Below, piece by piece: positions 1 through 64,000 of a stretch of DNA of 64,000 nucleotides (positions are counted from its first letter, which is position 1; each line of letters starts with the position of its first letter). The notes beneath the pieces are model-generated. The model was not told where the DNA came from, searched no databases, and worked only from the letters and a program-made list of their open reading frames with translations. The translations under genes were made by a program, and so were the position numbers. The DNA comes from Blattabacterium cuenoti. Its GTDB lineage: Bacteria > Bacteroidota > Bacteroidia > Flavobacteriales > Blattabacteriaceae. The DNA is taken from contig NZ_CP059200.1 of the NCBI RefSeq assembly GCF_014251755.1, positions 384,746-448,745 on the forward strand, read 5' to 3'.

Positions 1-473
1 GGTTTCAAATGTCTCAAAGCATAATTAAATAGCAATTGTGAATTAATATACAGAATGGAGAAAAAAATGGTGCACTCCTACTTCATCACGTAAATCCTTG
101 GCAAATTTAAAGATTAAGATGTCTTTGGCAAAATGCTGATTTTTTAAAAATGCAGATAACAGAATGAGGATCTGACAACACAGTAATGGCGTGTGGCAGT
201 TCTTAGTAGGAGGTTGGATGCGCCTAATATCGGCCGTTTCAAACAAATTCTTAAGTAATTAGACAGAAATTCAATATTATTACACTATTTTTGTGCGAAA
301 GAGAACCTTTGTTTGTGTTTTATATTTTTTATCCATTTTCAAAAAATAAAAACCCTTCGAATAATTCAAAGGGATGATATTTCAATTAAATCCAATAAAT
401 AATTACACAAATATAAGAATTTCTTTGTTTTTCAAAAAACATGTTATATTATTATGAAAACTTTTCAAACGTT
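1..473. other. Leader region upstream of icd without a convincing gene
   Basis: I see no recognisable gene here. A 67-codon minus-strand frame (43-246) is open but matches no family I know. Bases 1-240 are about 36% G+C by my count, clearly richer than other spacers in the window, while 250-473 are very AT-rich. The word GTTTCAAA occurs at 2-9 and 236-243, at the two ends of the richer part. A TAnnTTTG-like box (TATTTTTG, 287-294) has no clear upstream partner. A short inverted repeat with 7-base arms (426-441) sits just upstream of icd. The richer block could be remnant, foreign or chimeric DNA. Confidence 0.5.
353..373 (-). terminator. Terminator-like hairpin upstream of icd
   Basis: The arms CCCTT and AAGGG, with an inner GAAT/ATTC pairing, form a hairpin. 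On the minus strand it is followed by a T-rich tract (TTTTTATTTTTT, about 340-352). As an intrinsic terminator it would stop minus-strand transcription. No minus-strand gene lies just to its right, so its client is unclear and it may only block antisense transcription from the icd side. Confidence 0.35.
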
Positions 474-1709
474 ATGAAAAAAATAAAAGTCCACAATCCT
501 ATAGTAGAAATAGATGGAGATGAGATGGCGAGAATTATATGGAAATATATAAAAACATACTTTATTTTTCCCTACTTAGATATAAATATTATTTATTTTG
601 ATTTAGGAATAGAAAATAGAAATGCAACAAATGATCAAATTACTATAGATGCTGCTTATGCTATCAAAAAATATAATGTAGGAATTAAATGTGCTACAAT
701 TACACCAGATGAAGATAGAATGAAAGAATTTCATTTAAAAAAAATGTGGAAATCTCCAAATGGAACTATTAGAAATATTATTAACGGAACTGTTTTTAGA
801 GAACCTATCATAATAAAAAACATACCTCGTTTGATTCCCAATTGGATCAATCCTATATGTATTGCTAGACATGCTTATGCTGATCAATATAAAGCTATTG
901 ATTTTATGATTAAAAAAAAAGGAAAGTTATATATTTCTTTTATTCCAGATGATAAAAAAAACCAATCAATAAAATATGAAATTCATCATTTTATGAGCCC
1001 TGGTATTGCTATGGGGATGTATAATACAGATCAGTCTATTTATGGGTTTGCTCGTTCTTGTTTTAATTATTCTGTATATAAAAAATGGCCTTTGTTTTTA
1101 TCTACTAAAAATACTATTTTAAAAGCATATGATGAGAATTTTAAGAAAATATTTCAAAAAATATATGAAAATGAATTTCAATCAAAATTTGAAAACCTAC
1201 ATATCACTTATGAACATCGTTTGATTGATGATATGATTGCAAAAACAATTAAATCAAATGGAAAATTTATATGGGCTTGCAAAAATTATGATGGAGATGT
1301 ATTATCGGATTGTATTGCCCAAGGATTTGGTTCGTTAGGAATGATGACTTCTGTTTTACTTAGTCCAGATGGAAAAACTTTAGAATCTGAAGCCATTCAT
1401 GGAACTATCACTAGACATTATAGATTACATCAAAATGGAAAAGAAACATCAACCAATCCTATTGCTTCTATTTTTTCTTGGACTCGTGCTCTTAAACATC
1501 GCGCCATTTTAGATAAAAATACAGATCTAAAATCCTTTTCAGAAAATATGGAAAAAGCATGTATAGATTTTATAGAATCTGGAAAAATGACTAAAGATTT
1601 ATTTCAATTATCTAAAAAAAATGAAAAAGAAAATAACTATTTGAATACCCAAACTTTTCTTAAAGAACTTAAAATATTTTTTGATAAAAAAATCAATAAA
1701 AAAGCATAA
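474..1709 (+). CDS. icd: NADP-type isocitrate dehydrogenase
   Basis: Oxidatively decarboxylates isocitrate to 2-oxoglutarate in the TCA cycle (cytosol). The product is about 411 residues, the length of the homodimeric eukaryote-like isocitrate dehydrogenases common in Bacteroidota. Visible motifs are [13 protein letters not shown] near the N-terminus, SPNGTIRN near residue 94 (substrate binding) and YDGDVLSD near residue 275 (metal-binding aspartates). I chose the ATG at 474 because family members begin with this KIKV.NP sequence; an in-frame ATG at 441 would add 11 residues unlike the family. It stands alone on the plus strand and converges on menE. NADP rather than NAD specificity is inferred from the subfamily. 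Confidence 0.93.
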
Positions 1710-1715
1710 AATATA

Positions 1716-2768
1716 TTATGTTTTGATTATTTTTTTTATAATTTCTTTTCTTCTAAATTTATCCAATAAATTATCCGTAAAATGAGAAATGAAAAAAATA
1801 TTTTTTGGTTTATAAAAAATATTTTTTTCATTAAAAATGGAATTTGGAATATACAATGAAAAAGGTTTTCCTTCAATAATTAATACAACTTTTTCTCCCA
1901 AAATTTTATCTGGAATTGAGGATATAAAAAATCGTCTTTCATAAGGAATAAAAGAACTAATTTGTTTTTCTATTAATTCAGGACTAATTTTAATTCCTCC
2001 ACTATTAATGACATTATCATATCTACCTATCCAAATAAATGTATTTTTAGATATCATATGAACAATATCATTTGTTTGAAAAAATGAATTCATATAACAT
2101 GAAGAAAAAACCCTCAAACAATTTCTATTGTCTACACTCAAAATAACATCTTGAAATGATTTATAAAAAATGGATTTATTAGGACCATTAATTCGTTTTA
2201 TAGCTATATGACCTAAAGTTTCTGTCATACCATAAGTGGCATAACAAATTGTTGAAATATTTTGCAATTTTTTTTCCAAAAAACTTGAAATGGAATATCC
2301 TCCTATTAAAATTATATTAATATTTTTCAAGTATTTTAAACTATAAAAAACTTGTATAGGAACCATTGATGTAATGTCAAAATATTCTTTAATATTTTTT
2401 AAAGGATTAGATGATGGAGGAACACAATATATTTTCCATTTAAAAATGATAGCACGTACTAAAAACATTTTAGCAGCTATAAAATCTGGAGATAAACATA
2501 ACAATCCTTTAATTCCTTTTTTTTTAAGCTTTAAAAATTCTACAGTTTTTATAGCTCTTTCGTACATATGTTTTTTACGTAAAGAAATAACTTTAGAAAA
2601 CCCTGTTGTTCCAGAAGTTATACCTAATATAATAGGTTTATTATCATACCAATCTCTCAAAAAAGAAAAAATGGATTCCTTCCAATCATTCTCTTTTTTT
2701 TCTTTATTTTCTTCTTTTTCTTTAGAAAAGAAAATGAATTTTTTTTTTGAAGAAAAATCAATCCACAT
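1716..2768 (-). CDS. menE: o-Succinylbenzoate-CoA ligase
   Basis: Activates o-succinylbenzoate to its CoA thioester in menaquinone synthesis through an acyl-adenylate. At 350 residues it has the short form seen in Flavobacteriia. Adenylate-forming motifs are in order: TSGTTG at 51-56, YGMTET at 179-184 and GRYDNVINSGG at 248-258. It is the last gene of a minus-strand men cluster and starts 5 bases after the end of menC, so it is probably cotranscribed. Membership of the AMP-binding superfamily is clear from the motifs; the exact substrate comes from the men neighbourhood. Confidence 0.9.
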   Translation of the reverse strand: MWIDFSSKKKFIFFSKEKEENKEKKENDWKESIFSFLRDWYDNKPIILGITSGTTGFSKVISLRKKHMYERAIKTVEFLKLKKKGIKGLLCLSPDFIAAKMFLVRAIIFKWKIYCVPPSSNPLKNIKEYFDITSMVPIQVFYSLKYLKNINIILIGGYSISSFLEKKLQNISTICYATYGMTETLGHIAIKRINGPNKSIFYKSFQDVILSVDNRNCLRVFSSCYMNSFFQTNDIVHMISKNTFIWIGRYDNVINSGGIKISPELIEKQISSFIPYERRFFISSIPDKILGEKVVLIIEGKPFSLYIPNSIFNEKNIFYKPKNIFFISHFTDNLLDKFRRKEIIKKIIKT

Positions 2769-2773
2769 TTTTT

Positions 2774-3870
2774 TTATTTATTGAATAACATTTTTATGTT
2801 CCATTTTATAGATGGATTATACCAAATAGAACCATTTTTAATTTTTAAAGGTGAAATCCAATTGTTTACGTATAAAATACCCGTATTTAATCCATGTACA
2901 TTAAATTTTTTATATTTTTTCTGCATTATAAAGGTCCATTGAGCAATAGCATTAATTCCAATATTACTTTCTAAAGAAGAACTAATATACCATTTTATTT
3001 TTCTTTTAGTCGCTTCTATTATCCATTCTTCAGATCCAAAAAATCCACCATTTATACTTGGTTTTAATATAATAGACTGAGGTTTAATAATATCCAATAA
3101 CTTTGTTTTTTTTTTAATTCATGAATATTTGCTAATTCTTCATCTAATGCTATAGGTAATTTTGATTTTTTACATATTTCTGACATATCTTTCCAATTTC
3201 CAGATGATATTGGTTGCTCCATGAAATCAATTATTCCCAAATCATAAAATTTATTTAAATAATAGAAAACTTTTTTAATATTTTCAAAGCAACCATTTGC
3301 ATCTATACGTATTTTTAAAAATGGATATTTTCTTTTTATGTTTTTTAAAATAAAATATTGATTATCAATCAATTTCATATTGATCTTCATTTTTATCAAT
3401 GAAAAGCCTTTAATAATTTGATTTTCTATTTTTTCCATTGCATATTTTTTATCTTTATTAAAAGAATTCAACCACATTAAACTATTTATAGGAATTCCTT
3501 CTATACCATAAGTAAAATTAGAATGATATAACATAGGAAATTTATTTTTTAAGCTTAAAAAAGCTTGTTCTAATCCAAATAAAATAGATGAATAAGAAAT
3601 ATATTTATAATAAAAACACATTTCCGTTCTTTTGAAGAACGAAATTATCTTGGAAAGATTTTTAAGTTCTATTTCAAATTTTTTTAAATTTTTTAAAGCA
3701 AATTGGTCCAATATTGGGTTGCATTCTCCTATTCCTATTTTATTATTTTGTGTTAAAATAATAAACCATATAGTATTTTTTCTAAATGTTCTATTAGAAT
3801 TAAATATTGTTTTTTGAAAACAAAATATTCTTTTTTTCAAAAAACAATTCAATGTTTTGAAATTATTCAT
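2774..3870 (-). pseudogene. menC: o-Succinylbenzoate synthase, interrupted by a frame break at a poly(A) tract
   Basis: An enolase-superfamily enzyme that dehydrates SHCHC to o-succinylbenzoate in menaquinone synthesis. The N-terminal frame (3870 to 3064, 268 codons) carries the catalytic KMK at 160-162, RIDANG at 188-193, MEQP at 217-220 and LDEE at 242-245. It then runs out of frame soon after a run of ten A in the sense strand (plus-strand T run 3106-3115). The C-terminal part, including the final catalytic lysine (ILKPS) and SSSLESNIG, continues in another frame to 2774. One extra A would restore a full enzyme. It may be a recent pseudogene, a sequencing error, or a gene rescued by polymerase slippage. 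Neighbours menE, menA and menB are intact. Confidence 0.85.
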
Positions 3871-3873
3871 GCA

Positions 3874-4566
3874 TTAAACATATATAGTCTTTCCTTTTTC
3901 CAATAAAATTAATTCTTTTCCTTTTTCAAAAAATCTTTTTTTTGCTTGTTCTTGATCAATTCGAATATCTTCAAAAGTATTATAATGAACACCTAATATT
4001 TTTTCAGATTTCAAAAAATCTGAAGCAAGAATAGCTTCTTCTATGTCCATAGTATATCTACCACCTATTGGTAAAATAGAAAGGTTCAATTTCCCAAAAT
4101 TAGGAATAAGATTCATTTCATACATCACAGATGTATCTCCTGATATATATAGATTTCCTTCATCTGTATGTAAAAGAAAACCTCCTGGATTTCCTCCATA
4201 AGTACCATCGTTAAAAACACTGGAATGAGCAGCCCAAGTATATTTTAATTTTCCAAAAGGAAATGATGTAAAAGAACCATAATTGATTCCATATGTTTTT
4301 ATTCCTTTTTTATAAAAATAATTAGATATTTCATAATTAGAAATAACTAAAATATTATGGAAATTACGTGATAATAATTCTACATCACAAACATGATCAT
4401 AATGTGCATGAGTCAATAAAATATAATCAATTTTTTTTGTAAAAATTTTTAAAAAATTGATATTCTTATCAAAAGAAGGATTTCCAGAAAAAAAAGGATC
4501 TACTAATAAATTTTTTTCATGAATTTCTAATATACACGTGCTATGAGAAAAAAAAGTAACTTTCAT
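3874..4566 (-). CDS. Metallo-beta-lactamase-fold metal-dependent hydrolase
   Basis: A cytosolic metallo-hydrolase of about 230 residues resembling the UPF0173 group. The metal-binding signature HAHYDH lies at 53-58, followed by further histidine and aspartate positions (AAHSS, GDTSVM, GVHYNTFED). I start at the ATG at 4566, 8 bases after menA ends, because MKVTFFSHS fits the family start; the open frame runs on upstream to 4731 but overlaps menA. Such a gene inside the men cluster is usual in Bacteroidota as far as I know. Its substrate is unknown, and a role in menaquinone metabolism is only suggested by position. Confidence 0.8.
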   Translation of the reverse strand: MKVTFFSHSTCILEIHEKNLLVDPFFSGNPSFDKNINFLKIFTKKIDYILLTHAHYDHVCDVELLSRNFHNILVISNYEISNYFYKKGIKTYGINYGSFTSFPFGKLKYTWAAHSSVFNDGTYGGNPGGFLLHTDEGNLYISGDTSVMYEMNLIPNFGKLNLSILPIGGRYTMDIEEAILASDFLKSEKILGVHYNTFEDIRIDQEQAKKRFFEKGKELILLEKGKTIYV

Positions 4567-4574
4567 ATGACAAT

Positions 4575-5480
4575 TTAATTTATAAAACCAATTCCTATAC
4601 TCAATCCATGTAAAAAAATGAGTATTACTAATTTTTTCAATTCTAAATTGAACAATTTTTTTTCTTTTATAAAAATTATTTTCAAAATATGTAATATTAA
4701 AAGAATAGAAATAAAAATAAAAAAAATCCATTGATAAACAGATTTTTGATTCAAAAAAATAAAATATCCTCCTAAAAATATTGATATTAATATAACAAAT
4801 GTATGATATAATTTAGCATATTTTATACCCAACCATACAGACATAGTATATTTTCTATTTTCATAATCATTATCCAAATCTCTCATATTATTTATATTCA
4901 AAACTCCTACATTTAAAAAACCTATATCTAAAGAAAGAAAAAATATATCCATACATAAAGTATGTGTATATAAAAAATAACTTCCTTCTACTGAAAGAAT
5001 ACCGAAAAAAATCATAACAAATAAATCACCCATTCCTGTTATATATCCATATGGACGAGATCCAATAGAATATCTTATTGAACTATATATACATATAAAA
5101 ATTCCTATGAAATAGATGAAAAAAATAAAAATATGATTCCATAAAAGAGTTTTACAAAATAAAAAAAAACCTGAAAAAAAAGATAATATAGAAAATATAA
5201 AAATGGCTTTTTTCATTTCTAATAAAGAAATAAAACCACTTTGAATTGTTCTTTTAGGACCTATTCGTTTATAGTTATCTACTCCTGTTATGCTATCTCC
5301 ATAATCATTTGAAAAATTGGCTAAAATTTGTAATAACAAGGCGGTAATAACACATAAAATATAAGAAATTAAACTTACATTTTTTCTGGATTGAGATATA
5401 AGAAAACTCAAAGTTATTCCATAAAAAGATAAAGGTAAAGTATGAATACGAGTGGCACGAATCCAGTATTTTAATTTCAT
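4575..5480 (-). CDS. menA: 1,4-Dihydroxy-2-naphthoate polyprenyltransferase
   Basis: An integral membrane UbiA-family enzyme that attaches the polyprenyl chain to dihydroxynaphthoate, giving demethylmenaquinone. It has 301 residues with about eight or nine hydrophobic segments. The first aspartate-rich motif is [11 protein letters not shown] at 58-68, and a second ([14 protein letters not shown]) lies near residue 200. It overlaps the end of menB by 4 bases, indicating coupled translation. The motifs show a UbiA prenyltransferase; assignment as MenA rests on the men genes on both sides. Confidence 0.92.
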
Positions 5481-6301
5481 AAAAACTTCGTAAACTTTTT
5501 AAAATTGGGAGATCTTTTTTCTAAAAAAGCTTTTTTTCCTTCTTGAGATTCTTCCATTAAATAAAACATTAAAGTAGCATCTCCTGTTAATTGCATCAAA
5601 CCATGTTGCCCATCCAATTCAGCGTTTAAACTACGTTTTATCATCCTTAAAGACATTGGACTTCGTTTTTGTATAATTTTACACCATTCTATCGTTTCTT
5701 TTTCCAATTTCTTTTTTTTTACAACTTTATTAATCAACCCCATTTTAAAAGCTTCTTTAGCTGTATATTTTTTACATAAAAACCACATTTCTCGTGTTCT
5801 TTTTTGTCCAATATGACGGGCTAAATATGAACTACCAAACCCTCCATCAAAAGAACCTACTTTTGGACCTACCTGACTAAAAATAGCATCGTCAGATGCT
5901 ATAGTTAAATCACAAACAACATGCAAAACATGTCCTCCTCCCACTGCATATCCATTAACCATCGCTATAACTGGTTTAGGAATTTCTCTTATTTTTTTGT
6001 AAAAATCCAAAATATTCAATCTGGGAATTCCATCTTTACCTAAATATCCCCCCATGCCTCTTGTAGTTTGATCTCCTCCAGAACAAAAAGATTTTTCTCC
6101 AGCCCCAGTTATAATTAATACATCTATATCATTTCTGATACTACATATATTTATAGCATCTATCATTTCATTAACTGTTTCTACACGAAATGCATTATGA
6201 CACCATGGTCTATTAATCTCTATTTTAGAAATACCTTCTCCAAAAAAAAACAATATATCTTCATATTTTTTTATGGAAACCCAATTTATAGTAGAATTCA
6301 T
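5477..6301 (-). CDS. menB: 1,4-Dihydroxy-2-naphthoyl-CoA synthase
   Basis: A crotonase-fold enzyme that closes the ring of o-succinylbenzoyl-CoA to form the naphthoate skeleton of menaquinone. It has 274 residues, the usual family length. Visible are the oxyanion-hole segments FCSGGDQ at 72-78 and GYAVGGGH at 117-124, and the MenB-type [13 protein letters not shown] at 145-157. It is the first gene of the local men operon (menB-menA-hydrolase-menC-menE). menD and menH are not in the window, while isochorismate synthase and a thioesterase lie at its far end. Confidence 0.95.
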
Positions 6302-6364
6302 AATAAGAAAATTGAAAATTGATGTTTATTTTTACAAAATAACAAAAAAAATAGATTTTATGTT

Positions 6365-6766
6365 ATGTACCGAAATATGTTATCTCTCTCTGCAGGAGTT
6401 TTAATCAGTATTGTAGAAATGTTTTTTTCCATGAAAATTGTGAAAAAATGGTTTACAGAAATACAATTTCTTCCATTGAAAAAATTCAAGTATATTTTAA
6501 CTGAAGCTCCTACTGAATTTTTTATAGTTTTAATTTTTTTTTATGCTTTTAGCACATTATTAGGAAGTATGATAACTGCTTTTATTGCACAAAATGCAAA
6601 AAAAGCTTATGCTATATTAACAGGTTTCATTTTATTCATTATTACATTATTTTACATGTTTTGTTATCCATTTCCGTTATGGTTTAAAATCATAATATTA
6701 TTTGTTTTTTTCCCTTTTTCATATATAGGAGGTAATTTTATAGAATTTTTACAAAGAAAAAAATGA
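6365..6766 (+). CDS. Small conserved-type membrane protein of unknown function
   Basis: A 133-residue protein with four likely membrane-spanning segments (about 5-25, 50-72, 78-100 and 103-125) and a basic C-terminus (FLQRKK). I do not recognise the family. It is the only plus-strand gene between icd and dnaK. It diverges from menB, with 63 bases between the starts, and its last 18 bases overlap the end of nhaD tail to tail. Survival in a strongly reduced genome suggests a function, but none can be assigned from the sequence. Confidence 0.75.
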   Translation: MYRNMLSLSAGVLISIVEMFFSMKIVKKWFTEIQFLPLKKFKYILTEAPTEFFIVLIFFYAFSTLLGSMITAFIAQNAKKAYAILTGFILFIITLFYMFCYPFPLWFKIIILFVFFPFSYIGGNFIEFLQRKK

Positions 6767-8020
6767 ATAAATTAATAGATAAATAAATCCAGATACATAT
6801 CCTATTAAAGCAATCCAACTAATATTTTTTAAATACCAAAAAAAATCTATTTTTTCCATACTCATAGCTGATACACCTGCAGCAGATCCTATAAGAAAAA
6901 TGCTTCCTCCTGTTCCAGAAACATAAGCAATAAAATGCCATAAATCATGATTAAAAGGATAAGAAAACATAGTTATAGTAGCAGCCACTAAAGGGACATT
7001 ATCTATAATAGAAGAAATTAATCCGAATAAAAAAGTTGTGATTTTCCATGTAGAAACTCTTTCATTTATCCAATGAGATAAACTATATAAACTTCCTATA
7101 GATTCTAAAGAAGAAACAGAAAGTAAAATTCCCAAGAAAAATAAAATACTAGATATGTCTACTTTTTTAAATGCATCATCTAAAATAGATGTAGATCTAT
7201 ATTTTTTGGATACTATAATAAGTATAATTCCTAAAGAAAACATCATCCCCATATACGGAGGAATTCCAATTATAGTTTTGAAAACTGGAACAAGCAACAT
7301 CAGAGACAAACCTAGTTTTAATATAAAAAATCCTCTATTTTTACAATATTTTGATAGATTATTTTTTTTTATTTGAATGTATCCATTAAAAACAGGCATA
7401 TAAGATGCTATTAAAGTAGAAATAATCATACATAATACAGATGGTATAAATATTTTTTTAATGAGAAAAATTGTAGTGACTTTATTAGAGATCCATAACA
7501 TAGTTGTAGTTATATCTCCAATTGGAGACCAAACTCCTCCTGCATTAGCAGATATGATAATTAATCCTAAATAATATAAACGATCTTTGTAATTGGAAAT
7601 TGTTTTTTTCAAAATAGAAATCAAAACCATAGTAGCTGTAAGATTATCTATTATAGCAGATAATAAAAAAGAAATTGTACTTATAATCCATAAAAATTTA
7701 CGTTTTGTATTTGTATAAAACAAATCTTTGATAGCCTCAAATCCAGAATATTTTTCAATGATAGCAATAATAGACATAGCTCCAATAAGAAAAAAAACGA
7801 TTTCAGATGCTTTTCCTAAATGAAATAATAATAAATATTTAGGATTTTTTTTCAGAATCAAATGTTGATCTAATTCATATTCATATACAGGAATATTTAA
7901 AAATATAATTAAAGACCAACAAATAACAGCCATCAAAATAGATGGAATAACTTTATTCAAAGAAAAAAAATCCTCAAGAGCAATTAATAAATATCCAAAG
8001 ATAAAAATTAAGATTACCAT
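6749..8020 (-). CDS. nhaD: NhaD-family sodium/proton antiporter
   Basis: An inner-membrane exchanger of the NhaD/ion-transporter superfamily, used for Na+ and pH balance. It has 423 residues with about eleven hydrophobic helices. Conserved polar patches inside helices include SAIIDNLTATMV near 121-132, SANAGGVWSPIGDITTTMLW near 157-176, SSIIDNVPLVAAT near 335 and SGTGGSIFLIGSAAG near 368, all typical of this family. It follows eno by 50 bases on the same strand. Ion specificity is inferred from the family. Confidence 0.88.
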   Translation of the reverse strand: MVILIFIFGYLLIALEDFFSLNKVIPSILMAVICWSLIIFLNIPVYEYELDQHLILKKNPKYLLLFHLGKASEIVFFLIGAMSIIAIIEKYSGFEAIKDLFYTNTKRKFLWIISTISFLLSAIIDNLTATMVLISILKKTISNYKDRLYYLGLIIISANAGGVWSPIGDITTTMLWISNKVTTIFLIKKIFIPSVLCMIISTLIASYMPVFNGYIQIKKNNLSKYCKNRGFFILKLGLSLMLLVPVFKTIIGIPPYMGMMFSLGIILIIVSKKYRSTSILDDAFKKVDISSILFFLGILLSVSSLESIGSLYSLSHWINERVSTWKITTFLFGLISSIIDNVPLVAATITMFSYPFNHDLWHFIAYVSGTGGSIFLIGSAAGVSAMSMEKIDFFWYLKNISWIALIGYVSGFIYLLIYSFFSL

Positions 8021-8070
8021 TGATTTTATATTGCTCTATTTATTTTATTCTTATTATTATTGATAAATGT

Positions 8071-9366
8071 TTAATTCCATTTTGAATAAAATGAATATTT
8101 TCCAAGTGTATTTTCAATACGTAATAATTGATTATATTTTGAAATTCGTTCAGAACGACACAATGAACCTGTTTTGATTTGTTCAATATTAAATGCAACA
8201 GATAGATCGGCTATAAAAGAATCTTCAGTATCTCCAGAACGATGGGAAATAATATTTTTATATTTATTTTTTTTAGCGATATCAATTGTTTCAATTGTTT
8301 CTGTTAGAGTTCCTACTTGATTGACTTTAATTAAAATAGAATTTGCTACTTTTTTTTCTATTCCTTCATTTAGTTTTTTTACCTGTGTAACAAAAAGATC
8401 ATCTCCAACTAATTGAATTTTATCTCCTATTTCATGAGTCAATAGTTTCCATCCTTCCCAATCATTTTGATCCATTCCATCTTCAATAGATATAATTGGA
8501 TATTTTCTGACTAAATAAGATAAATAGTGAATATGTTCTTCTCTTGATTTTATCAAATTCTTTGTTTTATTTTCTGATTTTTCAAAATGAGAATAATCAT
8601 ATTTATGATTTTTATAAAATTCAGAAGCAGCACAATCTATAGCTATTGCTATTTGATCATAAGGTTCATAATTTGCCATATGTATAGCTTCTAATATATG
8701 ATCTAAAACATCTTCTATTCCATTATTAAAATTAGGAGAAAAACCTCCCTCATCTCCTACACTGGTTGAAAAACCTTTTTTATCTAAAATATTTTTTAGA
8801 TGATAAAACACTTTATGTCCCATTTGAATAGCTTCTGTAAAAGAATTTGCTTTGATAGGAACTATCATAAATTCTTGAAAAACTATAGAAGAAGTATTTG
8901 AGTGTTTTCCTCCATTTACAATGTTTATCAAAGGAATAGGAAGTACACAGGTATAAACTCCTCCTATATATTTATAAAGAGGAAGATTTAATTCATTTGA
9001 TGCCGCTTTTGCAGTTGCCAAAGATACAGCTAAAATAGCATTAGTACCCAATCTTTTTTTATTAATTGTTCCATCTAGTTTTAACATTGATTGATCAATG
9101 CAAATTTGATCTAAAACGGATTTTCCAATTAATTCAGGAGTAATAATGTCATTAATATTTTGAACCGCTTTTAAAACTCCTTTTCCAAAAAAAATATTTT
9201 CTTTGTTATCACGTAATTCAAAAGTTTCATATCTTCCTTTTGATGTTCCAGATGGAACAGAAGCACGTCCTAGTATATTGTTTTCCGTTATAACATCTAC
9301 TTCTACAGTAGGGTTTCCTCTAGAATCCAATATTTGCCTAGCCTGAATATTTTTAATTTTACTCAT
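8071..9366 (-). CDS. eno: Enolase
   Basis: Interconverts 2-phosphoglycerate and phosphoenolpyruvate in glycolysis and gluconeogenesis (cytosol, magnesium-dependent). Full length at 431 residues. Motifs are [12 protein letters not shown] near the start, QEFM at 164-167, GDEGGF at 204-209 and the active-site region [11 protein letters not shown] followed by [15 protein letters not shown]. The start overlaps the end of rplQ by 8 bases, so it is translationally coupled to the ribosomal superoperon. Linking eno to growth-rate-controlled genes in this way is a plausible consequence, not something the sequence proves. Confidence 0.97.
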
Positions 9367-9793
9367 TATTCACTCTTTTTATTTTTTTTCTGCTGCGTCT
9401 TACAGATTTTTTTCTTTTTTTAGAATCATAAATTTCATTGAAATCTACTAATTCTATAAGAGAAAAAGAAGCTTGATCTCCAAAACGGAATCCAGTTTTG
9501 ATTATTCTTGTATATCCTCCAGGACGTTCACGTATTTTTTGAAAAATATCCTTAAATAGTTCTGATACTGCTGTTTTATCTTTTAAATATGAAAAAATAT
9601 TTCTTTTGGAATGAGTGGTATCAATTTTTGATTTTGTGATAATAGGTTCTATATATTTTCTTAAAGCCTTAGCTTTAGCTAAAGTGGTAAAAATTCTTTT
9701 CTTTTTAATAAGAGAAGAAGCCATATTAGAAAGAAGAGATTTACGATGTCCACGTTTTCTTCCTAAATGATTATTCTTATTTCTATGATTCAT
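9359..9793 (-). CDS. rplQ: 50S ribosomal protein L17
   Basis: A large-subunit protein near the peptide exit tunnel. It has 144 residues: the conserved core ([22 protein letters not shown] to about residue 115) plus a very basic C-terminal tail. It closes the alpha-operon block after rpoA, with 19 bases between them, as in most bacteria. The last 8 bases overlap the eno start. Confidence 0.96.
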
Positions 9794-9812
9794 GAATTAA
9801 TAATCTCTATAT

Positions 9813-10817
9813 CTATGTTTCTTTGAATTTTAATTGATATTCTTCTATTTTCATTTCAAAATACAAACCTTTTTCCTTCATTTTATTTTCTAATTCATCT
9901 AAAGATTTTTTACCAAAATTTCTCATTTTTAATATATTACTTCTGCTGCAACTGACTAAATCTTCTATAGTTGTTATAGATGCTGATTTTAAACAATTTT
10001 TTGTACGAACAGATAGATCCATATCACTTAATTTTGATTTTAACAAAGTTCGCATTCTAACAAAATCTTCATTATATTTTTTATTTTCATTAATTGTTTC
10101 TTGTTTCTTTTCGCCTATTTTTTCATAAGAAAAAATAGAGAAATACTGAATTAATATTTTTGAAGCTTCCATTAAAGCTAATTTTGGACAAATAGATCCA
10201 TCTGTTTTAATTTCCAATGAAAGATTTTCAAAATCTGTTTTTTGTCCTACACGACAATTTTCTATCGTATATTTCACATTTTTTATAGGAGTAAAAATAG
10301 AATCTATGGGAATAGTTTCAATTGAAATTTCAGTTGTTTTTCTATTGTCTTCTGCAGGAACATAACCTCTCCCTTCTTCAATCGTAAAACTTATTTCTAA
10401 AGGAACTAATTCGTCTTTATTGCAGATAATTAAATCTTCATTTAAAATTTGAAATCCAGAAATAAACTTATTTAAAATTTTTCCTGTTACTTGTTTTTCA
10501 TGATTTACATAAGCATTTACAGTTTCTTTACAAGTTCCTGATATTTTTTGTTTAAAACGAATTTTTTTAAAATTTAAAACGATTTCAGTAACATCCTCAA
10601 TTACTCCTTCTATAGTAGAAAATTCATATTTAATTCCTTTTATTTTAATAGAAGTAACTGCAAAACCTTTCAAAGAACCTAATAATACTCTTCTTAACGC
10701 ATTTCCTAATGTAATTCCATATCCAGGTTCTAAAGGGTTTAAATGAAAAATACCTTTATTATCTGAAAACTCAGATATTGTAATTCTATCAGGTTTTACA
10801 AAATCTAGAAGAGCCAT
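9813..10817 (-). CDS. rpoA: DNA-directed RNA polymerase subunit alpha
   Basis: Scaffold subunit of RNA polymerase. It has 334 residues. The N-terminal assembly domain (to about residue 230) includes LEPGYGITLGNALRRVLLGS near 26-45. A linker rich in Lys and Glu leads to the C-terminal domain (about 250-325) with LSVRTKNCLKSASITTIEDL and RNFGKKSLDEL. The C-terminal DNA- and activator-contacting domain is retained despite genome reduction. It sits between rpsD and rplQ, the standard order. Confidence 0.97.
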   Translation of the reverse strand: MALLDFVKPDRITISEFSDNKGIFHLNPLEPGYGITLGNALRRVLLGSLKGFAVTSIKIKGIKYEFSTIEGVIEDVTEIVLNFKKIRFKQKISGTCKETVNAYVNHEKQVTGKILNKFISGFQILNEDLIICNKDELVPLEISFTIEEGRGYVPAEDNRKTTEISIETIPIDSIFTPIKNVKYTIENCRVGQKTDFENLSLEIKTDGSICPKLALMEASKILIQYFSIFSYEKIGEKKQETINENKKYNEDFVRMRTLLKSKLSDMDLSVRTKNCLKSASITTIEDLVSCSRSNILKMRNFGKKSLDELENKMKEKGLYFEMKIEEYQLKFKET

Positions 10818-10842
10818 TTGATTTACTATTATTTTAGTTTAT

Positions 10843-11454
10843 TTATTTTGAATACAATTCAACAATTAATTGTTCTTTAATATTTTCAGGAATTTGGATT
10901 CTCTTGGGAATCATTTTGAATATACCCAACATATTTTTTTCATCTAAAATTAACCATTCTACCAATGGTCCTGTTTTTTTATTATATATGGAATTCAATA
11001 TGATAGGATGTTTTTTAGATTTTTCTTTTATTTCTACTTTATCTCCTGGTTTTAATCTAAAAGATGGAATATTTACTATTTTTTTATTTACAAGAACATG
11101 TCTATGAGAAACAATTTGACGAGCAGAAGATCGAGATGGAGCAAATTTTAATCTAAAAACTATGTTGTCTAAACGGCTTTCACATGCTTGCAATAATAAT
11201 TCTCCAGTTATTCCTTTTTTTCTTGAAGCTTCAAGAAATAAACTTTCAAATTGTCGTTCTAATATTCCATAAGTATATCTTGCTTTTTGTTTTTCTATTA
11301 ATTGAATAAAATATTCTGAACGTTTTCCTCTACGACGGTTATTCCCATGTTGACCAGATGTATTTTTTTTCCTTCCAAAATATTTATCTTCTCCATAAAT
11401 ACATTCTCCAAATCTTCTAGAAATTTTAGTTTTAGGTCCTATGTATTTTGCCAT
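10843..11454 (-). CDS. rpsD: 30S ribosomal protein S4
   Basis: A primary 16S rRNA-binding assembly protein. It has 203 residues starting MAKYIGPKTKISRRFGE, the family start. The frame stays open upstream to 11514 into rpsK, but those 20 codons are not S4-like. An S4 RNA-binding fold is visible at about 95-160 (SRLDNIVFRLKFAPSRSSARQIVSHRHVLVN). Confidence 0.96.
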   Translation of the reverse strand: MAKYIGPKTKISRRFGECIYGEDKYFGRKKNTSGQHGNNRRRGKRSEYFIQLIEKQKARYTYGILERQFESLFLEASRKKGITGELLLQACESRLDNIVFRLKFAPSRSSARQIVSHRHVLVNKKIVNIPSFRLKPGDKVEIKEKSKKHPIILNSIYNKKTGPLVEWLILDEKNMLGIFKMIPKRIQIPENIKEQLIVELYSK

Positions 11455-11479
11455 AATTTCCTGATTGTTAATAAAAGAA

Positions 11480-11872
11480 TTAAACTCTTCTTCTTTTAGG
11501 AGGTCGACACCCATTATGTGGTAAGGGAGTTATATCCTTTATTATCGTGACTGTAATTCCAGAATTACTTAATGCTCGTATAGCTGCATCTCTTCCAGCT
11601 CCAGGCCCTTTAACTTTTACTTCCACTTTTTTTATTCCGGCATTTAATCCTTTTTTTGCTACATTTTCCGCTACCATTTGAGCGGCATATGGAGTATTTT
11701 TTTTAGATCCTCTAAAATTCATTTTTCCAGCAGAAGACCATGCAACTACATCCCCTTTTTTATTTGTTAAGGTAATAATAATATTATTAAAAGTAGCTTG
11801 AATATGTGCTTCTCCCAATGGATCTACTACTACTAATTTTTTTTTATGATTCCCCAATGATGATTTTACCAT
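11480..11872 (-). CDS. rpsK: 30S ribosomal protein S11
   Basis: A small-subunit platform protein close to the mRNA exit site. It has 130 residues with the typical body ([20 protein letters not shown]) and a C-terminus ending in CRPPKRRRV. It follows rpsM by 2 bases. The N-terminal extension is slightly lysine-rich, as in other AT-rich symbionts. Confidence 0.97.
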
Positions 11873-11874
11873 AT

Positions 11875-12255
11875 TTATTTTGTAACTTTTTTCTTATTCG
11901 CTACAGTTTTCTTTTTTCCTTTTCTCGTTCTACAATTATTTTTTGTTTTTTGACCTCTTAATGGTAGATTTTTTCTATGTCTAGTTCCCGTATAACATCC
12001 TATATCCATCAATCGTTTGATATTAAATTGTATCTCAGATCTTAATTCTCCTTCAATTTTTATATAATCAGATATAAATTTTCTAATTTTACTGATATCA
12101 TCATCAGACCAATCTTCCACTTTTTTATTTTCGTCTATTCCAATAGAATGAAGTATTTTCTTTGATATACTTCTCCCTATTCCATATAAATAAGTAAGAC
12201 CAATAACTCCTCTTTTAGATCTCGGAAGATCTATTCCTGAAATTCTTACAGACAT
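11875..12255 (-). CDS. rpsM: 30S ribosomal protein S13
   Basis: A small-subunit head protein contacting tRNA and the large subunit. It has 126 residues. [29 protein letters not shown] at the start and the basic tail [25 protein letters not shown] are diagnostic. It follows rpmJ, with 19 bases between, in the standard alpha-operon order. Confidence 0.97.
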
Positions 12256-12274
12256 AAAGTATACCTGTATTTAT

Positions 12275-12391
12275 TCAACCTTGTCTTTGTTTAAATCTAG
12301 GATTTTTTTTATTAATAATGCGTAAATGTTTTTTTCTGCGAACTATTTTACAATTATCAGTTCTTTTTTTTAAAGATGCTCTTATTTTCAT
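12275..12391 (-). CDS. rpmJ: 50S ribosomal protein L36 (zinc-free form)
   Basis: A small protein of 38 residues, read from the ATG at 12391 to a TGA at 12275-12277. It begins [20 protein letters not shown] and ends FKQRQG, the L36 signature. Of the usual C-C-C-H zinc ligands only one cysteine (residue 14) remains, so this is a non-zinc form. It lies between infA and rpsM, its normal place. Confidence 0.94.
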
Positions 12392-12413
12392 ATAAATAAA
12401 ATTTAATTTTGTA

Positions 12414-12629
12414 TCAATATCTATAAGTTATTCTTCCTCTTTCTAAATCATACGAGGACATTTCTAATCTTACTTTATCTCCTGGTAGGATTTTTATGTA
12501 ATGCATTCTCATTTTTCCTGAAATATGAGCCTTAACAATACATCCATTTTCTAATTCCACACGAAACATTGCATTTGGAGATGAATCTATAATAGTACCA
12601 TCAACTTCAATATGCTTTTGTTTAGCCAT
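12414..12629 (-). CDS. infA: Translation initiation factor IF-1
   Basis: A single OB-fold factor that occupies the ribosomal A site during initiation. It has 71 residues, the usual length. [26 protein letters not shown], then [34 protein letters not shown], is a full match to the family. It sits between secY and rpmJ as is standard. Confidence 0.98.
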
Positions 12630-12683
12630 AATATCAAATATATTTTGTTTTTTGTTTACTAAATAATATACACAAAAAAATTA

Positions 12684-14075
12684 TTATTTGGTATATTTGT
12701 TACTACTACGATATTTTGTCATCATTAATCCATCATAATGATAATTTAAAAGATATACATTTACTTGTTGTGAAATATCTAAAATAACTCCTACTACAAT
12801 TAGTAATGAAGTTCCTCCATAAAATAATGAAAAATTTTGAGTAAATCCTATACGAAAAACTATGGATGGCAATATTGCTATTATTGCCAATAAAATAGCA
12901 CCAGGTAATGTTATTATGGATAAAATATGATCTATATATTCAGCAGTTTCTTTTCCAGGTTTAATTCTAGGAATATGACCTCCATTTCTTTTTAAATCAT
13001 CAGCCATTTGATTTACTGGAATAGCAATTGCTGTATAAAAAAAAGTAAAAATTATAACTAATATAAAAATAGTTAAATTATACCATAAACCATAAATATC
13101 TTGAAAAAGATGAAAAAAATTTTTAATATTTATGTTTTTAATATGATCAGAAAAGGTTAATGGAAATAGCATAATTGCTTGAGAAAATATGATAGGCATA
13201 ACACCAGCTGATGTCATTTTAAGTGGTATATATTGATGTTTTTTATGAATTAACTGGGAGTCTAAATCTAACCCCAAAGATTTATAATGAGAAACGTATT
13301 GTACTGGTATTTTTCTTATTGCTTGAATGATTATTACAGAAAATAAAATAACTAATAACCATAACAGAAATTCAAGAAATAAAACGATTAAACCTCCATT
13401 TCCAATTTCTAATTTTCTAAAAACTTCTTTACTTATAGCATCTGGAAAACGTGCTATGATTCCCGACATAATAATTAAGGATATTCCATTTCCTATTCCT
13501 TTATCTGTAATTTTATCTCCTAACCACATAGTAAATAAAGTTCCTGAAGTTAAAATTATTACTCCTATAATCCAAAATATACTTTTTCCATAAAAAGTAT
13601 TTAAATCGATTAAATAAGTAGTTTTAGAAGAAGAAAAAGGAATAAATTGTTGAGTAAAAGAAATAAGATATACAGGTGCTTGAATGAAACATATACCTAC
13701 AGTTATCCATCTAGTAATAAAACTAATTTGCTTTCTTCCACTTTCTCCATCTCTTTGCAATTTTTGTAAATAAGGAATAATGATGCACATCAATTGTATT
13801 ATAATAGAAGCAGATATATAAGGCATAATACCTAAAGCAAAAACAGATGCGCGATTGAAAGCTCCTCCTGTAAAAGAGGATAAAATTTGCATCAAACCCT
13901 TAGAACCTGAATGAAATTTTTCTATAAAATCACTAATTCCCAAAGGATTAATTCCTGGAATAGGAACATAAGCTCCAAAACGATATACTAATAATAAACC
14001 TAAGGTTATTCCTATTTTTTTTCGTAATTCTTTTACATTCCAAATATTGAAAAAAGCTATTATAAAATTATCCAT
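12684..14075 (-). CDS. secY: Protein translocase subunit SecY
   Basis: The channel protein of the Sec translocon in the inner membrane. It has 463 residues and ten hydrophobic helices. Recognisable are LLVYRFGAYVPIPGINP near 27-43, the plug and TM2 region with GGAFNRASVFALGIMPYISASI, and the cytosolic loop PVNQMADDLKRNGGHIPRIKPG near 355. It starts 5 bases after rplO ends. With SecG and YidC also in the window, a working membrane-insertion route is supported. Confidence 0.97.
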   Translation of the reverse strand: MDNFIIAFFNIWNVKELRKKIGITLGLLLVYRFGAYVPIPGINPLGISDFIEKFHSGSKGLMQILSSFTGGAFNRASVFALGIMPYISASIIIQLMCIIIPYLQKLQRDGESGRKQISFITRWITVGICFIQAPVYLISFTQQFIPFSSSKTTYLIDLNTFYGKSIFWIIGVIILTSGTLFTMWLGDKITDKGIGNGISLIIMSGIIARFPDAISKEVFRKLEIGNGGLIVLFLEFLLWLLVILFSVIIIQAIRKIPVQYVSHYKSLGLDLDSQLIHKKHQYIPLKMTSAGVMPIIFSQAIMLFPLTFSDHIKNINIKNFFHLFQDIYGLWYNLTIFILVIIFTFFYTAIAIPVNQMADDLKRNGGHIPRIKPGKETAEYIDHILSIITLPGAILLAIIAILPSIVFRIGFTQNFSLFYGGTSLLIVVGVILDISQQVNVYLLNYHYDGLMMTKYRSSNKYTK

Positions 14076-14080
14076 AATAA

Positions 14081-14563
14081 TTATTCCATAAATGTGGCTT
14101 TTCCTCCTATTTTTTTTATGGAAAATAAAGCTTTTTTGCTAAACTGATTTGCATGTATATTTAATGAAATATGAAGTTCACCTCTTCCTAAAATCTTAAC
14201 AAAATCATTTTTTTTAGCTAAATTATTTTTCAAATAAAATTCTTTATTGACAATATTATTATTATTTTCTTGTTTTTGAGAAATATTATTAATACAATTT
14301 TGAATTGTATCTAAATTAATTCCAACAATTTTTTTTCTAATATTTCCTTTAAATCCAAATTTTGGTATTCTTCTTTGAAGAGGCATTTGTCCTCCTTCAA
14401 ATCCTTTTTTTTTAGAAAAACCGGATCTAGACTTTGCTCCTTTATGACCTCTACCACAAGTTCCTCCCTTTCCTGAACCTTGACCCCTTCCCAATCTTAA
14501 TTTTCCTTTTTTAGATCCCTTGTTTGGATGTAAATGATCAATTTTGAAATAAAATTCATCCAT
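14081..14563 (-). CDS. rplO: 50S ribosomal protein L15
   Basis: A large-subunit assembly protein of 160 residues. The glycine- and basic-rich N-terminal segment ([27 protein letters not shown]) is diagnostic, and the globular C-terminal domain follows. Its start overlaps the end of rpsE by 8 bases. In related bacteria rpmD (L30) lies between these two genes, so the overlap shows that rpmD has been deleted here. Confidence 0.96.
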
Positions 14564-15065
14564 TATACACTTGCTTTGTAGTAATACCTCTTTGTTTTGC
14601 TATAATATAAACATCTCTCATATAGCTTAATGCTTTGATTGTTGCTTTTATGACATTATGATGATTAGAAGATCCTTTAGATTTTGATAAAACATTCCTT
14701 AATCCTGCCGCTTCAAGAACCGCTCTTATAGGACCTCCAGCTATTATACCTGTCCCATCAGATGCTGGTTTAATAAGAATATGCGCTCCTCCATATTTAG
14801 ACTCTTGTTCATGAGGAACAGTTCCATTGGAAATATATACCTTACAAAGATTTCTTTTTGCTTGTTCTCCAGCTTTATGAATTGCGTCAGGAGCTTCTTT
14901 AGATTTTCCAAAACCATAACCTACTATTCCATTTTCATTTCCTTTAATAACAATAGCACTGAAACTAAAATATCTTCTTCCTTTAGTAACTTTACAAACT
15001 CTTGTTACTCCAACTAATTTTTCTTTTAATTCTAATCCCGTATATTTTATTCTTTTTCCATACAT
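14556..15065 (-). CDS. rpsE: 30S ribosomal protein S5
   Basis: A small-subunit protein important for decoding accuracy and mRNA helicase activity at the entry site. It has 169 residues. The double-stranded RNA-binding N-terminal domain ([21 protein letters not shown]) and the C-terminal domain ([23 protein letters not shown]) are both intact. It precedes rplO directly, with rpmD missing between them. Confidence 0.97.
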
Positions 15066-15069
15066 AATT

Positions 15070-15393
15070 TTAAAATTTCAATCCTATTTCTCTGATTCCC
15101 TCGGCTAAAGATTTAATTCTTCCATGATATGAATACTTTCCTTTATCAAATACTAATTTTTGTATTTTCAATGTTTTTGCTCTATTTCCCAATAATTTTC
15201 CTACTTCATAAGATAATTCGGTTTTATTTTTTTTATACTTATGAAAGTTTTCTTCTTTGGAAGAAGCTGAAACTAAAGTAGTTCCACATAAATCATCTAT
15301 AATTTGTACATATATTTCTTTATTACTTCTAAAAACAGAAATTCTCGGTCTATTTGAATTTCCAAAAATTTTTTTGAATTTTTTTTTTTTCAT
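15070..15393 (-). CDS. rplR: 50S ribosomal protein L18
   Basis: A 5S rRNA-binding protein. From the ATG at 15393 it has 107 residues: NRPRISVFRSNKEIYVQIIDD near the start and YHGRIKSLAEGIREIGLKF at the end. It lacks roughly 10-15 N-terminal residues compared with typical L18. The frame is open upstream to a TTG at 15447, overlapping rplF by 41 bases, but that stretch does not look like L18. I prefer the ATG, 13 bases after rplF ends. Confidence 0.9.
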   Translation of the reverse strand: MKKKKFKKIFGNSNRPRISVFRSNKEIYVQIIDDLCGTTLVSASSKEENFHKYKKNKTELSYEVGKLLGNRAKTLKIQKLVFDKGKYSYHGRIKSLAEGIREIGLKF

Positions 15394-15406
15394 TTTAAAA
15401 TTATTT

Positions 15407-15952
15407 TTAAGCGGATTTTCCTGTTTTTCTTCTAACTTCTTCTCCAAAATATCTTATTCCTTTTCCTTTATAGGGTTCTGGTACTCTGAAAGATCTAATT
15501 TTTGCCGCTATTATACCCAATAATTGTTTGTCATAAGATTTTAAAATAACAATATAATTTTTTCCTTTTTCAGATTGAATTTCTACATTTATTTCTTTAG
15601 GAAGTTGCATCATAATATTATGAGAAAAACCTAAATCTAAATCTAAAATTTCTTCATTATAATAAGCTCTATATCCAATTCCTATTAATTCCAATTTTTT
15701 TTGAAATCCTTTTGAAACTCCTATAATCATATTTTTAATTAACACATGATATAATCCATGCAAAGATTTAGATTTTTTATCTTCCTGATTTCTAATAATT
15801 AATAATTGATTATGATCTAAATTTAATTGAAATTGTTTTGAAATTTTCTGACTTAATTTTCCCAAAAAACCTGTTACGAATATTTCGTGATCAATAATTT
15901 TCAGATTTACATTATTAGGAATAATAATAGGTTTTTTTCCAATTCTCGACAT
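15407..15952 (-). CDS. rplF: 50S ribosomal protein L6
   Basis: A large-subunit protein near the factor-binding site. It has 181 residues with two repeated RNA-binding domains. MSRIGKKPIIIPNNVNLKI starts it, and PEPYKGKGIRYFGEEVRRKTGKSA ends it, the usual signature. It lies between rpsH and rplR in standard spc-operon order. Confidence 0.97.
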   Translation of the reverse strand: MSRIGKKPIIIPNNVNLKIIDHEIFVTGFLGKLSQKISKQFQLNLDHNQLLIIRNQEDKKSKSLHGLYHVLIKNMIIGVSKGFQKKLELIGIGYRAYYNEEILDLDLGFSHNIMMQLPKEINVEIQSEKGKNYIVILKSYDKQLLGIIAAKIRSFRVPEPYKGKGIRYFGEEVRRKTGKSA

Positions 15953-15980
15953 TTTTTAACTTTTTACCAATTAATAATAA

Positions 15981-16364
15981 TCAATATACATAACATAATA
16001 TTTCTCCTCCTATTTTTTTCTTTTTTGCTTGTTTATCTGTTATAATTCCACTAGAAGTGGAAATAATAGCAATCCCTAACCCATTCAATACTCTAGGTAT
16101 ATTTTTATATTTACAATATTTTCTTAATCCTGGTCTACTAATTCTAATAATTTTATGAATAACAGAAATATTTTCTTTATAATATTTTAAAGCTATTTTA
16201 ATTATTTTTTGATTTTTTTCTATTCTATAATCTAGAATATATCCATTTTCTAATAAAACACGAACAATTTCTTTTTTTATATTAGAAAACGGAACTTCAA
16301 TAAGTTTGTGTTTGACGAAACTAGCATTTCGAACCCTAGTTAAAAAATCAGCTATTACATCCAT
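15981..16364 (-). CDS. rpsH: 30S ribosomal protein S8
   Basis: A primary 16S rRNA-binding protein of 127 residues. The N-terminal [13 protein letters not shown] and the C-terminal motif [31 protein letters not shown] are diagnostic. In E. coli S8 represses the spc operon by binding its mRNA; I did not identify such a site here. Confidence 0.97.
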
Positions 16365-16379
16365 AATACATATTTTTCG

Positions 16380-16649
16380 TTACCAACTTGCTTTTTTGAC
16401 TCCTGGAATAAGTCCTTGAGAAACCAAATTTCTAAAAACAATACGAGATACTCCAAACTGACGCATATATCCTCTACATCTTCCAGTAATAGAACACCGA
16501 TTTTTTAATCGAACAGGAGAAGCGTTCCTTGGCAATTTTTGTAATAATTCATAATTTCCAGCCTTTTTTAAAGATTTTCTTTTATTTTCATATTTTAAAA
16601 CCATTTTTTCTCTTTTCCTTTGTCTTGCTTTAACAGATTCTTTAGCCAT
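16380..16649 (-). CDS. rpsN: 30S ribosomal protein S14
   Basis: A small-subunit head protein. From the ATG at 16649 ([17 protein letters not shown]) it has 89 residues and ends [17 protein letters not shown], the typical end. This is the longer, zinc-free form with no CXXC pairs. The frame continues open upstream inside rplE, but family length supports this start. It overlaps the end of rplE by 8 bases. Confidence 0.96.
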
Positions 16650-17202
16650 TTGTATTTTTTTTAAAAGGTATTCCAAACAAAGATAAAAGACTTTCAGCTT
16701 CCTCGTTTTTTTTTGTAGAAGTAACAAATGTTATATTCATTCCCATATTTTTTTTAATTTTATCAATATTTATTTCAGGATAAATCACTTGTTCTATGAT
16801 CCCCATATTATAATTTCCATAATTATCAAAACTATTTTTTTTTACTCCATTAAAATCCCTCACTCTAGGTAAAGAAACAACAATAAGTCTTTCCAAAAAT
16901 TCGTACATCCTTATTCTCCTCAAGGTCACTTTAACTCCTATCGGCATCCCTTTTCTAAGTTTGAATCCTGATTCATCATGTTTAGAATAACAAAAAATAG
17001 CTTTTTGTCCTGTAATATTTGTTATTTCATTCATAGAATAATCTATGATTTTTTTATCAAAAACATACGAACCTACACCTTGATGAATAACTATTTTTTT
17101 TAGTCTAGGAACTTCCATAATAGAACGATACCCAAATTTTTTTATCAAAATAGGAATTATTTTTTCTTTGTAAAGTTTTTGAAACTTTGATTGATAAATC
17201 AT
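16642..17202 (-). CDS. rplE: 50S ribosomal protein L5
   Basis: A 5S rRNA-binding protein in the central protuberance. It has 186 residues. Visible are [13 protein letters not shown] near 32-44, [17 protein letters not shown] near 80-96, PRVRDFNGV near 113-121 and the ending GIPFKK. It follows rplX by 8 bases and overlaps rpsN. Confidence 0.97.
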
Positions 17203-17210
17203 ATTTGATT

Positions 17211-17435
17211 CTAATTAATTTTTTTCAAATTAGATAAATGTATAGGGGCTTCTTTTTCTATAATTCCACCTTTAGGTTTTTTTGGAGTCGGTTTAGTATG
17301 TCTTTTAATCATATTTATTCCACGTATAATAGCCTTATTTTTTTTTGAAAAAATTTTAACAATTACACCTTCAGTTCCCTTATAATTTCCTGAAAAAACC
17401 AATACTTTGTCTTCTTTTTTTATTTTTTTTTTCAT
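17211..17435 (-). CDS. rplX: 50S ribosomal protein L24
   Basis: An early assembly protein with a KOW motif. From the ATG at 17435 (MKKKIKKEDKVLVFSGNYKG) it has 74 residues and ends EKEAPIHLSNLKKIN. An ATG three codons upstream (17444) is also possible. KOW core: GNYKGTEGVIVKIF. Confidence 0.95.
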   Translation of the reverse strand: MKKKIKKEDKVLVFSGNYKGTEGVIVKIFSKKNKAIIRGINMIKRHTKPTPKKPKGGIIEKEAPIHLSNLKKIN

Positions 17436-17446
17436 AAAAAACATTT

Positions 17447-17818
17447 TTATAAAACTTCTTGTGCTAAAGAAATAATTTTCATATATTCTTTTTCTCTAAG
17501 TTCTCTTGCCACTGGACCAAAAACTCTTGTTCCCATTATTTCTCCAGAAGCATTAATTAATACACAAGCATTATCATCAAAACTTATGTAAGATCCGTCT
17601 TTTCTTCTAGTTCTACTTTTTGTTCTGATCACTATAGCTTTACAAACTTGTCCTTTTTTTACTATATTTCCTCCAGAAACAGCCACTTTTACAGTAACTA
17701 CAACAATATCACCCAATGAAGCATATCTTCTTCTAGTCCCACCTAATACCCTAATAATTAAAACTTCTTTAGCTCCTGTATTATCCGATACTTTACATCT
17801 AGATTCTTGCTGTAACAT
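17447..17818 (-). CDS. rplN: 50S ribosomal protein L14
   Basis: A large-subunit interface protein. It has 123 residues, starting [20 protein letters not shown] and ending in the L14 C-terminus ([18 protein letters not shown]). The ATG at 17818 comes 2 bases after the rpsQ stop; a TTG two codons earlier overlaps that stop and is less likely. Confidence 0.97.
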
Positions 17819-17820
17819 TA

Positions 17821-18099
17821 TCAATCATATTTTTTCAATATAGAAACTAATCTCCAAGACTTTTTTTTACTCATAGGACGTGTTTCCATAATACTGACTT
17901 TATCTCCATTTTTAGACATATTTTTTTCATCATGAACCATATATTTTTTTTTTTTCGTGATACTTTTTCCATAATATCTATGTTTTACTTTTTTAATTTC
18001 ATATACAACAACAGTTTTGTTCATTTTATCACTTATAACTATTCCTTGTCTTTGTTTTCGAATATTTCGAGCTTTTTTCTCAGATTGATGAGGCATCAT
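17821..18099 (-). CDS. rpsQ: 30S ribosomal protein S17
   Basis: An OB-fold 16S rRNA-binding protein. It has 92 residues with the motif [34 protein letters not shown]. It overlaps rpmC by 4 bases upstream and ends 2 bases before the rplN start. Confidence 0.96.
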
Positions 18100-18284
18100 T
18101 GGTTTCTTTTATTATATTCTGTTTTTAATTTAGCAATGTTTCTTCTAAGAAATCTAATTTTCATAGGATTTTTTAATGCTTTTACATGATGATGAAACTT
18201 CATATTTTGATAATCTTTTTGATATTGTTTAATTTTTTTCATCAAATCATGAATTGAAAACTTTTTTATATCTAAATTATTCAT
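18096..18284 (-). CDS. rpmC: 50S ribosomal protein L29
   Basis: A helical large-subunit protein near the exit tunnel and a docking site for nascent-chain factors. It has 62 residues with the ending [14 protein letters not shown] typical of L29. It overlaps rplP and rpsQ by 4 bases each, indicating coupled translation. Confidence 0.93.
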
Positions 18285-18700
18285 AATTTTATTTCATGAG
18301 AAAAAACAAATTTCACTTTTATAGGAAGTTTTTGAGCAGCTAACCTTAATGCTTCTTTAGCTATATTCATCTCCACTCCATCTATTTCAAATAATATTCT
18401 ACCAGGTTTAACTACAGAAACCCAAAATTCAACAGGACCTTTTCCTTTTCCCATACGTACTTCCTGTGGTTTTTTTGTAGCAGGTTTGTCAGGAAAAATA
18501 TTAATCCATAATTTTCCTTCTCTTTTCATATATCTTGTAGCAGCAACTCTTGCTGATTCCAATTGTCTAGCAGTAATCCATGCTCCTTCTAAGGCTTTAA
18601 TGCCATACAATCCTCTAGAAAAAAGAAATCCTTTTTTAGCATTTCCACGAATTCTTCCTTTTTGTTTTTTTTTATATTTCGTTTTTTTCGGTTGTAACAT
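18281..18700 (-). CDS. rplP: 50S ribosomal protein L16
   Basis: A large-subunit protein near the A site and peptidyl-transferase region. It has 139 residues beginning [16 protein letters not shown]. The internal motif [22 protein letters not shown] is diagnostic, followed by [17 protein letters not shown]. Confidence 0.97.
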
Positions 18701-18737
18701 ATATTAAATACTTAAAACATATAGAAAATATAAAAAT

Positions 18738-19442
18738 TTATTTATTTTTTTTTCTATTCAAATGATAAGATTTATGACTTTTTTGTCTTTTCTGAGTTCT
18801 TAATAATGGAGTTAATTCTCTTTTTCCATACACCTCACCTTTCATTATCCATACTTTAATTCCTATACTTCCATAAACAGTATGAGCTACTGCCATATGA
18901 TAATCTACATCTGCACGAAAAGTTCCAAGAGAAATTCTTCCTTCTTTGTAAGTTTCACATCTTGCCATTTCTGATCCATTGAGTCTTCCAGAAATCTGTA
19001 TTTTTATACCTTGAGCATTCATTCTTATAGCAGAAAGAATGAATAATTTCATTGCTTTTTTATAAGATACACGGTTTTCAAGTTGTCTAACCAAACCTTT
19101 CGCAATCAGTGGAGCATCTAACTCAGGACGTTTCACTTCATAAATATTGATTTGCACTTCTTTTTTAGTAAGTTTTTTTAATTCTTTTCTTACTGTATCT
19201 ACTTCATCTCCTCTTTTTCCTATTACAAGAGCTGGTCTTGATGTTCTAATCGTAATTGTTATAAATTTTAAAGTTCTTTCTATAAAAATACGGGAAACTA
19301 TTCCTTTTGGAAATCTAGCTTCTAGATATCTTCTTACTTTAAAATCTTCTTGTATTCTATCTTTGTAATTATTACACCAACTAGATTGCCATCCTGTTAT
19401 AATTCCCAGTCGATTTACAATTGGATTTGTTTTTTGTCCCAT
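18738..19442 (-). CDS. rpsC: 30S ribosomal protein S3
   Basis: An mRNA entry-site protein. It has 234 residues: N-terminal [17 protein letters not shown], a KH domain at about 40-110 ([19 protein letters not shown]) and a C-terminal domain with [30 protein letters not shown]. The C-terminus ends in a lysine-rich tail. Confidence 0.97.
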
Positions 19443-19444
19443 AA

Positions 19445-19816
19445 TTATATTTTTCTTTTTTTGTCTAAAAAAGCTATAATATTACTTGATCTTTTCCTTA
19501 TTCTATGTCCTCTTCCTTGAGGAATAGGACGTAATCTTTTTAAGGTTTTTCCTTGATTGACTCTAATTTCTTTTATATATAAGAATTCTTTATGTTCAAG
19601 ATTATATTGATTATGTTTTATCTTCCAGTTAGATAATAAAGAAAAAAGTAATTTTTTGAAAATCAAAGAAATTTTTTTTTTTTTACTATAAGTTAAGAGA
19701 TCTAAAGCTAGATAAATTTCTTTATTTTTAATTAAATTTGCGATTAATCTCATTTTTCTAGGAGAATTTCTTATTCCATTCAAAGAAGCTGAAACTATGT
19801 TCGTTTCTTGTTTCAT
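19445..19816 (-). CDS. rplV: 50S ribosomal protein L22
   Basis: An exit-tunnel protein of 123 residues. [13 protein letters not shown] near the start and [20 protein letters not shown] near the end (the beta-hairpin reaching into the tunnel) identify it. The middle of the protein is very rich in lysine and leucine. Confidence 0.95.
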
Positions 19817-19822
19817 TCTTTT

Positions 19823-20107
19823 CTAATTTTTTGTTTTCAATTTATTTTTGGATCCTGCATGTCCTCTAAAAATACGAGTAGGAGCAAATTCTCCAAGTTT
19901 ATGACCAATCATATTTTCCGTAATAAATACATTAATAAATTGTTTTCCATTATGAACAGAAAAAGTTTGTCCGACAAAATCGGGTAAAATTGTGGAAGGC
20001 CTAGACCAAGTTTTAATTATCGTTTTTTTATCTAATTTTAGATTATTCAATACTTTTTTATGTAATTTGTGAGAAACAAATGGTCCTTTTTTCAAAGATC
20101 TTGCCAT
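19823..20107 (-). CDS. rpsS: 30S ribosomal protein S19
   Basis: A small-subunit head protein. It has 94 residues: [15 protein letters not shown] at the start, [23 protein letters not shown] in the middle and [14 protein letters not shown] at the end, a complete family match. Confidence 0.97.
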
Positions 20108-20119
20108 GATTCTAAATAT

Positions 20120-20944
20120 TTATTTCTTTCTTTTTTGTAAAATATATTTATTAGAATATCGTTTTTTAGAACGAGTTCTAAATCCTTTAGCAGGTTTACC
20201 TTTTCTATCTCTAGGTATTCCTCCAGAAGCTTTTCCTTCTCCTCCTCCCATTGGATGATCTACAGGATTCATAGCAACGCCTCTTGTTCTAGGTCTCCTT
20301 CCTATGTTCCTTTTTTTTCCAGCCTTTCCATATGTTTCTAATTGATGATCAGAATTAGAAACAACTCCAATTGTGGCCATACAAGTAACCATGATCATTC
20401 TAACTTCTCCAGAAGGAAGTTTAATTGTCGCATATTTTTCATCTTTTGCAAATAATTGAGCAAAAGATCCAGCACTTCTTGCTATTTTAGCACCTTGTCC
20501 TGGGTTAAGTTCTATACAGGATAGATTAGTTCCTAAAGGGATTTCACTTAAAAAAGTAGAATTTCCTATGTTAATAGGTATATTTTTTCCGGAAATTACT
20601 TTTTTTCCTACTTTAAATCCTTCCATTGATACAATATATCTTTTTTCCCCATCTTTATAATGAAGTAAGGATATAAAACAAGACCGATTAGGATCATATT
20701 CTATAGATTTAATAATAGCAGAAATTCCAAATTTTTTTCTTTTAAAATCTATTTTTCTATATTTTTTTTTATGTCCACCTCCAATATAACGCATAGTCAT
20801 ACGACCTATATTATTTCTACCTCCAGATTTACACTTTCCTTTTACCAAAGTCTTTTCGGAATTCCACTTTGTAAGTTGATCAAAACAATTTACAATTCTA
20901 AAACGTTGACCAGGTGTTATAGGTTTTAACTTTTTTATTGACAT
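20120..20944 (-). CDS. rplB: 50S ribosomal protein L2
   Basis: A core large-subunit protein needed for peptidyl transfer and subunit joining. It has 274 residues. The C-terminal segment [21 protein letters not shown], with its essential histidine, is intact. The N-terminal OB-like and SH3-like domains are also recognisable ([21 protein letters not shown]). Confidence 0.98.
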
Positions 20945-20947
20945 TAA

Positions 20948-21238
20948 TTAAAATTCTTCTTTGTTTAAAAAATCAATTTTTTGATTTTCAAAAAATTGAA
21001 CAATAGCTTTTTTTATTTTATTAGTTCTTCCATAAAGAAACCCTTTTTTAGTATACTTAGATTTGTTTTTTCTAGGATAAATCATTGTTCTAATATTTTT
21101 TACAGAAAATCCAAATAATTTATTTATTCTTTTTTGAATTTGAATTTTATTGCAATTTATATCTACAGAAAAAGTATAACAGTTATATTTATTTTTTTTA
21201 TAAGATTTTTCTGTGATAAAAGGTTTTATTAAAATCAT
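20948..21238 (-). CDS. rplW: 50S ribosomal protein L23
   Basis: An exit-tunnel rim protein that binds SRP and trigger factor. It has 96 residues. It starts ILIKPFITEKSYK, and the middle (NKIQIQKRINKLFGFSVKNIRTM) matches the family. Confidence 0.94.
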   Translation of the reverse strand: MILIKPFITEKSYKKNKYNCYTFSVDINCNKIQIQKRINKLFGFSVKNIRTMIYPRKNKSKYTKKGFLYGRTNKIKKAIVQFFENQKIDFLNKEEF

Positions 21239-21249
21239 ATTTATTTTTA

Positions 21250-21882
21250 TTAGTGTATAGATAAAAATTGATACATCTTATGTATGGAATCTTCAGAAAA
21301 AATAATATACGAAAATTTTATCAATGAAAAACAATCTAATTCATTTATACTTAATAACTTAAAATTATTTAAATTTCTAGAAGATAAATATAAGTTTTTG
21401 TTTGTTTCTCCAATTACCATTAATGATTTTTTATTTTCTAATTGTAAAGATTTTAATAATTTTAAAAAAAATTTAGTTTTTGGAATATTTAATTTTAAAT
21501 TTTCTATAATTAAAATTTTATTACGTACTAATTTTTGTTCTATAAGAAATTTTCTGACTATATTTTTAGTACGTTTATTTAATTTTGTTAAATATTTTCT
21601 TGGTTTAGGACCAAAAACTCTTCCCCCTCCTCTAAAAATAGGATTTTTTATGTCTCCTTTTCTAGAGCCTCCAGTTCCTTTCTGTCTATGTAATTTTTTA
21701 GTACTTCCAGATACCTCTCCTCTTTCTTTAGACTTATGTGTTCCTTGACGTTGAGCTAATAAATATCTTTTTATCTCTAAATACAAAGAATGATTATAAG
21801 ATTTTTTAAAAAAAATAGTTTCGTGAAACTCTATTTTTTTATCAGTATCATTTCCTTGAATATCTAAAATTTTTAATTTCAT
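21250..21882 (-). CDS. rplD: 50S ribosomal protein L4
   Basis: An exit-tunnel protein of 210 residues. The tunnel loop is clear at about 55-90 ([32 protein letters not shown]). Its start overlaps the rplC end by 4 bases. In E. coli L4 autoregulates the S10 operon; no equivalent leader is visible here. Confidence 0.96.
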
Positions 21883-22505
21883 TCTTTTTTTTGAATCATT
21901 AAATATGAATTTTTATTTCCTGGAACTGAACCTTTTAAAATCATAAGATTGTGATTTATTTCTATTTTCAATATTTTTAAATTTTTAATAGTTACGTTTT
22001 TTTTTCCCATTTTTCCAGCCATTTTTTTTCCTTTAAAAACACGTGATGGATCAGATCCAGCTCCTATTGATCCTGGAGCTCTCAAACGATTATGTTGTCC
22101 ATGAGTTTTTTCTCCTACTCCTGAAAAATTATGTCTTTTAATTACACCTTGGAACCCTTTTCCTTTAGAAATTCCTTTTACGTTTACTAATTCTCCTTCT
22201 TTGAAAAGATCAATTTTGATCAAATCACCCAAAACAAAATTAGATACTTTATTCATTTTAAATTCCAACAATTTTTTTTTCGGAGATAATCCTGCTTTTT
22301 TAAAATGACTAAATAAAGATTTATTAGTTTTTATAACTTTTAAATCATCTATTCCCAATTGAATAGAAGAATAACCATCATTTTTTATCGTTTTTATTTG
22401 AACAATATAACAAGGGCCTACTTGAATAAGTGTACATGGAACATGTTCACCATTTTCTAGAAATATCTTAGTCATTCCTATATTTTTTCCTATTAATCCA
22501 TTCAT
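21879..22505 (-). CDS. rplC: 50S ribosomal protein L3
   Basis: A primary assembly protein near the peptidyl-transferase centre. It has 208 residues. The motif [45 protein letters not shown] (about 125-170) is diagnostic, including the glutamine that is methylated in many bacteria. Confidence 0.97.
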
Positions 22506-22509
22506 ATTT

Positions 22510-22815
22510 TTATACTTTTATTTCTGCTTCCACTCCACTGGGCAATTCCAATTTCATTAAAGCATCTACTGTTTTAGATGAAGCGTTATGAATTTGTAAA
22601 AGTCTTTTATGAGTAGGAAGAAAAAATTGTTCTCTTGATTTCTTATTTACATGAGGAGAACGTAAAACTGTAAATATTTTTTTTTCAGTAGGCAAAGGAA
22701 CTGGTCCGTTTAATATAACTCCTGTGGGAAGAACGGAATTTACAATTTTTTCGGCTGATTTGTCTAATAAATTATAATCATAAGATTTTAATTTAATTTT
22801 TATATCATGACCCAT
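22510..22815 (-). CDS. rpsJ: 30S ribosomal protein S10
   Basis: A small-subunit head protein that also acts with NusB in transcription antitermination. It has 101 residues and contains [33 protein letters not shown]. It lies directly after fusA without tuf, so the str and S10 operons are joined. nusB is present at 58.5 kb. Confidence 0.97.
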
Positions 22816-22821
22816 AGTATA

Positions 22822-24948
22822 TCAATTTTTTCTGCCATTATTTTTTTTTTGCTTTTTATTTTCTATAATTATATTTTCTATCACCGTTTCAGGAACTGAA
22901 TCATAATGAGAAAATTCCATAACAGAAGTCCCTCTACCAGAAGAAAGTGTTCGTAATACAGTAACATATCCAAACATTTCTGATAATGGAACTAAAGCCT
23001 GAATTGCTTTTATATTATTTTTACTACTCATATTTTGTACAATTCCTCTTCTACGATTTAAATCTCCTATTATATCTCCCATATTTTCTTCTGGAATAAG
23101 AACTTCCAATTTCATAATTGGTTCTAATAAAATAGGGTTAGTTTTCTTAGCAGCTTTTCTAAAACCTAATTTTCCTGCTAATTCAAAAGATAGTTGATCA
23201 GAATCAACAGAATGATAAGATCCATCTAAAACAGTAACTTTAGCACTATCTATTTCATATCCAGATAAAGGACCATTTTTCATCATTTCTTTACATCCCT
23301 TTTCTATAGAAGAAATATATTCTTTGGGTATATTTCCTCCTTTTATTTTATTAATAAAAACTAATCCGGTTTGACCTATATTTCCGGGTTCCAATCTAAA
23401 TAATATATCCGCATATTTTCCTCTACCTCCTGTTTGTTTTTTATAAATTTCTCTATGTTCTACTAAATCCGTTAGAGCTTCTTTATATTCTACTTGAGGC
23501 TTACCCTGATTAACTTCTACTTTAAACTCTCGTTTCATTCTATCCACAATAATTTCCAAATGAAGTTCACCCATACCAGAAATAATAGTTTGACCTGTAT
23601 GATTATCTATTCTTACTTGAAAAGTAGGATCTTCTTCCATTAATTTCGATAAAGCAAAACTTATTTTATCTATATCCGATTTATATTTAGGCTCAATAGC
23701 TAACCCAATTACTGGTTCAGGAAATAATATTGTTTCCAACAAAATTGGATATTTTTCATCACACAAAGTATCACCTGTTTTTATATCTTTGAACCCTACT
23801 ACCGCAGCTATATCTCCAGCTCCAATTTTATTTACTGGATTTTGTTTATTCGCATGCATTTGATATATCCTAGATATTCGTTCTTTATTTCCTGATCTAG
23901 CATTAAAACTATAAGAACCTGATTCTATTTTTCCAGAATAAACTCTAAAAAAAGCCAATCTACCAACAAAAGGATCACTTGCAATTTTAAATGCCAAAGC
24001 AGAAAAAGGTTCATTTTCACTAGGTTTTCTTTTTTCTTTCTTTTGATTTACAGGATTGACGCCCACTATATCTTTTACTTCAAGAGGAGAAGGTAAATAC
24101 TTACATATAGCATCCAGTATAGCTTGAACTCCTTTATTCTTAAAAGAAGATCCACATAAAATAGGAATAACATTCATTTTTATGGTATTTTCTCGTAAAG
24201 AAAAAATAATTTCATCTTTCGAAAGAGAAGAATAATTTTCCTTTCCATATAAAAATTTTTCCATGATTACATCATCATGTTCAGATAACGTTTCAAGAAG
24301 TTGATTTCGATAATCACAAACTATATTTTTCATATTTTCTGGAATAGGAATCTTATAATATGTCATTCCATAATTTTTTTCATCCCATATAATAGATTTA
24401 TTTTCAATTAAATCTATGACTCCTTTAAAATTATCTCCAATTCCAATAGGAATTTGGATAGGAATTGAATTTGCTCCTAAAATTTTTCGTATTTGAGAAC
24501 AAACATTAAAAAAATCAGCACCTTGACGATCCATTTTATTTACAAAAGCTATTCTAGGAATCTCATATTTATCTGCTTGTCTCCATATAGTTTCAGATTG
24601 AGGTTCTACTCCATCTACTGCACTAAATAAAACGACCATTCCATCCAAAATTCTCATAGATCTTTCTACTTCTACAGTAAAATCTACATGACCTGGAGTA
24701 TCTATAATATTAATTTGATATTTTCTCTTATTATACATCCATTCACAACATGTAGCTGCAGAAGTAATAGTTATTCCACGTTCTTGCTCTTGTTTCATCC
24801 AATCCATAGTAGCCGCTCCATCATGAACTTCTCCTATTTTGTGATTAATTCCTGTATAAAACAAAATTCTTTCTGTAGTAGTAGTTTTTCCCGCATCAAT
24901 ATGCGCTGCAATTCCTATATTTCTTGTATATTTTAAATCTTTTTCCAT
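22822..24948 (-). CDS. fusA: Elongation factor G
   Basis: The translocation GTPase. It has 708 residues. The GTPase domain has the P-loop AHIDAGKTT at 15-23, DTPGHVD near 83, and NKMDRQGA near 136. The four downstream domains follow at normal length. It lies in str-operon order (rpsL-rpsG-fusA), with no tuf between it and rpsJ; tuf is usually elsewhere in Bacteroidota. Confidence 0.98.
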
Positions 24949-24954
24949 ACATAA

Positions 24955-25431
24955 CTAAAATCTAAAATGCGAAAAGGCTTTATTAGCTTCTGCCATTTTA
25001 TGAATATTTTCTTTTCTTTTCACAGCTTCACCTTGTTCATGAAAAGCATCCCATGTTTCATATGCCAATTTATGAGCCATCGTCTTTTCATTTCTAGTAG
25101 AAGCACTAGCTATTAACAATTTCATTGCTTTTGTAATTTTATTATTAGAAGAAATAGGAACAGGAATTTGAATATTAGATCCTCCTATACGACGATTTCT
25201 CACTTCTACATGAGGCATAACATTTTTTAATCCTTCTTTCCATATTTCTAATGCAGACTTTTCTTCTTTTTCCTTTATTATATCTATTTTATCCATAGCA
25301 TTGTAAAATATATTATAAGCTATATTTTTTTTACCATTTTTCATTAAATGATTCACAAAACGTGTTACTAAAGGTTCATGAAATTTAGGATCAGGAAAAT
25401 ATACTTTTTCTTTTTTTTTAACTTTTCTCAT
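24955..25431 (-). CDS. rpsG: 30S ribosomal protein S7
   Basis: A primary 16S rRNA-binding head protein at the E site. It has 158 residues. It starts MRKVKKKEKVYFPDPKFHEPLVTRFVNHLMKNGKK, and VEVRNRRIGGSNIQIPVPIS near 84 is diagnostic. It lies 7 bases after rpsL and 6 before fusA. Confidence 0.97.
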   Translation of the reverse strand: MRKVKKKEKVYFPDPKFHEPLVTRFVNHLMKNGKKNIAYNIFYNAMDKIDIIKEKEEKSALEIWKEGLKNVMPHVEVRNRRIGGSNIQIPVPISSNNKITKAMKLLIASASTRNEKTMAHKLAYETWDAFHEQGEAVKRKENIHKMAEANKAFSHFRF

Positions 25432-25438
25432 TAATAGT

Positions 25439-25816
25439 TTAATCTTTTTTAGTTATTTTAGCTCCATATTTACTTCTACTTTTTTTTCTTCCATTAACTC
25501 CAGCTGCATCCCTAGCCCCCCGTACTATTTTATATTTCACACCTGGTAAATCCTTTACTCTTCCTCCTTTAACTAATACAATGGAATGTTCTTGAAGATT
25601 ATGTCCTTCTCCTGTAATATAACTAATTACTTCCCTACCGTTGGTAAAACGAACACGAGCGACTTTTCGCATAGCGGAGTTTGGTTTTTTTGGTGTAGTA
25701 GTATAAACTCTAGTACAGACTCCTCTTTTTTGAGGACAAAATTCTAAAGCTACAGATTTCCGCTTTTTAAAAACGGAGTTTCTTCCTTTTCTTATTAATT
25801 GCTGTATAGTAGGCAT
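25439..25816 (-). CDS. rpsL: 30S ribosomal protein S12
   Basis: A decoding-centre protein. It has 125 residues. [11 protein letters not shown] starts it, [13 protein letters not shown] carries the streptomycin-site lysine of the sensitive type, and [18 protein letters not shown] carries the segment around the usual modified aspartate. It is the first gene of the long ribosomal superoperon, preceded by a 67-base spacer with a promoter-like arrangement. Confidence 0.98.
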
Positions 25817-25833
25817 ATCCTATATTTAAAATG

Positions 25834-25864
25834 CAAATTATGTTATTTAATAATAAATTACAAA
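25834..25864 (-). promoter_or_regulatory. Candidate promoter of the str-S10-spc-alpha superoperon
   Basis: On the minus strand a TTTG (25861-25864) is followed after 20 bases by TAATTTG (25834-25840), close to the Bacteroidota TTTG / TAnnTTTG pattern but one base short in the -7 box. It ends 17 bases before the rpsL start. Plausible by position, because this is the only real spacer ahead of some 30 closely packed genes. Confidence 0.4.
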
Positions 25865-25883
25865 ACTGTAAAATTCATTAATA

Positions 25884-26705
25884 TTAAATATTATGAATTT
25901 TTTTATTTTGAAAAGAATCTTCTTCTAATGATTTTATATTAAGTTCTTTATAAATATAACGAAAAGTTGAAAGTAAACAAGGTAATCCATCTACAATCGC
26001 CACATTATGTTCATAATGAGATGAATTTTTATTATCTAAAGTAGTAATTGTCCATCCATCTTTATGAAAAACGATTTCAGATGAACCAATGTTTACCATT
26101 GGTTCTATAGAAATAACTAATCCTTCTTTTAATTTAAAACCTTTTCCTTTTTTTCCAAAATTGGGTATTTTTGGATCTTCATGCATGTTTTTTCCCAATC
26201 CATGACCTACAAGATTTTTTACCACATTATATCCATTTTTTTCAACATAAGATTGGATCGAATAACCTATATCTCCAACATTGTTTCCATATTTACAATT
26301 GGATATTCCAATATAAAGGGATTTTTTAGAACATTCTAAAAATTTTTTTGTATCACAAGATACTTTTCCCACCTCAAAAGTATAAGCATGTTCTCCATAA
26401 AATCCATTCATATAAACTCCACAATCTATAGATAATATATCCCCTTCAGATAAAAAATCTTTATTAGGAATCCCATGTACTACTTGATTATTTGGAGAAA
26501 CGCATAAAGTATTCGGAAAATTATATAATCCTAAAAAAGCTGGTTTTCCACCATGATCACGAATAAAACTTTCTGCAAGTTTATCTAAATAAAGAGTATG
26601 AATTCCTGGTTTTACTTCTTTAGCTAACATCCCTAATGTTTTAGAAGCTAAAAAAGCACTTTTTTTAATTAAAATTATTTCTTCAATAGTTTTTAATTGT
26701 ATCAA
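25884..26705 (-). CDS. map: Methionine aminopeptidase
   Basis: A cytosolic metalloenzyme that removes the initiator methionine. It has 273 residues. Expected metal ligands lie in DCGVY, GHGLGKNMHEDP, SIEPM and HYEHNVAIV. No ATG fits the N-terminus: the frame begins at a TTG at 26705 (MIQLKTIEEI), which matches the family start, so a TTG start is likely. It lies 7 bases after gpmI. Confidence 0.94.
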   Translation of the reverse strand: MIQLKTIEEIILIKKSAFLASKTLGMLAKEVKPGIHTLYLDKLAESFIRDHGGKPAFLGLYNFPNTLCVSPNNQVVHGIPNKDFLSEGDILSIDCGVYMNGFYGEHAYTFEVGKVSCDTKKFLECSKKSLYIGISNCKYGNNVGDIGYSIQSYVEKNGYNVVKNLVGHGLGKNMHEDPKIPNFGKKGKGFKLKEGLVISIEPMVNIGSSEIVFHKDGWTITTLDNKNSSHYEHNVAIVDGLPCLLSTFRYIYKELNIKSLEEDSFQNKKIHNI

Positions 26706-26712
26706 AATGAAA

Positions 26713-28263
26713 TTAAAATTTATAATTTTTTATGATCATAGAAGTTCCATTCATAATTTTAGGAATAGGAAGTCCCATTAATTGTAAAATAGTAGGAGCT
26801 ACATCTGATAATTTTCCTTCCTCTTTTAGAAAAAAATTTTGTTTTTTTATATCTTGATCTAAAAGAATAAAAGGAACTGGAGATGTAGTATGAGCTGTAT
26901 GAGGAGTTCCATCTAAATTGATCATACAGTCTGCATTTCCATGATCTCCTACTATAATAACTGTATATGAATTCCTTATAGCTTCTTCAGAGCAATCTTT
27001 TACACATTTATCAACAAATTCACATGCTTGTATTGTTTCTTTTATTTTACCGCTATGTCCCACCATATCTGGATTTGCAAAATTTATACAAATAAAATCT
27101 GACTGTTTTCTTTTCAATTCAGGAATAATTTTTTTTACAATATTTTCTGCACTCATTTCAGGTTTTAAATCATAAGTAGAAACGTTAGGAGATTCACATA
27201 AAATTCTTGTTTCTCTATGAAAAGGTTTTTCTCTTCCTCCTGAGAAAAAAAAAGTAACATGTGGATATTTTTCTGTTTCAGCTATACGTATTTGTTGTTT
27301 TCCTTCTTTTTCTAAAATTTCCCCTAAAGTATCTGACAAATATTCTTTCTCAAAAAGAACATGAACCCCTTTATATTTAGGATTAAAACAAGTCATAGTT
27401 ATATAATAAGATAAACTTAATTTTTTCATTTCTGGAAAAAAAATATTGTTTTTTGTAAAAAGTTCTGTAATTTGTCTGGAACGATCAGGACGAAAATTAA
27501 AACAAAAAACAACATCTCCATTTTCAATTCTGGAAATGGGGGACTCATTTTCATCAACAATGATTAAAGGAAATAGAAATTCATCTGTTACTCCATTATT
27601 ATAAAATTCTTCTATCGAAGAAATGATATTCTTAGTCAAAATTCCTTTTGAATAAACCATGGCGTCATATGCTTTTTTAGTTCTGTCCCACTTATGATTA
27701 CGGTCCATTGAATAATATCTTCCGATAACAGATGACAATTTTCCAACATATTGTTCAGTGACATTCAAAAGTTTTTTTATATAAAGAATACTTCCTGTTG
27801 TAGAAGAATCTCTTCCATCTGTAAAAACATGTATAAAAACATCTTTTATTTTTTTTCTATGAGCTATTTTAAGCAAATAAAAAAGATGATTCATATGTGA
27901 ATGAACACCTCCATCAGATAATAATCCAATAAAATGAATTCTTTTTTTAGAAAAAAAAATTTCATCAAAAAAAACATTTATTTTTTTTAGAAACAAATCG
28001 TTTTTTATAGAATTATTAATTTTCTCCAAACTTTGAATAACCTTTCGTCCAGATCCTAAATTTATATGTCCCACTTCTGAATTTCCTACTTGTCCCTCAG
28101 GTAATCCAACATCACATCCTGATGCTTTTAATTTACTATAAGGAAAATTTTTAGAACAAAAATCAATAAATGGAGTAAAAGCTTGTTCTATTGCAGAAAA
28201 ATAATGATTTTTATAAGAAGATAAACCCCAACCATCCAAAATTATTAATATTGATTTTTTCAT
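26713..28263 (-). CDS. gpmI: 2,3-Bisphosphoglycerate-independent phosphoglycerate mutase
   Basis: Interconverts 3- and 2-phosphoglycerate with manganese, one step before enolase, which is also in the window. It has 516 residues. The catalytic serine is in GNSEVGH (Ser62). Metal-binding segments near the C-terminus (NFANPDMVGHSGK, VGDHGNAD, HTAHTTSPVPF) are intact. It lies between tsf and map on the minus strand. Confidence 0.96.
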   Translation of the reverse strand: MKKSILIILDGWGLSSYKNHYFSAIEQAFTPFIDFCSKNFPYSKLKASGCDVGLPEGQVGNSEVGHINLGSGRKVIQSLEKINNSIKNDLFLKKINVFFDEIFFSKKRIHFIGLLSDGGVHSHMNHLFYLLKIAHRKKIKDVFIHVFTDGRDSSTTGSILYIKKLLNVTEQYVGKLSSVIGRYYSMDRNHKWDRTKKAYDAMVYSKGILTKNIISSIEEFYNNGVTDEFLFPLIIVDENESPISRIENGDVVFCFNFRPDRSRQITELFTKNNIFFPEMKKLSLSYYITMTCFNPKYKGVHVLFEKEYLSDTLGEILEKEGKQQIRIAETEKYPHVTFFFSGGREKPFHRETRILCESPNVSTYDLKPEMSAENIVKKIIPELKRKQSDFICINFANPDMVGHSGKIKETIQACEFVDKCVKDCSEEAIRNSYTVIIVGDHGNADCMINLDGTPHTAHTTSPVPFILLDQDIKKQNFFLKEEGKLSDVAPTILQLMGLPIPKIMNGTSMIIKNYKF

Positions 28264-28274
28264 TCAATTTTTAT

Positions 28275-29096
28275 TTAAATACTAATTCTCTTAAAAAGAT
28301 TTATTTTTAAATTTTTATCATGTCTATCTAAATATTCTTGAACAGTGATCTTGTCCTCTTTTATAAATTTTTGATTAAGAAGAGTATTTTCTAATATAAA
28401 TTTTTTAATTTTTCCCTGAATTATATTTTTTTTTATAGAATCAGATTTATTTTTTATTTGAATTTGATCTTCAATAAGATCAATTTCTTCATCTATTAAT
28501 GAATGGGGTATTTCTTTTTCATGAATAGCTATAGGATTCATAGCAGCTATATGCATTGCTATATTCTTAGCTATAGATATATTGTTTATTTTTTTAGAAA
28601 AACCAACTAATGTTGCTATTTTATTATTAGTATTATGAGTATAATTCATCACAAATGGAGAATCTATTTTTTCAAAAATTTTTAATTCTAATTTTTCTCC
28701 TACAACTCCCATGTAATTTACAATCATTTTCTGTATACTTCCGTACTCATCATACGAACTAGATAAAAAATCAGTCTTATTATTAAATAACAATGATTGT
28801 TTCGAAAGTATGGACAAAAAATTCAAAAATTCAGAACTTTTAGATAAAAAATCAGTTTCACAACTAATTCCTATGATTGTTCCACAAGAATAATTAAAAT
28901 TTACAGAAGAAATAATAGCACCATCTTTCATTTTATAGGATGAACGATTCATTGCTATTTTAGCTCCTTTTTTTCGTAATACACGGATAGCTTTATTCAC
29001 ATTTCCTTTAGATTGAATCAATGCTTTTTTGCAATCCATAATTCCAATTCCTGTTATTTTTCTAAGTTTAGAAATTTCTTGTATGGAAATTTTCAT
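28275..29096 (-). CDS. tsf: Elongation factor Ts
   Basis: The guanine-nucleotide exchange factor for EF-Tu. It has 273 residues. The N-terminal UBA-like domain includes TGIGIMDCKKALIQSKGNVNKAI near 14-36, and the dimerisation core carries CETDFLSKSSEF near 79. It overlaps rpsB by 4 bases, the conserved rpsB-tsf pair. Confidence 0.96.
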   Translation of the reverse strand: MKISIQEISKLRKITGIGIMDCKKALIQSKGNVNKAIRVLRKKGAKIAMNRSSYKMKDGAIISSVNFNYSCGTIIGISCETDFLSKSSEFLNFLSILSKQSLLFNNKTDFLSSSYDEYGSIQKMIVNYMGVVGEKLELKIFEKIDSPFVMNYTHNTNNKIATLVGFSKKINNISIAKNIAMHIAAMNPIAIHEKEIPHSLIDEEIDLIEDQIQIKNKSDSIKKNIIQGKIKKFILENTLLNQKFIKEDKITVQEYLDRHDKNLKINLFKRISI

Positions 29097-29818
29097 AATT
29101 TTTTATTTACAAAATTTTTATTTTCACGTTCATTTTTATTAATAGAAATTCCATGTTGAATTGCTTTTGACACAAATTTCAAAATAATATCTATGGATTT
29201 AGAAGAATCATCATTAGAAGGAATAGGATATTGAATATCATGAGGATTCGTATTTGTATCTACCATAGCAAAAATAGGAATTCTTAGTTTTTTAGCCTCA
29301 GTTAGAGCTATTTTTTCTTTATTTGGATCTACCAAAAAAATACCACCTGGTATATGGGTCATATTTGAAATACTTCCTAAATTTTTATATAATTTTGCAT
29401 ATAATCTATCAATTAATAATCTCTCTTTTTTGGACAAAGTATAGAAAGTTCCGTTCTTTTTCATTTTTTCTATATTGTTCATTTTTTTTACAGATTTACG
29501 AATCGTTGTAAAATTTGTGAGCAAACCCCCTAACCATCTTTCTGTTATACAAGGCATATTGATATTTTTTGCATAAAAGGAAATTTTTTCTCTAGCTTGA
29601 GCTTTTGTTCCTACTAATAATATTTTTTTTCCGTTTTTTGCTATTTTTTTTAACTCATGACAAGCTTCCTCTAACTTTGAAATTGTTTTTGCTAAATCTA
29701 TGATATGAATTCCTCCTTTTTTCATAAAAATGAAAGAACGCATGTTAGGATTCCATTTTCGTGCAATATGTCCAAAATGAACCCCAGCTTTTAATAAATC
29801 TTGAGTATTGATTTCCAT
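29093..29818 (-). CDS. rpsB: 30S ribosomal protein S2
   Basis: A small-subunit protein joining head and body. It has 241 residues. LLKAGVHFGHIARKWNPNMRSFIF starts it, and ITERWLGGLLTNFTTIRKSVK near 90 is diagnostic. It follows rpsI by 12 bases. Confidence 0.97.
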   Translation of the reverse strand: MEINTQDLLKAGVHFGHIARKWNPNMRSFIFMKKGGIHIIDLAKTISKLEEACHELKKIAKNGKKILLVGTKAQAREKISFYAKNINMPCITERWLGGLLTNFTTIRKSVKKMNNIEKMKKNGTFYTLSKKERLLIDRLYAKLYKNLGSISNMTHIPGGIFLVDPNKEKIALTEAKKLRIPIFAMVDTNTNPHDIQYPIPSNDDSSKSIDIILKFVSKAIQHGISINKNERENKNFVNKKL

Positions 29819-29830
29819 ACTAATTTTATT

Positions 29831-30208
29831 TTAACGTTTTGAAAATTGATATTTTTTTCTTGCTTTTTTCTGTCCAAATTTTTTCCTTTCTACTTCTCTA
29901 GAATCACGTGTCAACAATCCTTCAGATTTTAGTTTTTTTCTATTTTTTATATCAAACAGACAAAGTGCACGAGATATAGCAAGACGAATTGCTTCCGATT
30001 GACCATTGAATCCTCCTCCAAAAACTTTTGCATTAATATCAAATTGTCCCATTTTATTCACTATCTCTATAGGATAGAGTATTTTTGGATGAAGATATTT
30101 TGGAAAATATTGGTATAATTTTATAGAATTAATAATTATTAACCCGTTTCCTGTTCTTAAATAAATGCGTGCAAGAGATCTTTTTCTTCTTCCTATAGTA
30201 TGGATCAT
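29831..30208 (-). CDS. rpsI: 30S ribosomal protein S9
   Basis: A small-subunit head protein whose C-terminus reaches the P-site tRNA. It has 125 residues ending KKARKKYQFSKR, keeping the terminal Lys/Arg pair. GRRKRSLARIYLRTGNG starts it. It overlaps rplM by 4 bases, the conserved rplM-rpsI pair. Confidence 0.97.
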   Translation of the reverse strand: MIHTIGRRKRSLARIYLRTGNGLIIINSIKLYQYFPKYLHPKILYPIEIVNKMGQFDINAKVFGGGFNGQSEAIRLAISRALCLFDIKNRKKLKSEGLLTRDSREVERKKFGQKKARKKYQFSKR

Positions 30209-30657
30209 AAATTTTTTAATTTCAATGAAATAGGTTTTTGAGCTTTATGTTTATGTTCTGATTTTGGATATACATGTAAATTTTTAAAAATCAATCGTCC
30301 TAAACGATTTTTAGGTAACATTCCTTTTACTGATTTATATATTATAGATCTTGAATCTTTATTCAATAAATTTTGAATAGAAATTATTTTTTGACCACCG
30401 GGATAACCAGTATAATGAATATATTTTTTGTCCTTCCATTTTTTTCCAGTAAGTTTAATTTTATTAGAATTAATAACGATAACATGATCTCCACAATTTA
30501 TATGAGGAGAAAAAAAAGGTTTATGTTTTCCCATTATAATACAAGCAATTTTAGTGGATAATCTTCCCAAAATTTGATTTTTTGCATCTATTATTATCCA
30601 AGATTTTTCGTAAAATCTTTTTTTAACTGAAATCGTTTTAAAACTCAAGAAATTCAT
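30205..30657 (-). CDS. rplM: 50S ribosomal protein L13
   Basis: An early assembly protein of 150 residues. Visible are WIIIDAKNQILGRLSTKIA, GDHVIVINSNKIKLTGKK and GMLPKNRLGRLIFKNLHVY. It is the first gene of the rplM-rpsI-rpsB-tsf-gpmI-map run and diverges from dnaK across about 190 bases. Confidence 0.97.
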   Translation of the reverse strand: MNFLSFKTISVKKRFYEKSWIIIDAKNQILGRLSTKIACIIMGKHKPFFSPHINCGDHVIVINSNKIKLTGKKWKDKKYIHYTGYPGGQKIISIQNLLNKDSRSIIYKSVKGMLPKNRLGRLIFKNLHVYPKSEHKHKAQKPISLKLKNL

Positions 30658-30700
30658 ATTTATTTGATTTTATCAATATCAATATAAGAAATTTTAACAA

Positions 30701-30808
30701 ATGACTTTTTGTCATAAAAAACTTTTTTTATGAAAGCTTTTTATTGTCATACTTTTTCTTCCCTTTATTTATATAGGGTTTTATTTTCATTATGGCATAA
30801 TGATTGGA
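30701..30808 (+). promoter_or_regulatory. dnaK upstream region: inverted repeats and a sigma-54-like box
   Basis: Three elements lie in the dnaK leader. ATGACTTTTTGTCAT (30701-30715) is an inverted repeat containing half-sites also present before groESL. A second inverted repeat (30712-30733) has 10-base arms TCATAAAAAA and TTTTTTATGA. Then TGGCATAATGATTGGA (30793-30808) has GG at the -24 position but GG instead of GC at -12. The -24 position lies 55 bases before the dnaK ATG, against 53 at groES. Suggestive, weaker than the groES case. Confidence 0.35.
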
Positions 30809-30849
30809 GTGCTATTGAATGAAATTAACATATGAAAAAACGTAATAAA

Positions 30850-32754
30850 ATGAGTAAAATTATAGGCATAGATTTAGGAACAACAAATTCTTGTGTCGCT
30901 GTTATGGAAATTAATGATCCTGTTGTAATTCCTAATTCAGAAGGGAAAAGAACAACTCCATCTATAGTAGCCTTCGTAGAAGGAGGTGAAAGAAAAATAG
31001 GAGATCCTGCAAAAAGGCAAGCTGTTACCAATCCGCAAAAAACTATTTTTTCTATCAAAAGATTTATGGGAAGAATGTATTCAGAAGTTACTGAAGAATT
31101 GAAACATATTCCTTATAAAGTTATAAAAGGAGGAAACAATACTCCACGTGTTGATATAGAAAAAAGATTATACGCTCCCCAAGAAATATCTGCAATGATT
31201 TTACAAAAAATGAAAAAAACAGCGGAAGATTACTTGGGAGAAGAAGTTAACAGAGCCGTGATTACAGTTCCTGCTTATTTTAATGATGCACAAAGACAAG
31301 CCACTAAAGAATCTGGAGAAATAGCAGGATTAAAAGTAGAAAGAATTATAAATGAACCAACGGCAGCTGCTTTAGCTTATGGATTAGATAAAAGTAATCA
31401 GAATAAAAAAATTGTTGTATATGATTTAGGAGGCGGGACTTTTGACGTTTCTATTCTAGAATTAGGAGATGGAGTTTTTGAAGTTTTATCTACTAATGGA
31501 GATACTCACTTAGGAGGAGATGATTTTGATCAAGTTATCATTAACTATTTGTCAAATAAATTTAAGTCGAAAGAAGGATTAGATCTTAGAAAGGATCCTA
31601 TGGCCTTACAACGTTTAAAAGAAGCATCTGAAAAAGCTAAAATAGAATTATCTTCTTCAAATCAAACAGAAATAAATCTTCCTTATATCACAGCAACAGA
31701 ATCAGGACCTAAACATTTAGTTTTAACCTTAATTCGTTCAAAATTTGAACAATTATCAGAACCGTTAATACAAAGATCCATTAATCCTTGTTCTAAAGCA
31801 TTAAAAGATGCAAGTTTAACAACGCAAGACATAGATGAGGTCATTTTGGTTGGAGGATCTACACGTATTCCAAAAGTACAAGAGGAAGTAGAAAAATTTT
31901 TTGGTAAAAAACCATCTAAAGGAGTTAATCCAGATGAAGTTGTCGCTATTGGAGCGGCTATACAAGGAGGAGTATTAACGGGAGATGTACAAAACGTATT
32001 ATTATTAGATGTGACTCCTTTATCTTTAGGAATTGAAACTTTAGGAGGAGTTTTTACAAAACTTATTGAGTCTAATACAACCATTCCTACTAAAAAATCA
32101 GAAATTTTTTCTACAGCATCTGATAATCAATCAGCAGTAACTATACGAGTAGGACAAGGTGAAAGACCTATGTTCAATGATAATAAAGAAATAGGTCGTT
32201 TTGATTTAGTTGATATTCCTTCAGCACCTAGAGGAATTCCTCAAATTGAGGTTACTTTTGATATAGATGCAAATGGTATACTTAATGTTTCCGCAAAAAA
32301 TAAAGGAACAGGAAAAGAACAATCAATACGTATTGAAACCTCATCAGGATTAAATCAAAATGAAATAGAAAAAATGAAAAAAGAGGCAAAAGAAAATGCT
32401 AAAAAAGATGAAAAAATCAAAAAAGAAATCGAAAAATTAAATGCAGCAGATAATCAAATTTTTCAATCTGAAAAACAATTGAAAGATTATGAAAATAAAT
32501 TATCTGAAAATAATAAGAAAAATATAGAAGATTCTTTAGAAAAATTGAAACAAGCTCATTCTAAAAAAGATTTTGTTTCTATTGATAATTATATGAAAAA
32601 ACTAAACGAAGCTTGGACTAATGCTTCTCAAGAAATTTATAACATAAAAAATACAAATAAAAACAATCAATCAAATAAAAAAGAAGATGAAGAAAAAAGA
32701 AATAGCAAAGGAAATGAAAATATACAAGATGTAGATTATGAAGAAGTAAAATAA
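30850..32754 (+). CDS. dnaK: Chaperone protein DnaK (Hsp70)
   Basis: The ATP-dependent Hsp70 chaperone. From the ATG at 30850 it has 634 residues, starting [16 protein letters not shown]. The ATPase domain (about 1-380) has [12 protein letters not shown] and [11 protein letters not shown]; the linker [17 protein letters not shown] leads to the substrate domain; the acidic end (DVDYEEVK) is kept. The frame opens 6 codons earlier (30832), but the family start favours 30850. It stands alone on the plus strand with an elaborate upstream region; neither grpE nor dnaJ is adjacent. Confidence 0.97.
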
Positions 32755-32776
32755 ATAAAAATAGATAAAGGGAGTC

Positions 32777-33448
32777 TTATAATGGAATTATAGAAATTTT
32801 AGTTTCACCTCCAGTAACTTTTTCTCCCTTTTTCACCAAAATTATAGAGTTTAATGGTAAAAAAACATCAACTCTAGATCCAAATTTAATAAAACCAAAT
32901 TCATCTCCTTTTTTTACCATAGAATTTTTTTTCGCATAAATGATAATACGTCTGGCTAAAAAACCAGCTATTTGTCGGAATAATATTTTTTTTCCCTTAT
33001 TGGTTTCAATTACTGTTGTTGTATGTTCATTATGTGATGAAGATTTAGTTATCCAAGCTATCATATATCTTCCGGGATGGTATTTTACATAAATAACTTT
33101 TCCAGAAACAGGAAATCTATTAACGTGTACATTAAAAGGAGACATAAAAATGGAAAGACATATACAATTTTTTTTCAAAAATTCATTCTCAAAAATTCTT
33201 TGTATATTCAAAATTTTTCCATCAGCAGGAGATATGATGATTTCTTTTTTATAATTTTTTTCATGAATTTCATAAAAATTTCTTTTTGGATTTCTAAAAA
33301 ATAAAATGAAAAAAAAATAAAGAATGATAAAAAAAAATGAGGTAAAAACAAAAATTAATCTAGATAATAGAAAAAATGAAAAAATAACTAATATTAATAT
33401 TATTACTAATGTATATCCTAAAAAAGGAATTCCTTCTCTATGAATCAT
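32777..33448 (-). CDS. psd: Phosphatidylserine decarboxylase proenzyme (short form)
   Basis: Makes phosphatidylethanolamine. It has 223 residues, the short archaeal-type form common in Bacteroidota. Two hydrophobic helices lie near the N-terminus (about 9-27 and 30-50). The self-cleavage and pyruvoyl-forming serine is expected in FIKFGSRVDVF near 183-193. The histidine in HPGRYMIAW and PFNVHVNRFPV are also conserved. It lies 30 bases downstream of cdsA on the same strand, making a phospholipid gene pair. Confidence 0.92.
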   Translation of the reverse strand: MIHREGIPFLGYTLVIILILVIFSFFLLSRLIFVFTSFFFIILYFFFILFFRNPKRNFYEIHEKNYKKEIIISPADGKILNIQRIFENEFLKKNCICLSIFMSPFNVHVNRFPVSGKVIYVKYHPGRYMIAWITKSSSHNEHTTTVIETNKGKKILFRQIAGFLARRIIIYAKKNSMVKKGDEFGFIKFGSRVDVFLPLNSIILVKKGEKVTGGETKISIIPL

Positions 33449-33478
33449 GATTGTAAAAATTATGTATCATAATTTTAT

Positions 33479-34303
33479 TCAAAAAATATAAACAAAACTA
33501 GCTATTACAGTAGCTATAATAGGAATTACAAAAATAAAACTATCTAATCTATCTAAAAATCCACCATGACCAGGAAAAAAAATTCCAGAATTTTTTACGC
33601 TACAAGATCTTTTAATGGTAGACTCTACAAGATCACCAATCGTAGAAAAAATGGGAACAATAATAGATAAAATGAACCAATATTTTTCTTTCCATATTTT
33701 GGATAAAAAAAAACCCAATATTAGAGAAAAAAATAAACCCCCAATAACACCTTCTATTGATTTTTTTGGAGATATAGATATAGCTATTTTTCTTTTTCCC
33801 CATTTTTTTCCTATTAAATAGGATAAAGAATCATTTGTCCATATTAAAATAAATACACCTAAAATTAATTGTTTTCCATGATGAATTATAGCATATATAT
33901 AAGATGCTAAGTAAAATGGCATAATAATATATACCAATCCAAAAATTAGATGACTTATTTGTACTATTTTTTCTTTGGGAGAATTTTTTGAATAAAATAA
34001 TTGAAAAGCAAGAAAAATTATGGAATAAGGAATAAAACAAATTACATATAATATTAAACCCTTTTCTTTTTTGATAAAAACATCCATAAGAATAGAAAAT
34101 AAAAAAAATAAAGAAGAAACTTTAATTAAAGTTGTGTTCGTCTTTAATATCAATAAAAATTCAAATAAACAAAAAAAAGACAACATCATCATTACTATTC
34201 TAAAAGTTTTTTCGCCTTTTTCAATAGAAAAAAGAATTAAAATAATATAAATTAACCCGGTAAAAATCCTGATTAAAAAGTCTAAGTTTTTTTTGTTTTC
34301 CAT
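33479..34303 (-). CDS. cdsA: Phosphatidate cytidylyltransferase
   Basis: A membrane enzyme that makes CDP-diacylglycerol. It has 274 residues and about seven hydrophobic helices. SPKKSIEGVIGGL near 180 and the C-terminal CDS signature near 228-252 identify it. The signature normally reads KD before SG, but here it is KN (SVKNSGIFFPGHGGF), with AAT in the DNA, a one-base change from GAT. The rest (HGGFLDRLD) is intact. It lies between ftsH and psd, the usual Bacteroidota order. Confidence 0.93.
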   Translation of the reverse strand: MENKKNLDFLIRIFTGLIYIILILFSIEKGEKTFRIVMMMLSFFCLFEFLLILKTNTTLIKVSSLFFLFSILMDVFIKKEKGLILYVICFIPYSIIFLAFQLFYSKNSPKEKIVQISHLIFGLVYIIMPFYLASYIYAIIHHGKQLILGVFILIWTNDSLSYLIGKKWGKRKIAISISPKKSIEGVIGGLFFSLILGFFLSKIWKEKYWFILSIIVPIFSTIGDLVESTIKRSCSVKNSGIFFPGHGGFLDRLDSFIFVIPIIATVIASFVYIF

Positions 34304-34338
34304 ATATATACATACTACTTATCCAATAAATAAAACAC

Positions 34339-36288
34339 TCAATAAAAATATGTATTACTGACAGTTAACATATCACCAATATCATCAGGATAAGGTCTTT
34401 CTCCAAAAATTGTTTTCAAATCTTCTCTAAAGATAACTTCTTTTTCTAATAATTTATTAGCCAACATAGATAATTTTTTTTCATTGTTTTTCAATATATT
34501 TTTAGCTCTTTGATATTGTTCTTTTATAATTTTAGATATTTCTTCATCTATAATTTGAGCCGTTTTTTCACTATAAGGTTTTGAAAAAGAAAATTCATTT
34601 TGTCCTGTTGAATCATAGTAAGAAATATTTCCAATCTTTTCATTCAATCCAAAAATAGCCACCATAGACTGAGCTTGTTTAGTAACTCTTTCTAAATCAT
34701 TTAAAGCTCCAGTAGATATGCTACTAAAAATAATTTCTTCTGCCGATCTTCCTGCTAATAATGCACATATTTCATCTTTCATTTGTTCTGGAGTCGTTAA
34801 TTGTCTTTCTTCTGGAAGATACCAAGCTGATCCTAAAGATCTTCCTCTTGGAACTATAGTGACTTTTACTAAAGGAGCCGCATGTTCTAGTAACCAACTT
34901 ATTGTAGCATGTCCCGCCTCATGATAAGCAATTCGTTTTTTTTCATTGGGTTTTATAATTTTGTTCTTTTTTTCTAACCCCCCAATAATACGATCTATTG
35001 CATCAAGAAAATCTTGATTTTCTATTTTAGATCTATTTTTTCTTGCTGCTATCAGAGCTGATTCATTACAAACATTGGCTATATCCGCTCCACTAAATCC
35101 TGGAGTTTGTCTTGATAAAAAATCGATATCTACGTTATCAGATAATACTAATCTTTTAAGATGTACACAAAATATTTCTTTTCTTTCATTTAATTCAGGT
35201 GGATCTACTAATATAGTACGATCAAAACGACCAGGACGAAGTAAAGCTTTATCTAAAATATCGGATCTATTGGTAGCAGCTAACACAATTACATTGGTAT
35301 GAGTACCAAATCCATCCATTTCTGTCAAAAGTTGATTTAAAGTGTTTTCTCTTTCATCATTTGATCCAGCTATATTACTTTTTCCACGAGCTCTTCCTAT
35401 AGCATCTATTTCATCAATGAATATGATACATGGAGATTTTTCCTTAGCTTTTTCAAATAAATCTCTCACTCTAGAAGCCCCTACTCCTACAAACATTTCC
35501 ACAAAATCTGACCCTGATAAAGAAAAAAATGGAACCTTTGCTTCTCCAGCTACTGCCTTTGCTAATAAAGTTTTTCCTGTACCTGGTTGTCCTATCAATA
35601 AAGCTCCTTTAGGTATTTTTCCTCCAAGTTTAGTGTATTTTTGAGGACTTTTTAAAAATTCCACTATTTCTTGAACTTCTTCTTTGGCTCCTTCTAAACC
35701 AGCTACGTCTTTAAACGTTATTTTTACATTATCATTTTCATCAAATAATTTAGCTTTGGATTTTCCTATATTAAATATTTGACCTCCAGGACCACCGCTA
35801 GTAGATCCTATTCTTTTAAATAAAAAAATCCAAAAAACGATTAATAATATAAAAAATATTCCATAATCAAAAAAAAATTTTGTAATAGTATATTCTTGTT
35901 GATTTTTAAAATCAATAAGAGTATTTAGATTGTATTTTTTTTTATATTCTTCAAATTTTTTTTGAAAAAATTGCAAATCTCCTATTTCAAATTCATATTG
36001 TAATGGTTGTTGTGTTATAAATTTTCTTTCATTATTTTTAATAATGTTTTGAGTAGGATTCTTAAATGATAAAAATTCTTTTTTTAAATAAACATATACT
36101 ATTTCTCTATGTTTTACTATAATTTTCTGTACTTCGCCTTTAGACAAAATATCAAAAAAAGTATCCTGATCTATTTTTCTGGGATTAGAAAATGAAGACT
36201 TGAAAAAAAATATCCCCAAAAATATGGCAAAAATAACTGCATATACCCAAAAAAAGTTGTTTTTACTTTTTATTTTTTTATCTATCAT
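34339..36288 (-). CDS. ftsH: ATP-dependent zinc metalloprotease FtsH
   Basis: A membrane-anchored AAA+ protease for membrane-protein quality control. It has 649 residues. Membrane helices lie at about 12-30 and 138-157. Walker A GQPGTGKT is at 233-240, Walker B at 288-293 (IIFIDE), and the zinc motif HEAGH at 456-460. It follows rsfS by 55 bases and precedes cdsA. Confidence 0.97.
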
Positions 36289-36343
36289 ATAAGTTTCTTC
36301 ATTACTTAATAATTTTAACTAAATAAAAACCTTAGTTTTTTTA

Positions 36344-36664
36344 TTATGAATTTTGATTCCAAAGATTTTCTATATCATAATAGAATCTTAATTGTTTTTG
36401 AAAAATATGAACAACAATAGAAACGTAATCAACCAAAATCCATTCTCTATTTTTTAATCCTTCTACATGCCAAGGTTTTTTCTGTAATTTATCTATTGTT
36501 ATTTTTTCTATAGATTGAGAAATAGCATATACTTGATTATGAGAAATTCCATTACAAATAACAAAATAATCACAAATAAAATTTTCTCGATTTTTTAGAT
36601 TTATAATAGATATATCTTTTCCTTTAACTATTTGAATTCCTTCTATGATTTTTTTTAATAGCAA
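36344..36664 (-). CDS. rsfS: Ribosomal silencing factor RsfS
   Basis: Binds L14 and blocks subunit joining when nutrients are short (family knowledge). About 106 residues; CDYFVICNGISHNQVYAIS and WHVEGLKNREWILVDY are diagnostic. There is no in-frame ATG at the expected start. A TTG at 36664 is possible, but the frame is open upstream and relatives are about 10 residues longer, so ATA or ATT starts nearby are also possible. It diverges from birA. Confidence 0.88.
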   Translation of the reverse strand: MLLKKIIEGIQIVKGKDISIINLKNRENFICDYFVICNGISHNQVYAISQSIEKITIDKLQKKPWHVEGLKNREWILVDYVSIVVHIFQKQLRFYYDIENLWNQNS

Positions 36665-36788
36665 AACAAAAATTATTTTTCATATTCGTTAAATGAATCC
36701 GACAGGATTTTTTTATATTAATTTTATTTCAAAAAACAAAAATAAGGTTTTCGTTTTAAAGAAATTAAATTTTTTAATATAAAACATT

Positions 36789-37556
36789 TTGAAAAAATTT
36801 ATTTGGCCTATAAATCTAATTGTATTAAAAAAAATTCATTCTACAAATCAATATGCTAAAAAATATATTTATGATAATAAATATAATTGGATAGTCATTT
36901 GGACAATGAATCAAACCAAAGGAATAGGAATGAATAAAAACTTATGGCATACAGAAAAAAGAAAAAACTTAACTTTTAGCATTGTTTTTAAACCTATTAA
37001 AACTTTATATGTAAAAAAAATATACATTATAAATCTTGTTATAAGCAATGCAATACATAAAACTTTATCGAAATCTTATAATCAAAACAATAAAGAAAAA
37101 ATTTGGATAAAATGGCCCAATGATATCATTATTAATAATAAAAAAATAGGTGGTATTTTAATAGAAACTAGTATTTTTTCAAAAAAAATTCATACCATTA
37201 TCGTTGGAATAGGGTTAAATGTTTATCAAGAACAATTCCAAAAAAAATGGAATGCTTCTTCTTTAAAAAAAATTTTCAATCTAAATTTGGATTTAGATTC
37301 TTTATTCTATAAAATTATAGATTCCTTTCAAAAAGAATATCTTTTTTTTACAATTTATGGAGAAAAAATCATACGAAATTATTATATCAATCATCTATAT
37401 TTAAAAGATAAAACTTCTATTTTTTATGTTTATAAAACCAATCATTATATTTCTGGAACAATACGATCTATAACAGATCAAGGATTTTTAGTGATAGAAT
37501 CCAATAAAAAATTCTATTTTTTCTATCATAAAGAAATAGAATTTTTTATTCCTTAG
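36789..37556 (+). CDS. birA: Biotin-[acetyl-CoA-carboxylase] ligase
   Basis: Attaches biotin to carboxylase carrier proteins. It has 255 residues with only the catalytic and C-terminal domains; the N-terminal DNA-binding domain of E. coli BirA is absent, so it is not a repressor. Motifs are STNQYAKK near 17, QTKGIGMNKNLWHTE (a variant of the biotin-binding GRGR loop) and KWPNDIIINNKKIGGILIE near 110-130. The first usable start is a TTG at 36789. Its last 11 bases overlap the end of yidC. Confidence 0.9.
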   Translation: MKKFIWPINLIVLKKIHSTNQYAKKYIYDNKYNWIVIWTMNQTKGIGMNKNLWHTEKRKNLTFSIVFKPIKTLYVKKIYIINLVISNAIHKTLSKSYNQNNKEKIWIKWPNDIIINNKKIGGILIETSIFSKKIHTIIVGIGLNVYQEQFQKKWNASSLKKIFNLNLDLDSLFYKIIDSFQKEYLFFTIYGEKIIRNYYINHLYLKDKTSIFYVYKTNHYISGTIRSITDQGFLVIESNKKFYFFYHKEIEFFIP

Positions 37557-39351
37557 TAGAATTTTTATCTCTTTTATTTGTTATTTTTTTGATTATATTA
37601 TTCCAATAATTACGTTTTATTTCTTTTTTTTCTTGAATTTTTATGAGGATCTTTTTTTCATTCAACATAAATTCTTTAATAAAAAAGAAAAATCCAATGT
37701 TAATGATGTTAGATGTAAAATAATATAAAGATAAAGCAGATGCGTAACTATTTATAAATAATAACATTACAATAGGCATTAAATATAATAAAAAATTCAT
37801 ATCAGGAATAGAAGAATCATTCTCATTTTTGGAAACATTCTTTTTTCCATTATTGCTAAGTTTTGTATAAACTAATAACGCTAAAGAATACAGTAAAGTA
37901 AGTAAACTTACGTGATTTCCATAAAAAGGAATAAAAAAAGGTAATTTGAATATTGAGTCATATGAAGTAAGATCTTCTACCCATAAAAAAGATTTTCCTC
38001 TCAAATTAATTATAGTAGGAAAAAATTTAAATAAAGAATAAAAAATAGGAATCTGAAATAATGTAGAAATACATCCAGACATTGGATTAATTCCAACATT
38101 ATGATATAACTCCATTATAGCTCTTTGTTTTTTAAAAACATCTTTTCTATATTTATGATTTAATTTTTCAATCTCTGGACGAATTGATTTCATTATAGCA
38201 CTTAATTTATATTGTTTATAAGTAATTGGATATAATATAAGTTTCACAACTATGGTCATCAAAATAATAATAACACCATAATTTAAATTTGTTTTTTCCA
38301 AAAATTGAAAAACTATTAAAAAAAAATATTTATTGATCCACTTGAGAAAACCCCAACCAAATGGAATAATATTTTCGAACCCATTTTGATATTTTTTTAA
38401 TATTTTCAAATCTAAAGGACCAAAATAAAAACGAAAAGAAATATCCTCATTTTTTACCGGATCTATAAATGTTTTCAATTGAATTTTTTTTAGGAAAAAT
38501 CCTGAAGAAAAATTTTCAGATTGAACAAAAACACTTTTTAATATTTTTTCTGGAATGAGTATAAAAGAAAAAAACTGTTGTTTATGAGAAATCCATTTCA
38601 CTCCATATATATTTTTATTTTCCGTTTTTTTTTCAGATAAATATTTGACAGAATCAAAATGATTCATATTTTCATTATCAGAAGAAGCAGAATAACATAC
38701 TTGAGTATAAGTATTTTCCCAATCTCTATCCTTTTCTAGAGATAACATTTTATGTTCTAAATTTAAATAAGAAACCAATCCTTTCTTTTTAAAAAAAGAA
38801 AAGTTTCTGGTTCGAATAGAAAAGCCAATATCATACTGATTTTTTTCTCCTATTGTATATACATAATCTAAAAATCCTCTTCCATAAGGATTTTTAGCTC
38901 TCATAGTAAGAGTTTTAATTCCAGATTTTTGATTTTTTTCTAAAAAAATAGGTTGAAAATATAAAGTATTTGTATCAATATTTAATCCTTTTTGATTTAA
39001 AAAAGATAATTTGTATAAAAAACTAGAATTTTTAATTAAATAAAGATTTTTAGCATGATATGATAATAAAGAATCATATGCCTTATATTTCTTCAAAAGA
39101 ACATCATGAATTCCTCCTCCCAAACTAGAGATTTTAAGTTTCAATACGTTGTTTTCTAATAAAAAAAAATAATTTTTTTTTCTTTGATCCGTAATAGAAA
39201 ATTCTTGATGATTTGAATCAAGTTTCTTAGAATTATTATATTTATTGGTATTAGTATGATTATTGTTATTAAAATAAGTAAAAATTATTAAAACAGATAA
39301 TATAAGAATCAATCCTATTATGGAACTATAATCTAAATTTTTATCCTTCAT
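37546..39351 (-). CDS. yidC: Membrane protein insertase YidC
   Basis: Inserts and folds inner-membrane proteins. It has 601 residues: an N-terminal helix (about 9-26), a large periplasmic domain (to about 340) and the conserved five-helix insertase core with YGVIIILMTIVVKLILYPIT, then NPMSGCISTLFQIPIFYSLF. A basic C-terminal tail may contact ribosomes. Its start overlaps pyrG by 4 bases. Confidence 0.95.
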   Translation of the reverse strand: MKDKNLDYSSIIGLILILSVLIIFTYFNNNNHTNTNKYNNSKKLDSNHQEFSITDQRKKNYFFLLENNVLKLKISSLGGGIHDVLLKKYKAYDSLLSYHAKNLYLIKNSSFLYKLSFLNQKGLNIDTNTLYFQPIFLEKNQKSGIKTLTMRAKNPYGRGFLDYVYTIGEKNQYDIGFSIRTRNFSFFKKKGLVSYLNLEHKMLSLEKDRDWENTYTQVCYSASSDNENMNHFDSVKYLSEKKTENKNIYGVKWISHKQQFFSFILIPEKILKSVFVQSENFSSGFFLKKIQLKTFIDPVKNEDISFRFYFGPLDLKILKKYQNGFENIIPFGWGFLKWINKYFFLIVFQFLEKTNLNYGVIIILMTIVVKLILYPITYKQYKLSAIMKSIRPEIEKLNHKYRKDVFKKQRAIMELYHNVGINPMSGCISTLFQIPIFYSLFKFFPTIINLRGKSFLWVEDLTSYDSIFKLPFFIPFYGNHVSLLTLLYSLALLVYTKLSNNGKKNVSKNENDSSIPDMNFLLYLMPIVMLLFINSYASALSLYYFTSNIINIGFFFFIKEFMLNEKKILIKIQEKKEIKRNYWNNIIKKITNKRDKNSTKE

Positions 39352-40973
39352 ATATAAGAAGAATTCTGATAAACTATAGATATCTGTACAAAATTAGTAA
39401 ATAAAGGATGTGGATGAGTGACTGTACTTTGATATTCTGGATGATATTGAACTCCCAAGAAAAAAATATGATCTTCTAATTCTAATGCTTCTACTAAACC
39501 TGTTTCTGGATTTACTCCAACTACTTTCATTCCAGCATTAGAAAATGATTCTAAATAACTATTATTAAATTCATATCTATGACGATGTCTTTCAAAAATT
39601 TCTTTTTTTTTTCCATAAATAGAATATATTTTAGATCCTTTAACAAGAGTACATCTCCAATTTCCTAAACGCATTGTTCCTCCTGTATGAGTCCGTCTTT
39701 TTTGTTTTTCCATTAAACTTATTACTGGATGAGATGTTTTTGGATTTGTTTCAGAACTTTCTGCTTCTTTTAATCCTAATACATTTCTAGCAAATTCTAT
39801 TACGGCTATTTGCATCCCCAAACATATCCCAAAAAATGGAATTTTATTTTCTCTTGCATATTTTGCTGCAAGTATTTTTCCTTCTATTCCTCTATTTCCA
39901 AATCCTGGAGCTACTAAAATTCCTGAAATTCCTTTAAAATATGTTTTTATATTTTTTTCTTTGATCATTTCTGAATAAATCCATTTTATATTAACATAAG
40001 TTTCATTTTCCGTTCCTGCATGAATTAAAGCTTCAGTAATTGATTTATAAGAATCATGTAATGAAACATATTTTCCAACCAATGCAATTTTGGTTTCAAA
40101 TTTTGGATTTTTATATTTTTTAATAAAAATTTTCCATTTTTTCAAATCTGGAATAGTGTGAGTAGATAAATTCAAATGATTCAGTACTACTTCATCAAAA
40201 TTTTGTAAATGTAATAAATAAGGTATTTCATATATAATTTTAGTATCTATTGATTCAATAACATGTTTTGGTTTCACGTTACAAAATAAGGCTAATTTAT
40301 TTCTAATATTATCGGATATATGTTTTTCTGTTCTGCATACTATGATGTCTGCTTGTATTCCGTTTTCCATTAAATTTCGAACAGAATGTTGTGTTGGTTT
40401 TGTTTTTATTTCTCCAGTAACCGTGATATAAGGAAGCAATGTCAAATGAATGACCAATCCATTAAATTTTCCTAATTCCCATTTTAACTGACGTACTGAT
40501 TCAATATAAGGTAAACTTTCTATATCTCCTACAGTTCCTCCTATTTCAGTAATAATAATATCATAATCTTTTTCAGTGGATCCAATAATCTTGATCCGTC
40601 TTTTAATTTCATTAGTAATATGAGGAATAACTTGAACGGTTTTTCCTAAATAGTTTCCTTTTCTTTCATTATCTATCACTGTTTTATATATTAATCCAGA
40701 TGTTACATTATTTTCTTTTCTTGTGGATTGATTTAAAAATCGTTCATAATGACCTAAATCTAAATCTGTTTCTGCTCCATCTTTTGTTACAAAACATTCA
40801 CCATGTTCATAAGGATTTAAAGTTCCTGGATCTATATTAAAATAAGGATCTAATTTTAATAAAGAGACCTTATATCCTCTAGCTTTTAATAACATTCCCA
40901 ACGAAGCCGAAACAATTCCTTTTCCCAAAGAAGAAGTTACTCCTCCTGTAACGAAAATATATTTTGTCTTCAT
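39348..40973 (-). CDS. pyrG: CTP synthase
   Basis: Converts UTP to CTP with glutamine. It has 541 residues. The N-terminal synthetase domain starts KYIFVTGGVTSSLGKGIVSASLG. The C-terminal glutaminase domain carries the nucleophile in FGICLGMQIA and the His-Glu end (GVQYHPEYQS). It overlaps yidC by 4 bases and is probably cotranscribed with it. Confidence 0.97.
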   Translation of the reverse strand: MKTKYIFVTGGVTSSLGKGIVSASLGMLLKARGYKVSLLKLDPYFNIDPGTLNPYEHGECFVTKDGAETDLDLGHYERFLNQSTRKENNVTSGLIYKTVIDNERKGNYLGKTVQVIPHITNEIKRRIKIIGSTEKDYDIIITEIGGTVGDIESLPYIESVRQLKWELGKFNGLVIHLTLLPYITVTGEIKTKPTQHSVRNLMENGIQADIIVCRTEKHISDNIRNKLALFCNVKPKHVIESIDTKIIYEIPYLLHLQNFDEVVLNHLNLSTHTIPDLKKWKIFIKKYKNPKFETKIALVGKYVSLHDSYKSITEALIHAGTENETYVNIKWIYSEMIKEKNIKTYFKGISGILVAPGFGNRGIEGKILAAKYARENKIPFFGICLGMQIAVIEFARNVLGLKEAESSETNPKTSHPVISLMEKQKRRTHTGGTMRLGNWRCTLVKGSKIYSIYGKKKEIFERHRHRYEFNNSYLESFSNAGMKVVGVNPETGLVEALELEDHIFFLGVQYHPEYQSTVTHPHPLFTNFVQISIVYQNSSYI

Positions 40974-41104
40974 TAAAATAAAAATACAAATTCCATTTTT
41001 TTCTTGTTTTTACTTGTTGACTTATATTCCATATTCATTTTCTCTTTTCTCTAATTCCATTAGAGAATTATCATTCAAAAAACGAGAATTTATGATTTTT
41101 TTTT

Positions 41105-41112
41105 TATATTTA
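41105..41112 (+). promoter_or_regulatory. Candidate -7 box of the SRP RNA gene
   Basis: TATATTTA matches seven of eight positions of the Bacteroidota TAnnTTTG box and ends 8 bases before the predicted 5' end of the SRP RNA, the right distance. No clear TTTG partner is visible at the expected upstream position. Confidence 0.4.
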
Positions 41113-41120
41113 CCAAATTC

Positions 41121-41220
41121 GGAGCAAGTCCTACACAATCAGCTCCCTATAAATCCTCCAGGGTGGGAACACAGCAAAGGTATTAGGTTTGTAGCGATGT
41201 GATGTAGTCAAGCTTGCTCC
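41121..41220 (+). ncRNA. ffs: Signal recognition particle RNA (4.5S type)
   Basis: RNA component of the SRP, which delivers membrane proteins to the translocon with Ffh. The ends pair perfectly (GGAGCAAG at 41121-41128 with CTTGCTCC at 41213-41220). The apical hairpin shows the conserved SRP core CCAGGGTGGGAACACAGCAA then AGG, with the GGAA-type loop and AGCA internal loop that bind Ffh. It is about 100 bases, the short bacterial form without an Alu domain. A run of six T follows at once (41221-41226), so the terminal stem probably doubles as terminator. It lies just before clpX. Confidence 0.9.
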
Positions 41221-41250
41221 TTTTTTATCATAACAAAAGAATGGTTTTTT

Positions 41251-42459
41251 ATGGAAGATTCGTTAAAATGTAATTTTTGTGGAAAAAATCAAAATAATAT
41301 CACTTTTCTTATATCGGGAATTAACGGACAGATTTGTAATCTTTGTATAGAAAAAATTTATTCCATCATTCAAAAAAAATTTTTAGTAAAAAATACTCCT
41401 GAAAATCACAATGAATTTATAGATATAAAAAAACCCAAAGAAATAAAATATTTTCTAGATAAATATGTTGTAGGACAAAATGAAGCAAAAAAAATCATAT
41501 CCGTAGCTGTTTATAATCATTATAAACGTATTCAAAAACAACATGAAAATAAAAATTCTATAAATATAGAAATAGAAAAATCTAATGTATTATTAATTGG
41601 AAAAACAGGAACAGGTAAGACTTTACTAGCAAAAAGTATATCAAGACTTTTAAAAGTACCTTTTGCTATAGCTGATGCTACTACTCTAACTGAAGCAGGA
41701 TATGTAGGAGAAGACGTCGAATCCATTTTAACGAAACTATTACAATCTGTAAATTATGATATAAATTCTGCTGAAAGAGGAATCATTTTTTTGGATGAAA
41801 TAGATAAAATTTCTAGAAAAAGTAATAATCCATCTATTACTAGAGATGTATCTGGTGAAGGGGTACAACAAGCATTACTCAAAATATTAGAAGGATCTGT
41901 AATCAATGTTCCTCCACAAGGAGGAAGGAAACATCCAGATCAAAAAATGATACAAATCAATACTGAAAACATATTATTTATAGCTGGAGGAACTTTTGAT
42001 GGAATAGAAAAGATTATTTCTGATAGAATAGAAACAAAAGCTATAGGTTTTATTTCTAAAGAAACAAAAAATATAAAAGAAAAAAATTATCTAAAAAACA
42101 TTCTTGCCGAAGATTTAAATAAATTTGGATTAATTCCAGAAATTATAGGAAGATTTCCTGTTATTACTTATTTAAATCCATTAAACAAAAATACGTTAAA
42201 AAAAATTTTAGTTGAACCAAAAAATGCTTTAATCAAACAATACAAAAAATTATTTGATATGGATCATATTTCATTAAATATTACAGATGAAGCATTGAAT
42301 GTTATAGTAGATAAAACTTTTCAATTGGGATTAGGAGCAAGAGGTTTACGAACATTTTGTGAAAAAATATTTTTAGATTATATGTACGATATAGAAAACA
42401 TTAATCGTACATTAAATATAGATCAAAATATTGTAAAACAAAAACTATTTTATTCTTAA
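41251..42459 (+). CDS. clpX: ATP-dependent Clp protease ATP-binding subunit ClpX
   Basis: An AAA+ unfoldase that feeds ClpP. It has 402 residues. The N-terminal zinc-binding domain has C7, C10, C29 and C32. Walker A GKTGTGKT is at 117-124, and Walker B ([11 protein letters not shown]) lies near 176-186. The ClpP-binding IGF-type loop appears as IGF near residue 265. clpP is not adjacent. It overlaps obgE tail to tail by 4 bases. Confidence 0.96.
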
Positions 42460-43439
42460 TTGATTAATTTCCATAATTGTTCTATCAATTCTGATAAACC
42501 TTCTTTTGTAAAAGAAGAAATGAAAACAATGTTTTCATTCAATTTAAAAAATATTTTTTTGATCTCTTTTTTTTCTTCATTATTGATTAAATCCGATTTA
42601 GATATTGCTAATAAACGTTTCTTTTTTAAAAGATTTGAATTAAACTTTGTTAATTCATTTAACAAGATTAAATATTCTTTTTTTTTATTTTTTGTATTTG
42701 AAGAAACTAAAAATAATAAAACGGAATTCCGTTCTACATGTCTTAAAAAATGATGTCCTAACCCTTTTCCTTCAGATGCTTTTTCTATGATTCCAGGAAT
42801 ATCAGCTACTAAAAAAGAATTAAAATCTACTTTTACCACTCCTATATGTGGAGTTTTTGTCGTAAAAGAATAATTCCCTATTTTAGGTTTTGCTTTCGTA
42901 ATTGTAGAAAGTAAAGTGGATTTTCCAGTATTAGGAAAACCTATAAATCCTACATCTGCTAAAATTTTTAATTCTAAAAAAATCCAATTTCCTTTTGTTT
43001 TAATTCCAGATTGTGCATAATGAGGAGATTGAATTATAGAATTTTTAAAAAAAACATTTCCTTTCCCTCCTTTTCCTCCTTCAAATAAAATTTTTTTTTG
43101 AGAATTCTTAGTGATTTCCATTATGATATTTTTTTTTTCATCTTTTACTACAGTTCCTACAGGAACTTTTATTAATAAATCTTTTCCATTTTCCCCAGTT
43201 ATGTTTTTTCTTCTTCCCGGAAAACCGGACTTAGCTATCCAATGTTTATGATATCTTAAATGTAAAAAAGTATGAATATGAGAATTTCCTTGAAGTATAA
43301 TATCTCCTCCTTTTCCTCCTGTTCCTCCATCAGGTCCTCCTCTAACTATACGTCTATCCCTATAAAAATGAACACATCCAGTTCCTCCATCTCCACTTTT
43401 GCAATAAATTTTTATAAAATCGATAAAATCGTTTTTCAT
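42456..43439 (-). CDS. obgE: GTPase Obg
   Basis: A ribosome-associated GTPase for 50S maturation and stress control. It has 327 residues: the glycine-rich OBG domain (about 1-155, with GPDGGTGGKGGDI and EGGKGGKGN) and the G domain with GFPNTGKST and DIPGIIE. The variable C-terminal OCT domain is absent, as in many Bacteroidota. It lies 7 bases after adk. Confidence 0.96.
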   Translation of the reverse strand: MKNDFIDFIKIYCKSGDGGTGCVHFYRDRRIVRGGPDGGTGGKGGDIILQGNSHIHTFLHLRYHKHWIAKSGFPGRRKNITGENGKDLLIKVPVGTVVKDEKKNIIMEITKNSQKKILFEGGKGGKGNVFFKNSIIQSPHYAQSGIKTKGNWIFLELKILADVGFIGFPNTGKSTLLSTITKAKPKIGNYSFTTKTPHIGVVKVDFNSFLVADIPGIIEKASEGKGLGHHFLRHVERNSVLLFLVSSNTKNKKKEYLILLNELTKFNSNLLKKKRLLAISKSDLINNEEKKEIKKIFFKLNENIVFISSFTKEGLSELIEQLWKLIN

Positions 43440-43446
43440 ATTTTTA

Positions 43447-44028
43447 TTAGTATAACAAATTCAGAATTTTTTTTTCTATAAAAATAGAAATTTTTTCTAC
43501 AGACAAAGAAGCGTTTAATTTTATTATGCTATTTTTCCATTTATAATTCTCCCATATTAAAGAAGTTTTTTTATGATATTCTTTTATTCTTCTTTGAACT
43601 GTAATAATATCTGTATCATCATCACGATGACTTATTTTACCTCTTTTTAACAATCTATTTATTATCAAATTTTTTTGAATAAAAAAATAAAAAATTATAT
43701 CAATTTTTCCTAAACAAAATTTTTTTAATACTTCCTCTAAAGAATAAATTTGATTTTTAGTTCTAGGATATCCATCATAAATAATTCCTTTAGCTTTAAA
43801 ATGTTTTTGAATTTCCATATTTAACATGTTTGTGGTAATTCCATCAGGAACTAATATTCCTTTATTTATATAACCACTAGCTATTTTTCCTAGACTAGTT
43901 TTTTTTGTTATATGATCTCTGAATATTATTCCAGTAGATAGGTGTATGAACCCAAATTTATTTGATATGATTTTAGCTTGAGTTCCTTTTCCACAACCTG
44001 GTGGTCCAAACAATATAATATGTATCAT
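43447..44028 (-). CDS. adk: Adenylate kinase
   Basis: Balances AMP, ADP and ATP. From the ATG at 44028 (MIHIILFGPPGCGKGTQ) it has 193 residues; the frame continues upstream to 44112, but those residues are not family-like. The P-loop is at 8-16 and DGYPRTKNQ at about 83-91. The LID is short (RGKISHRDDD) with no zinc cysteines. Confidence 0.94.
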   Translation of the reverse strand: MIHIILFGPPGCGKGTQAKIISNKFGFIHLSTGIIFRDHITKKTSLGKIASGYINKGILVPDGITTNMLNMEIQKHFKAKGIIYDGYPRTKNQIYSLEEVLKKFCLGKIDIIFYFFIQKNLIINRLLKRGKISHRDDDTDIITVQRRIKEYHKKTSLIWENYKWKNSIIKLNASLSVEKISIFIEKKILNLLY

Positions 44029-44176
44029 ACAACAACAAAAATTATGAATTTTATGCAAAGAAAAACACAGTAAATAATAAAAAAATGAGTTTTTTATTAT
44101 TTTTAAGTACACAATAAAATAATCTATATGGAAATATATATAGAAGAAGTGTTATTTTCCTTATATTTTTTTCTTA

Positions 44177-45574
44177 TTATAAATGAATAGCTTTACCATA
44201 AGCATTAGCTATAGATTCTATAATAGACTCACTTAATGAAGGATGAGGATGTATACTTTCCAAAATTTCATAACCAGTAGCTTCCAATTTTCTAGCAACC
44301 ACCACTTCTGAAATTAAATCTGTGACATGATTTCCTATCATATGACATCCTAACCATTCATCATATTTATCATCAAAAATAACTTTTACAAAACCACCAG
44401 TATTCTCATCAGAAATATCCCGACCTAAAGCACTAAAAGGAAATTTTCCTATTTTTATTTGAAACCCTTTTTTCTTAGATTCTTTTTCTGTATAACCAAC
44501 TGAAGCTATTTCAGGAAGTGAATAAACACATTTTGGAATATTATTATAATCTATTTTTTGAAAACTAAAAGCTTTTATATTTTCGATGCAATTGATTGCC
44601 TCATGCGAAGCAACATGAGCTAAAGAAGGAGTTGGAATTACGTCTCCAATTGCATAATATCCATCTATGTTTGTACAATAATTCTCATCTACAACTATAA
44701 AGCCTTTTTCTGTTTGAATCCCTATTTCTTTTAATCCAATACATTGAATATTTGGAACAATTCCTATAGCGTATAATATTGTATCTGCTTTTAATACAAT
44801 ATTTTTTAATGATGTTTTAACATCAACAATGACTTCATGACTTTCATGATTATAAGTGATTTTATTGATATTAGAAGATACATAGGTTTCAATTCCCATT
44901 TTATAAAAAGAAGATCTTAAATAATCAGATAAATCATCATCTCCATTAGGAAATAACTTAGAACATATTTCTATAATAATAACTTTTGTACCCATAGAAT
45001 GATAAAAATAAGCAAATTCTAATCCTATAGAACCAGAACCAACAATGATTATCCTTTTTGGAAGTGAAGATAAAGATAGAGCTTCTCTATATGTTATAAT
45101 TTTTTTTCCATCATATTTAAATTTTGTATCAATTTTAGGAATTGCCCCAGTAGCAATAATGATATGTGAAGCAGAATATTCTCCTATACTTTTCTCTTTT
45201 TGAACAATTTCTATTTTTTTTCTTTTTTTTAACTTGGCATTTCCATAAACAACATGAATTCCATTTTTTTTCATTAAAAACAAGATTCCTTTTTTAATTT
45301 GATCAACTATTTTTCTACTTTTAGAAAGAACTTTAGAATAATCTATTTCTATATTTTCATTATTGATACCAAATAATTCTCCATTTTTTTTTATGGATTG
45401 TAAAAATTTAGCACTATTCAAAAGTGATTTTGTAGGAATACATCCCCAATTTAAGCATACGCCTCCCATAGATTCTTTTTCCACTATAGCTGTTTTCATT
45501 CCAAGTTGTGCTGCACGTATGGAAGCTACATAACCTCCAGGTCCACTTCCTAAAATAATAACATCAAAATGCAT
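44177..45574 (-). CDS. lpdA: Dihydrolipoyl dehydrogenase
   Basis: The E3 component of pyruvate and 2-oxoglutarate dehydrogenases. It has 465 residues from the ATG at 45574. It has an FAD motif GSGPGGYVAS near 9-18, a redox disulphide in GGVCLNWGCIPTKS (C40, C45), an NAD motif GSGSIGLEFAYF near 179 and the His-Glu pair in HPHPSLSE near the end. A TTG two codons earlier is less likely. It diverges from the transaldolase gene. Confidence 0.96.
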   Translation of the reverse strand: MHFDVIILGSGPGGYVASIRAAQLGMKTAIVEKESMGGVCLNWGCIPTKSLLNSAKFLQSIKKNGELFGINNENIEIDYSKVLSKSRKIVDQIKKGILFLMKKNGIHVVYGNAKLKKRKKIEIVQKEKSIGEYSASHIIIATGAIPKIDTKFKYDGKKIITYREALSLSSLPKRIIIVGSGSIGLEFAYFYHSMGTKVIIIEICSKLFPNGDDDLSDYLRSSFYKMGIETYVSSNINKITYNHESHEVIVDVKTSLKNIVLKADTILYAIGIVPNIQCIGLKEIGIQTEKGFIVVDENYCTNIDGYYAIGDVIPTPSLAHVASHEAINCIENIKAFSFQKIDYNNIPKCVYSLPEIASVGYTEKESKKKGFQIKIGKFPFSALGRDISDENTGGFVKVIFDDKYDEWLGCHMIGNHVTDLISEVVVARKLEATGYEILESIHPHPSLSESIIESIANAYGKAIHL

Positions 45575-45656
45575 AATCAAAATATAAATAAAAACATCAT
45601 AAATTTACAGATTTTTCTATTCAATAAAAGTTTTTCAAAAAAACAAGTAAGAGTTC

Positions 45657-45686
45657 TTTGTTATTTGTGAAATAATTATAAATTTG
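45657..45686 (+). promoter_or_regulatory. Bacteroidota-type promoter of the transaldolase-like gene
   Basis: TTTG (45657-45660) is followed after 18 bases by TAAATTTG (45679-45686), a full match to the TTTG / TAnnTTTG consensus of the Bacteroidota primary sigma factor. Transcription would begin near 45693, which supports the ATG at 45714 rather than the upstream in-frame TTG at 45684, which lies inside the promoter. Confidence 0.65.
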
Positions 45687-45713
45687 TTGAACCAATATTA
45701 TGTGAGAGAACTT

Positions 45714-46376
45714 ATGAAGTTTTTTATAGATACAGCTAATTTAAAAGAAATTAATGAGGCGAGAAAATTAGGTTTTTTAGATGGAGTGACAACCAATCCA
45801 TCTTTAATATCAAAAGAATCTGTTTTTAATCAGAAAGAAATTTATGAACATTATATATCTATATGTGAATGTTTAAAAAACAACGAAAATTTAAGTGCAG
45901 AAGTTATCAGTACGAGTTATACTAATATGATACAAGAAGGAGAAAAACTTGCTTCTCTACATCCTAGAATTGTAGTAAAAATTCCCATAACAAAAAATGG
46001 AATCAAAGCTATTAAATATTTTTATAATAAAAAAATTAAAACTAATTGTACCCTTGTTTTTTCTATAGGACAAGCTCTCATCGCCGCTAAAGCTGGAGCT
46101 AGTTATGTTTCTCCATTTTTAGGAAGATTGGATGATCTATCTTATAACGGATTAAATTTAATCCGAGAAATAAAAAGTATATATGAAAACTATCACTTCG
46201 AAACCAAAATATTAGCTGCTTCTATCCGTCATCCTTTACATATTACAGAATGTTCTAAAATTGGAATACATGCTGTAACTTCTCCTTTAAATGTTATTAA
46301 TTTCCTATTAAATCATCCATTAACTGACATAGGTTTAAACAAATTTATACAAGATTTTCAAAATAAAATACAATAA
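45714..46376 (+). CDS. tal: Transaldolase / fructose-6-phosphate aldolase-like protein
   Basis: A short transaldolase (subfamily 3B) of 220 residues, for the non-oxidative pentose phosphate pathway. MKFFIDTANLKEI starts it. DGVTTNPSLI lies at 23-32, the Schiff-base lysine is in VVKIPIT (Lys89), and SPFLGRLDD lies near 132-140. Whether it acts as transaldolase or as F6P aldolase cannot be told with certainty; in a reduced genome transaldolase is the more likely role. Confidence 0.9.
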   Translation: MKFFIDTANLKEINEARKLGFLDGVTTNPSLISKESVFNQKEIYEHYISICECLKNNENLSAEVISTSYTNMIQEGEKLASLHPRIVVKIPITKNGIKAIKYFYNKKIKTNCTLVFSIGQALIAAKAGASYVSPFLGRLDDLSYNGLNLIREIKSIYENYHFETKILAASIRHPLHITECSKIGIHAVTSPLNVINFLLNHPLTDIGLNKFIQDFQNKIQ

Positions 46377-46383
46377 TTAGAAA

Positions 46384-46698
46384 TTAGATTTTTATTTTTC
46401 CGTCTAATAAATATTGAATAGAAATAGAAGTAGGTTTTGGAATTTTTTCATATAATTTTGATAATTCAATTTGCTCTTTATTCTCAAAAATTTCTTCTAA
46501 ATTGTTTTTATTTACAAGATTAAATTCTTCTAATTTAGAATATAAATCTTCTTTAATTTGATTATTTATCTTTTGACTTATTTTTTCTAATATACATATA
46601 GTTTCATATATATTTTTTTCAGATTTTTTTTCAAGATGAATACAATCTATAGTTTCCGTATTTGTTTTAACATTATTAATGTTTTTTAAAAAATTCAT
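46384..46698 (-). CDS. rpoZ: RNA polymerase omega-like subunit
   Basis: A 104-residue protein of the Bacteroidota omega/Rpb6-like family. The middle is typical: NIYETICILEKISQKINNQIKEDL, then LEEIFENKEQIELSKLYEKIPKPTSISIQYLLDGKI. It should help assemble RNA polymerase. In free-living relatives the gene lies near dapA with bamD between; here bamD is absent, and ferritin and dapA are upstream. Confidence 0.85.
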   Translation of the reverse strand: MNFLKNINNVKTNTETIDCIHLEKKSEKNIYETICILEKISQKINNQIKEDLYSKLEEFNLVNKNNLEEIFENKEQIELSKLYEKIPKPTSISIQYLLDGKIKI

Positions 46699-46815
46699 AC
46701 ATAAGTAAAATTATAATCGTTTTAATTTTTTCTATAAAGAAAAACCTTTATTTCCATATTTCAAAAATCTTTTTTTTCGGAATAAAATTCATAAACATTA
46801 GAAAAATAATTTGAA

Positions 46816-47322
46816 TCAAAATTTTTTAGTTTTATGAAAACTTTTCATGTCTTTATCAAAAAAATACAAACTTCCTTTATCTGCTCCTATTAATTCTATT
46901 TTATCTAAAATCATTTTAATTAAAGCTTCTTCTTCAATTTGTTCTTCAACATACCATTGCAAAAAATTATATGTAAAATAATCTTTTTCTTGCAAAGAAA
47001 TTTCTACTAAAAAATTGATTTCTCTAGAAATTTTTTGTTCATGTTCAAATAATTTCATAAATAATTCTTTTATAGATACGTATGTTATATTTATAATTGT
47101 TTCTCTTCCATATAGAATTACATTTCCTCCTCTTTTATTAAGATATCTGATTAACTTTAACATATGAATTCTCTCTTCATTTGAATGCTCGTATAAAAAT
47201 TCACATATTCCTTCATAACCTTTTTTCTCTACCCAAGAAGCCATAATTAAATATAATTGAGAGGATTCTGATTCTCTATTTAGTTGTTTTGTTAATCCTT
47301 TTTCTATTTTTTCACTAAGCAT
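46816..47322 (-). CDS. ftnA: Bacterial non-haem ferritin
   Basis: An iron-storage protein of 168 residues. Ferroxidase ligands are visible in NRESESSQLY (Glu17 region) and HSNEERIHM (Glu and His near 50-53); FNFLQWYVEEQIEEE near 118-132 is typical. It follows dapA by 9 bases, so it is probably in the same transcript. A 117-base spacer without a gene separates it from rpoZ. Confidence 0.93.
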   Translation of the reverse strand: MLSEKIEKGLTKQLNRESESSQLYLIMASWVEKKGYEGICEFLYEHSNEERIHMLKLIRYLNKRGGNVILYGRETIINITYVSIKELFMKLFEHEQKISREINFLVEISLQEKDYFTYNFLQWYVEEQIEEEALIKMILDKIELIGADKGSLYFFDKDMKSFHKTKKF

Positions 47323-47331
47323 ACTTTTCAG

Positions 47332-48216
47332 TTATTGATTTATTTCGTTTAATGAATGTAACATTCTTTTTCTTAAAGATGGAGTTCCAACTAATAATGG
47401 TAATCTTACATATGGATGACATATTCCTATAACACTTAAAAAAGTTTTGATCCCTGTAGGATTTCCTTCTTCATAAATAAGATCTATTATTTTCATAATA
47501 TTGTAAAAAATAGAAAATGCTTTTTTCACATCATTCCTTTTTGCCAAGGATATCATATGAGAAATTTTATCAGGGATACCTTGAGCAATTACAGAAATAA
47601 CGCTTTCTCCTCCACTTAATATAATAGGTAAGGTCATATAATCATCTCCTGATATTACACTAAATTTTTTTGGTTTACACTCTAAAATTCTATAAGACTG
47701 TAAAATATTTCCAGAAGCTTCTTTTATTCCTATTATATTATCAAAATCAAAAGCTAAACGTAAAACAGTATCCGGTATAATATTAGATCCTGTCCTTTTA
47801 GGAACATTATAGAGAATGATATTTGTTTCTGTACAATTTACAATTGATTTGAAATGTTGATATATTCCTTCTTGAGAAGGATTATTATAATAAGGAGAAA
47901 CTGAAAGAATAGCATAAAAATCCGATAAATTTTTTATGCTATCAATTTTGTTTACAATATCTTTCGTATTATTTCCTCCTAGTCCTAATATTAAAGGTAG
48001 TTTTTTATAATTAGCACTTTGAATACATTTTATGACATCCCATTTTTCTTCCTGTTTTAAGGTAGTTGTTTCTGCTGTAGTTCCCAATGCAACTAGATAA
48101 TCAACATGATTATCCAAAACATATTGAACTAATTTTTCAAGTCCATTAAAGTCAATTGTCCCATTTTTTTTAAAAGGAGTAACTAACGCTACACCTGTTC
48201 CATTTAATTTTTTCAT
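47332..48216 (-). CDS. dapA: 4-Hydroxy-tetrahydrodipicolinate synthase
   Basis: The first committed step to diaminopimelate and lysine, for the host diet and for peptidoglycan. It has 294 residues. GTTAETTTL lies at 45-53, Tyr136 (YNVPKRTG) is the proton relay, and Lys165 (GIKEASG) forms the Schiff base. An intact lysine pathway fits a nutritional symbiont. Confidence 0.95.
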   Translation of the reverse strand: MKKLNGTGVALVTPFKKNGTIDFNGLEKLVQYVLDNHVDYLVALGTTAETTTLKQEEKWDVIKCIQSANYKKLPLILGLGGNNTKDIVNKIDSIKNLSDFYAILSVSPYYNNPSQEGIYQHFKSIVNCTETNIILYNVPKRTGSNIIPDTVLRLAFDFDNIIGIKEASGNILQSYRILECKPKKFSVISGDDYMTLPIILSGGESVISVIAQGIPDKISHMISLAKRNDVKKAFSIFYNIMKIIDLIYEEGNPTGIKTFLSVIGICHPYVRLPLLVGTPSLRKRMLHSLNEINQ

Positions 48217-48316
48217 AATTTATTACATTTTATATTATATTCATGCAATTATAATTTTATTAGTAAAAAAAAATAAAAACAGATGTAAGCGTACAACATA
48301 AATATGAAATTAAAGA

Positions 48317-48589
48317 CTAATAGTCTTTTTTTGCTCTTGGCCTAGCTGCAGATACAATAATATTCCTACCCATAAATTCTGTCCCATTCAATTTTTCTAT
48401 AGCTTGTTTGGCATTTTCTTCATTAGACATTTCTATAAATCCAAATCCTTTACTTCTTTTATTTGACGTAGACTCATCAAAAATTATCTTAGCATGAGTA
48501 ACTTCTCCTACAGATTCAAAATATTTTTTCAATTCTTGTTCTGTCATGTCATAAGATAAATTACCTACGTATAGTTTCGTATTGTCCAT
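48317..48589 (-). CDS. Single-RRM RNA-binding protein
   Basis: A 90-residue protein that is almost entirely one RNA-recognition motif. RNP2 LYVGNL lies at 6-11 and RNP1 KGFGFIEM at 47-54, followed by a short basic tail. Similar small RRM proteins occur in Bacteroidota and cyanobacteria, often linked to cold or general RNA binding. The start MDNTKLYVGN at 48589 is supported by a good promoter just upstream; the frame remains open beyond it. Confidence 0.9.
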   Translation of the reverse strand: MDNTKLYVGNLSYDMTEQELKKYFESVGEVTHAKIIFDESTSNKRSKGFGFIEMSNEENAKQAIEKLNGTEFMGRNIIVSAARPRAKKDY

Positions 48590-48613
48590 ATTAAAAATAA
48601 ATTGTTTTAAAAG

Positions 48614-48641
48614 CAAATTTAGAGAAATATTTTTTCTCAAA
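48614..48641 (-). promoter_or_regulatory. Promoter of the RRM protein gene
   Basis: On the minus strand TTTG (48638-48641) and TAAATTTG (48614-48621), 16 bases apart, match the Bacteroidota TTTG / TAnnTTTG pattern. The predicted start of transcription is about 15 bases before the ATG at 48589, which supports that start codon. Confidence 0.55.
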
Positions 48642-48749
48642 AAGAAAAATATATTACCTGAATTAAATGCAATTTAAATAATGATTGATTTTATTTACAA
48701 AATAAGTTATATAAAGATTTTATTAAAAAATTATAAATAAAACTTTATA

Positions 48750-49934
48750 ATGAATAAAATGAATAATTTTTCTATTATATCATCATTATTGGACAATGAT
48801 TTTTATAAATTTACAATGCAAAATGCTGTAATTAAACTGTTTCCATTAGTAAAGGCAAAATATGAATTTATCAATAGAGGACAACACTCTTTTCCTAAAA
48901 ATTTTTCCAAAATCCTAAGAGAAAATCTAAATAGAATGGCTTATTTAAAACTTTCAAATGAAGAAAGAGTTTATTTAGAAAAATATTGTCCTTATTTAGA
49001 TTCTTCTTATTTAGATTTTTTAAACAAATATCAATATAATCCAAAAGAAGTAAATATTTTTCAAAAAGGAGAAAACATAAAAATGCATATAAAAGGATTA
49101 TGGAGTAGAACTATATTATGGGAAGTTCCTATAATGTCCATTATATCTGAGTTATATTATAAATTAACAAAATCTCAAAATATATCAGAAAAAAAAATTA
49201 CGGAACTAACAAAAGAAAAATTAAAAAAATATAAAAAATTACAAGTAAAAATTGGAGAATTTGGAACAAGAAGAAGATATTCTTATAAAGTACATAAATT
49301 AGTTCTAGAAACATTAAAAAAAGAAGGAGCCCCATTTTTCATAGGAAGTAGTAATGTTCATCTTTCTCATGTTTTTTCCATTAAACCAATAGGAACTCAA
49401 GGACATGAATGGATTATGTTTCATGCTGCAAAATATGGATTTAATATAGCAGATCGTATAGCTATGGAAAATTGGTTAAATATTTACAAAGGTAAATTAG
49501 GATTTGTTTTATCTGATACATATACTTCTCCAATTTTTTTCAAAAATTTTAATAAAAAATTATCCAATATTTTTCAAGGAATAAGACATGATAGTGGAAA
49601 TCCCATCTCCTTTGCAAAAACCACTATAAAACATTACAAAAAATTAAAAATAAATCCTATAAAAAAAAAAATTATGTTTTCAGATAATCTTAATCCATGT
49701 AAAGTCGCTTATATTTCTTCTTTTTGTAAGAATCAAATAAATACTTGTTTTGGAATAGGAACCAATTTTACCAATGATGTAGGAGTTCCTTCTATGAACA
49801 TAGTCATAAAAATGACAGAAGCAATTCCAGAAAAAAAATGGATTTCCGTGGTAAAACTTTCTAATGTTCAGGAAAAATCTACAGGAAATAAAAATATGAT
49901 TTTTTTAGCAAAAAAAATTCTTCATATTATATAA
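48750..49934 (+). CDS. pncB: Nicotinate phosphoribosyltransferase
   Basis: Makes nicotinate mononucleotide in NAD salvage. It has 394 residues. Conserved segments are LLDNDFYKFTMQ near 13-24, EFGTRRRYSYKVHKLV near 168-183, FIGSSNVHLSHVF near 197 and IRHDSGNPISFA near 282. It implies dependence on nicotinate or nicotinamide from the host. It is monocistronic on the plus strand. Confidence 0.94.
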   Translation: MNKMNNFSIISSLLDNDFYKFTMQNAVIKLFPLVKAKYEFINRGQHSFPKNFSKILRENLNRMAYLKLSNEERVYLEKYCPYLDSSYLDFLNKYQYNPKEVNIFQKGENIKMHIKGLWSRTILWEVPIMSIISELYYKLTKSQNISEKKITELTKEKLKKYKKLQVKIGEFGTRRRYSYKVHKLVLETLKKEGAPFFIGSSNVHLSHVFSIKPIGTQGHEWIMFHAAKYGFNIADRIAMENWLNIYKGKLGFVLSDTYTSPIFFKNFNKKLSNIFQGIRHDSGNPISFAKTTIKHYKKLKINPIKKKIMFSDNLNPCKVAYISSFCKNQINTCFGIGTNFTNDVGVPSMNIVIKMTEAIPEKKWISVVKLSNVQEKSTGNKNMIFLAKKILHII

Positions 49935-49954
49935 GAAAAATAGTTTTTATTATG

Positions 49955-49972
49955 TATGTCATAATGACATTA
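49955..49972 (+). promoter_or_regulatory. Perfect palindrome upstream of the miaB/sigma-54 activator operon
   Basis: TATGTCATAATGACATTA contains the perfect palindrome ATGTCATAATGACAT (49956-49970). The identical 18 bases occur at 53385-53402 before groESL. Its centre lies 44 bases before the miaB ATG, where a promoter would be expected, so it may be an operator for autoregulation. No -24/-12 element is visible here. Confidence 0.65.
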
Positions 49973-50006
49973 TGTATTTTTATTCGTTATGATTAAAAAA
50001 ATGTAA

Positions 50007-51356
50007 ATGAAATATAAAAATTTTTATATAGAAAATTATGGTTGTCAAATGAACATATCAGATAGTGATATTATCACTTCTATTTTGTTGAATCATGGTT
50101 TTGTTCTATCTGAAAACTTAGATCAAGCAAATATAATATTATTAAACGCTTGTTCTATTCGAGAAAAAGCAGAATTAACCCTAAAAAAAAGATTAGAACA
50201 ATTAAATTTTTGTAAAAAAAAGAAAAAAATATGGATTGGAATTATAGGATGTTTTTCAAAAGAAATTCAAAATTTTTTTTGTACCAAAAAAATGGTAGAT
50301 TTTTTTATTCCTCCAGATTCTTATAGAGAAATCCCTAATTTTATTTATTATTCTATAATGGGAATGCAGTATCTTTCTTATCTTAAGAAAAGAAATGAAA
50401 CTTATGCGGATATAAGTTTTGTAAAGACAAAACAAAATAACAAAAAAATAACATCCTTTTTAAGTATAACAAGAGGTTGTAATAATATGTGTACATTTTG
50501 TATCGTTCCTTTTACCAGAGGAAGAGAAAGAAGCAGTGATCCCAATTCCATTATTAAGGAATGTAAACGTTTATATCAAAATGGATATAAAGAAGTAACT
50601 CTTTTAGGACAAAATGTAGATTCTTACCTATGGATAGAAGAAAAAAACATGAATCAAAATCAAAAAAAGGTTGTAGATTTTTCAAAACTTTTGGATCTTT
50701 TAGCCAAAGAAATCCCGATGATGAGAATTAGATTTTCTACATCTAATCCTCATGATATGTCTAATAAAGTACTAGAAGTTATTTCTAAACATAAGAATAT
50801 ATGTAAACATATTCATCTACCTGTACAATCTGGTAGTAACAAAATATTAAAATTAATGAATAGAAAATATACACGAGAAGAATATCTCTTTTTGGTACAA
50901 CAAATAAAAAACATTATACCTGAATGTTCTATTTCTCATGATATTATTGCTGGATTTTGTGATGAAAATGAACAAGATCATCAGGATACCATAAATTTAA
51001 TGAATGAAATAAAATATAATTATGGTTATATGTTTTCCTATTCTCCTAGACCTGGAACTTATGCTTACAGAAAATTAAAGGACAATGTTCCTCAACATAT
51101 AAAAAAAAAACGACTACAAGAGATCATTGATTTACAAAGAAAACATTCATTTTATAGAATGCAAGAACATTTAGGTAGAGTAGAAGAAATTCTAATAGAA
51201 GGAGAATCAAAAAAAAATAATCAATATTGGTATGGAAGAAATACACAAAATTTGATCGTAGTTTTACCTAAAAATCTTCTCAAGATAGGAGATTACGCTC
51301 ATGTAAAAATAACAAACACAACATCTGCAACTTTAATAGGAGAACTTTACATATGA
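50007..51356 (+). CDS. miaB: tRNA-2-methylthio-N6-dimethylallyladenosine synthase
   Basis: A radical-SAM methylthiotransferase for adenosine 37 of tRNA. It has 449 residues: an N-terminal UPF0004 domain with cysteines C13, C49 and C82 for the auxiliary cluster, radical-SAM cysteines C158, C162 and C165 (RGCNNMCTFC), and a C-terminal TRAM domain. It is the first gene of an operon with the sigma-54 activator 19 bases downstream. Confidence 0.96.
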   Translation: MKYKNFYIENYGCQMNISDSDIITSILLNHGFVLSENLDQANIILLNACSIREKAELTLKKRLEQLNFCKKKKKIWIGIIGCFSKEIQNFFCTKKMVDFFIPPDSYREIPNFIYYSIMGMQYLSYLKKRNETYADISFVKTKQNNKKITSFLSITRGCNNMCTFCIVPFTRGRERSSDPNSIIKECKRLYQNGYKEVTLLGQNVDSYLWIEEKNMNQNQKKVVDFSKLLDLLAKEIPMMRIRFSTSNPHDMSNKVLEVISKHKNICKHIHLPVQSGSNKILKLMNRKYTREEYLFLVQQIKNIIPECSISHDIIAGFCDENEQDHQDTINLMNEIKYNYGYMFSYSPRPGTYAYRKLKDNVPQHIKKKRLQEIIDLQRKHSFYRMQEHLGRVEEILIEGESKKNNQYWYGRNTQNLIVVLPKNLLKIGDYAHVKITNTTSATLIGELYI

Positions 51357-51375
51357 TATAAAAAAAAATAAAAAC

Positions 51376-52629
51376 ATGGAATCCATTTCTATCCAAAATA
51401 TAAAACAAAAATTTGGAATCATTGGATATGATTATGCTTTGCATAGAGCCTTAGAAAAGGCAATACAAGTAGCAACTACTGATATTTCAGTATTAGTTCT
51501 TGGAGAAAGTGGAGTGGGAAAAGAATTTATACCCAAAATAATTCATCAATATTCTTCTAGAAAACATCATACTTATATTGCCGTAAATTGTGGAGCTATT
51601 CCAGAAGGAACTATTGATAGTGAACTTTTCGGACATGAAAAGGGTTCTTTTACAGGAGCTACAAGTATGCGAAAAGGTTATTTTGAAGGATCGAATGGGG
51701 GTACTATTTTTTTAGATGAAGTAGGAGAACTCCCATTAACCACGCAAGTTCGTCTTCTTAGGATATTGGAATATGGAGAATTTATTAAAGTAGGATCTTC
51801 TAAAATTCAAAAAACTAATATCCGTATTGTTGCTGCTACTAATTTGAATATAGTAGAGTCTATTCAAAAAGGAAAATTTAGAGAAGATTTGTATTATCGT
51901 TTAAATACAGTACAAATTAATGTACCTCCTTTACGTTTTCGTAAAAACGATATTAAATTTTTATTCAAAAAATTTTCCAATGATTTTTCAGAAAAATATC
52001 ATATGCCTTCTATAACATTGACTGAAGATTCTTTAAAATATTTGGAAAATTATCCTTGGCCTGGTAATATCAGACAATTAAAAAATTTAATAGAACAAAT
52101 CTCTGTAGTGGAACCTACACGTGAAATTTCTATAGAAAAATTAAAAGAATATATTCCAGAAAATATTCCATCGATATCCTTTTCTAATCATAATAATAAT
52201 GTAATAGAAACAAGATCTTTTCATGAGAGAGAAAAAGATTTTTTATACAAAATTTTATTTGATATGAAAAAAAATTTGAATGATTTAAAAAATATTACTT
52301 TTCAATTGATTAAAAATAATTCTAATACTAGATTTATTGAAAAAAATCAACATCTTATAGAAAAAGTTTTTGGAAAAATGATTCATAACAGGGATGATTC
52401 TATTTTTCAATTAGAAGATTCATCTAAATCCTCTTCGGATTTAGATTATGAAGAAGTAGAAGAAGATTTATCCAAAAATGAATTTTCTTCTTTTTCTTTA
52501 CAAAAAAAAGAAATAGAATTTATTCAACAAGCTTTAAAAAAAAATAATGGAAAAAGAAGAAAAGCTGCAAAAGAATTAGGAATTTCAGAAAGAACATTAT
52601 ACAGAAAAATTAAACAGTATGGCTTATAA
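51376..52629 (+). CDS. Sigma-54-dependent transcriptional activator without sensor domain
   Basis: A bacterial enhancer-binding protein of 417 residues. It opens directly with the AAA+ domain: Walker A GESGVGKE at 43-50, the sigma-54 contact loop GSFTGA at 90-95, Walker B GTIFLDEVGE near 109-118, and YPWPGNIRQL near 228. A long acidic linker (about 265-370) leads to a Fis-type helix-turn-helix at 375-417 (RRKAAKELGISERTLYRKI). There is no receiver, PAS or GAF domain, so activity must be set by its level or a partner. It is the only such activator seen in the window. Confidence 0.93.
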   Translation: MESISIQNIKQKFGIIGYDYALHRALEKAIQVATTDISVLVLGESGVGKEFIPKIIHQYSSRKHHTYIAVNCGAIPEGTIDSELFGHEKGSFTGATSMRKGYFEGSNGGTIFLDEVGELPLTTQVRLLRILEYGEFIKVGSSKIQKTNIRIVAATNLNIVESIQKGKFREDLYYRLNTVQINVPPLRFRKNDIKFLFKKFSNDFSEKYHMPSITLTEDSLKYLENYPWPGNIRQLKNLIEQISVVEPTREISIEKLKEYIPENIPSISFSNHNNNVIETRSFHEREKDFLYKILFDMKKNLNDLKNITFQLIKNNSNTRFIEKNQHLIEKVFGKMIHNRDDSIFQLEDSSKSSSDLDYEEVEEDLSKNEFSSFSLQKKEIEFIQQALKKNNGKRRKAAKELGISERTLYRKIKQYGL

Positions 52630-53101
52630 AAAAATTTTTTTTGTTTTTATTTTTACATTTTTTATGATAATTAGTTGTTATCATTCATCTTTTGATGAAA
52701 AGAAGACAATAGAAATAGGAGAAATTTCAGAACAAGTTAATATACCTAGAAGATCCATTTCCTTTGATTTTAAAAAAAGTATTGAAGATTATATAATGAA
52801 ACATAATCCTTCTAATTTAGTCTTAAAAAATGGAGATGTTGTTTTACAATGTGTATTTTTACATTATGCAATTATTCCATTAGAAAATGATCCTTTGAAA
52901 AAAATCAAAGTAACAGCAAAAATATCTTACATAGATAAATCTGAACCAGAAAAAAGTTGGGAAAAATCTTTTGTCGTATCTGAAGTCTTTCCTAAAAATA
53001 AAAAAGATCTTTTTTCAAAAGAAATTATTGATAAAATTATAGAAAAATTAACAATTCAAGTATATCATAAAATATTTTATGATTTCGATAATAACTGGTA
53101 A
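52619..53101 (+). CDS. LptE-family outer-membrane lipoprotein
   Basis: A 160-residue protein with a lipoprotein signal: a basic start, a hydrophobic stretch and a lipobox ending IISC (Cys20). The rest (LVLKNGDVVLQCVFLHYAI and VEV-like beta strands) resembles the Bacteroidota LptE group that sits at this site in relatives. LptE proteins help insert lipopolysaccharide; whether this cell makes any is unknown from the window. It overlaps the activator gene by 11 bases. Confidence 0.75.
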   Translation: MAYKKIFFVFIFTFFMIISCYHSSFDEKKTIEIGEISEQVNIPRRSISFDFKKSIEDYIMKHNPSNLVLKNGDVVLQCVFLHYAIIPLENDPLKKIKVTAKISYIDKSEPEKSWEKSFVVSEVFPKNKKDLFSKEIIDKIIEKLTIQVYHKIFYDFDNNW

Positions 53102-53116
53102 ATAAATAATAGATAA

Positions 53117-53365
53117 ATGGAAAACATGTCATTTATAATCATATTTGGTTTTTTTATTATTTTAACATGTATTTTACTTATGCTGGTTATATTAATACAA
53201 AATCCTAAAAAAGAAAGTATTCATCAATCTTTTATGGAAAAAAATTTTAGATTTTTTGGAATTAAAAGAACAAATACATTTTTAGAAAATATTACTTGGA
53301 TTTTATCCATTATTATATTTTTTTTGATTTTATTCTTCAATTTTTTACTAAAATCAAGACATTGA
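53117..53365 (+). CDS. secG: Protein translocase subunit SecG
   Basis: A small Sec accessory protein of 82 residues. Two membrane helices (about 4-26 and 58-78) flank a loop with VILIQNPKKE, which is typical for SecG. It lies 15 bases after the LptE-like gene and ends the operon; groESL follow after a regulatory spacer of 131 bases. Confidence 0.88.
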   Translation: MENMSFIIIFGFFIILTCILLMLVILIQNPKKESIHQSFMEKNFRFFGIKRTNTFLENITWILSIIIFFLILFFNFLLKSRH

Positions 53366-53384
53366 ATAATTTGAATAAATTAAA

Positions 53385-53402
53385 TATGTCATAATGACAT
53401 TA
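53385..53402 (+). promoter_or_regulatory. Perfect palindrome upstream of groESL, identical to the miaB site
   Basis: TATGTCATAATGACATTA, identical over 18 bases to 49955-49972, with the palindrome ATGTCATAATGACAT at 53386-53400. Its centre is about 75 bases before the predicted sigma-54 transcription start, a usual distance for an enhancer-binding site. It is the best candidate binding site for the activator at 51376-52629. Confidence 0.65.
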
Positions 53403-53413
53403 AACACTGATTT

Positions 53414-53441
53414 AATGAAAAAACTTTCAAGTTTTTTCATT
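53414..53441 (+). promoter_or_regulatory. Long inverted repeat between the palindrome and the groESL promoter
   Basis: Two 13-base arms (AATGAAAAAACTT and AAGTTTTTTCATT) are separated by only TC. The repeat abuts the -24 box. It lacks the GC-rich stem of a normal terminator, so a protein-binding or DNA-bending role is as likely as termination of secG transcripts. A similar A6/T6 inverted repeat lies before dnaK. Confidence 0.5.
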
Positions 53442-53457
53442 TGGCATGTTTTTGGCT
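53442..53457 (+). promoter_or_regulatory. Sigma-54-type -24/-12 promoter of groESL
   Basis: TGGCATGTTTTTGGCT fits the sigma-54 consensus TGGCAYR-N4-TTGCW with one mismatch. GG (53443-53444) and GC (53455-53456) have the required 12-base spacing. Transcription would start near 53468, about 30 bases before the groES ATG. No good TAnnTTTG box competes in the spacer. Confidence 0.55.
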
Positions 53458-53496
53458 TTTTGAACGATTAGAACCGTTAACTTTAAAAATTATTAT

Positions 53497-53775
53497 ATGG
53501 TGGAAATAAAGATCAAACCTCTAGCAGATCGCGTTCTTGTACAACCTGATCCTGCTGAAAACAAAACAGTTTCAGGTATTATTATTCCTGATACAGCAAA
53601 AGAAAAACCACAAAAAGGAACAATAATTGCCGTAGGAAAAGGAAAAAAAGATGAACCTATGAATCTAAAAAAAGGAGACAGAGTTTTGTATGGTAAATAT
53701 TCTGGTACAGAATTGAAATGGGAAGGAGAAGAATATCTTATTATGCGAGAATCCGATGTAATCGCTATCATATGA
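53497..53775 (+). CDS. groES: Co-chaperonin GroES
   Basis: The lid of the GroEL chamber. It has 92 residues: [34 protein letters not shown] covers the start and the mobile loop, and [33 protein letters not shown] ends it. It starts the groES-groEL pair, 65 bases before groEL. Confidence 0.98.
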
Positions 53776-53834
53776 TTCATAACTAATTAGTTAGAAAGAA
53801 TAAAATCAGGAAAATAAATTTATTAAAAATTTAA

Positions 53835-55484
<1,650 letters not shown>

Positions 55485-55507
55485 ATCAAAATGAATGTAT
55501 GTGACTC

Positions 55508-55542
55508 AAAAAAAAATAGTGTCTTTAAGGCACTATTTTTTT
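55508..55542. terminator. Bidirectional terminator between groEL and kdsC-like gene
   Basis: The arms ATAGTG (55516-55521) and CACTAT (55531-55536) form a stem flanked by an A tract on the left and a T tract on the right (55536-55542). It can stop transcription from both sides, ending groESL on the plus strand and the kdsC-like operon on the minus strand. It directly touches the kdsC stop codon. Confidence 0.8.
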
Positions 55543-56020
55543 ATAACCATTGTTTCTGAATTTTTAAAGTTTGTTCAATCACATCTCTTACACATCCTTT
55601 TCCCCCTTTTTTAGGGGAAATATATTTTGATACGTCTTTGACTTCTTGAACGGCATCTATTGGAGAACAAGGTAAGGCTACAGATTTCATGATCTCAATA
55701 TCAGGAATATCATCTCCCATATAGAGAATTTTTTTTTTCGTAAGATTCAAAATCTTGCAATATTCATCTAAATATTTTTTTTTATTATCTACCCCTTGAT
55801 AAATATAAGATATATTCAATTCTCTCAAATGTCTAAAAACCATCAAATCTGAACCTCTTGTTATAATACATAAATTGTATCCTTTTTTTTTTGCTAATTG
55901 TATTGCATAACCATCTTTAGCAAACATTTTTCTTACCAGATTTCCATCTGAAAACAAATTCAAAGTACAATCTGTCAATACTCCATCTACATCAAATATG
56001 AACGTATTAATATAATTCAT
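55541..56020 (-). CDS. KdsC-like HAD phosphatase (3-deoxy-D-manno-octulosonate 8-phosphate phosphatase type)
   Basis: A HAD-superfamily enzyme of 159 residues from the ATG at 56020. The nucleophile motif DVDGVLTD lies at 10-17, a second motif (ITRGSD) near 58 and the metal motif GDDIPDI near 107. This compact form without a cap matches KdsC, which releases KDO for lipopolysaccharide. No other KDO gene is in the window, so another small phosphatase role is possible. The frame is open 15 codons upstream. Confidence 0.8.
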   Translation of the reverse strand: MNYINTFIFDVDGVLTDCTLNLFSDGNLVRKMFAKDGYAIQLAKKKGYNLCIITRGSDLMVFRHLRELNISYIYQGVDNKKKYLDEYCKILNLTKKKILYMGDDIPDIEIMKSVALPCSPIDAVQEVKDVSKYISPKKGGKGCVRDVIEQTLKIQKQWL

Positions 56021-56165
56021 TATACTTATATAATTCTCCATATAAACAAACATAAAAATAATCAACTAATCATTTAATCATTAATTTGTCTTTTTTACAA
56101 AAAAAAAGCTTCCATTCTTTTTCCGTAAAAAAAAGAAAAAAAATTCAAAATAAATAATGTTTTCC

Positions 56166-56561
56166 TTAAATATCTTCGAAATTAATATTTGTAAAATTTT
56201 TTATTTCTGATGTTTTTTTTTGAACTTCTTTAGTTTCTTGATTGTATGTAGTATGATGATTTTTAAAATCTTTTTGATGACGTTCTGAAATGACCTCTCT
56301 TCCTTTTTCATTAATAATAAATCGAATCATATCATCAAGTATACTTTGAAATTTTGAAAAATCTTCTTTATACAAATAAATTTTGTGTTTTTTATAAGTT
56401 ACTTCTCCCGTATCAGAAAAATTTTTCTTACTTTCGGTTATTGTCAAATAATAATCACCAGCTCTTGTTTCTCTTGCATCAAAAAAATAAGTTCTACTAC
56501 CAGTTTTTAGAGTTCGTGAACAAATTTCATTTCTTTCTTTGATATTTTCTTTTTCGTCCAT
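56166..56561 (-). CDS. PUR-family nucleic-acid-binding protein (DUF3276)
   Basis: A 131-residue protein of the Bacteroidota/Spirochaete PUR-alpha group. The single PUR repeat is visible at about 15-85 (SRTLKTGSRTYFFDARETRAGDYYLTITESKK to YLYKEDFSKFQSILDDMI). A charged, probably disordered tail follows. It probably binds single-stranded DNA or RNA; its target is unknown. It lies between the ABC exporter and the kdsC-like gene. Confidence 0.85.
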   Translation of the reverse strand: MDEKENIKERNEICSRTLKTGSRTYFFDARETRAGDYYLTITESKKNFSDTGEVTYKKHKIYLYKEDFSKFQSILDDMIRFIINEKGREVISERHQKDFKNHHTTYNQETKEVQKKTSEIKNFTNINFEDI

Positions 56562-56600
56562 TTCAAAAAATATTATAATCCTAACTCAGCAAATCTAAAC

Positions 56601-56675
56601 AAAAAAAATGGGTCATCCTATTTTTTTATCATAATTATTTAATTAAAATGAATTTTTCATAAAAAAATAGGATGA
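56601..56675 (-). terminator. Long inverted repeat spanning the stop codon of the ABC exporter
   Basis: Perfect 17-base arms TCATCCTATTTTTTTAT (56613-56629) and its complement (56659-56675) enclose a 29-base AT-rich loop. The right arm overlaps the last codons and stop of the exporter gene. On the minus strand a T run (56601-56608) follows 4 bases after the stem, so this works as an intrinsic terminator with an unusually long stem and loop. Confidence 0.6.
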
Positions 56676-58408
56676 TTTTCTATTTTTGATATTTTTCCGT
56701 TTTTTAAAACAATAAATAAATCAAAATCGGAAATAAAAGAAGTATCATGAGTTATAATAATAATAGTGCTATATTTCATTTTTTCTTTAACATAATGAAT
56801 AATTCGTTTTCTTGTTTTTTGATCTATAGCAGAAAAACTATCATCAAATATAAGAATTTTTGGATTTCTGATAACAGCTCTAGCTATACATATTCTTTGT
56901 TTTTGTCCTCCAGATAAAGTAATTCCTCTTTCTCCTATAATAGTTTCATATCCATTTTTAAAATTTAAAATATCATTTTCTATCATAGCTATCCTAGCTG
57001 CATCATATACTTTACATGGAGTTATTTTTTTTACACTTCCTAAAGCTATATTATTGTAAATAGAATCTGAAAAAAGGAAAGATTCTTGAGGAACATAACC
57101 AATGTTTTTTCTAAAATCATACAAATTGTGATCTTTTAAAGATAAATTATCTATTAATATTTCTCCTTTATGAGGATCATATAAACGGGATATTAATCTT
57201 CCTATAGTTGTTTTTCCTGATCCTGTTTCTCCCGTTAAAATTAACGTTTTTCCTTTCATTAAAGTAAAGTTTATTCTACTAACTGTATGATTTTTTTTAT
57301 GATATTGTTTTGGATTACATTCATTCTTTTGATTACAATAAAAAAAACTTACATTTTTAAATTGAACTTTTCCAAAAATTTTTGTTTTTATTAAATTTTT
57401 ATTCAAAATTTCAGGTTTTACTTTCAAAAATTCACTAATACGAATTAATGATACTTTAGCTCTTTCTGATATGGAAACAACCCATCCTAATATAATAAAA
57501 GGAAAAATTAAAACATTTACATACGTAAAAAATTCAGCTATGGTTCCAATCTCTTTAATTTCTCCTTCAAAATATTTTTTTCCTCCAAAAAACAAAATTA
57601 ATAAATGACAAATTCCTATGAAAAATATAATAACAGAAGATAGTATAGTGTCAATTTTGGCTAATTCTATATTTTTTTTTTTATATTTTAATATAATTTT
57701 TCTATGTTTTTCTTGAAAAAAAGATTCTGATACAAAAGATTTGATAATGTGAATTCCTGAAAAAGTTTCTTGTATAAAAGAACAGATAATAGATTGAAAA
57801 TTTTGAACTTTTTTGCTTCTATTGGTAACAGAAATACTGATACAGTATATAGAAATAAAAAGAATAGGAATGGGTAAAATAACATAAAAAGTCAGGATCT
57901 TATTAATCCGTAACATTTGCATAAGAACCATAAAAAAAAGAATTATAAGATTCAAAAAATACATTATTCCAGGACCTATATATTGTCTTACAAAAGAAAC
58001 GTCTTCTGTAAGACGGTTCATTAAATCACCTGTAGAATTTTTTTTATAAAAAGACAAACTTAATTTTTGATAATGTGAAAAAATTTCATTTTTTATATCA
58101 AATTCTATCATTCTAGACGTGGTAATTATACATTGTCGCATATGATATTTTACAAATCCACCTATAATTGGAACTATTAATATAATACTAGCATAAATAC
58201 AAATGTCTTTTTTTAAAAAAAAAGAGATAGAATCTGATGAATTTGAAAAATTGATAAATAGATTTTTTATGGTATTAACAGATTTTCCGATATAAGGAAT
58301 AGGAAATAAAGTTAAAATATTTGATACTAAAATTAATAAAAACCCTATACACAAACGAAATTTGTACTTTCTACAATATCTTTTGCTAAAAGCAAATAAA
58401 CCACTCAT
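56657..58408 (-). CDS. ABC exporter, fused membrane and ATPase domains
   Basis: A 583-residue half-transporter of the MsbA/MdlA type. Six membrane helices cover about 17-320. In the ATPase domain Walker A GETGSGKT is at 393-400, signature LSGGQKQ at 498-504, and Walker B ILIFDDS near 518-524. The catalytic glutamate after Walker B is aspartate (D523), as in MdlA-like subunits. It could export lipids or drugs; the substrate is unknown. A TAnnTTTG box (58417-58424, minus strand) sits just before the start. It diverges from nusB. Confidence 0.88.
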   Translation of the reverse strand: MSGLFAFSKRYCRKYKFRLCIGFLLILVSNILTLFPIPYIGKSVNTIKNLFINFSNSSDSISFFLKKDICIYASIILIVPIIGGFVKYHMRQCIITTSRMIEFDIKNEIFSHYQKLSLSFYKKNSTGDLMNRLTEDVSFVRQYIGPGIMYFLNLIILFFMVLMQMLRINKILTFYVILPIPILFISIYCISISVTNRSKKVQNFQSIICSFIQETFSGIHIIKSFVSESFFQEKHRKIILKYKKKNIELAKIDTILSSVIIFFIGICHLLILFFGGKKYFEGEIKEIGTIAEFFTYVNVLIFPFIILGWVVSISERAKVSLIRISEFLKVKPEILNKNLIKTKIFGKVQFKNVSFFYCNQKNECNPKQYHKKNHTVSRINFTLMKGKTLILTGETGSGKTTIGRLISRLYDPHKGEILIDNLSLKDHNLYDFRKNIGYVPQESFLFSDSIYNNIALGSVKKITPCKVYDAARIAMIENDILNFKNGYETIIGERGITLSGGQKQRICIARAVIRNPKILIFDDSFSAIDQKTRKRIIHYVKEKMKYSTIIIITHDTSFISDFDLFIVLKNGKISKIENHPIFL

Positions 58409-58515
58409 ATAACATACAAAAATACAAACTTTTTAAGTTTTGATTTTTTATATTTATATAATTATTGTACAAAAATTTTGTTGTGCATAAAACATCAACA
58501 TTATTATAATAAAAA

Positions 58516-59451
58516 ATGTCAGTAAGACGACACTTTAGAATAAGAAGTTTACAGTTTTTATATGCTCAACATTTATCAAAAATGGATTCAAATAAAGTTG
58601 AAGAAAATATGCTTAGAAGTATTGAATCGTTACATCATCTTTATATTTTTCTTCTTTATTTAATTTTAAAAATTAGAGAAAATGCTATGAAAAAAAAACT
58701 CTGTAATCAGAATCATAAAACAGATTTTATTCAAAAATTTGCATACAATTCAGTAATAAAAATACTATCTAAAAATAAATATTTAATAGAGGAATATCGT
58801 TCTACAAAAAATTCAGAAAAAATTTTGTGGAACCAACAATACGAATATATTTTTATATTTTTGCAAAAAATGCAAAAATCAAATTTTTGCAAAAAATATT
58901 CTATAAAATCCTTTTCTTCTTTTGAAGAGGAAAAAAGATTTATAATAAAATATTATAAAAAGTTTGTTATTCCAAATAAAAAATTAATAGAATATATAGA
59001 AGATTTATATTATTTTCATGGAGAAGAGGATTTATACATTGCTCATACTATGGTATGTAAAACTTTACAATTTATCAATTATTCCACTCCTAAAAATTTT
59101 AAATTATACAATATTTACAAAAATGATGAAAATAAAAAATTTGTTATTAATTTATATCGAAATACAATTTTTCATAAGGAAGAATTTAATCGTTTAATTA
59201 ACGATATATCATGTAATTGGGATATCAAAAGAATAGCAATTATAGATTTAATTATATTGCAAATGGCTACTTGCGAATTTTTATATTTTCCAAATATTCC
59301 TCCTAAAGCAACTATGAATGAGTATATAGAAATTACGAAAATATTTTGTATGGAAAAAAGCAAAATTTTTATTAATGGTATTTTAGATCAAATATTTAAA
59401 TTTTTATATAAAAAAAATAGAATATTTAAAATAGGAAAAGGACTCATATAA
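58516..59451 (+). CDS. nusB: Transcription antitermination protein NusB
   Basis: Binds S10 and boxA RNA for rRNA antitermination. It has 311 residues, the long Bacteroidota form. It starts RRHFRIRSLQFLYA, and the conserved C-terminal NusB fold (about 215-300) includes LIILQMATCEFLYFPNIPPKATMNEYIEI. It starts a nusB-yajC-coaE-THX operon. Confidence 0.9.
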   Translation: MSVRRHFRIRSLQFLYAQHLSKMDSNKVEENMLRSIESLHHLYIFLLYLILKIRENAMKKKLCNQNHKTDFIQKFAYNSVIKILSKNKYLIEEYRSTKNSEKILWNQQYEYIFIFLQKMQKSNFCKKYSIKSFSSFEEEKRFIIKYYKKFVIPNKKLIEYIEDLYYFHGEEDLYIAHTMVCKTLQFINYSTPKNFKLYNIYKNDENKKFVINLYRNTIFHKEEFNRLINDISCNWDIKRIAIIDLIILQMATCEFLYFPNIPPKATMNEYIEITKIFCMEKSKIFINGILDQIFKFLYKKNRIFKIGKGLI

Positions 59452-59490
59452 GTAGTAAGTTTATAATAATTTTACTTAAAATATTATATT

Positions 59491-59808
59491 ATGTTTTTTT
59501 CATTACAACAAAATTCTATTACAAACACCATTGTGATGTTTGTATTAATCTTCATCATATTTTATTTTTTCATGATACGTCCTCAAATCAAAAGACAAAA
59601 ACTTGAAAAAAAATTTCAGGAACATTTAAAAATAGGAAATTTTATTGTAACAAATTCAGGAATACATGGTAAAATCATAGATATTACAAATTATTTTTGT
59701 ATACTAGAAACTATCACAGGAAAAATAAAACTTGAAAAAAATACAATTTCAAAAGAATTAACCCAATTACGTTATAGTAATAATAATACTAATAAACAAA
59801 AATCATGA
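59491..59808 (+). CDS. yajC: Sec translocon accessory subunit YajC
   Basis: A 105-residue protein with one membrane helix (about 12-28) followed by the family motif YFFMIRPQIKRQKLEKKFQEHLKIGNFIVTNSGIHGKI. It overlaps coaE by 4 bases. Its role beside SecDF and YidC is accessory. Confidence 0.92.
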   Translation: MFFSLQQNSITNTIVMFVLIFIIFYFFMIRPQIKRQKLEKKFQEHLKIGNFIVTNSGIHGKIIDITNYFCILETITGKIKLEKNTISKELTQLRYSNNNTNKQKS

Positions 59809-60437
59809 ATGTAATAAAAAAAATAAAATTGATAGGAATAACGGGAAAAATGGGATCTGGAAAAAGTTTATTTTCTTTTTTTTTAAAAAAAAAAGGAATT
59901 TCTGTTTATTCTTCAGATCAAAGAGGAAAAATATTAATGAATCAAGTAAAAATTATAAAACAAAATATTATAAAATATTTTGGTAAAGATTCTTATAGAA
60001 AAAATAAAATAAATAAAACTTATTTATCTGAAATTGTATTCAAAAATCCTACAGCATTAAAATTATTATGTACAATCGTACATCCATGGATATCACTAGA
60101 TTTTAAACAATGGATATCATCTATTAAAATACAAAAAAAAACTTTATATGTTATAAAGGAATCAGCTGTATTATTTGAAAGTAATAGTTATAAGGAATGT
60201 GATTTTATCATAACTATTACTTCACCTAAAAAAAATATGATCCAAAGAATAATAAAAAGAGATAATATAAATGAAAATCAAATCATAGATAGATTGAAAA
60301 ATCAAATATCTAATCGACAAAGAGAAAAAAAATCCAATTTCATAATTAAAAATTATTCATACACATACTATCTACAAAAAGAAGCAGATAGAATACATAA
60401 ACTATTAGAAAAATTAATTACACAAAAAAATCAATAA
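59805..60437 (+). CDS. coaE: Dephospho-CoA kinase
   Basis: The last step of coenzyme A synthesis. It has 210 residues. The P-loop GKMGSGKS lies at 14-21; HPWISLDFKQW near 95-105 and ESAVLFES near 122 are typical. Two bases separate it from the THX gene. Confidence 0.91.
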   Translation: MNVIKKIKLIGITGKMGSGKSLFSFFLKKKGISVYSSDQRGKILMNQVKIIKQNIIKYFGKDSYRKNKINKTYLSEIVFKNPTALKLLCTIVHPWISLDFKQWISSIKIQKKTLYVIKESAVLFESNSYKECDFIITITSPKKNMIQRIIKRDNINENQIIDRLKNQISNRQREKKSNFIIKNYSYTYYLQKEADRIHKLLEKLITQKNQ

Positions 60438-60439
60438 AT

Positions 60440-60586
60440 ATGGGAAAAGGAGATAAAAAAACTAGGAGAGGAAAAATAAGAAATAAAACCTATGGAAACC
60501 TTCGTTTAAATCCAAGAAATAAAAGAAAAAAGAAATTAAAAATTATCACATTTTCTGGTACTACTATCACCGGTAAAAACCGATAA
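60440..60586 (+). CDS. 30S ribosomal protein THX
   Basis: A small basic protein of 48 residues, read from the ATG at 60440 to TAA at 60584-60586. The start MGKGDKKTRRGKIRNKTYGN is the THX signature, a small-subunit head protein first known from Thermus. The C-terminal half after about residue 30 is not conserved in appearance. The last 51 bases are antisense to the end of the YugP-like gene. It lies 2 bases after coaE. Confidence 0.88.
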   Translation: MGKGDKKTRRGKIRNKTYGNLRLNPRNKRKKKLKIITFSGTTITGKNR

Positions 60587-61246
60587 AAAATAGATCAATT
60601 GAGCTAAACAACCCAAAGCTGAAACAACGTAAGTCATAGCTGCCAAATTTAATGATTCTTTTGCTTTATGATATTCTTGATAATTCACCACATTTTTATT
60701 TTTTAACCAAGTCAAAGCTCTATTACTTGCATCAAATTCTATAGGTAATGTGATAAAAGAAAAAATCACAACTAAAAAGAATAATCCTATTCCTAATTTT
60801 AAAATCAAAGAATCATTTCCTCCTGAATTATAAAAAATCGTTAATCCAGATATTATCGCTATATTAGTAAATTTAGAACTTAAATTCAAAATAGGAATTA
60901 AATGATTCCGTAATTTTAGTAAATTATAACCTAATTGATGTTGCAAAGCATGACCACATTCATGAGACGCCACTGCAATTGAAGCTGCGGTCCTATCATT
61001 GTAAACTTTTTCACTCAAATTAATTGTTTTATTCATGGGATTATAATGATCAGTCAATTCTCCTTCTATAGAAATAACATTCACATCATTGATTCCATGG
61101 TCTGCTAACATCTTTTCTGCTATTTCCTTTCCACTCATACATGAATGCAAATATAGTTTAGAATAATCTCTAAACTTTTTTTTCAATATTGAATTTACAA
61201 TAATACTCACCAAAACAGTGATACCTACAATAAAATAGTAAGTCAT
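60536..61246 (-). CDS. YugP-family membrane zinc peptidase
   Basis: A 236-residue putative metallopeptidase of the YugP family (DUF/peptidase M-like). The zinc motif HECGH lies at 95-99, with hydrophobic helices near 3-20, 125-145, 150-175 and 200-220. Substrates are unknown. Its 3' end overlaps THX by 51 bases on the other strand. Confidence 0.85.
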   Translation of the reverse strand: MTYYFIVGITVLVSIIVNSILKKKFRDYSKLYLHSCMSGKEIAEKMLADHGINDVNVISIEGELTDHYNPMNKTINLSEKVYNDRTAASIAVASHECGHALQHQLGYNLLKLRNHLIPILNLSSKFTNIAIISGLTIFYNSGGNDSLILKLGIGLFFLVVIFSFITLPIEFDASNRALTWLKNKNVVNYQEYHKAKESLNLAAMTYVVSALGCLAQLIYFLSVFTGDSSTRKCDNF

Positions 61247-61315
61247 AAAAATCTATTTTCAAACAAAATTATTAATTTATTGAATAAAATAAAAATATAT
61301 ATAAATTAGCTTGAT

Positions 61316-61329
61316 GTCAAATTTTTGAC
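61316..61329. promoter_or_regulatory. Palindrome directly before the ndh start codon
   Basis: GTCAAATTTTTGAC is a perfect inverted repeat (6-base arms, 2-base centre) that ends one base before the ndh ATG at 61331. It could be an operator or affect translation start. The GTCA/TGAC half-sites resemble those in the groESL palindrome but spacing differs. Confidence 0.35.
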
Positions 61330-61330
61330 T

Positions 61331-62617
61331 ATGAATATACCAAGAGTCAACAACCTAAAAAGAGTCGTTATTATTGGTGCTGGATTTGCAGGATTACAAG
61401 TAGCAAAAAAATTAAGGAGAGATAAATTCCAAGTGGTTCTTATAGATAAAAATAATTATCATACTTTTCAACCTCTATTGTATCAAGTAGCTACAGCAGG
61501 ATTAGAACCAGATTCTATCGCACATTCTATTAGAAATATTATAAAAAAAACAAAAAACTTTTTCTTTAGATTGACTATTGTTCATTATATCAATACAAAA
61601 AAACAAAAAATATATACAAATGTAGGAAATTTATCTTACGACTACTTAATTATGGCAACAGGATCTGTAACCAATTATTTTGGAAATAAAAATATAGAAT
61701 CTTTTGCCTTACCCATGAAATCTATTCCAGAAGCTTTAAATTTAAGAAGTCTTATTTTACAAGACTTTGAGTCATCTTTATTAACAAAAGATGAAAAAAA
61801 GAAAGTGAGACTTATGACTTTCGTCATTGTAGGAGGGGGTCCTACTGGGGTAGAACTAGCTGGAGCTTTAGCTGAAATGAAAAAATACGTATTACCACAT
61901 GATTATCCTGATTTAGATATTCAATATATGAATATTCATTTATTACAAGCTACTTCTAGATTATTAGATGGAATGTCTGAGGAATCAGCTAAACAAGCTT
62001 ATAAAAATTTGAAAGAGTTAGGTGTTATTATTTGGTTAAATTCTTTAGTAAAAGATTATAACGGAGAAATAGTTTTTATGGAAAACAATCAAAAAATAGA
62101 ATCTTCTAACGTGATATGGGCCGCAGGAGTAAAAGGTGCTATTATTAAGGGTTTTTTAAAAGAAGACATAAAAGGAAATAGAATTTTAGTTGACAATAAT
62201 CTTAGGACCATAAGATATAAAAATATTTTTGCTATTGGAGATATTGCTTTTATAAATACAAATCGACATTATCCTAATGGTCATCCTATGACAGCTCAAC
62301 CTGCTATACAACAAGGAAATTGTTTAGCTAGAAATTTGAATTGTTTTTTAGATAATATTGAAATGAAACCTTTTATTTACAAAAACTTAGGTTCAATGGC
62401 GACTATTGGAAGAAATAAGGCCGTATGTGATTTTTCCTATATAAAACTAAAAGGCTTTTTAGCATGGATTGTTTGGATGTTTGTTCATTTAGTCAGTTTA
62501 GTAGGTTTTAGAAATAGAGTCATAGCTCTAACAAATTGGATTATTCAATATTTCCATTATAATAAAAGTGTACGTCTAATTATAAGACCATTTCATAGAA
62601 AAAAAAAAATTATTTAA
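61331..62617 (+). CDS. ndh: Type II NADH:quinone oxidoreductase
   Basis: A non-proton-pumping NADH dehydrogenase that reduces menaquinone. From the ATG at 61331 it has 428 residues: FAD motif GAGFAGL at 16-22, NADH motif VGGGPTGVELAG near 166-177, and AIGDIAF near 314. The C-terminus has an amphipathic or membrane segment (AWIVWMFVHLVSLVGFRNR). A TTG two codons upstream lies in the palindrome. It overlaps menF tail to tail by 8 bases. Confidence 0.93.
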   Translation: MNIPRVNNLKRVVIIGAGFAGLQVAKKLRRDKFQVVLIDKNNYHTFQPLLYQVATAGLEPDSIAHSIRNIIKKTKNFFFRLTIVHYINTKKQKIYTNVGNLSYDYLIMATGSVTNYFGNKNIESFALPMKSIPEALNLRSLILQDFESSLLTKDEKKKVRLMTFVIVGGGPTGVELAGALAEMKKYVLPHDYPDLDIQYMNIHLLQATSRLLDGMSEESAKQAYKNLKELGVIIWLNSLVKDYNGEIVFMENNQKIESSNVIWAAGVKGAIIKGFLKEDIKGNRILVDNNLRTIRYKNIFAIGDIAFINTNRHYPNGHPMTAQPAIQQGNCLARNLNCFLDNIEMKPFIYKNLGSMATIGRNKAVCDFSYIKLKGFLAWIVWMFVHLVSLVGFRNRVIALTNWIIQYFHYNKSVRLIIRPFHRKKKII

Positions 62618-63659
62618 AAACAAGTTGAGAAAGAATATTTTTTATTTTATTTTCTGTTTCCACATATTCTTGATGGATATTGCTATCCACAGTAATTCCG
62701 CTACCAGCATATAAAATCATTTCTTTTTTATCTTTTTTTATTTTTACACATCTTAAATTCAAATATAATTCCATGTTAGTTTTATGAACTATTCCAAGAA
62801 ATCCTGTATAAAATTGTCTTTCGTATCCTTCATTTTTATGAATAAAATCTAATGACTTTTTTTTAGGGTATCCACATATAGAAGGAGTAGGATGTAACCC
62901 ATTTAATATTTCATAATAATTAGGTTTTTCATAAAATGAAAAAAGAATTGGAGTTTCTAAATGTTTTAAATGACCTATTTTTATAATTTTTGTATTTTTT
63001 ATATGAATAGAACCTTTATAAGATTTTAATAAATGAAGAATATATCTTATTACAATTTTATGTTCTTCTGTTTCTTTTTTTGTCCATTTTTTAGATCCCC
63101 AAATAGTTCCTGCTAAAGCTGATATGTTTAATTTTTTATTATGACATTCCATTAACAATTCAGGAGAACATCCCATCCAAAATCCATAATGAAAATTATA
63201 CCAAAGACTAACCAAAGCATTGGGATAAGCATGAATTAATTTTATAAATGTATTTTTGAAATAAAAATTTCGAAAAGAAATTTTTATAAATCTGGATAAA
63301 ACAACTTTTTTTAGAAATCCTTTTTTTATATTTTCAATAGCATTTTTTATTAATTTTTTATATTTGTAAGAATCTGTTAAAAAAGAAGAGTTTTTTTCCC
63401 AAAAAGAAGGAAATATATTTGTCTTGTTATAAAAATTTTGTATATCTACACAATAGATATTTTTTGGATATATTTTTATGGTCTGATCGTGTTTAAAATT
63501 TTGAATTAAAAAAAAATTTACGCCAAAAGAATAATCATAGTGGGAATAAAAAAATATTTTTTTATCATAGGGTTTTCTAAAAACAACAAAACTATTATGG
63601 TTATAATAATTTTTTAGAATTTTTTTATATAAAGAAAAAACACTAATTTCTATTGACAT
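62610..63659 (-). CDS. menF: Isochorismate synthase
   Basis: Converts chorismate to isochorismate, the first menaquinone step. It has 349 residues, the chorismate-binding fold. Visible are MGCSPELLM near 155-163, LAGTIWGSKK near 176-185, LHPTPSICGYPKKK near 252-265 and YAGSGITVDSN near 315-325, followed by the metal-binding ETENK. Function is firm as isochorismate/anthranilate-type; men context decides. It lies 3 bases after the thioesterase. Confidence 0.9.
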   Translation of the reverse strand: MSIEISVFSLYKKILKNYYNHNSFVVFRKPYDKKIFFYSHYDYSFGVNFFLIQNFKHDQTIKIYPKNIYCVDIQNFYNKTNIFPSFWEKNSSFLTDSYKYKKLIKNAIENIKKGFLKKVVLSRFIKISFRNFYFKNTFIKLIHAYPNALVSLWYNFHYGFWMGCSPELLMECHNKKLNISALAGTIWGSKKWTKKETEEHKIVIRYILHLLKSYKGSIHIKNTKIIKIGHLKHLETPILFSFYEKPNYYEILNGLHPTPSICGYPKKKSLDFIHKNEGYERQFYTGFLGIVHKTNMELYLNLRCVKIKKDKKEMILYAGSGITVDSNIHQEYVETENKIKNILSQLVFK

Positions 63660-63662
63660 ACT

Positions 63663-64000
63663 TTATTTTTTCGGAATTATAATATTAGTTAATTTACAAA
63701 AACTAATAATATTTTTTTCTTCATCAGAAACATGAACTTGAATAAAATGTAAAATATTTCCTTTATGAAAAATTTTTGCTTTGGCAAACAGAATTCCTTT
63801 TTTTATTTTTATGGATCGAATATGATTTGTAGAAATTTCAATACTAAAAACTTTAAAATTGTTTTTTTTTTCATTTATAATATTGATAAAAGAAATAGAA
63901 CTTCCAACACTTTCAGCTAAAATTATAGTTGCTCCTCCATGTAAAAAACCAAAAGGTTGAAATATTTTAGAATTTATAGGCATTTTTGCTATCAGTGTAT
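63663..64000 (-). CDS. Hotdog-fold thioesterase, 5' end beyond the window (likely DHNA-CoA hydrolase)
   Basis: A PaaI/MenI-type thioesterase. QPFGFLHGGATIILAESVGS is the conserved hotdog segment. The frame is open past the ATG at 63983 to the window edge, and the upstream codons (TLIAK) fit the family, in which about 25-40 residues precede this point. The real start therefore lies outside the window. Next to menF, it probably hydrolyses 1,4-dihydroxy-2-naphthoyl-CoA in menaquinone synthesis; this is inference from position. Confidence 0.85.
   Translation of the reverse strand, partial: TLIAKMPINSKIFQPFGFLHGGATIILAESVGSSISFINIINEKKNNFKVFSIEISTNHIRSIKIKKGILFAKAKIFHKGNILHFIQVHVSDEEKNIISFCKLTNIIIPKK

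Follow-up and report, generated by a model that had tools for sequence, protein, structure and literature searches.

As dimers, sigma-54 activators (EBPs) bind to upstream sites; they then assemble and remodel the sigma-54 polymerase. The closest described example is PspF, the phage-shock activator of Escherichia coli, which combines an AAA+ domain with a Fis-type HTH and lacks an N-terminal regulatory domain. From upstream sites it switches on stress genes through sigma-54, and the same sites serve to repress the main-sigma promoter of its own gene. Among flavobacteria, sigma-54 (SM4) promoters have been mapped at groES, grpE-dnaJ, dnaK, htpG and lon of F. psychrophilum. The genes concerned are co-expressed (cluster B254), the orthologous EBP-lptE operon is under an SM5 promoter, and three possible sigma-54 activators were noted, none of them assigned (PMC9723704). 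Moreover, predicted sigma-54 promoters are enriched before groES, groEL, grpE, dnaJ and dnaK in Planctomycetota and Bacteroidota, with the highest enrichment in Flavobacteriia (PMC12316311).

Our analysis of a 64,000-nucleotide stretch of the Blattabacterium cuenoti genome (hereafter the window) suggests an activator for such promoters. It is likely that the EBP encoded next to miaB binds a short conserved box, activates groESL, grpE-dnaJ and dnaK via sigma-54 and holds down the sigma-A promoter of its own operon.

A repeated palindrome and the adjacent sigma-54 activator

The genome is a single contig of 626 kb, and the window corresponds to its positions 384746-448745. As the initial annotation had reported, the 18-mer TATGTCATAATGACATTA occurs in two fully identical copies, 49955-49972 and 53385-53402, whose 15-nt core ATGTCATAATGACAT (49956-49970 and 53386-53400) forms a perfect palindrome. 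It had also judged that the core would be expected far less than once by chance in the window, and our search agrees: three matches with at most three mismatches were found versus 0.26 expected, and none of 100 shuffles of the window gave three such matches, which places the palindrome far above chance. A window match at 30782-30799 before dnaK was rejected as a box, as it represents the dnaK -24 element TTATGGCATAATGATTGG. Genome-wide, the 13-nt core TGTCATAATGACA has exactly three perfect copies, all intergenic, which precede miaB, groES and grpE-dnaJ. The two window sites of the initial annotation are thus real, but the third genome copy, at C1:91653 directly 5' of grpE-dnaJ and followed by the textbook sigma-54 promoter TGGCAAAAATTTTGC, had been missed, as had the dnaK element TGACTTTTTGTCA within the window. 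Among the ten one-mismatch genome copies of TGNCATNATGNCA, eight lie inside genes, and these are taken as chance.

The features of the window are compiled in Table 1. Pfam confirmed the earlier gene identities of miaB, the sigma-54 activator and GroES. The product at the lptE position comprises 160 aa and has no match among the Pfam or NCBIfam models; the ATG of its gene overlaps the stop codon of the EBP.

Table 1. Predicted regulatory elements and genes in the window
Feature	Position	Strand	Remarks
Box TGTCATAATGACA before miaB	49957..49969	.	Predicted operator of the EBP operon, inside palindrome 49956-49970
Candidate sigma-A -7 element TATTTTTA	49975..49982	+	TAnnTTTG-like, 5 bp after miaB box
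miaB (tRNA methylthiotransferase)	50007..51356	+	Pfam Radical_SAM, UPF0004, TRAM
Sigma-54 activator (EBP)	51376..52629	+	Pfam Sigma54_activat and HTH_8
Probable lptE, EBP operon	52619..53101	+	Name taken from the gene order in PMC9723704 Table 2
secG	53117..53365	+	Pfam SecG
Box TGTCATAATGACA before groES	53387..53399	.	Predicted upstream activating site
groESL sigma-54 (-24/-12) promoter TGGCATGTTTTTGGCT	53442..53457	+	55 bp after box start
groES	53497..53775	+	Pfam Cpn10
groEL	53841..55484	+	ORF and sequence
Box variant TGACTTTTTGTCA before dnaK	30702..30714	.	91 bp before -24 element
dnaK sigma-54 promoter TGGCATAATGATTGGA	30793..30808	+	Conserved in genus
dnaK	30850..32700	+	HSP70 family match; end is that of the query stretch, gene runs slightly further

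The EBP matches PF00158 (E=1.2e-64), with the AAA+ sigma-54 domain starting at residue 15, has no N-terminal regulatory domain and carries a C-terminal Fis-type HTH (PF02954 at 380-415). Its Walker motif GESGVGKE and the loop G[AS]FTGA (GSFTGA in this genome) are conserved, and across nine EBP representatives the HTH is nearly invariant and the linker variable. PDB matches of the protein are FleQ, NtrC and PspF, and none of the NCBIfam models among the matches listed reached its cut-off. RpoN (PF04552) was found in 41 of the 41 sampled Blattabacterium genomes, each of which also gave exactly one EBP match; free-living relatives often give several. Two fragmented assemblies (G143 and G098) gave no EBP match, yet their sigma-54 promoters and half-sites resemble those of their congeners, so that the missing EBP is probably an assembly gap. 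The features expected of a bEBP were thus found at the sequence level: AAA+/GAFTGA, a Fis-type HTH, RpoN in the genome and conserved sites upstream of -24/-12 promoters.

Conservation of the box and its phasing to chaperone promoters

Orthologous positions in Blattabacterium carry TGTCATAATGACA, TGACATAATGTCA, TGCCATAATGGCA and mixtures of these, from which the fixed letters TGNCA-N3-TGNCA follow. The palindrome is best read as one form of this conserved 13-bp box, which is found order-wide in Flavobacteriales. At groES, a box with at least seven of the eight fixed bases is present in 43 of 45 Blattabacteriaceae loci, a minimum, as one of the two remaining loci has a box that was missed through start-codon placement. 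All eight fixed bases occur at miaB in 31/45 loci, a few of the others being truncated at miaB; about ten Blattabacterium loci are without a miaB box. For grpE, about 32 of the 41 Blattabacterium genomes gave a box together with a promoter (nine grpE loci gave no such pair), and the box lies 24-26 bp before the TGG in nearly all. The dnaK element TGACTTTTTGTCA or a near variant is present in 21/21 Blattabacterium genomes examined; dnaK also has a sigma-54 promoter, TGGCATAATGATTG, and the distance of the element is more variable here (70-120 bp). The sequence TGGCAYRNNNNTKGCWT has one exact match in the genome, which is the groESL promoter, and a groESL sigma-54 promoter is present in nearly all Blattabacterium loci.

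Several Blattabacterium lineages without an intact miaB box mostly still have the groES box, although some of these loci are truncated, and the feedback site has apparently been lost in several lineages. In a 345-kb genome of another genus of the same family (G056), the EBP is kept despite far stronger reduction, a box (TGACATTATGTCA) lies 36 bp before the groES -24 element, a grpE box is also present, and there is no box before miaB. A perfect TGNCA-N3-TGNCA copy in the B. cuenoti genome, TGACATATTGTCA, is located at C1:141213-141225, in an intergenic region flanked on one side by a ribonucleotide reductase small-subunit-like gene and on the other by a divergent plsC-like gene. Near this copy, which is possibly a fourth target or a chance occurrence, we noticed no sigma-54 promoter.

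In genomes of other Flavobacteriales families, TGNCA-N{k}-TGNCA is enriched at k=3 upstream of groES (20/46), grpE (19/39) and dnaK (20/39), compared with shuffle means of about 0.2 and a maximum of 2. Secondary peaks at k=12 for grpE and groES arise, at least in part, where the second half-site pairs with the TGGCA of the -24 element. The miaB box is present in 24 of 26 non-Blattabacteriaceae genomes and, in a second set of 80 named genomes that is independent of the motif definition, in 77 of 79 named Flavobacteriaceae. The same set has the groES box in 48 of 76 genomes, and genomes of either set without a perfect groES box show half-sites or mismatches. The groES box of many free-living Flavobacteriales forms part of an apparent secG terminator stem (TGCCAGC...GCTGGCA followed by a T-run), and it looks as if terminator and operator share sequence there. 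Because of this overlap, the groES counts may be partly inflated in several free-living genomes; the grpE, dnaK and miaB counts are unaffected.

Conservation at miaB and groES, which the initial annotation had proposed to seek in related genomes, thus holds across Blattabacterium and Flavobacteriales. Its concern that the sequence might also appear at unrelated places such as inside genes is not borne out: in the miaB-to-EBP coding sequence, which served as a control, the box is nearly absent, with a single copy over 116 kb of the 26-genome set and none over 225 kb of the named Flavobacteriaceae. The circuit that it had considered for cockroach symbionts would not be specific to them; it would be order-wide and also include grpE-dnaJ and dnaK.

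The variation among orthologous sites also bears on whether the palindrome might work in RNA, as a hairpin, a terminator or an mRNA element. Although ATGTCA-TAA-TGACAT could make a 6-bp stem, many of the orthologous sites lack the inverted repeat (TGACAattTGACA, TGTCAattTGTCA), the window copies are not followed by a T-run, and the sites at the chaperone genes are located 5' of the promoters. Since orthologous boxes are often direct repeats, we reject an RNA hairpin or terminator, and a role in RNA is very improbable.

The distances from the chaperone boxes to the TGG of the sigma-54 promoters fall at 25, 35-36, 45-47, 55-57, 67-68, 75-78 and 89 bp. At a period of 10.5 bp, the resultant length is R=0.93 for 58 sites and R=0.87 for the 23 distinct distances, the Blattabacterium dnaK element being left out of this test, and 0 of 20000 random distance sets reached the value for the distinct distances. 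For groES of the named set, the distinct-value p is about 1e-4. As sites inherited from a common ancestor lack independence, these p-values are indicative only; the stronger point is that genes and sets agree in phase, which is about 4 nt modulo 10.5 both for the named set and for groES of Blattabacterium. Chance or local duplication might have given two equal 18-mers in an AT-rich genome, and the window does hold only two copies, with AT-rich flanks. However, the conserved position, the orthologous variants, the spacer specificity and the phasing across many families of the order refute this reading, which we regard as extremely improbable.

The phased box upstream of a sigma-54 promoter, together with the single EBP, supports the activation of groESL by the activator that the initial annotation had suggested. 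A different regulator, for example a heat-shock repressor, could use the box as its operator, with the EBP acting without the box or elsewhere. Binding of the EBP to the box is inferred from sequence, and the grpE box, at 25 bp, is near the polymerase: only some 20 bp separate its centre from the -24 element, and typical EBP sites are farther away. A constant phase and a position 55-90 bp before a sigma-54 promoter, however, suit an activator and not a repressor, and in those 77 of 79 genomes the EBP's own operon carries the box. The CIRCE element of HrcA (TTAGCACTC-N9-GAGTGCTAA) was rejected as a candidate, as it has no match with up to three mismatches within the window. Such a regulator is therefore unlikely, and we favour the EBP as the binder of the box.

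The miaB promoter and a proposed autorepressed circuit

The arrangement at miaB differs from that at the chaperone genes. In every box-bearing genome of the 26-genome set and in 76/77 named Flavobacteriaceae (mode 18 in the latter), the miaB box is followed at a distance of no more than 20 bp by TAnnTTTG, the sigma-A -7 consensus as given in PMC9723704, so that the -33 region falls within the box. The -7 element of Blattabacterium is weaker (TAnnTTTA, with A for G) and lies 5-11 bp after the box, a spacing which differs from that of the free-living relatives. Reading of the miaB sequences, rather than a separate scan, showed no -24/-12 promoter. With a sigma-A-type promoter under the box and no sign of one for sigma-54, the autoregulation at miaB would probably be negative, and the arrangement probably points to autorepression by the EBP. 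The autoregulation suggested by the initial annotation is retained in that the box is conserved at this site; its sign would be that of a repressor.

With the same binder and targets, the miaB box might instead be activating, and the EBP would stimulate its own operon, a reading for which the wording of the initial annotation leaves room. Positive autoregulatory loops exist among EBPs, which supports this reading, as does the conservation of the miaB box. It is nevertheless improbable, since no -24/-12 promoter was seen there, the TAnnTTTG at most 20 bp downstream places the box over the -33 region and, to our knowledge, EBPs are not known to open the sigma-A polymerase.

In the autorepressed circuit that we prefer, a dimer of the EBP's Fis-type HTH would bind TGNCA-N3-TGNCA. 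At groESL, grpE-dnaJ and dnaK, the bound EBP would keep to one side of the helix with respect to the promoter, from where it could contact and remodel the RNA polymerase-sigma-54 at the -24/-12 promoter and thereby switch on the chaperones. At miaB, where the box overlaps the main-sigma promoter (-33/-7), binding would limit EBP synthesis, as in PspF. The signal to the EBP would presumably be protein-folding stress. More tentatively, the core heat-shock and chaperone response of Flavobacteriales may be run by one dedicated PspF-like EBP with autorepression, which would represent the last sigma-54 circuit of cockroach symbionts, kept at 0.6 Mb, and which might sense folding stress directly, e.g. 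by chaperone titration on the linker.

Comparison with known systems

The proposed circuit names one activator, a 13-bp box and target promoters, all predicted, for the published flavobacterial sigma-54 chaperone promoters, and its predicted feedback loop is testable in any tractable Flavobacterium. Endosymbiont genomes of 0.6 Mb are thought to depend on chaperones, and chaperone control is a possible reason why RpoN and one EBP are kept in them. Within the open-licence literature, we found no report of the box, the cognate EBP or the feedback loop, and no paper pairing Blattabacterium with 'sigma-54'.

Heat-shock control by sigma-32 or HrcA/CIRCE concerns the same chaperone genes and likewise relies on one stress regulator, whereas here an EBP would act with sigma-54, and the window has no CIRCE. 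For the SM4 regulon of F. psychrophilum, we found no named activator, of which there may be several, and no box, phasing or feedback described (PMC9723704), and the predictions across Planctomycetota and Bacteroidota concern promoters only, with no enhancer site in the text (PMC12316311).

PspF is the nearest parallel. The EBP described here shares with it the AAA+ domain, the Fis-type HTH and the lack of an N-terminal regulatory domain, and the PspF model TIGR02974 matches its residues 15-415. However, it is not PspF, because this match reaches 275 bits versus a cut-off of 443.55, and its score for NF008622 is 214 versus a cut-off of 529. Moreover, its predicted targets are GroESL, GrpE-DnaJ and DnaK rather than PspA, it has an extra linker of about 115 residues before the HTH, and its gene lies in an operon with miaB, lptE and secG. 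In position, the miaB box, at most 20 bp before TAnnTTTG in nearly all box-bearing genomes, would fit the autoregulatory arrangement of PspF.

Follow-up and report, generated by a model that had tools for sequence, protein, structure and literature searches.

The groESL operon of Blattabacterium cuenoti is very probably transcribed from a functional sigma-54 promoter served by the activator encoded next to it, which would act at a palindrome upstream of the promoter. The same arrangement appears to be shared with grpE-dnaJ and dnaK, as the remnant of an ancestral Bacteroidota regulon. This reading is built on what the genomes themselves display, i.e., the promoter, the palindrome, the gene content, their conservation and the co-retention of the components. 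Within the phylum, it is commonplace for groESL to be under sigma-54; what is new here is the assignment of the activator to its site, the regulon shrunken to three operons and an explanation for the retention of RpoN.

That flavobacterial symbionts of insects retain RpoN has been described as unusual, and a link to nitrogen control was tentatively drawn for Walczuchella (PMC3971599). The present analysis names a likely activator together with its binding site and gives a minimal regulon of three operons, with which the reason for the persistence of RpoN in Blattabacterium can be tested directly. A stress circuit composed of sigma-54 plus an activator, widespread in Bacteroidota, is also indicated. 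We found no description of the Blattabacterium groESL promoter in the literature.

The groESL locus and its -24/-12 promoter

The genome is a single contig of 625,920 bp. The window, i.e., the whole stretch of 64,000 bp analysed here, carries the following features in this order on the chromosome (all positions are those of the window unless a contig is given).

50007..51356, + strand: miaB, first gene of the activator-encoding operon (gene order kept in relatives)
51376..52629, + strand: sigma-54 activator (enhancer-binding protein), the sole strong PF00158 protein in the genome
52619..53101, + strand: small lipoprotein-like gene at the lptE position
53117..53365, + strand: secG (PF03840, TIGR00810), immediately 5' of the groESL promoter
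53442..53457, + strand: groESL sigma-54 (-24/-12) promoter TGGCATGTTTTTGGCT, with the transcript predicted to start (+1) near 53468
53497..53775, + strand: groES (PF00166, E 3.9e-34)
53841..55484, + strand: groEL (PF00118, E 6.5e-75)

The lipoprotein-like gene matched none of the Pfam and NCBIfam profiles, and was named by its position and by weak tblastn matches to relatives.

The original prediction of a groESL sigma-54 promoter, with correctly spaced GG and GC elements and a single mismatch to the consensus, was borne out at 53442-53457. TGGCATGTTTTTGGCT lies 40 bp upstream of groES and differs from TGGCAYGNNNNNTGCW by one mismatch. Its GG (53443-53444) and GC (53455-53456) are 10 nt apart and stand in the context TGGCAYRN5TGCW. 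The exact pattern TTGGCAYN7GCW occurs only once in the 626-kb genome, and that occurrence is at groES. When a weight matrix trained solely on 67 groES promoters from free-living relatives was run over all positions of both strands, the groES site ranked first (17.1 bits), followed by a position within 16S rRNA-like sequence and, in third place, by the site of grpE-dnaJ (16.1 bits).

Sites with up to two mismatches were not in excess in the window (12 versus 10.3 in shuffled sequences), and the groES site was the only one there with one mismatch or fewer. Among the other single-mismatch sites of the genome with sequence fetched, 28 of 29 fall within reading frames; the other intergenic TGGCA-type sites, which we discarded as candidates, appear in 16S rRNA, in a tRNA or 5' of no gene. 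The spacing control GG-N9-GC, shorter by one base, gave 18 scattered matches in 49 genomes. Sequences resembling TTGGCATTTTATAGCW with this control spacing were seen at similar positions (about 380-400 kb) in several genus genomes, and are probably coding.

It is the conservation across 49 genomes that places the groES site beyond chance. The promoter 15-mer is identical in 46 of the 49 genus genomes, and the expectation that close relatives would keep the GG and GC elements held in every one of the 49, with the columns just downstream varying freely. For instance, the promoter is intact in G009 (L045) though it lies 197 bp from groES instead of about 58 bp, with about 140 bp of AT-rich DNA between the promoter and the gene.

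RpoN and its single activator

A sigma-54 promoter calls for rpoN elsewhere in the genome, and the gene was indeed found (RpoN box ARRTIAKYR), as was one RpoN in each of the 49 genus genomes. All 49 also encode one strong activator (215-228 bits), always beside groES; other PF00158 matches were weak, at about 40 bits or less, and were taken as other AAA+ proteins. The activator is composed of an AAA+ domain (residues 15-181), a lid (187-263) and a C-terminal Fis HTH (380-415), and its GAFTGA-type loop reads GSFTGA. The domain-profile search detected no N-terminal receiver domain and the AAA+ domain starts as early as residue 15, so the protein is not of the NtrC type. Orthologues have similar lengths and likewise start at the AAA+ domain, and the recognition helix GISERTLYRKIKQ is nearly invariant among 60 aligned activator proteins. 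The class of the activator is settled by domain profiles and solved homologues.

The protein resembles PspF of the E. coli phage-shock system, which is also a receiver-less AAA+ sigma-54 activator with a Fis-type HTH, and TIGR02974 aligns to residues 15-415. Nevertheless, its score of 275 bits is far under the pspF cut-off (443.55), so that it does not qualify as PspF. It further differs from PspF in a linker of roughly 115 residues between the lid and the HTH, in having chaperone genes as targets and in that no PspA-like partner was identified here. PspF is restrained by PspA, and, by analogy, a partner protein restraining the activator would be a natural guess. As a tentative idea, which we hold to be possible rather than probable, the activator might be gated by chaperone occupancy and not by phosphorylation, e.g., with DnaK or GroEL silencing it as long as unfolded protein does not draw them away. 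The whole sigma-54 system would then serve only the three chaperone operons, which would make it the sigma-54 equivalent of the heat-shock circuit run by sigma-32.

Outside the 49 genus genomes, we surveyed 19 further genomes of the family. RpoN was found in six of the 19, and the same six carry a strong activator beside groES. In RpoN-less family genomes, 11 groES loci were sampled, and none showed a sigma-54 site. Where a clear -24 element is present, the -12 element is GC in G348, GA in G344 and G345, and GT in G360; the last was counted against the sigma-54 reading. Also counting against it are G361, with only a weak -24 half at groES, and G362 (L124), in which groES has no recognisable sigma-54 site despite the presence of RpoN and the activator. 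In the fragmented genome G347, in which RpoN was not detected, a strong activator match (C1:18664-19149) lies on a contig other than that of groES. This match possibly reflects contamination or a missing contig, and was likewise counted against the sigma-54 reading.

Could the -24/-12 element be an inactive relic, with groESL transcribed from a primary-sigma promoter (the Bacteroidota -7 box TAnnTTTG) or by read-through of the secG operon? secG ends a mere 131 bp upstream of groES, and G362 keeps groESL in spite of its missing site. We nevertheless regard this scenario as very improbable, as the TAnnTTTG box is unconserved in the spacer (two of 49 genomes), and the groES site was absent from all loci sampled in genomes without RpoN. 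Moreover, hardly any change is seen in the site and its spacer next to drifting columns, which is unexpected of a relic. In other phyla, groESL is usually under HrcA/CIRCE or a sigma-32 type factor (RpoH), systems that share the target operon but use a promoter type unrelated to that of Blattabacterium. Such control is scarcely conceivable here, as the genome-wide search retrieved no CIRCE within three mismatches and the aligned spacer contains no element of either kind.

The upstream palindrome and a proposed chaperone regulon

The preferred reading, in which a functional sigma-54 promoter is served by the neighbouring activator, draws on four further elements of the window.

53386..53400, no strand: palindrome ATGTCATAATGACAT, putative activator-binding site, recurring 5' of grpE, of dnaK (as a variant) and of the miaB/activator operon
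49956..49970, no strand: copy of ATGTCATAATGACAT 5' of the operon of miaB and the activator, with no sigma-54 site beside it; putative site of autoregulation
30793..30808, + strand: dnaK sigma-54-like promoter TGGCATAATGATTGGA, with GG instead of GC at -12; GG-N10-G in 20 of 20 genus genomes examined
30701..30715, no strand: ATGACTTTTTGTCAT, variant of the activator site 5' of dnaK

The palindrome had been placed at 53385-53402, about 75 nt before the predicted +1. Both its existence and this distance stood, but the limits were slightly too wide: the palindrome proper is ATGTCAT-A-ATGACAT at 53386-53400, centred on 53393. With up to two mismatches, it is found in 45 of the 49 genus genomes (0.4 expected), and it is likely the site at which the activator binds. 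When the complete genome was scanned for exact TGTCATWATGACA, matches appeared 5' of three operons: groESL, grpE-dnaJ (C1:91653) and miaB-activator (window 49957). A fifth palindrome, at C1:141212 near an acyltransferase-like gene, was not conserved in ten relatives and was therefore taken as chance.

The grpE-dnaJ operon has a -24/-12 site, TTGGCAAAAATTTTGCC, with the exact palindrome upstream, and this arrangement is kept in 18 of the 20 genomes where dnaJ was located (lost in G014 and G022). At dnaK, the -12 element is GG or GA, not GC, which was counted against the sigma-54 reading. Sigma-54 sites are thus found at groESL, dnaK and grpE-dnaJ, the targets that mark the Bacteroidota chaperone regulon. 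Upstream of lon and clpB no sigma-54 site was found here, and these genes appear to be a variable rather than a defining feature of the regulon. All conserved sigma-54 sites that we found are at chaperone genes and none at nitrogen genes.

Two minor observations concern these operons. The true start of dnaK is probably the ATGAGT at 30850, because in several relatives the ATG lying 18 nt further 5' does not share the reading frame. In G032 (L254), the grpE promoter segment is present twice, in identical copies about 630 bp apart, beside a repeat-rich 5' coding sequence of grpE; short tandem repeats in the GrpE N-terminus occur in G019 and G003 as well.

The palindrome 5' of miaB is kept in many relatives and lost in G015, G018 and G040. 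The lack of an adjoining sigma-54 site suggests autoregulation, and the activator probably regulates its own operon through this palindrome. The same feature could also be taken to mean that the palindrome belongs to another regulator, with groESL still transcribed from a sigma-54-dependent promoter and the neighbouring activator acting from elsewhere; the palindrome-to-promoter distance indeed varies among grpE (about 23 nt), groES (about 49) and dnaK (about 85). This alternative is unlikely in our judgement, since palindromes precede all three sigma-54-type chaperone promoters as well as the operon of the activator, and the genome has one strong activator. In addition, free-living relatives show an excess of the half-site at their groES promoters: the half-palindrome TGTCAG stands just 5' of the promoter in 57 of 67 loci (2.6 expected).

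If the neighbouring activator does act at the palindrome, RNA polymerase bearing RpoN would sit at the groESL -24/-12 element, and the receiver-less AAA+ protein would bind at ATGTCATAATGACAT, some 75 bp 5' of the predicted start. The activator would then loop to the RpoN holoenzyme, contact it via the GSFTGA loop and remodel the polymerase with ATP, leading to promoter opening. The same protein would drive grpE-dnaJ and dnaK. A retained chaperone regulon of this kind would explain why RpoN and exactly one activator are kept in Blattabacterium. The groESL promoter had been offered as the reason why an activator survived genome reduction; it may well help to explain this survival, but not as the sole reason, as grpE-dnaJ and dnaK share the arrangement.

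Free-living relatives suggest where this regulon came from. We examined 80 groES loci of named Bacteroidota. TGGCAYN7G(A/C) was present at 67 of them (0.8 expected), in most cases 50-90 bp from the gene on its 5' side, and an orthologue of the activator (50-61% identity) precedes groES in the same orientation at most flavobacterial loci. In Flavobacterium psychrophilum, the sigma-54 motif SM4 was mapped by transcription start sites at groESL, dnaK, grpE-dnaJ, lon, htpG, skp and clpB, and a gene for a sigma-54-dependent regulator followed by lptE lies just 5' of groES, as in Blattabacterium (PMC9723704). From the 67 of 80 relatives and the F. psychrophilum starts, sigma-54 control of groESL is ancestral in Bacteroidota and had been described there before, contrary to its original portrayal as exceptional. 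The two systems differ in extent, F. psychrophilum having three activators and a broader regulon that includes gliding motility, and Blattabacterium one activator and three chaperone operons; the available text of that study assigns neither an activator nor a binding palindrome to the chaperone promoters (PMC9723704). In regulons computed across bacteria, the GroES/GroEL, GrpE, DnaJ and DnaK groups were enriched under sigma-54, most highly in Flavobacteriia; in the accessible portion of that report, neither Blattabacterium nor the activator nor its site is analysed (PMC12316311).

Inverted repeats around the promoter

Directly upstream of the promoter lies an inverted repeat to which the original prediction gave a prominent place.

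53414..53441, no strand: 28-nt inverted repeat of A- and T-tracts, with 13-nt arms and a 2-nt centre

The repeat itself is real, its arms (53414-53426 and 53429-53441) being perfect in this genome, but it is not a defining part of the promoter region, because it is strong in only six of the 49 genus genomes, where it is near-perfect. The mean score over the genus genomes is 7.5, versus 5.6 in shuffled sequences. We therefore rejected it as the core element. One may still ask whether it is the main regulatory element, either as an operator or as the terminator of the secG operon. Besides the perfect arms, a terminator-like hairpin-plus-T-run stands between secG and the promoter in free-living relatives, and a 33-bp pyrosequencing gap 5' of groEL in strain Bge was ascribed to secondary structure (PMC2768785). 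Its rarity in the genus and its arms of A/T-tracts, with no terminator-type T-run directly after, make either role quite unlikely.

A second inverted repeat spans the predicted +1 (53463-53478). It follows the pattern AACGATTAG(A/T)ATCGTT, and takes the form AACGATTAGAATCGTT in only a subset of genus genomes. The repeat score of the leader is, overall, barely higher than that of shuffled sequences (5.7 versus 5.1). In this genome, the repeat is imperfect and reads AACGATTAGAACCGTT.
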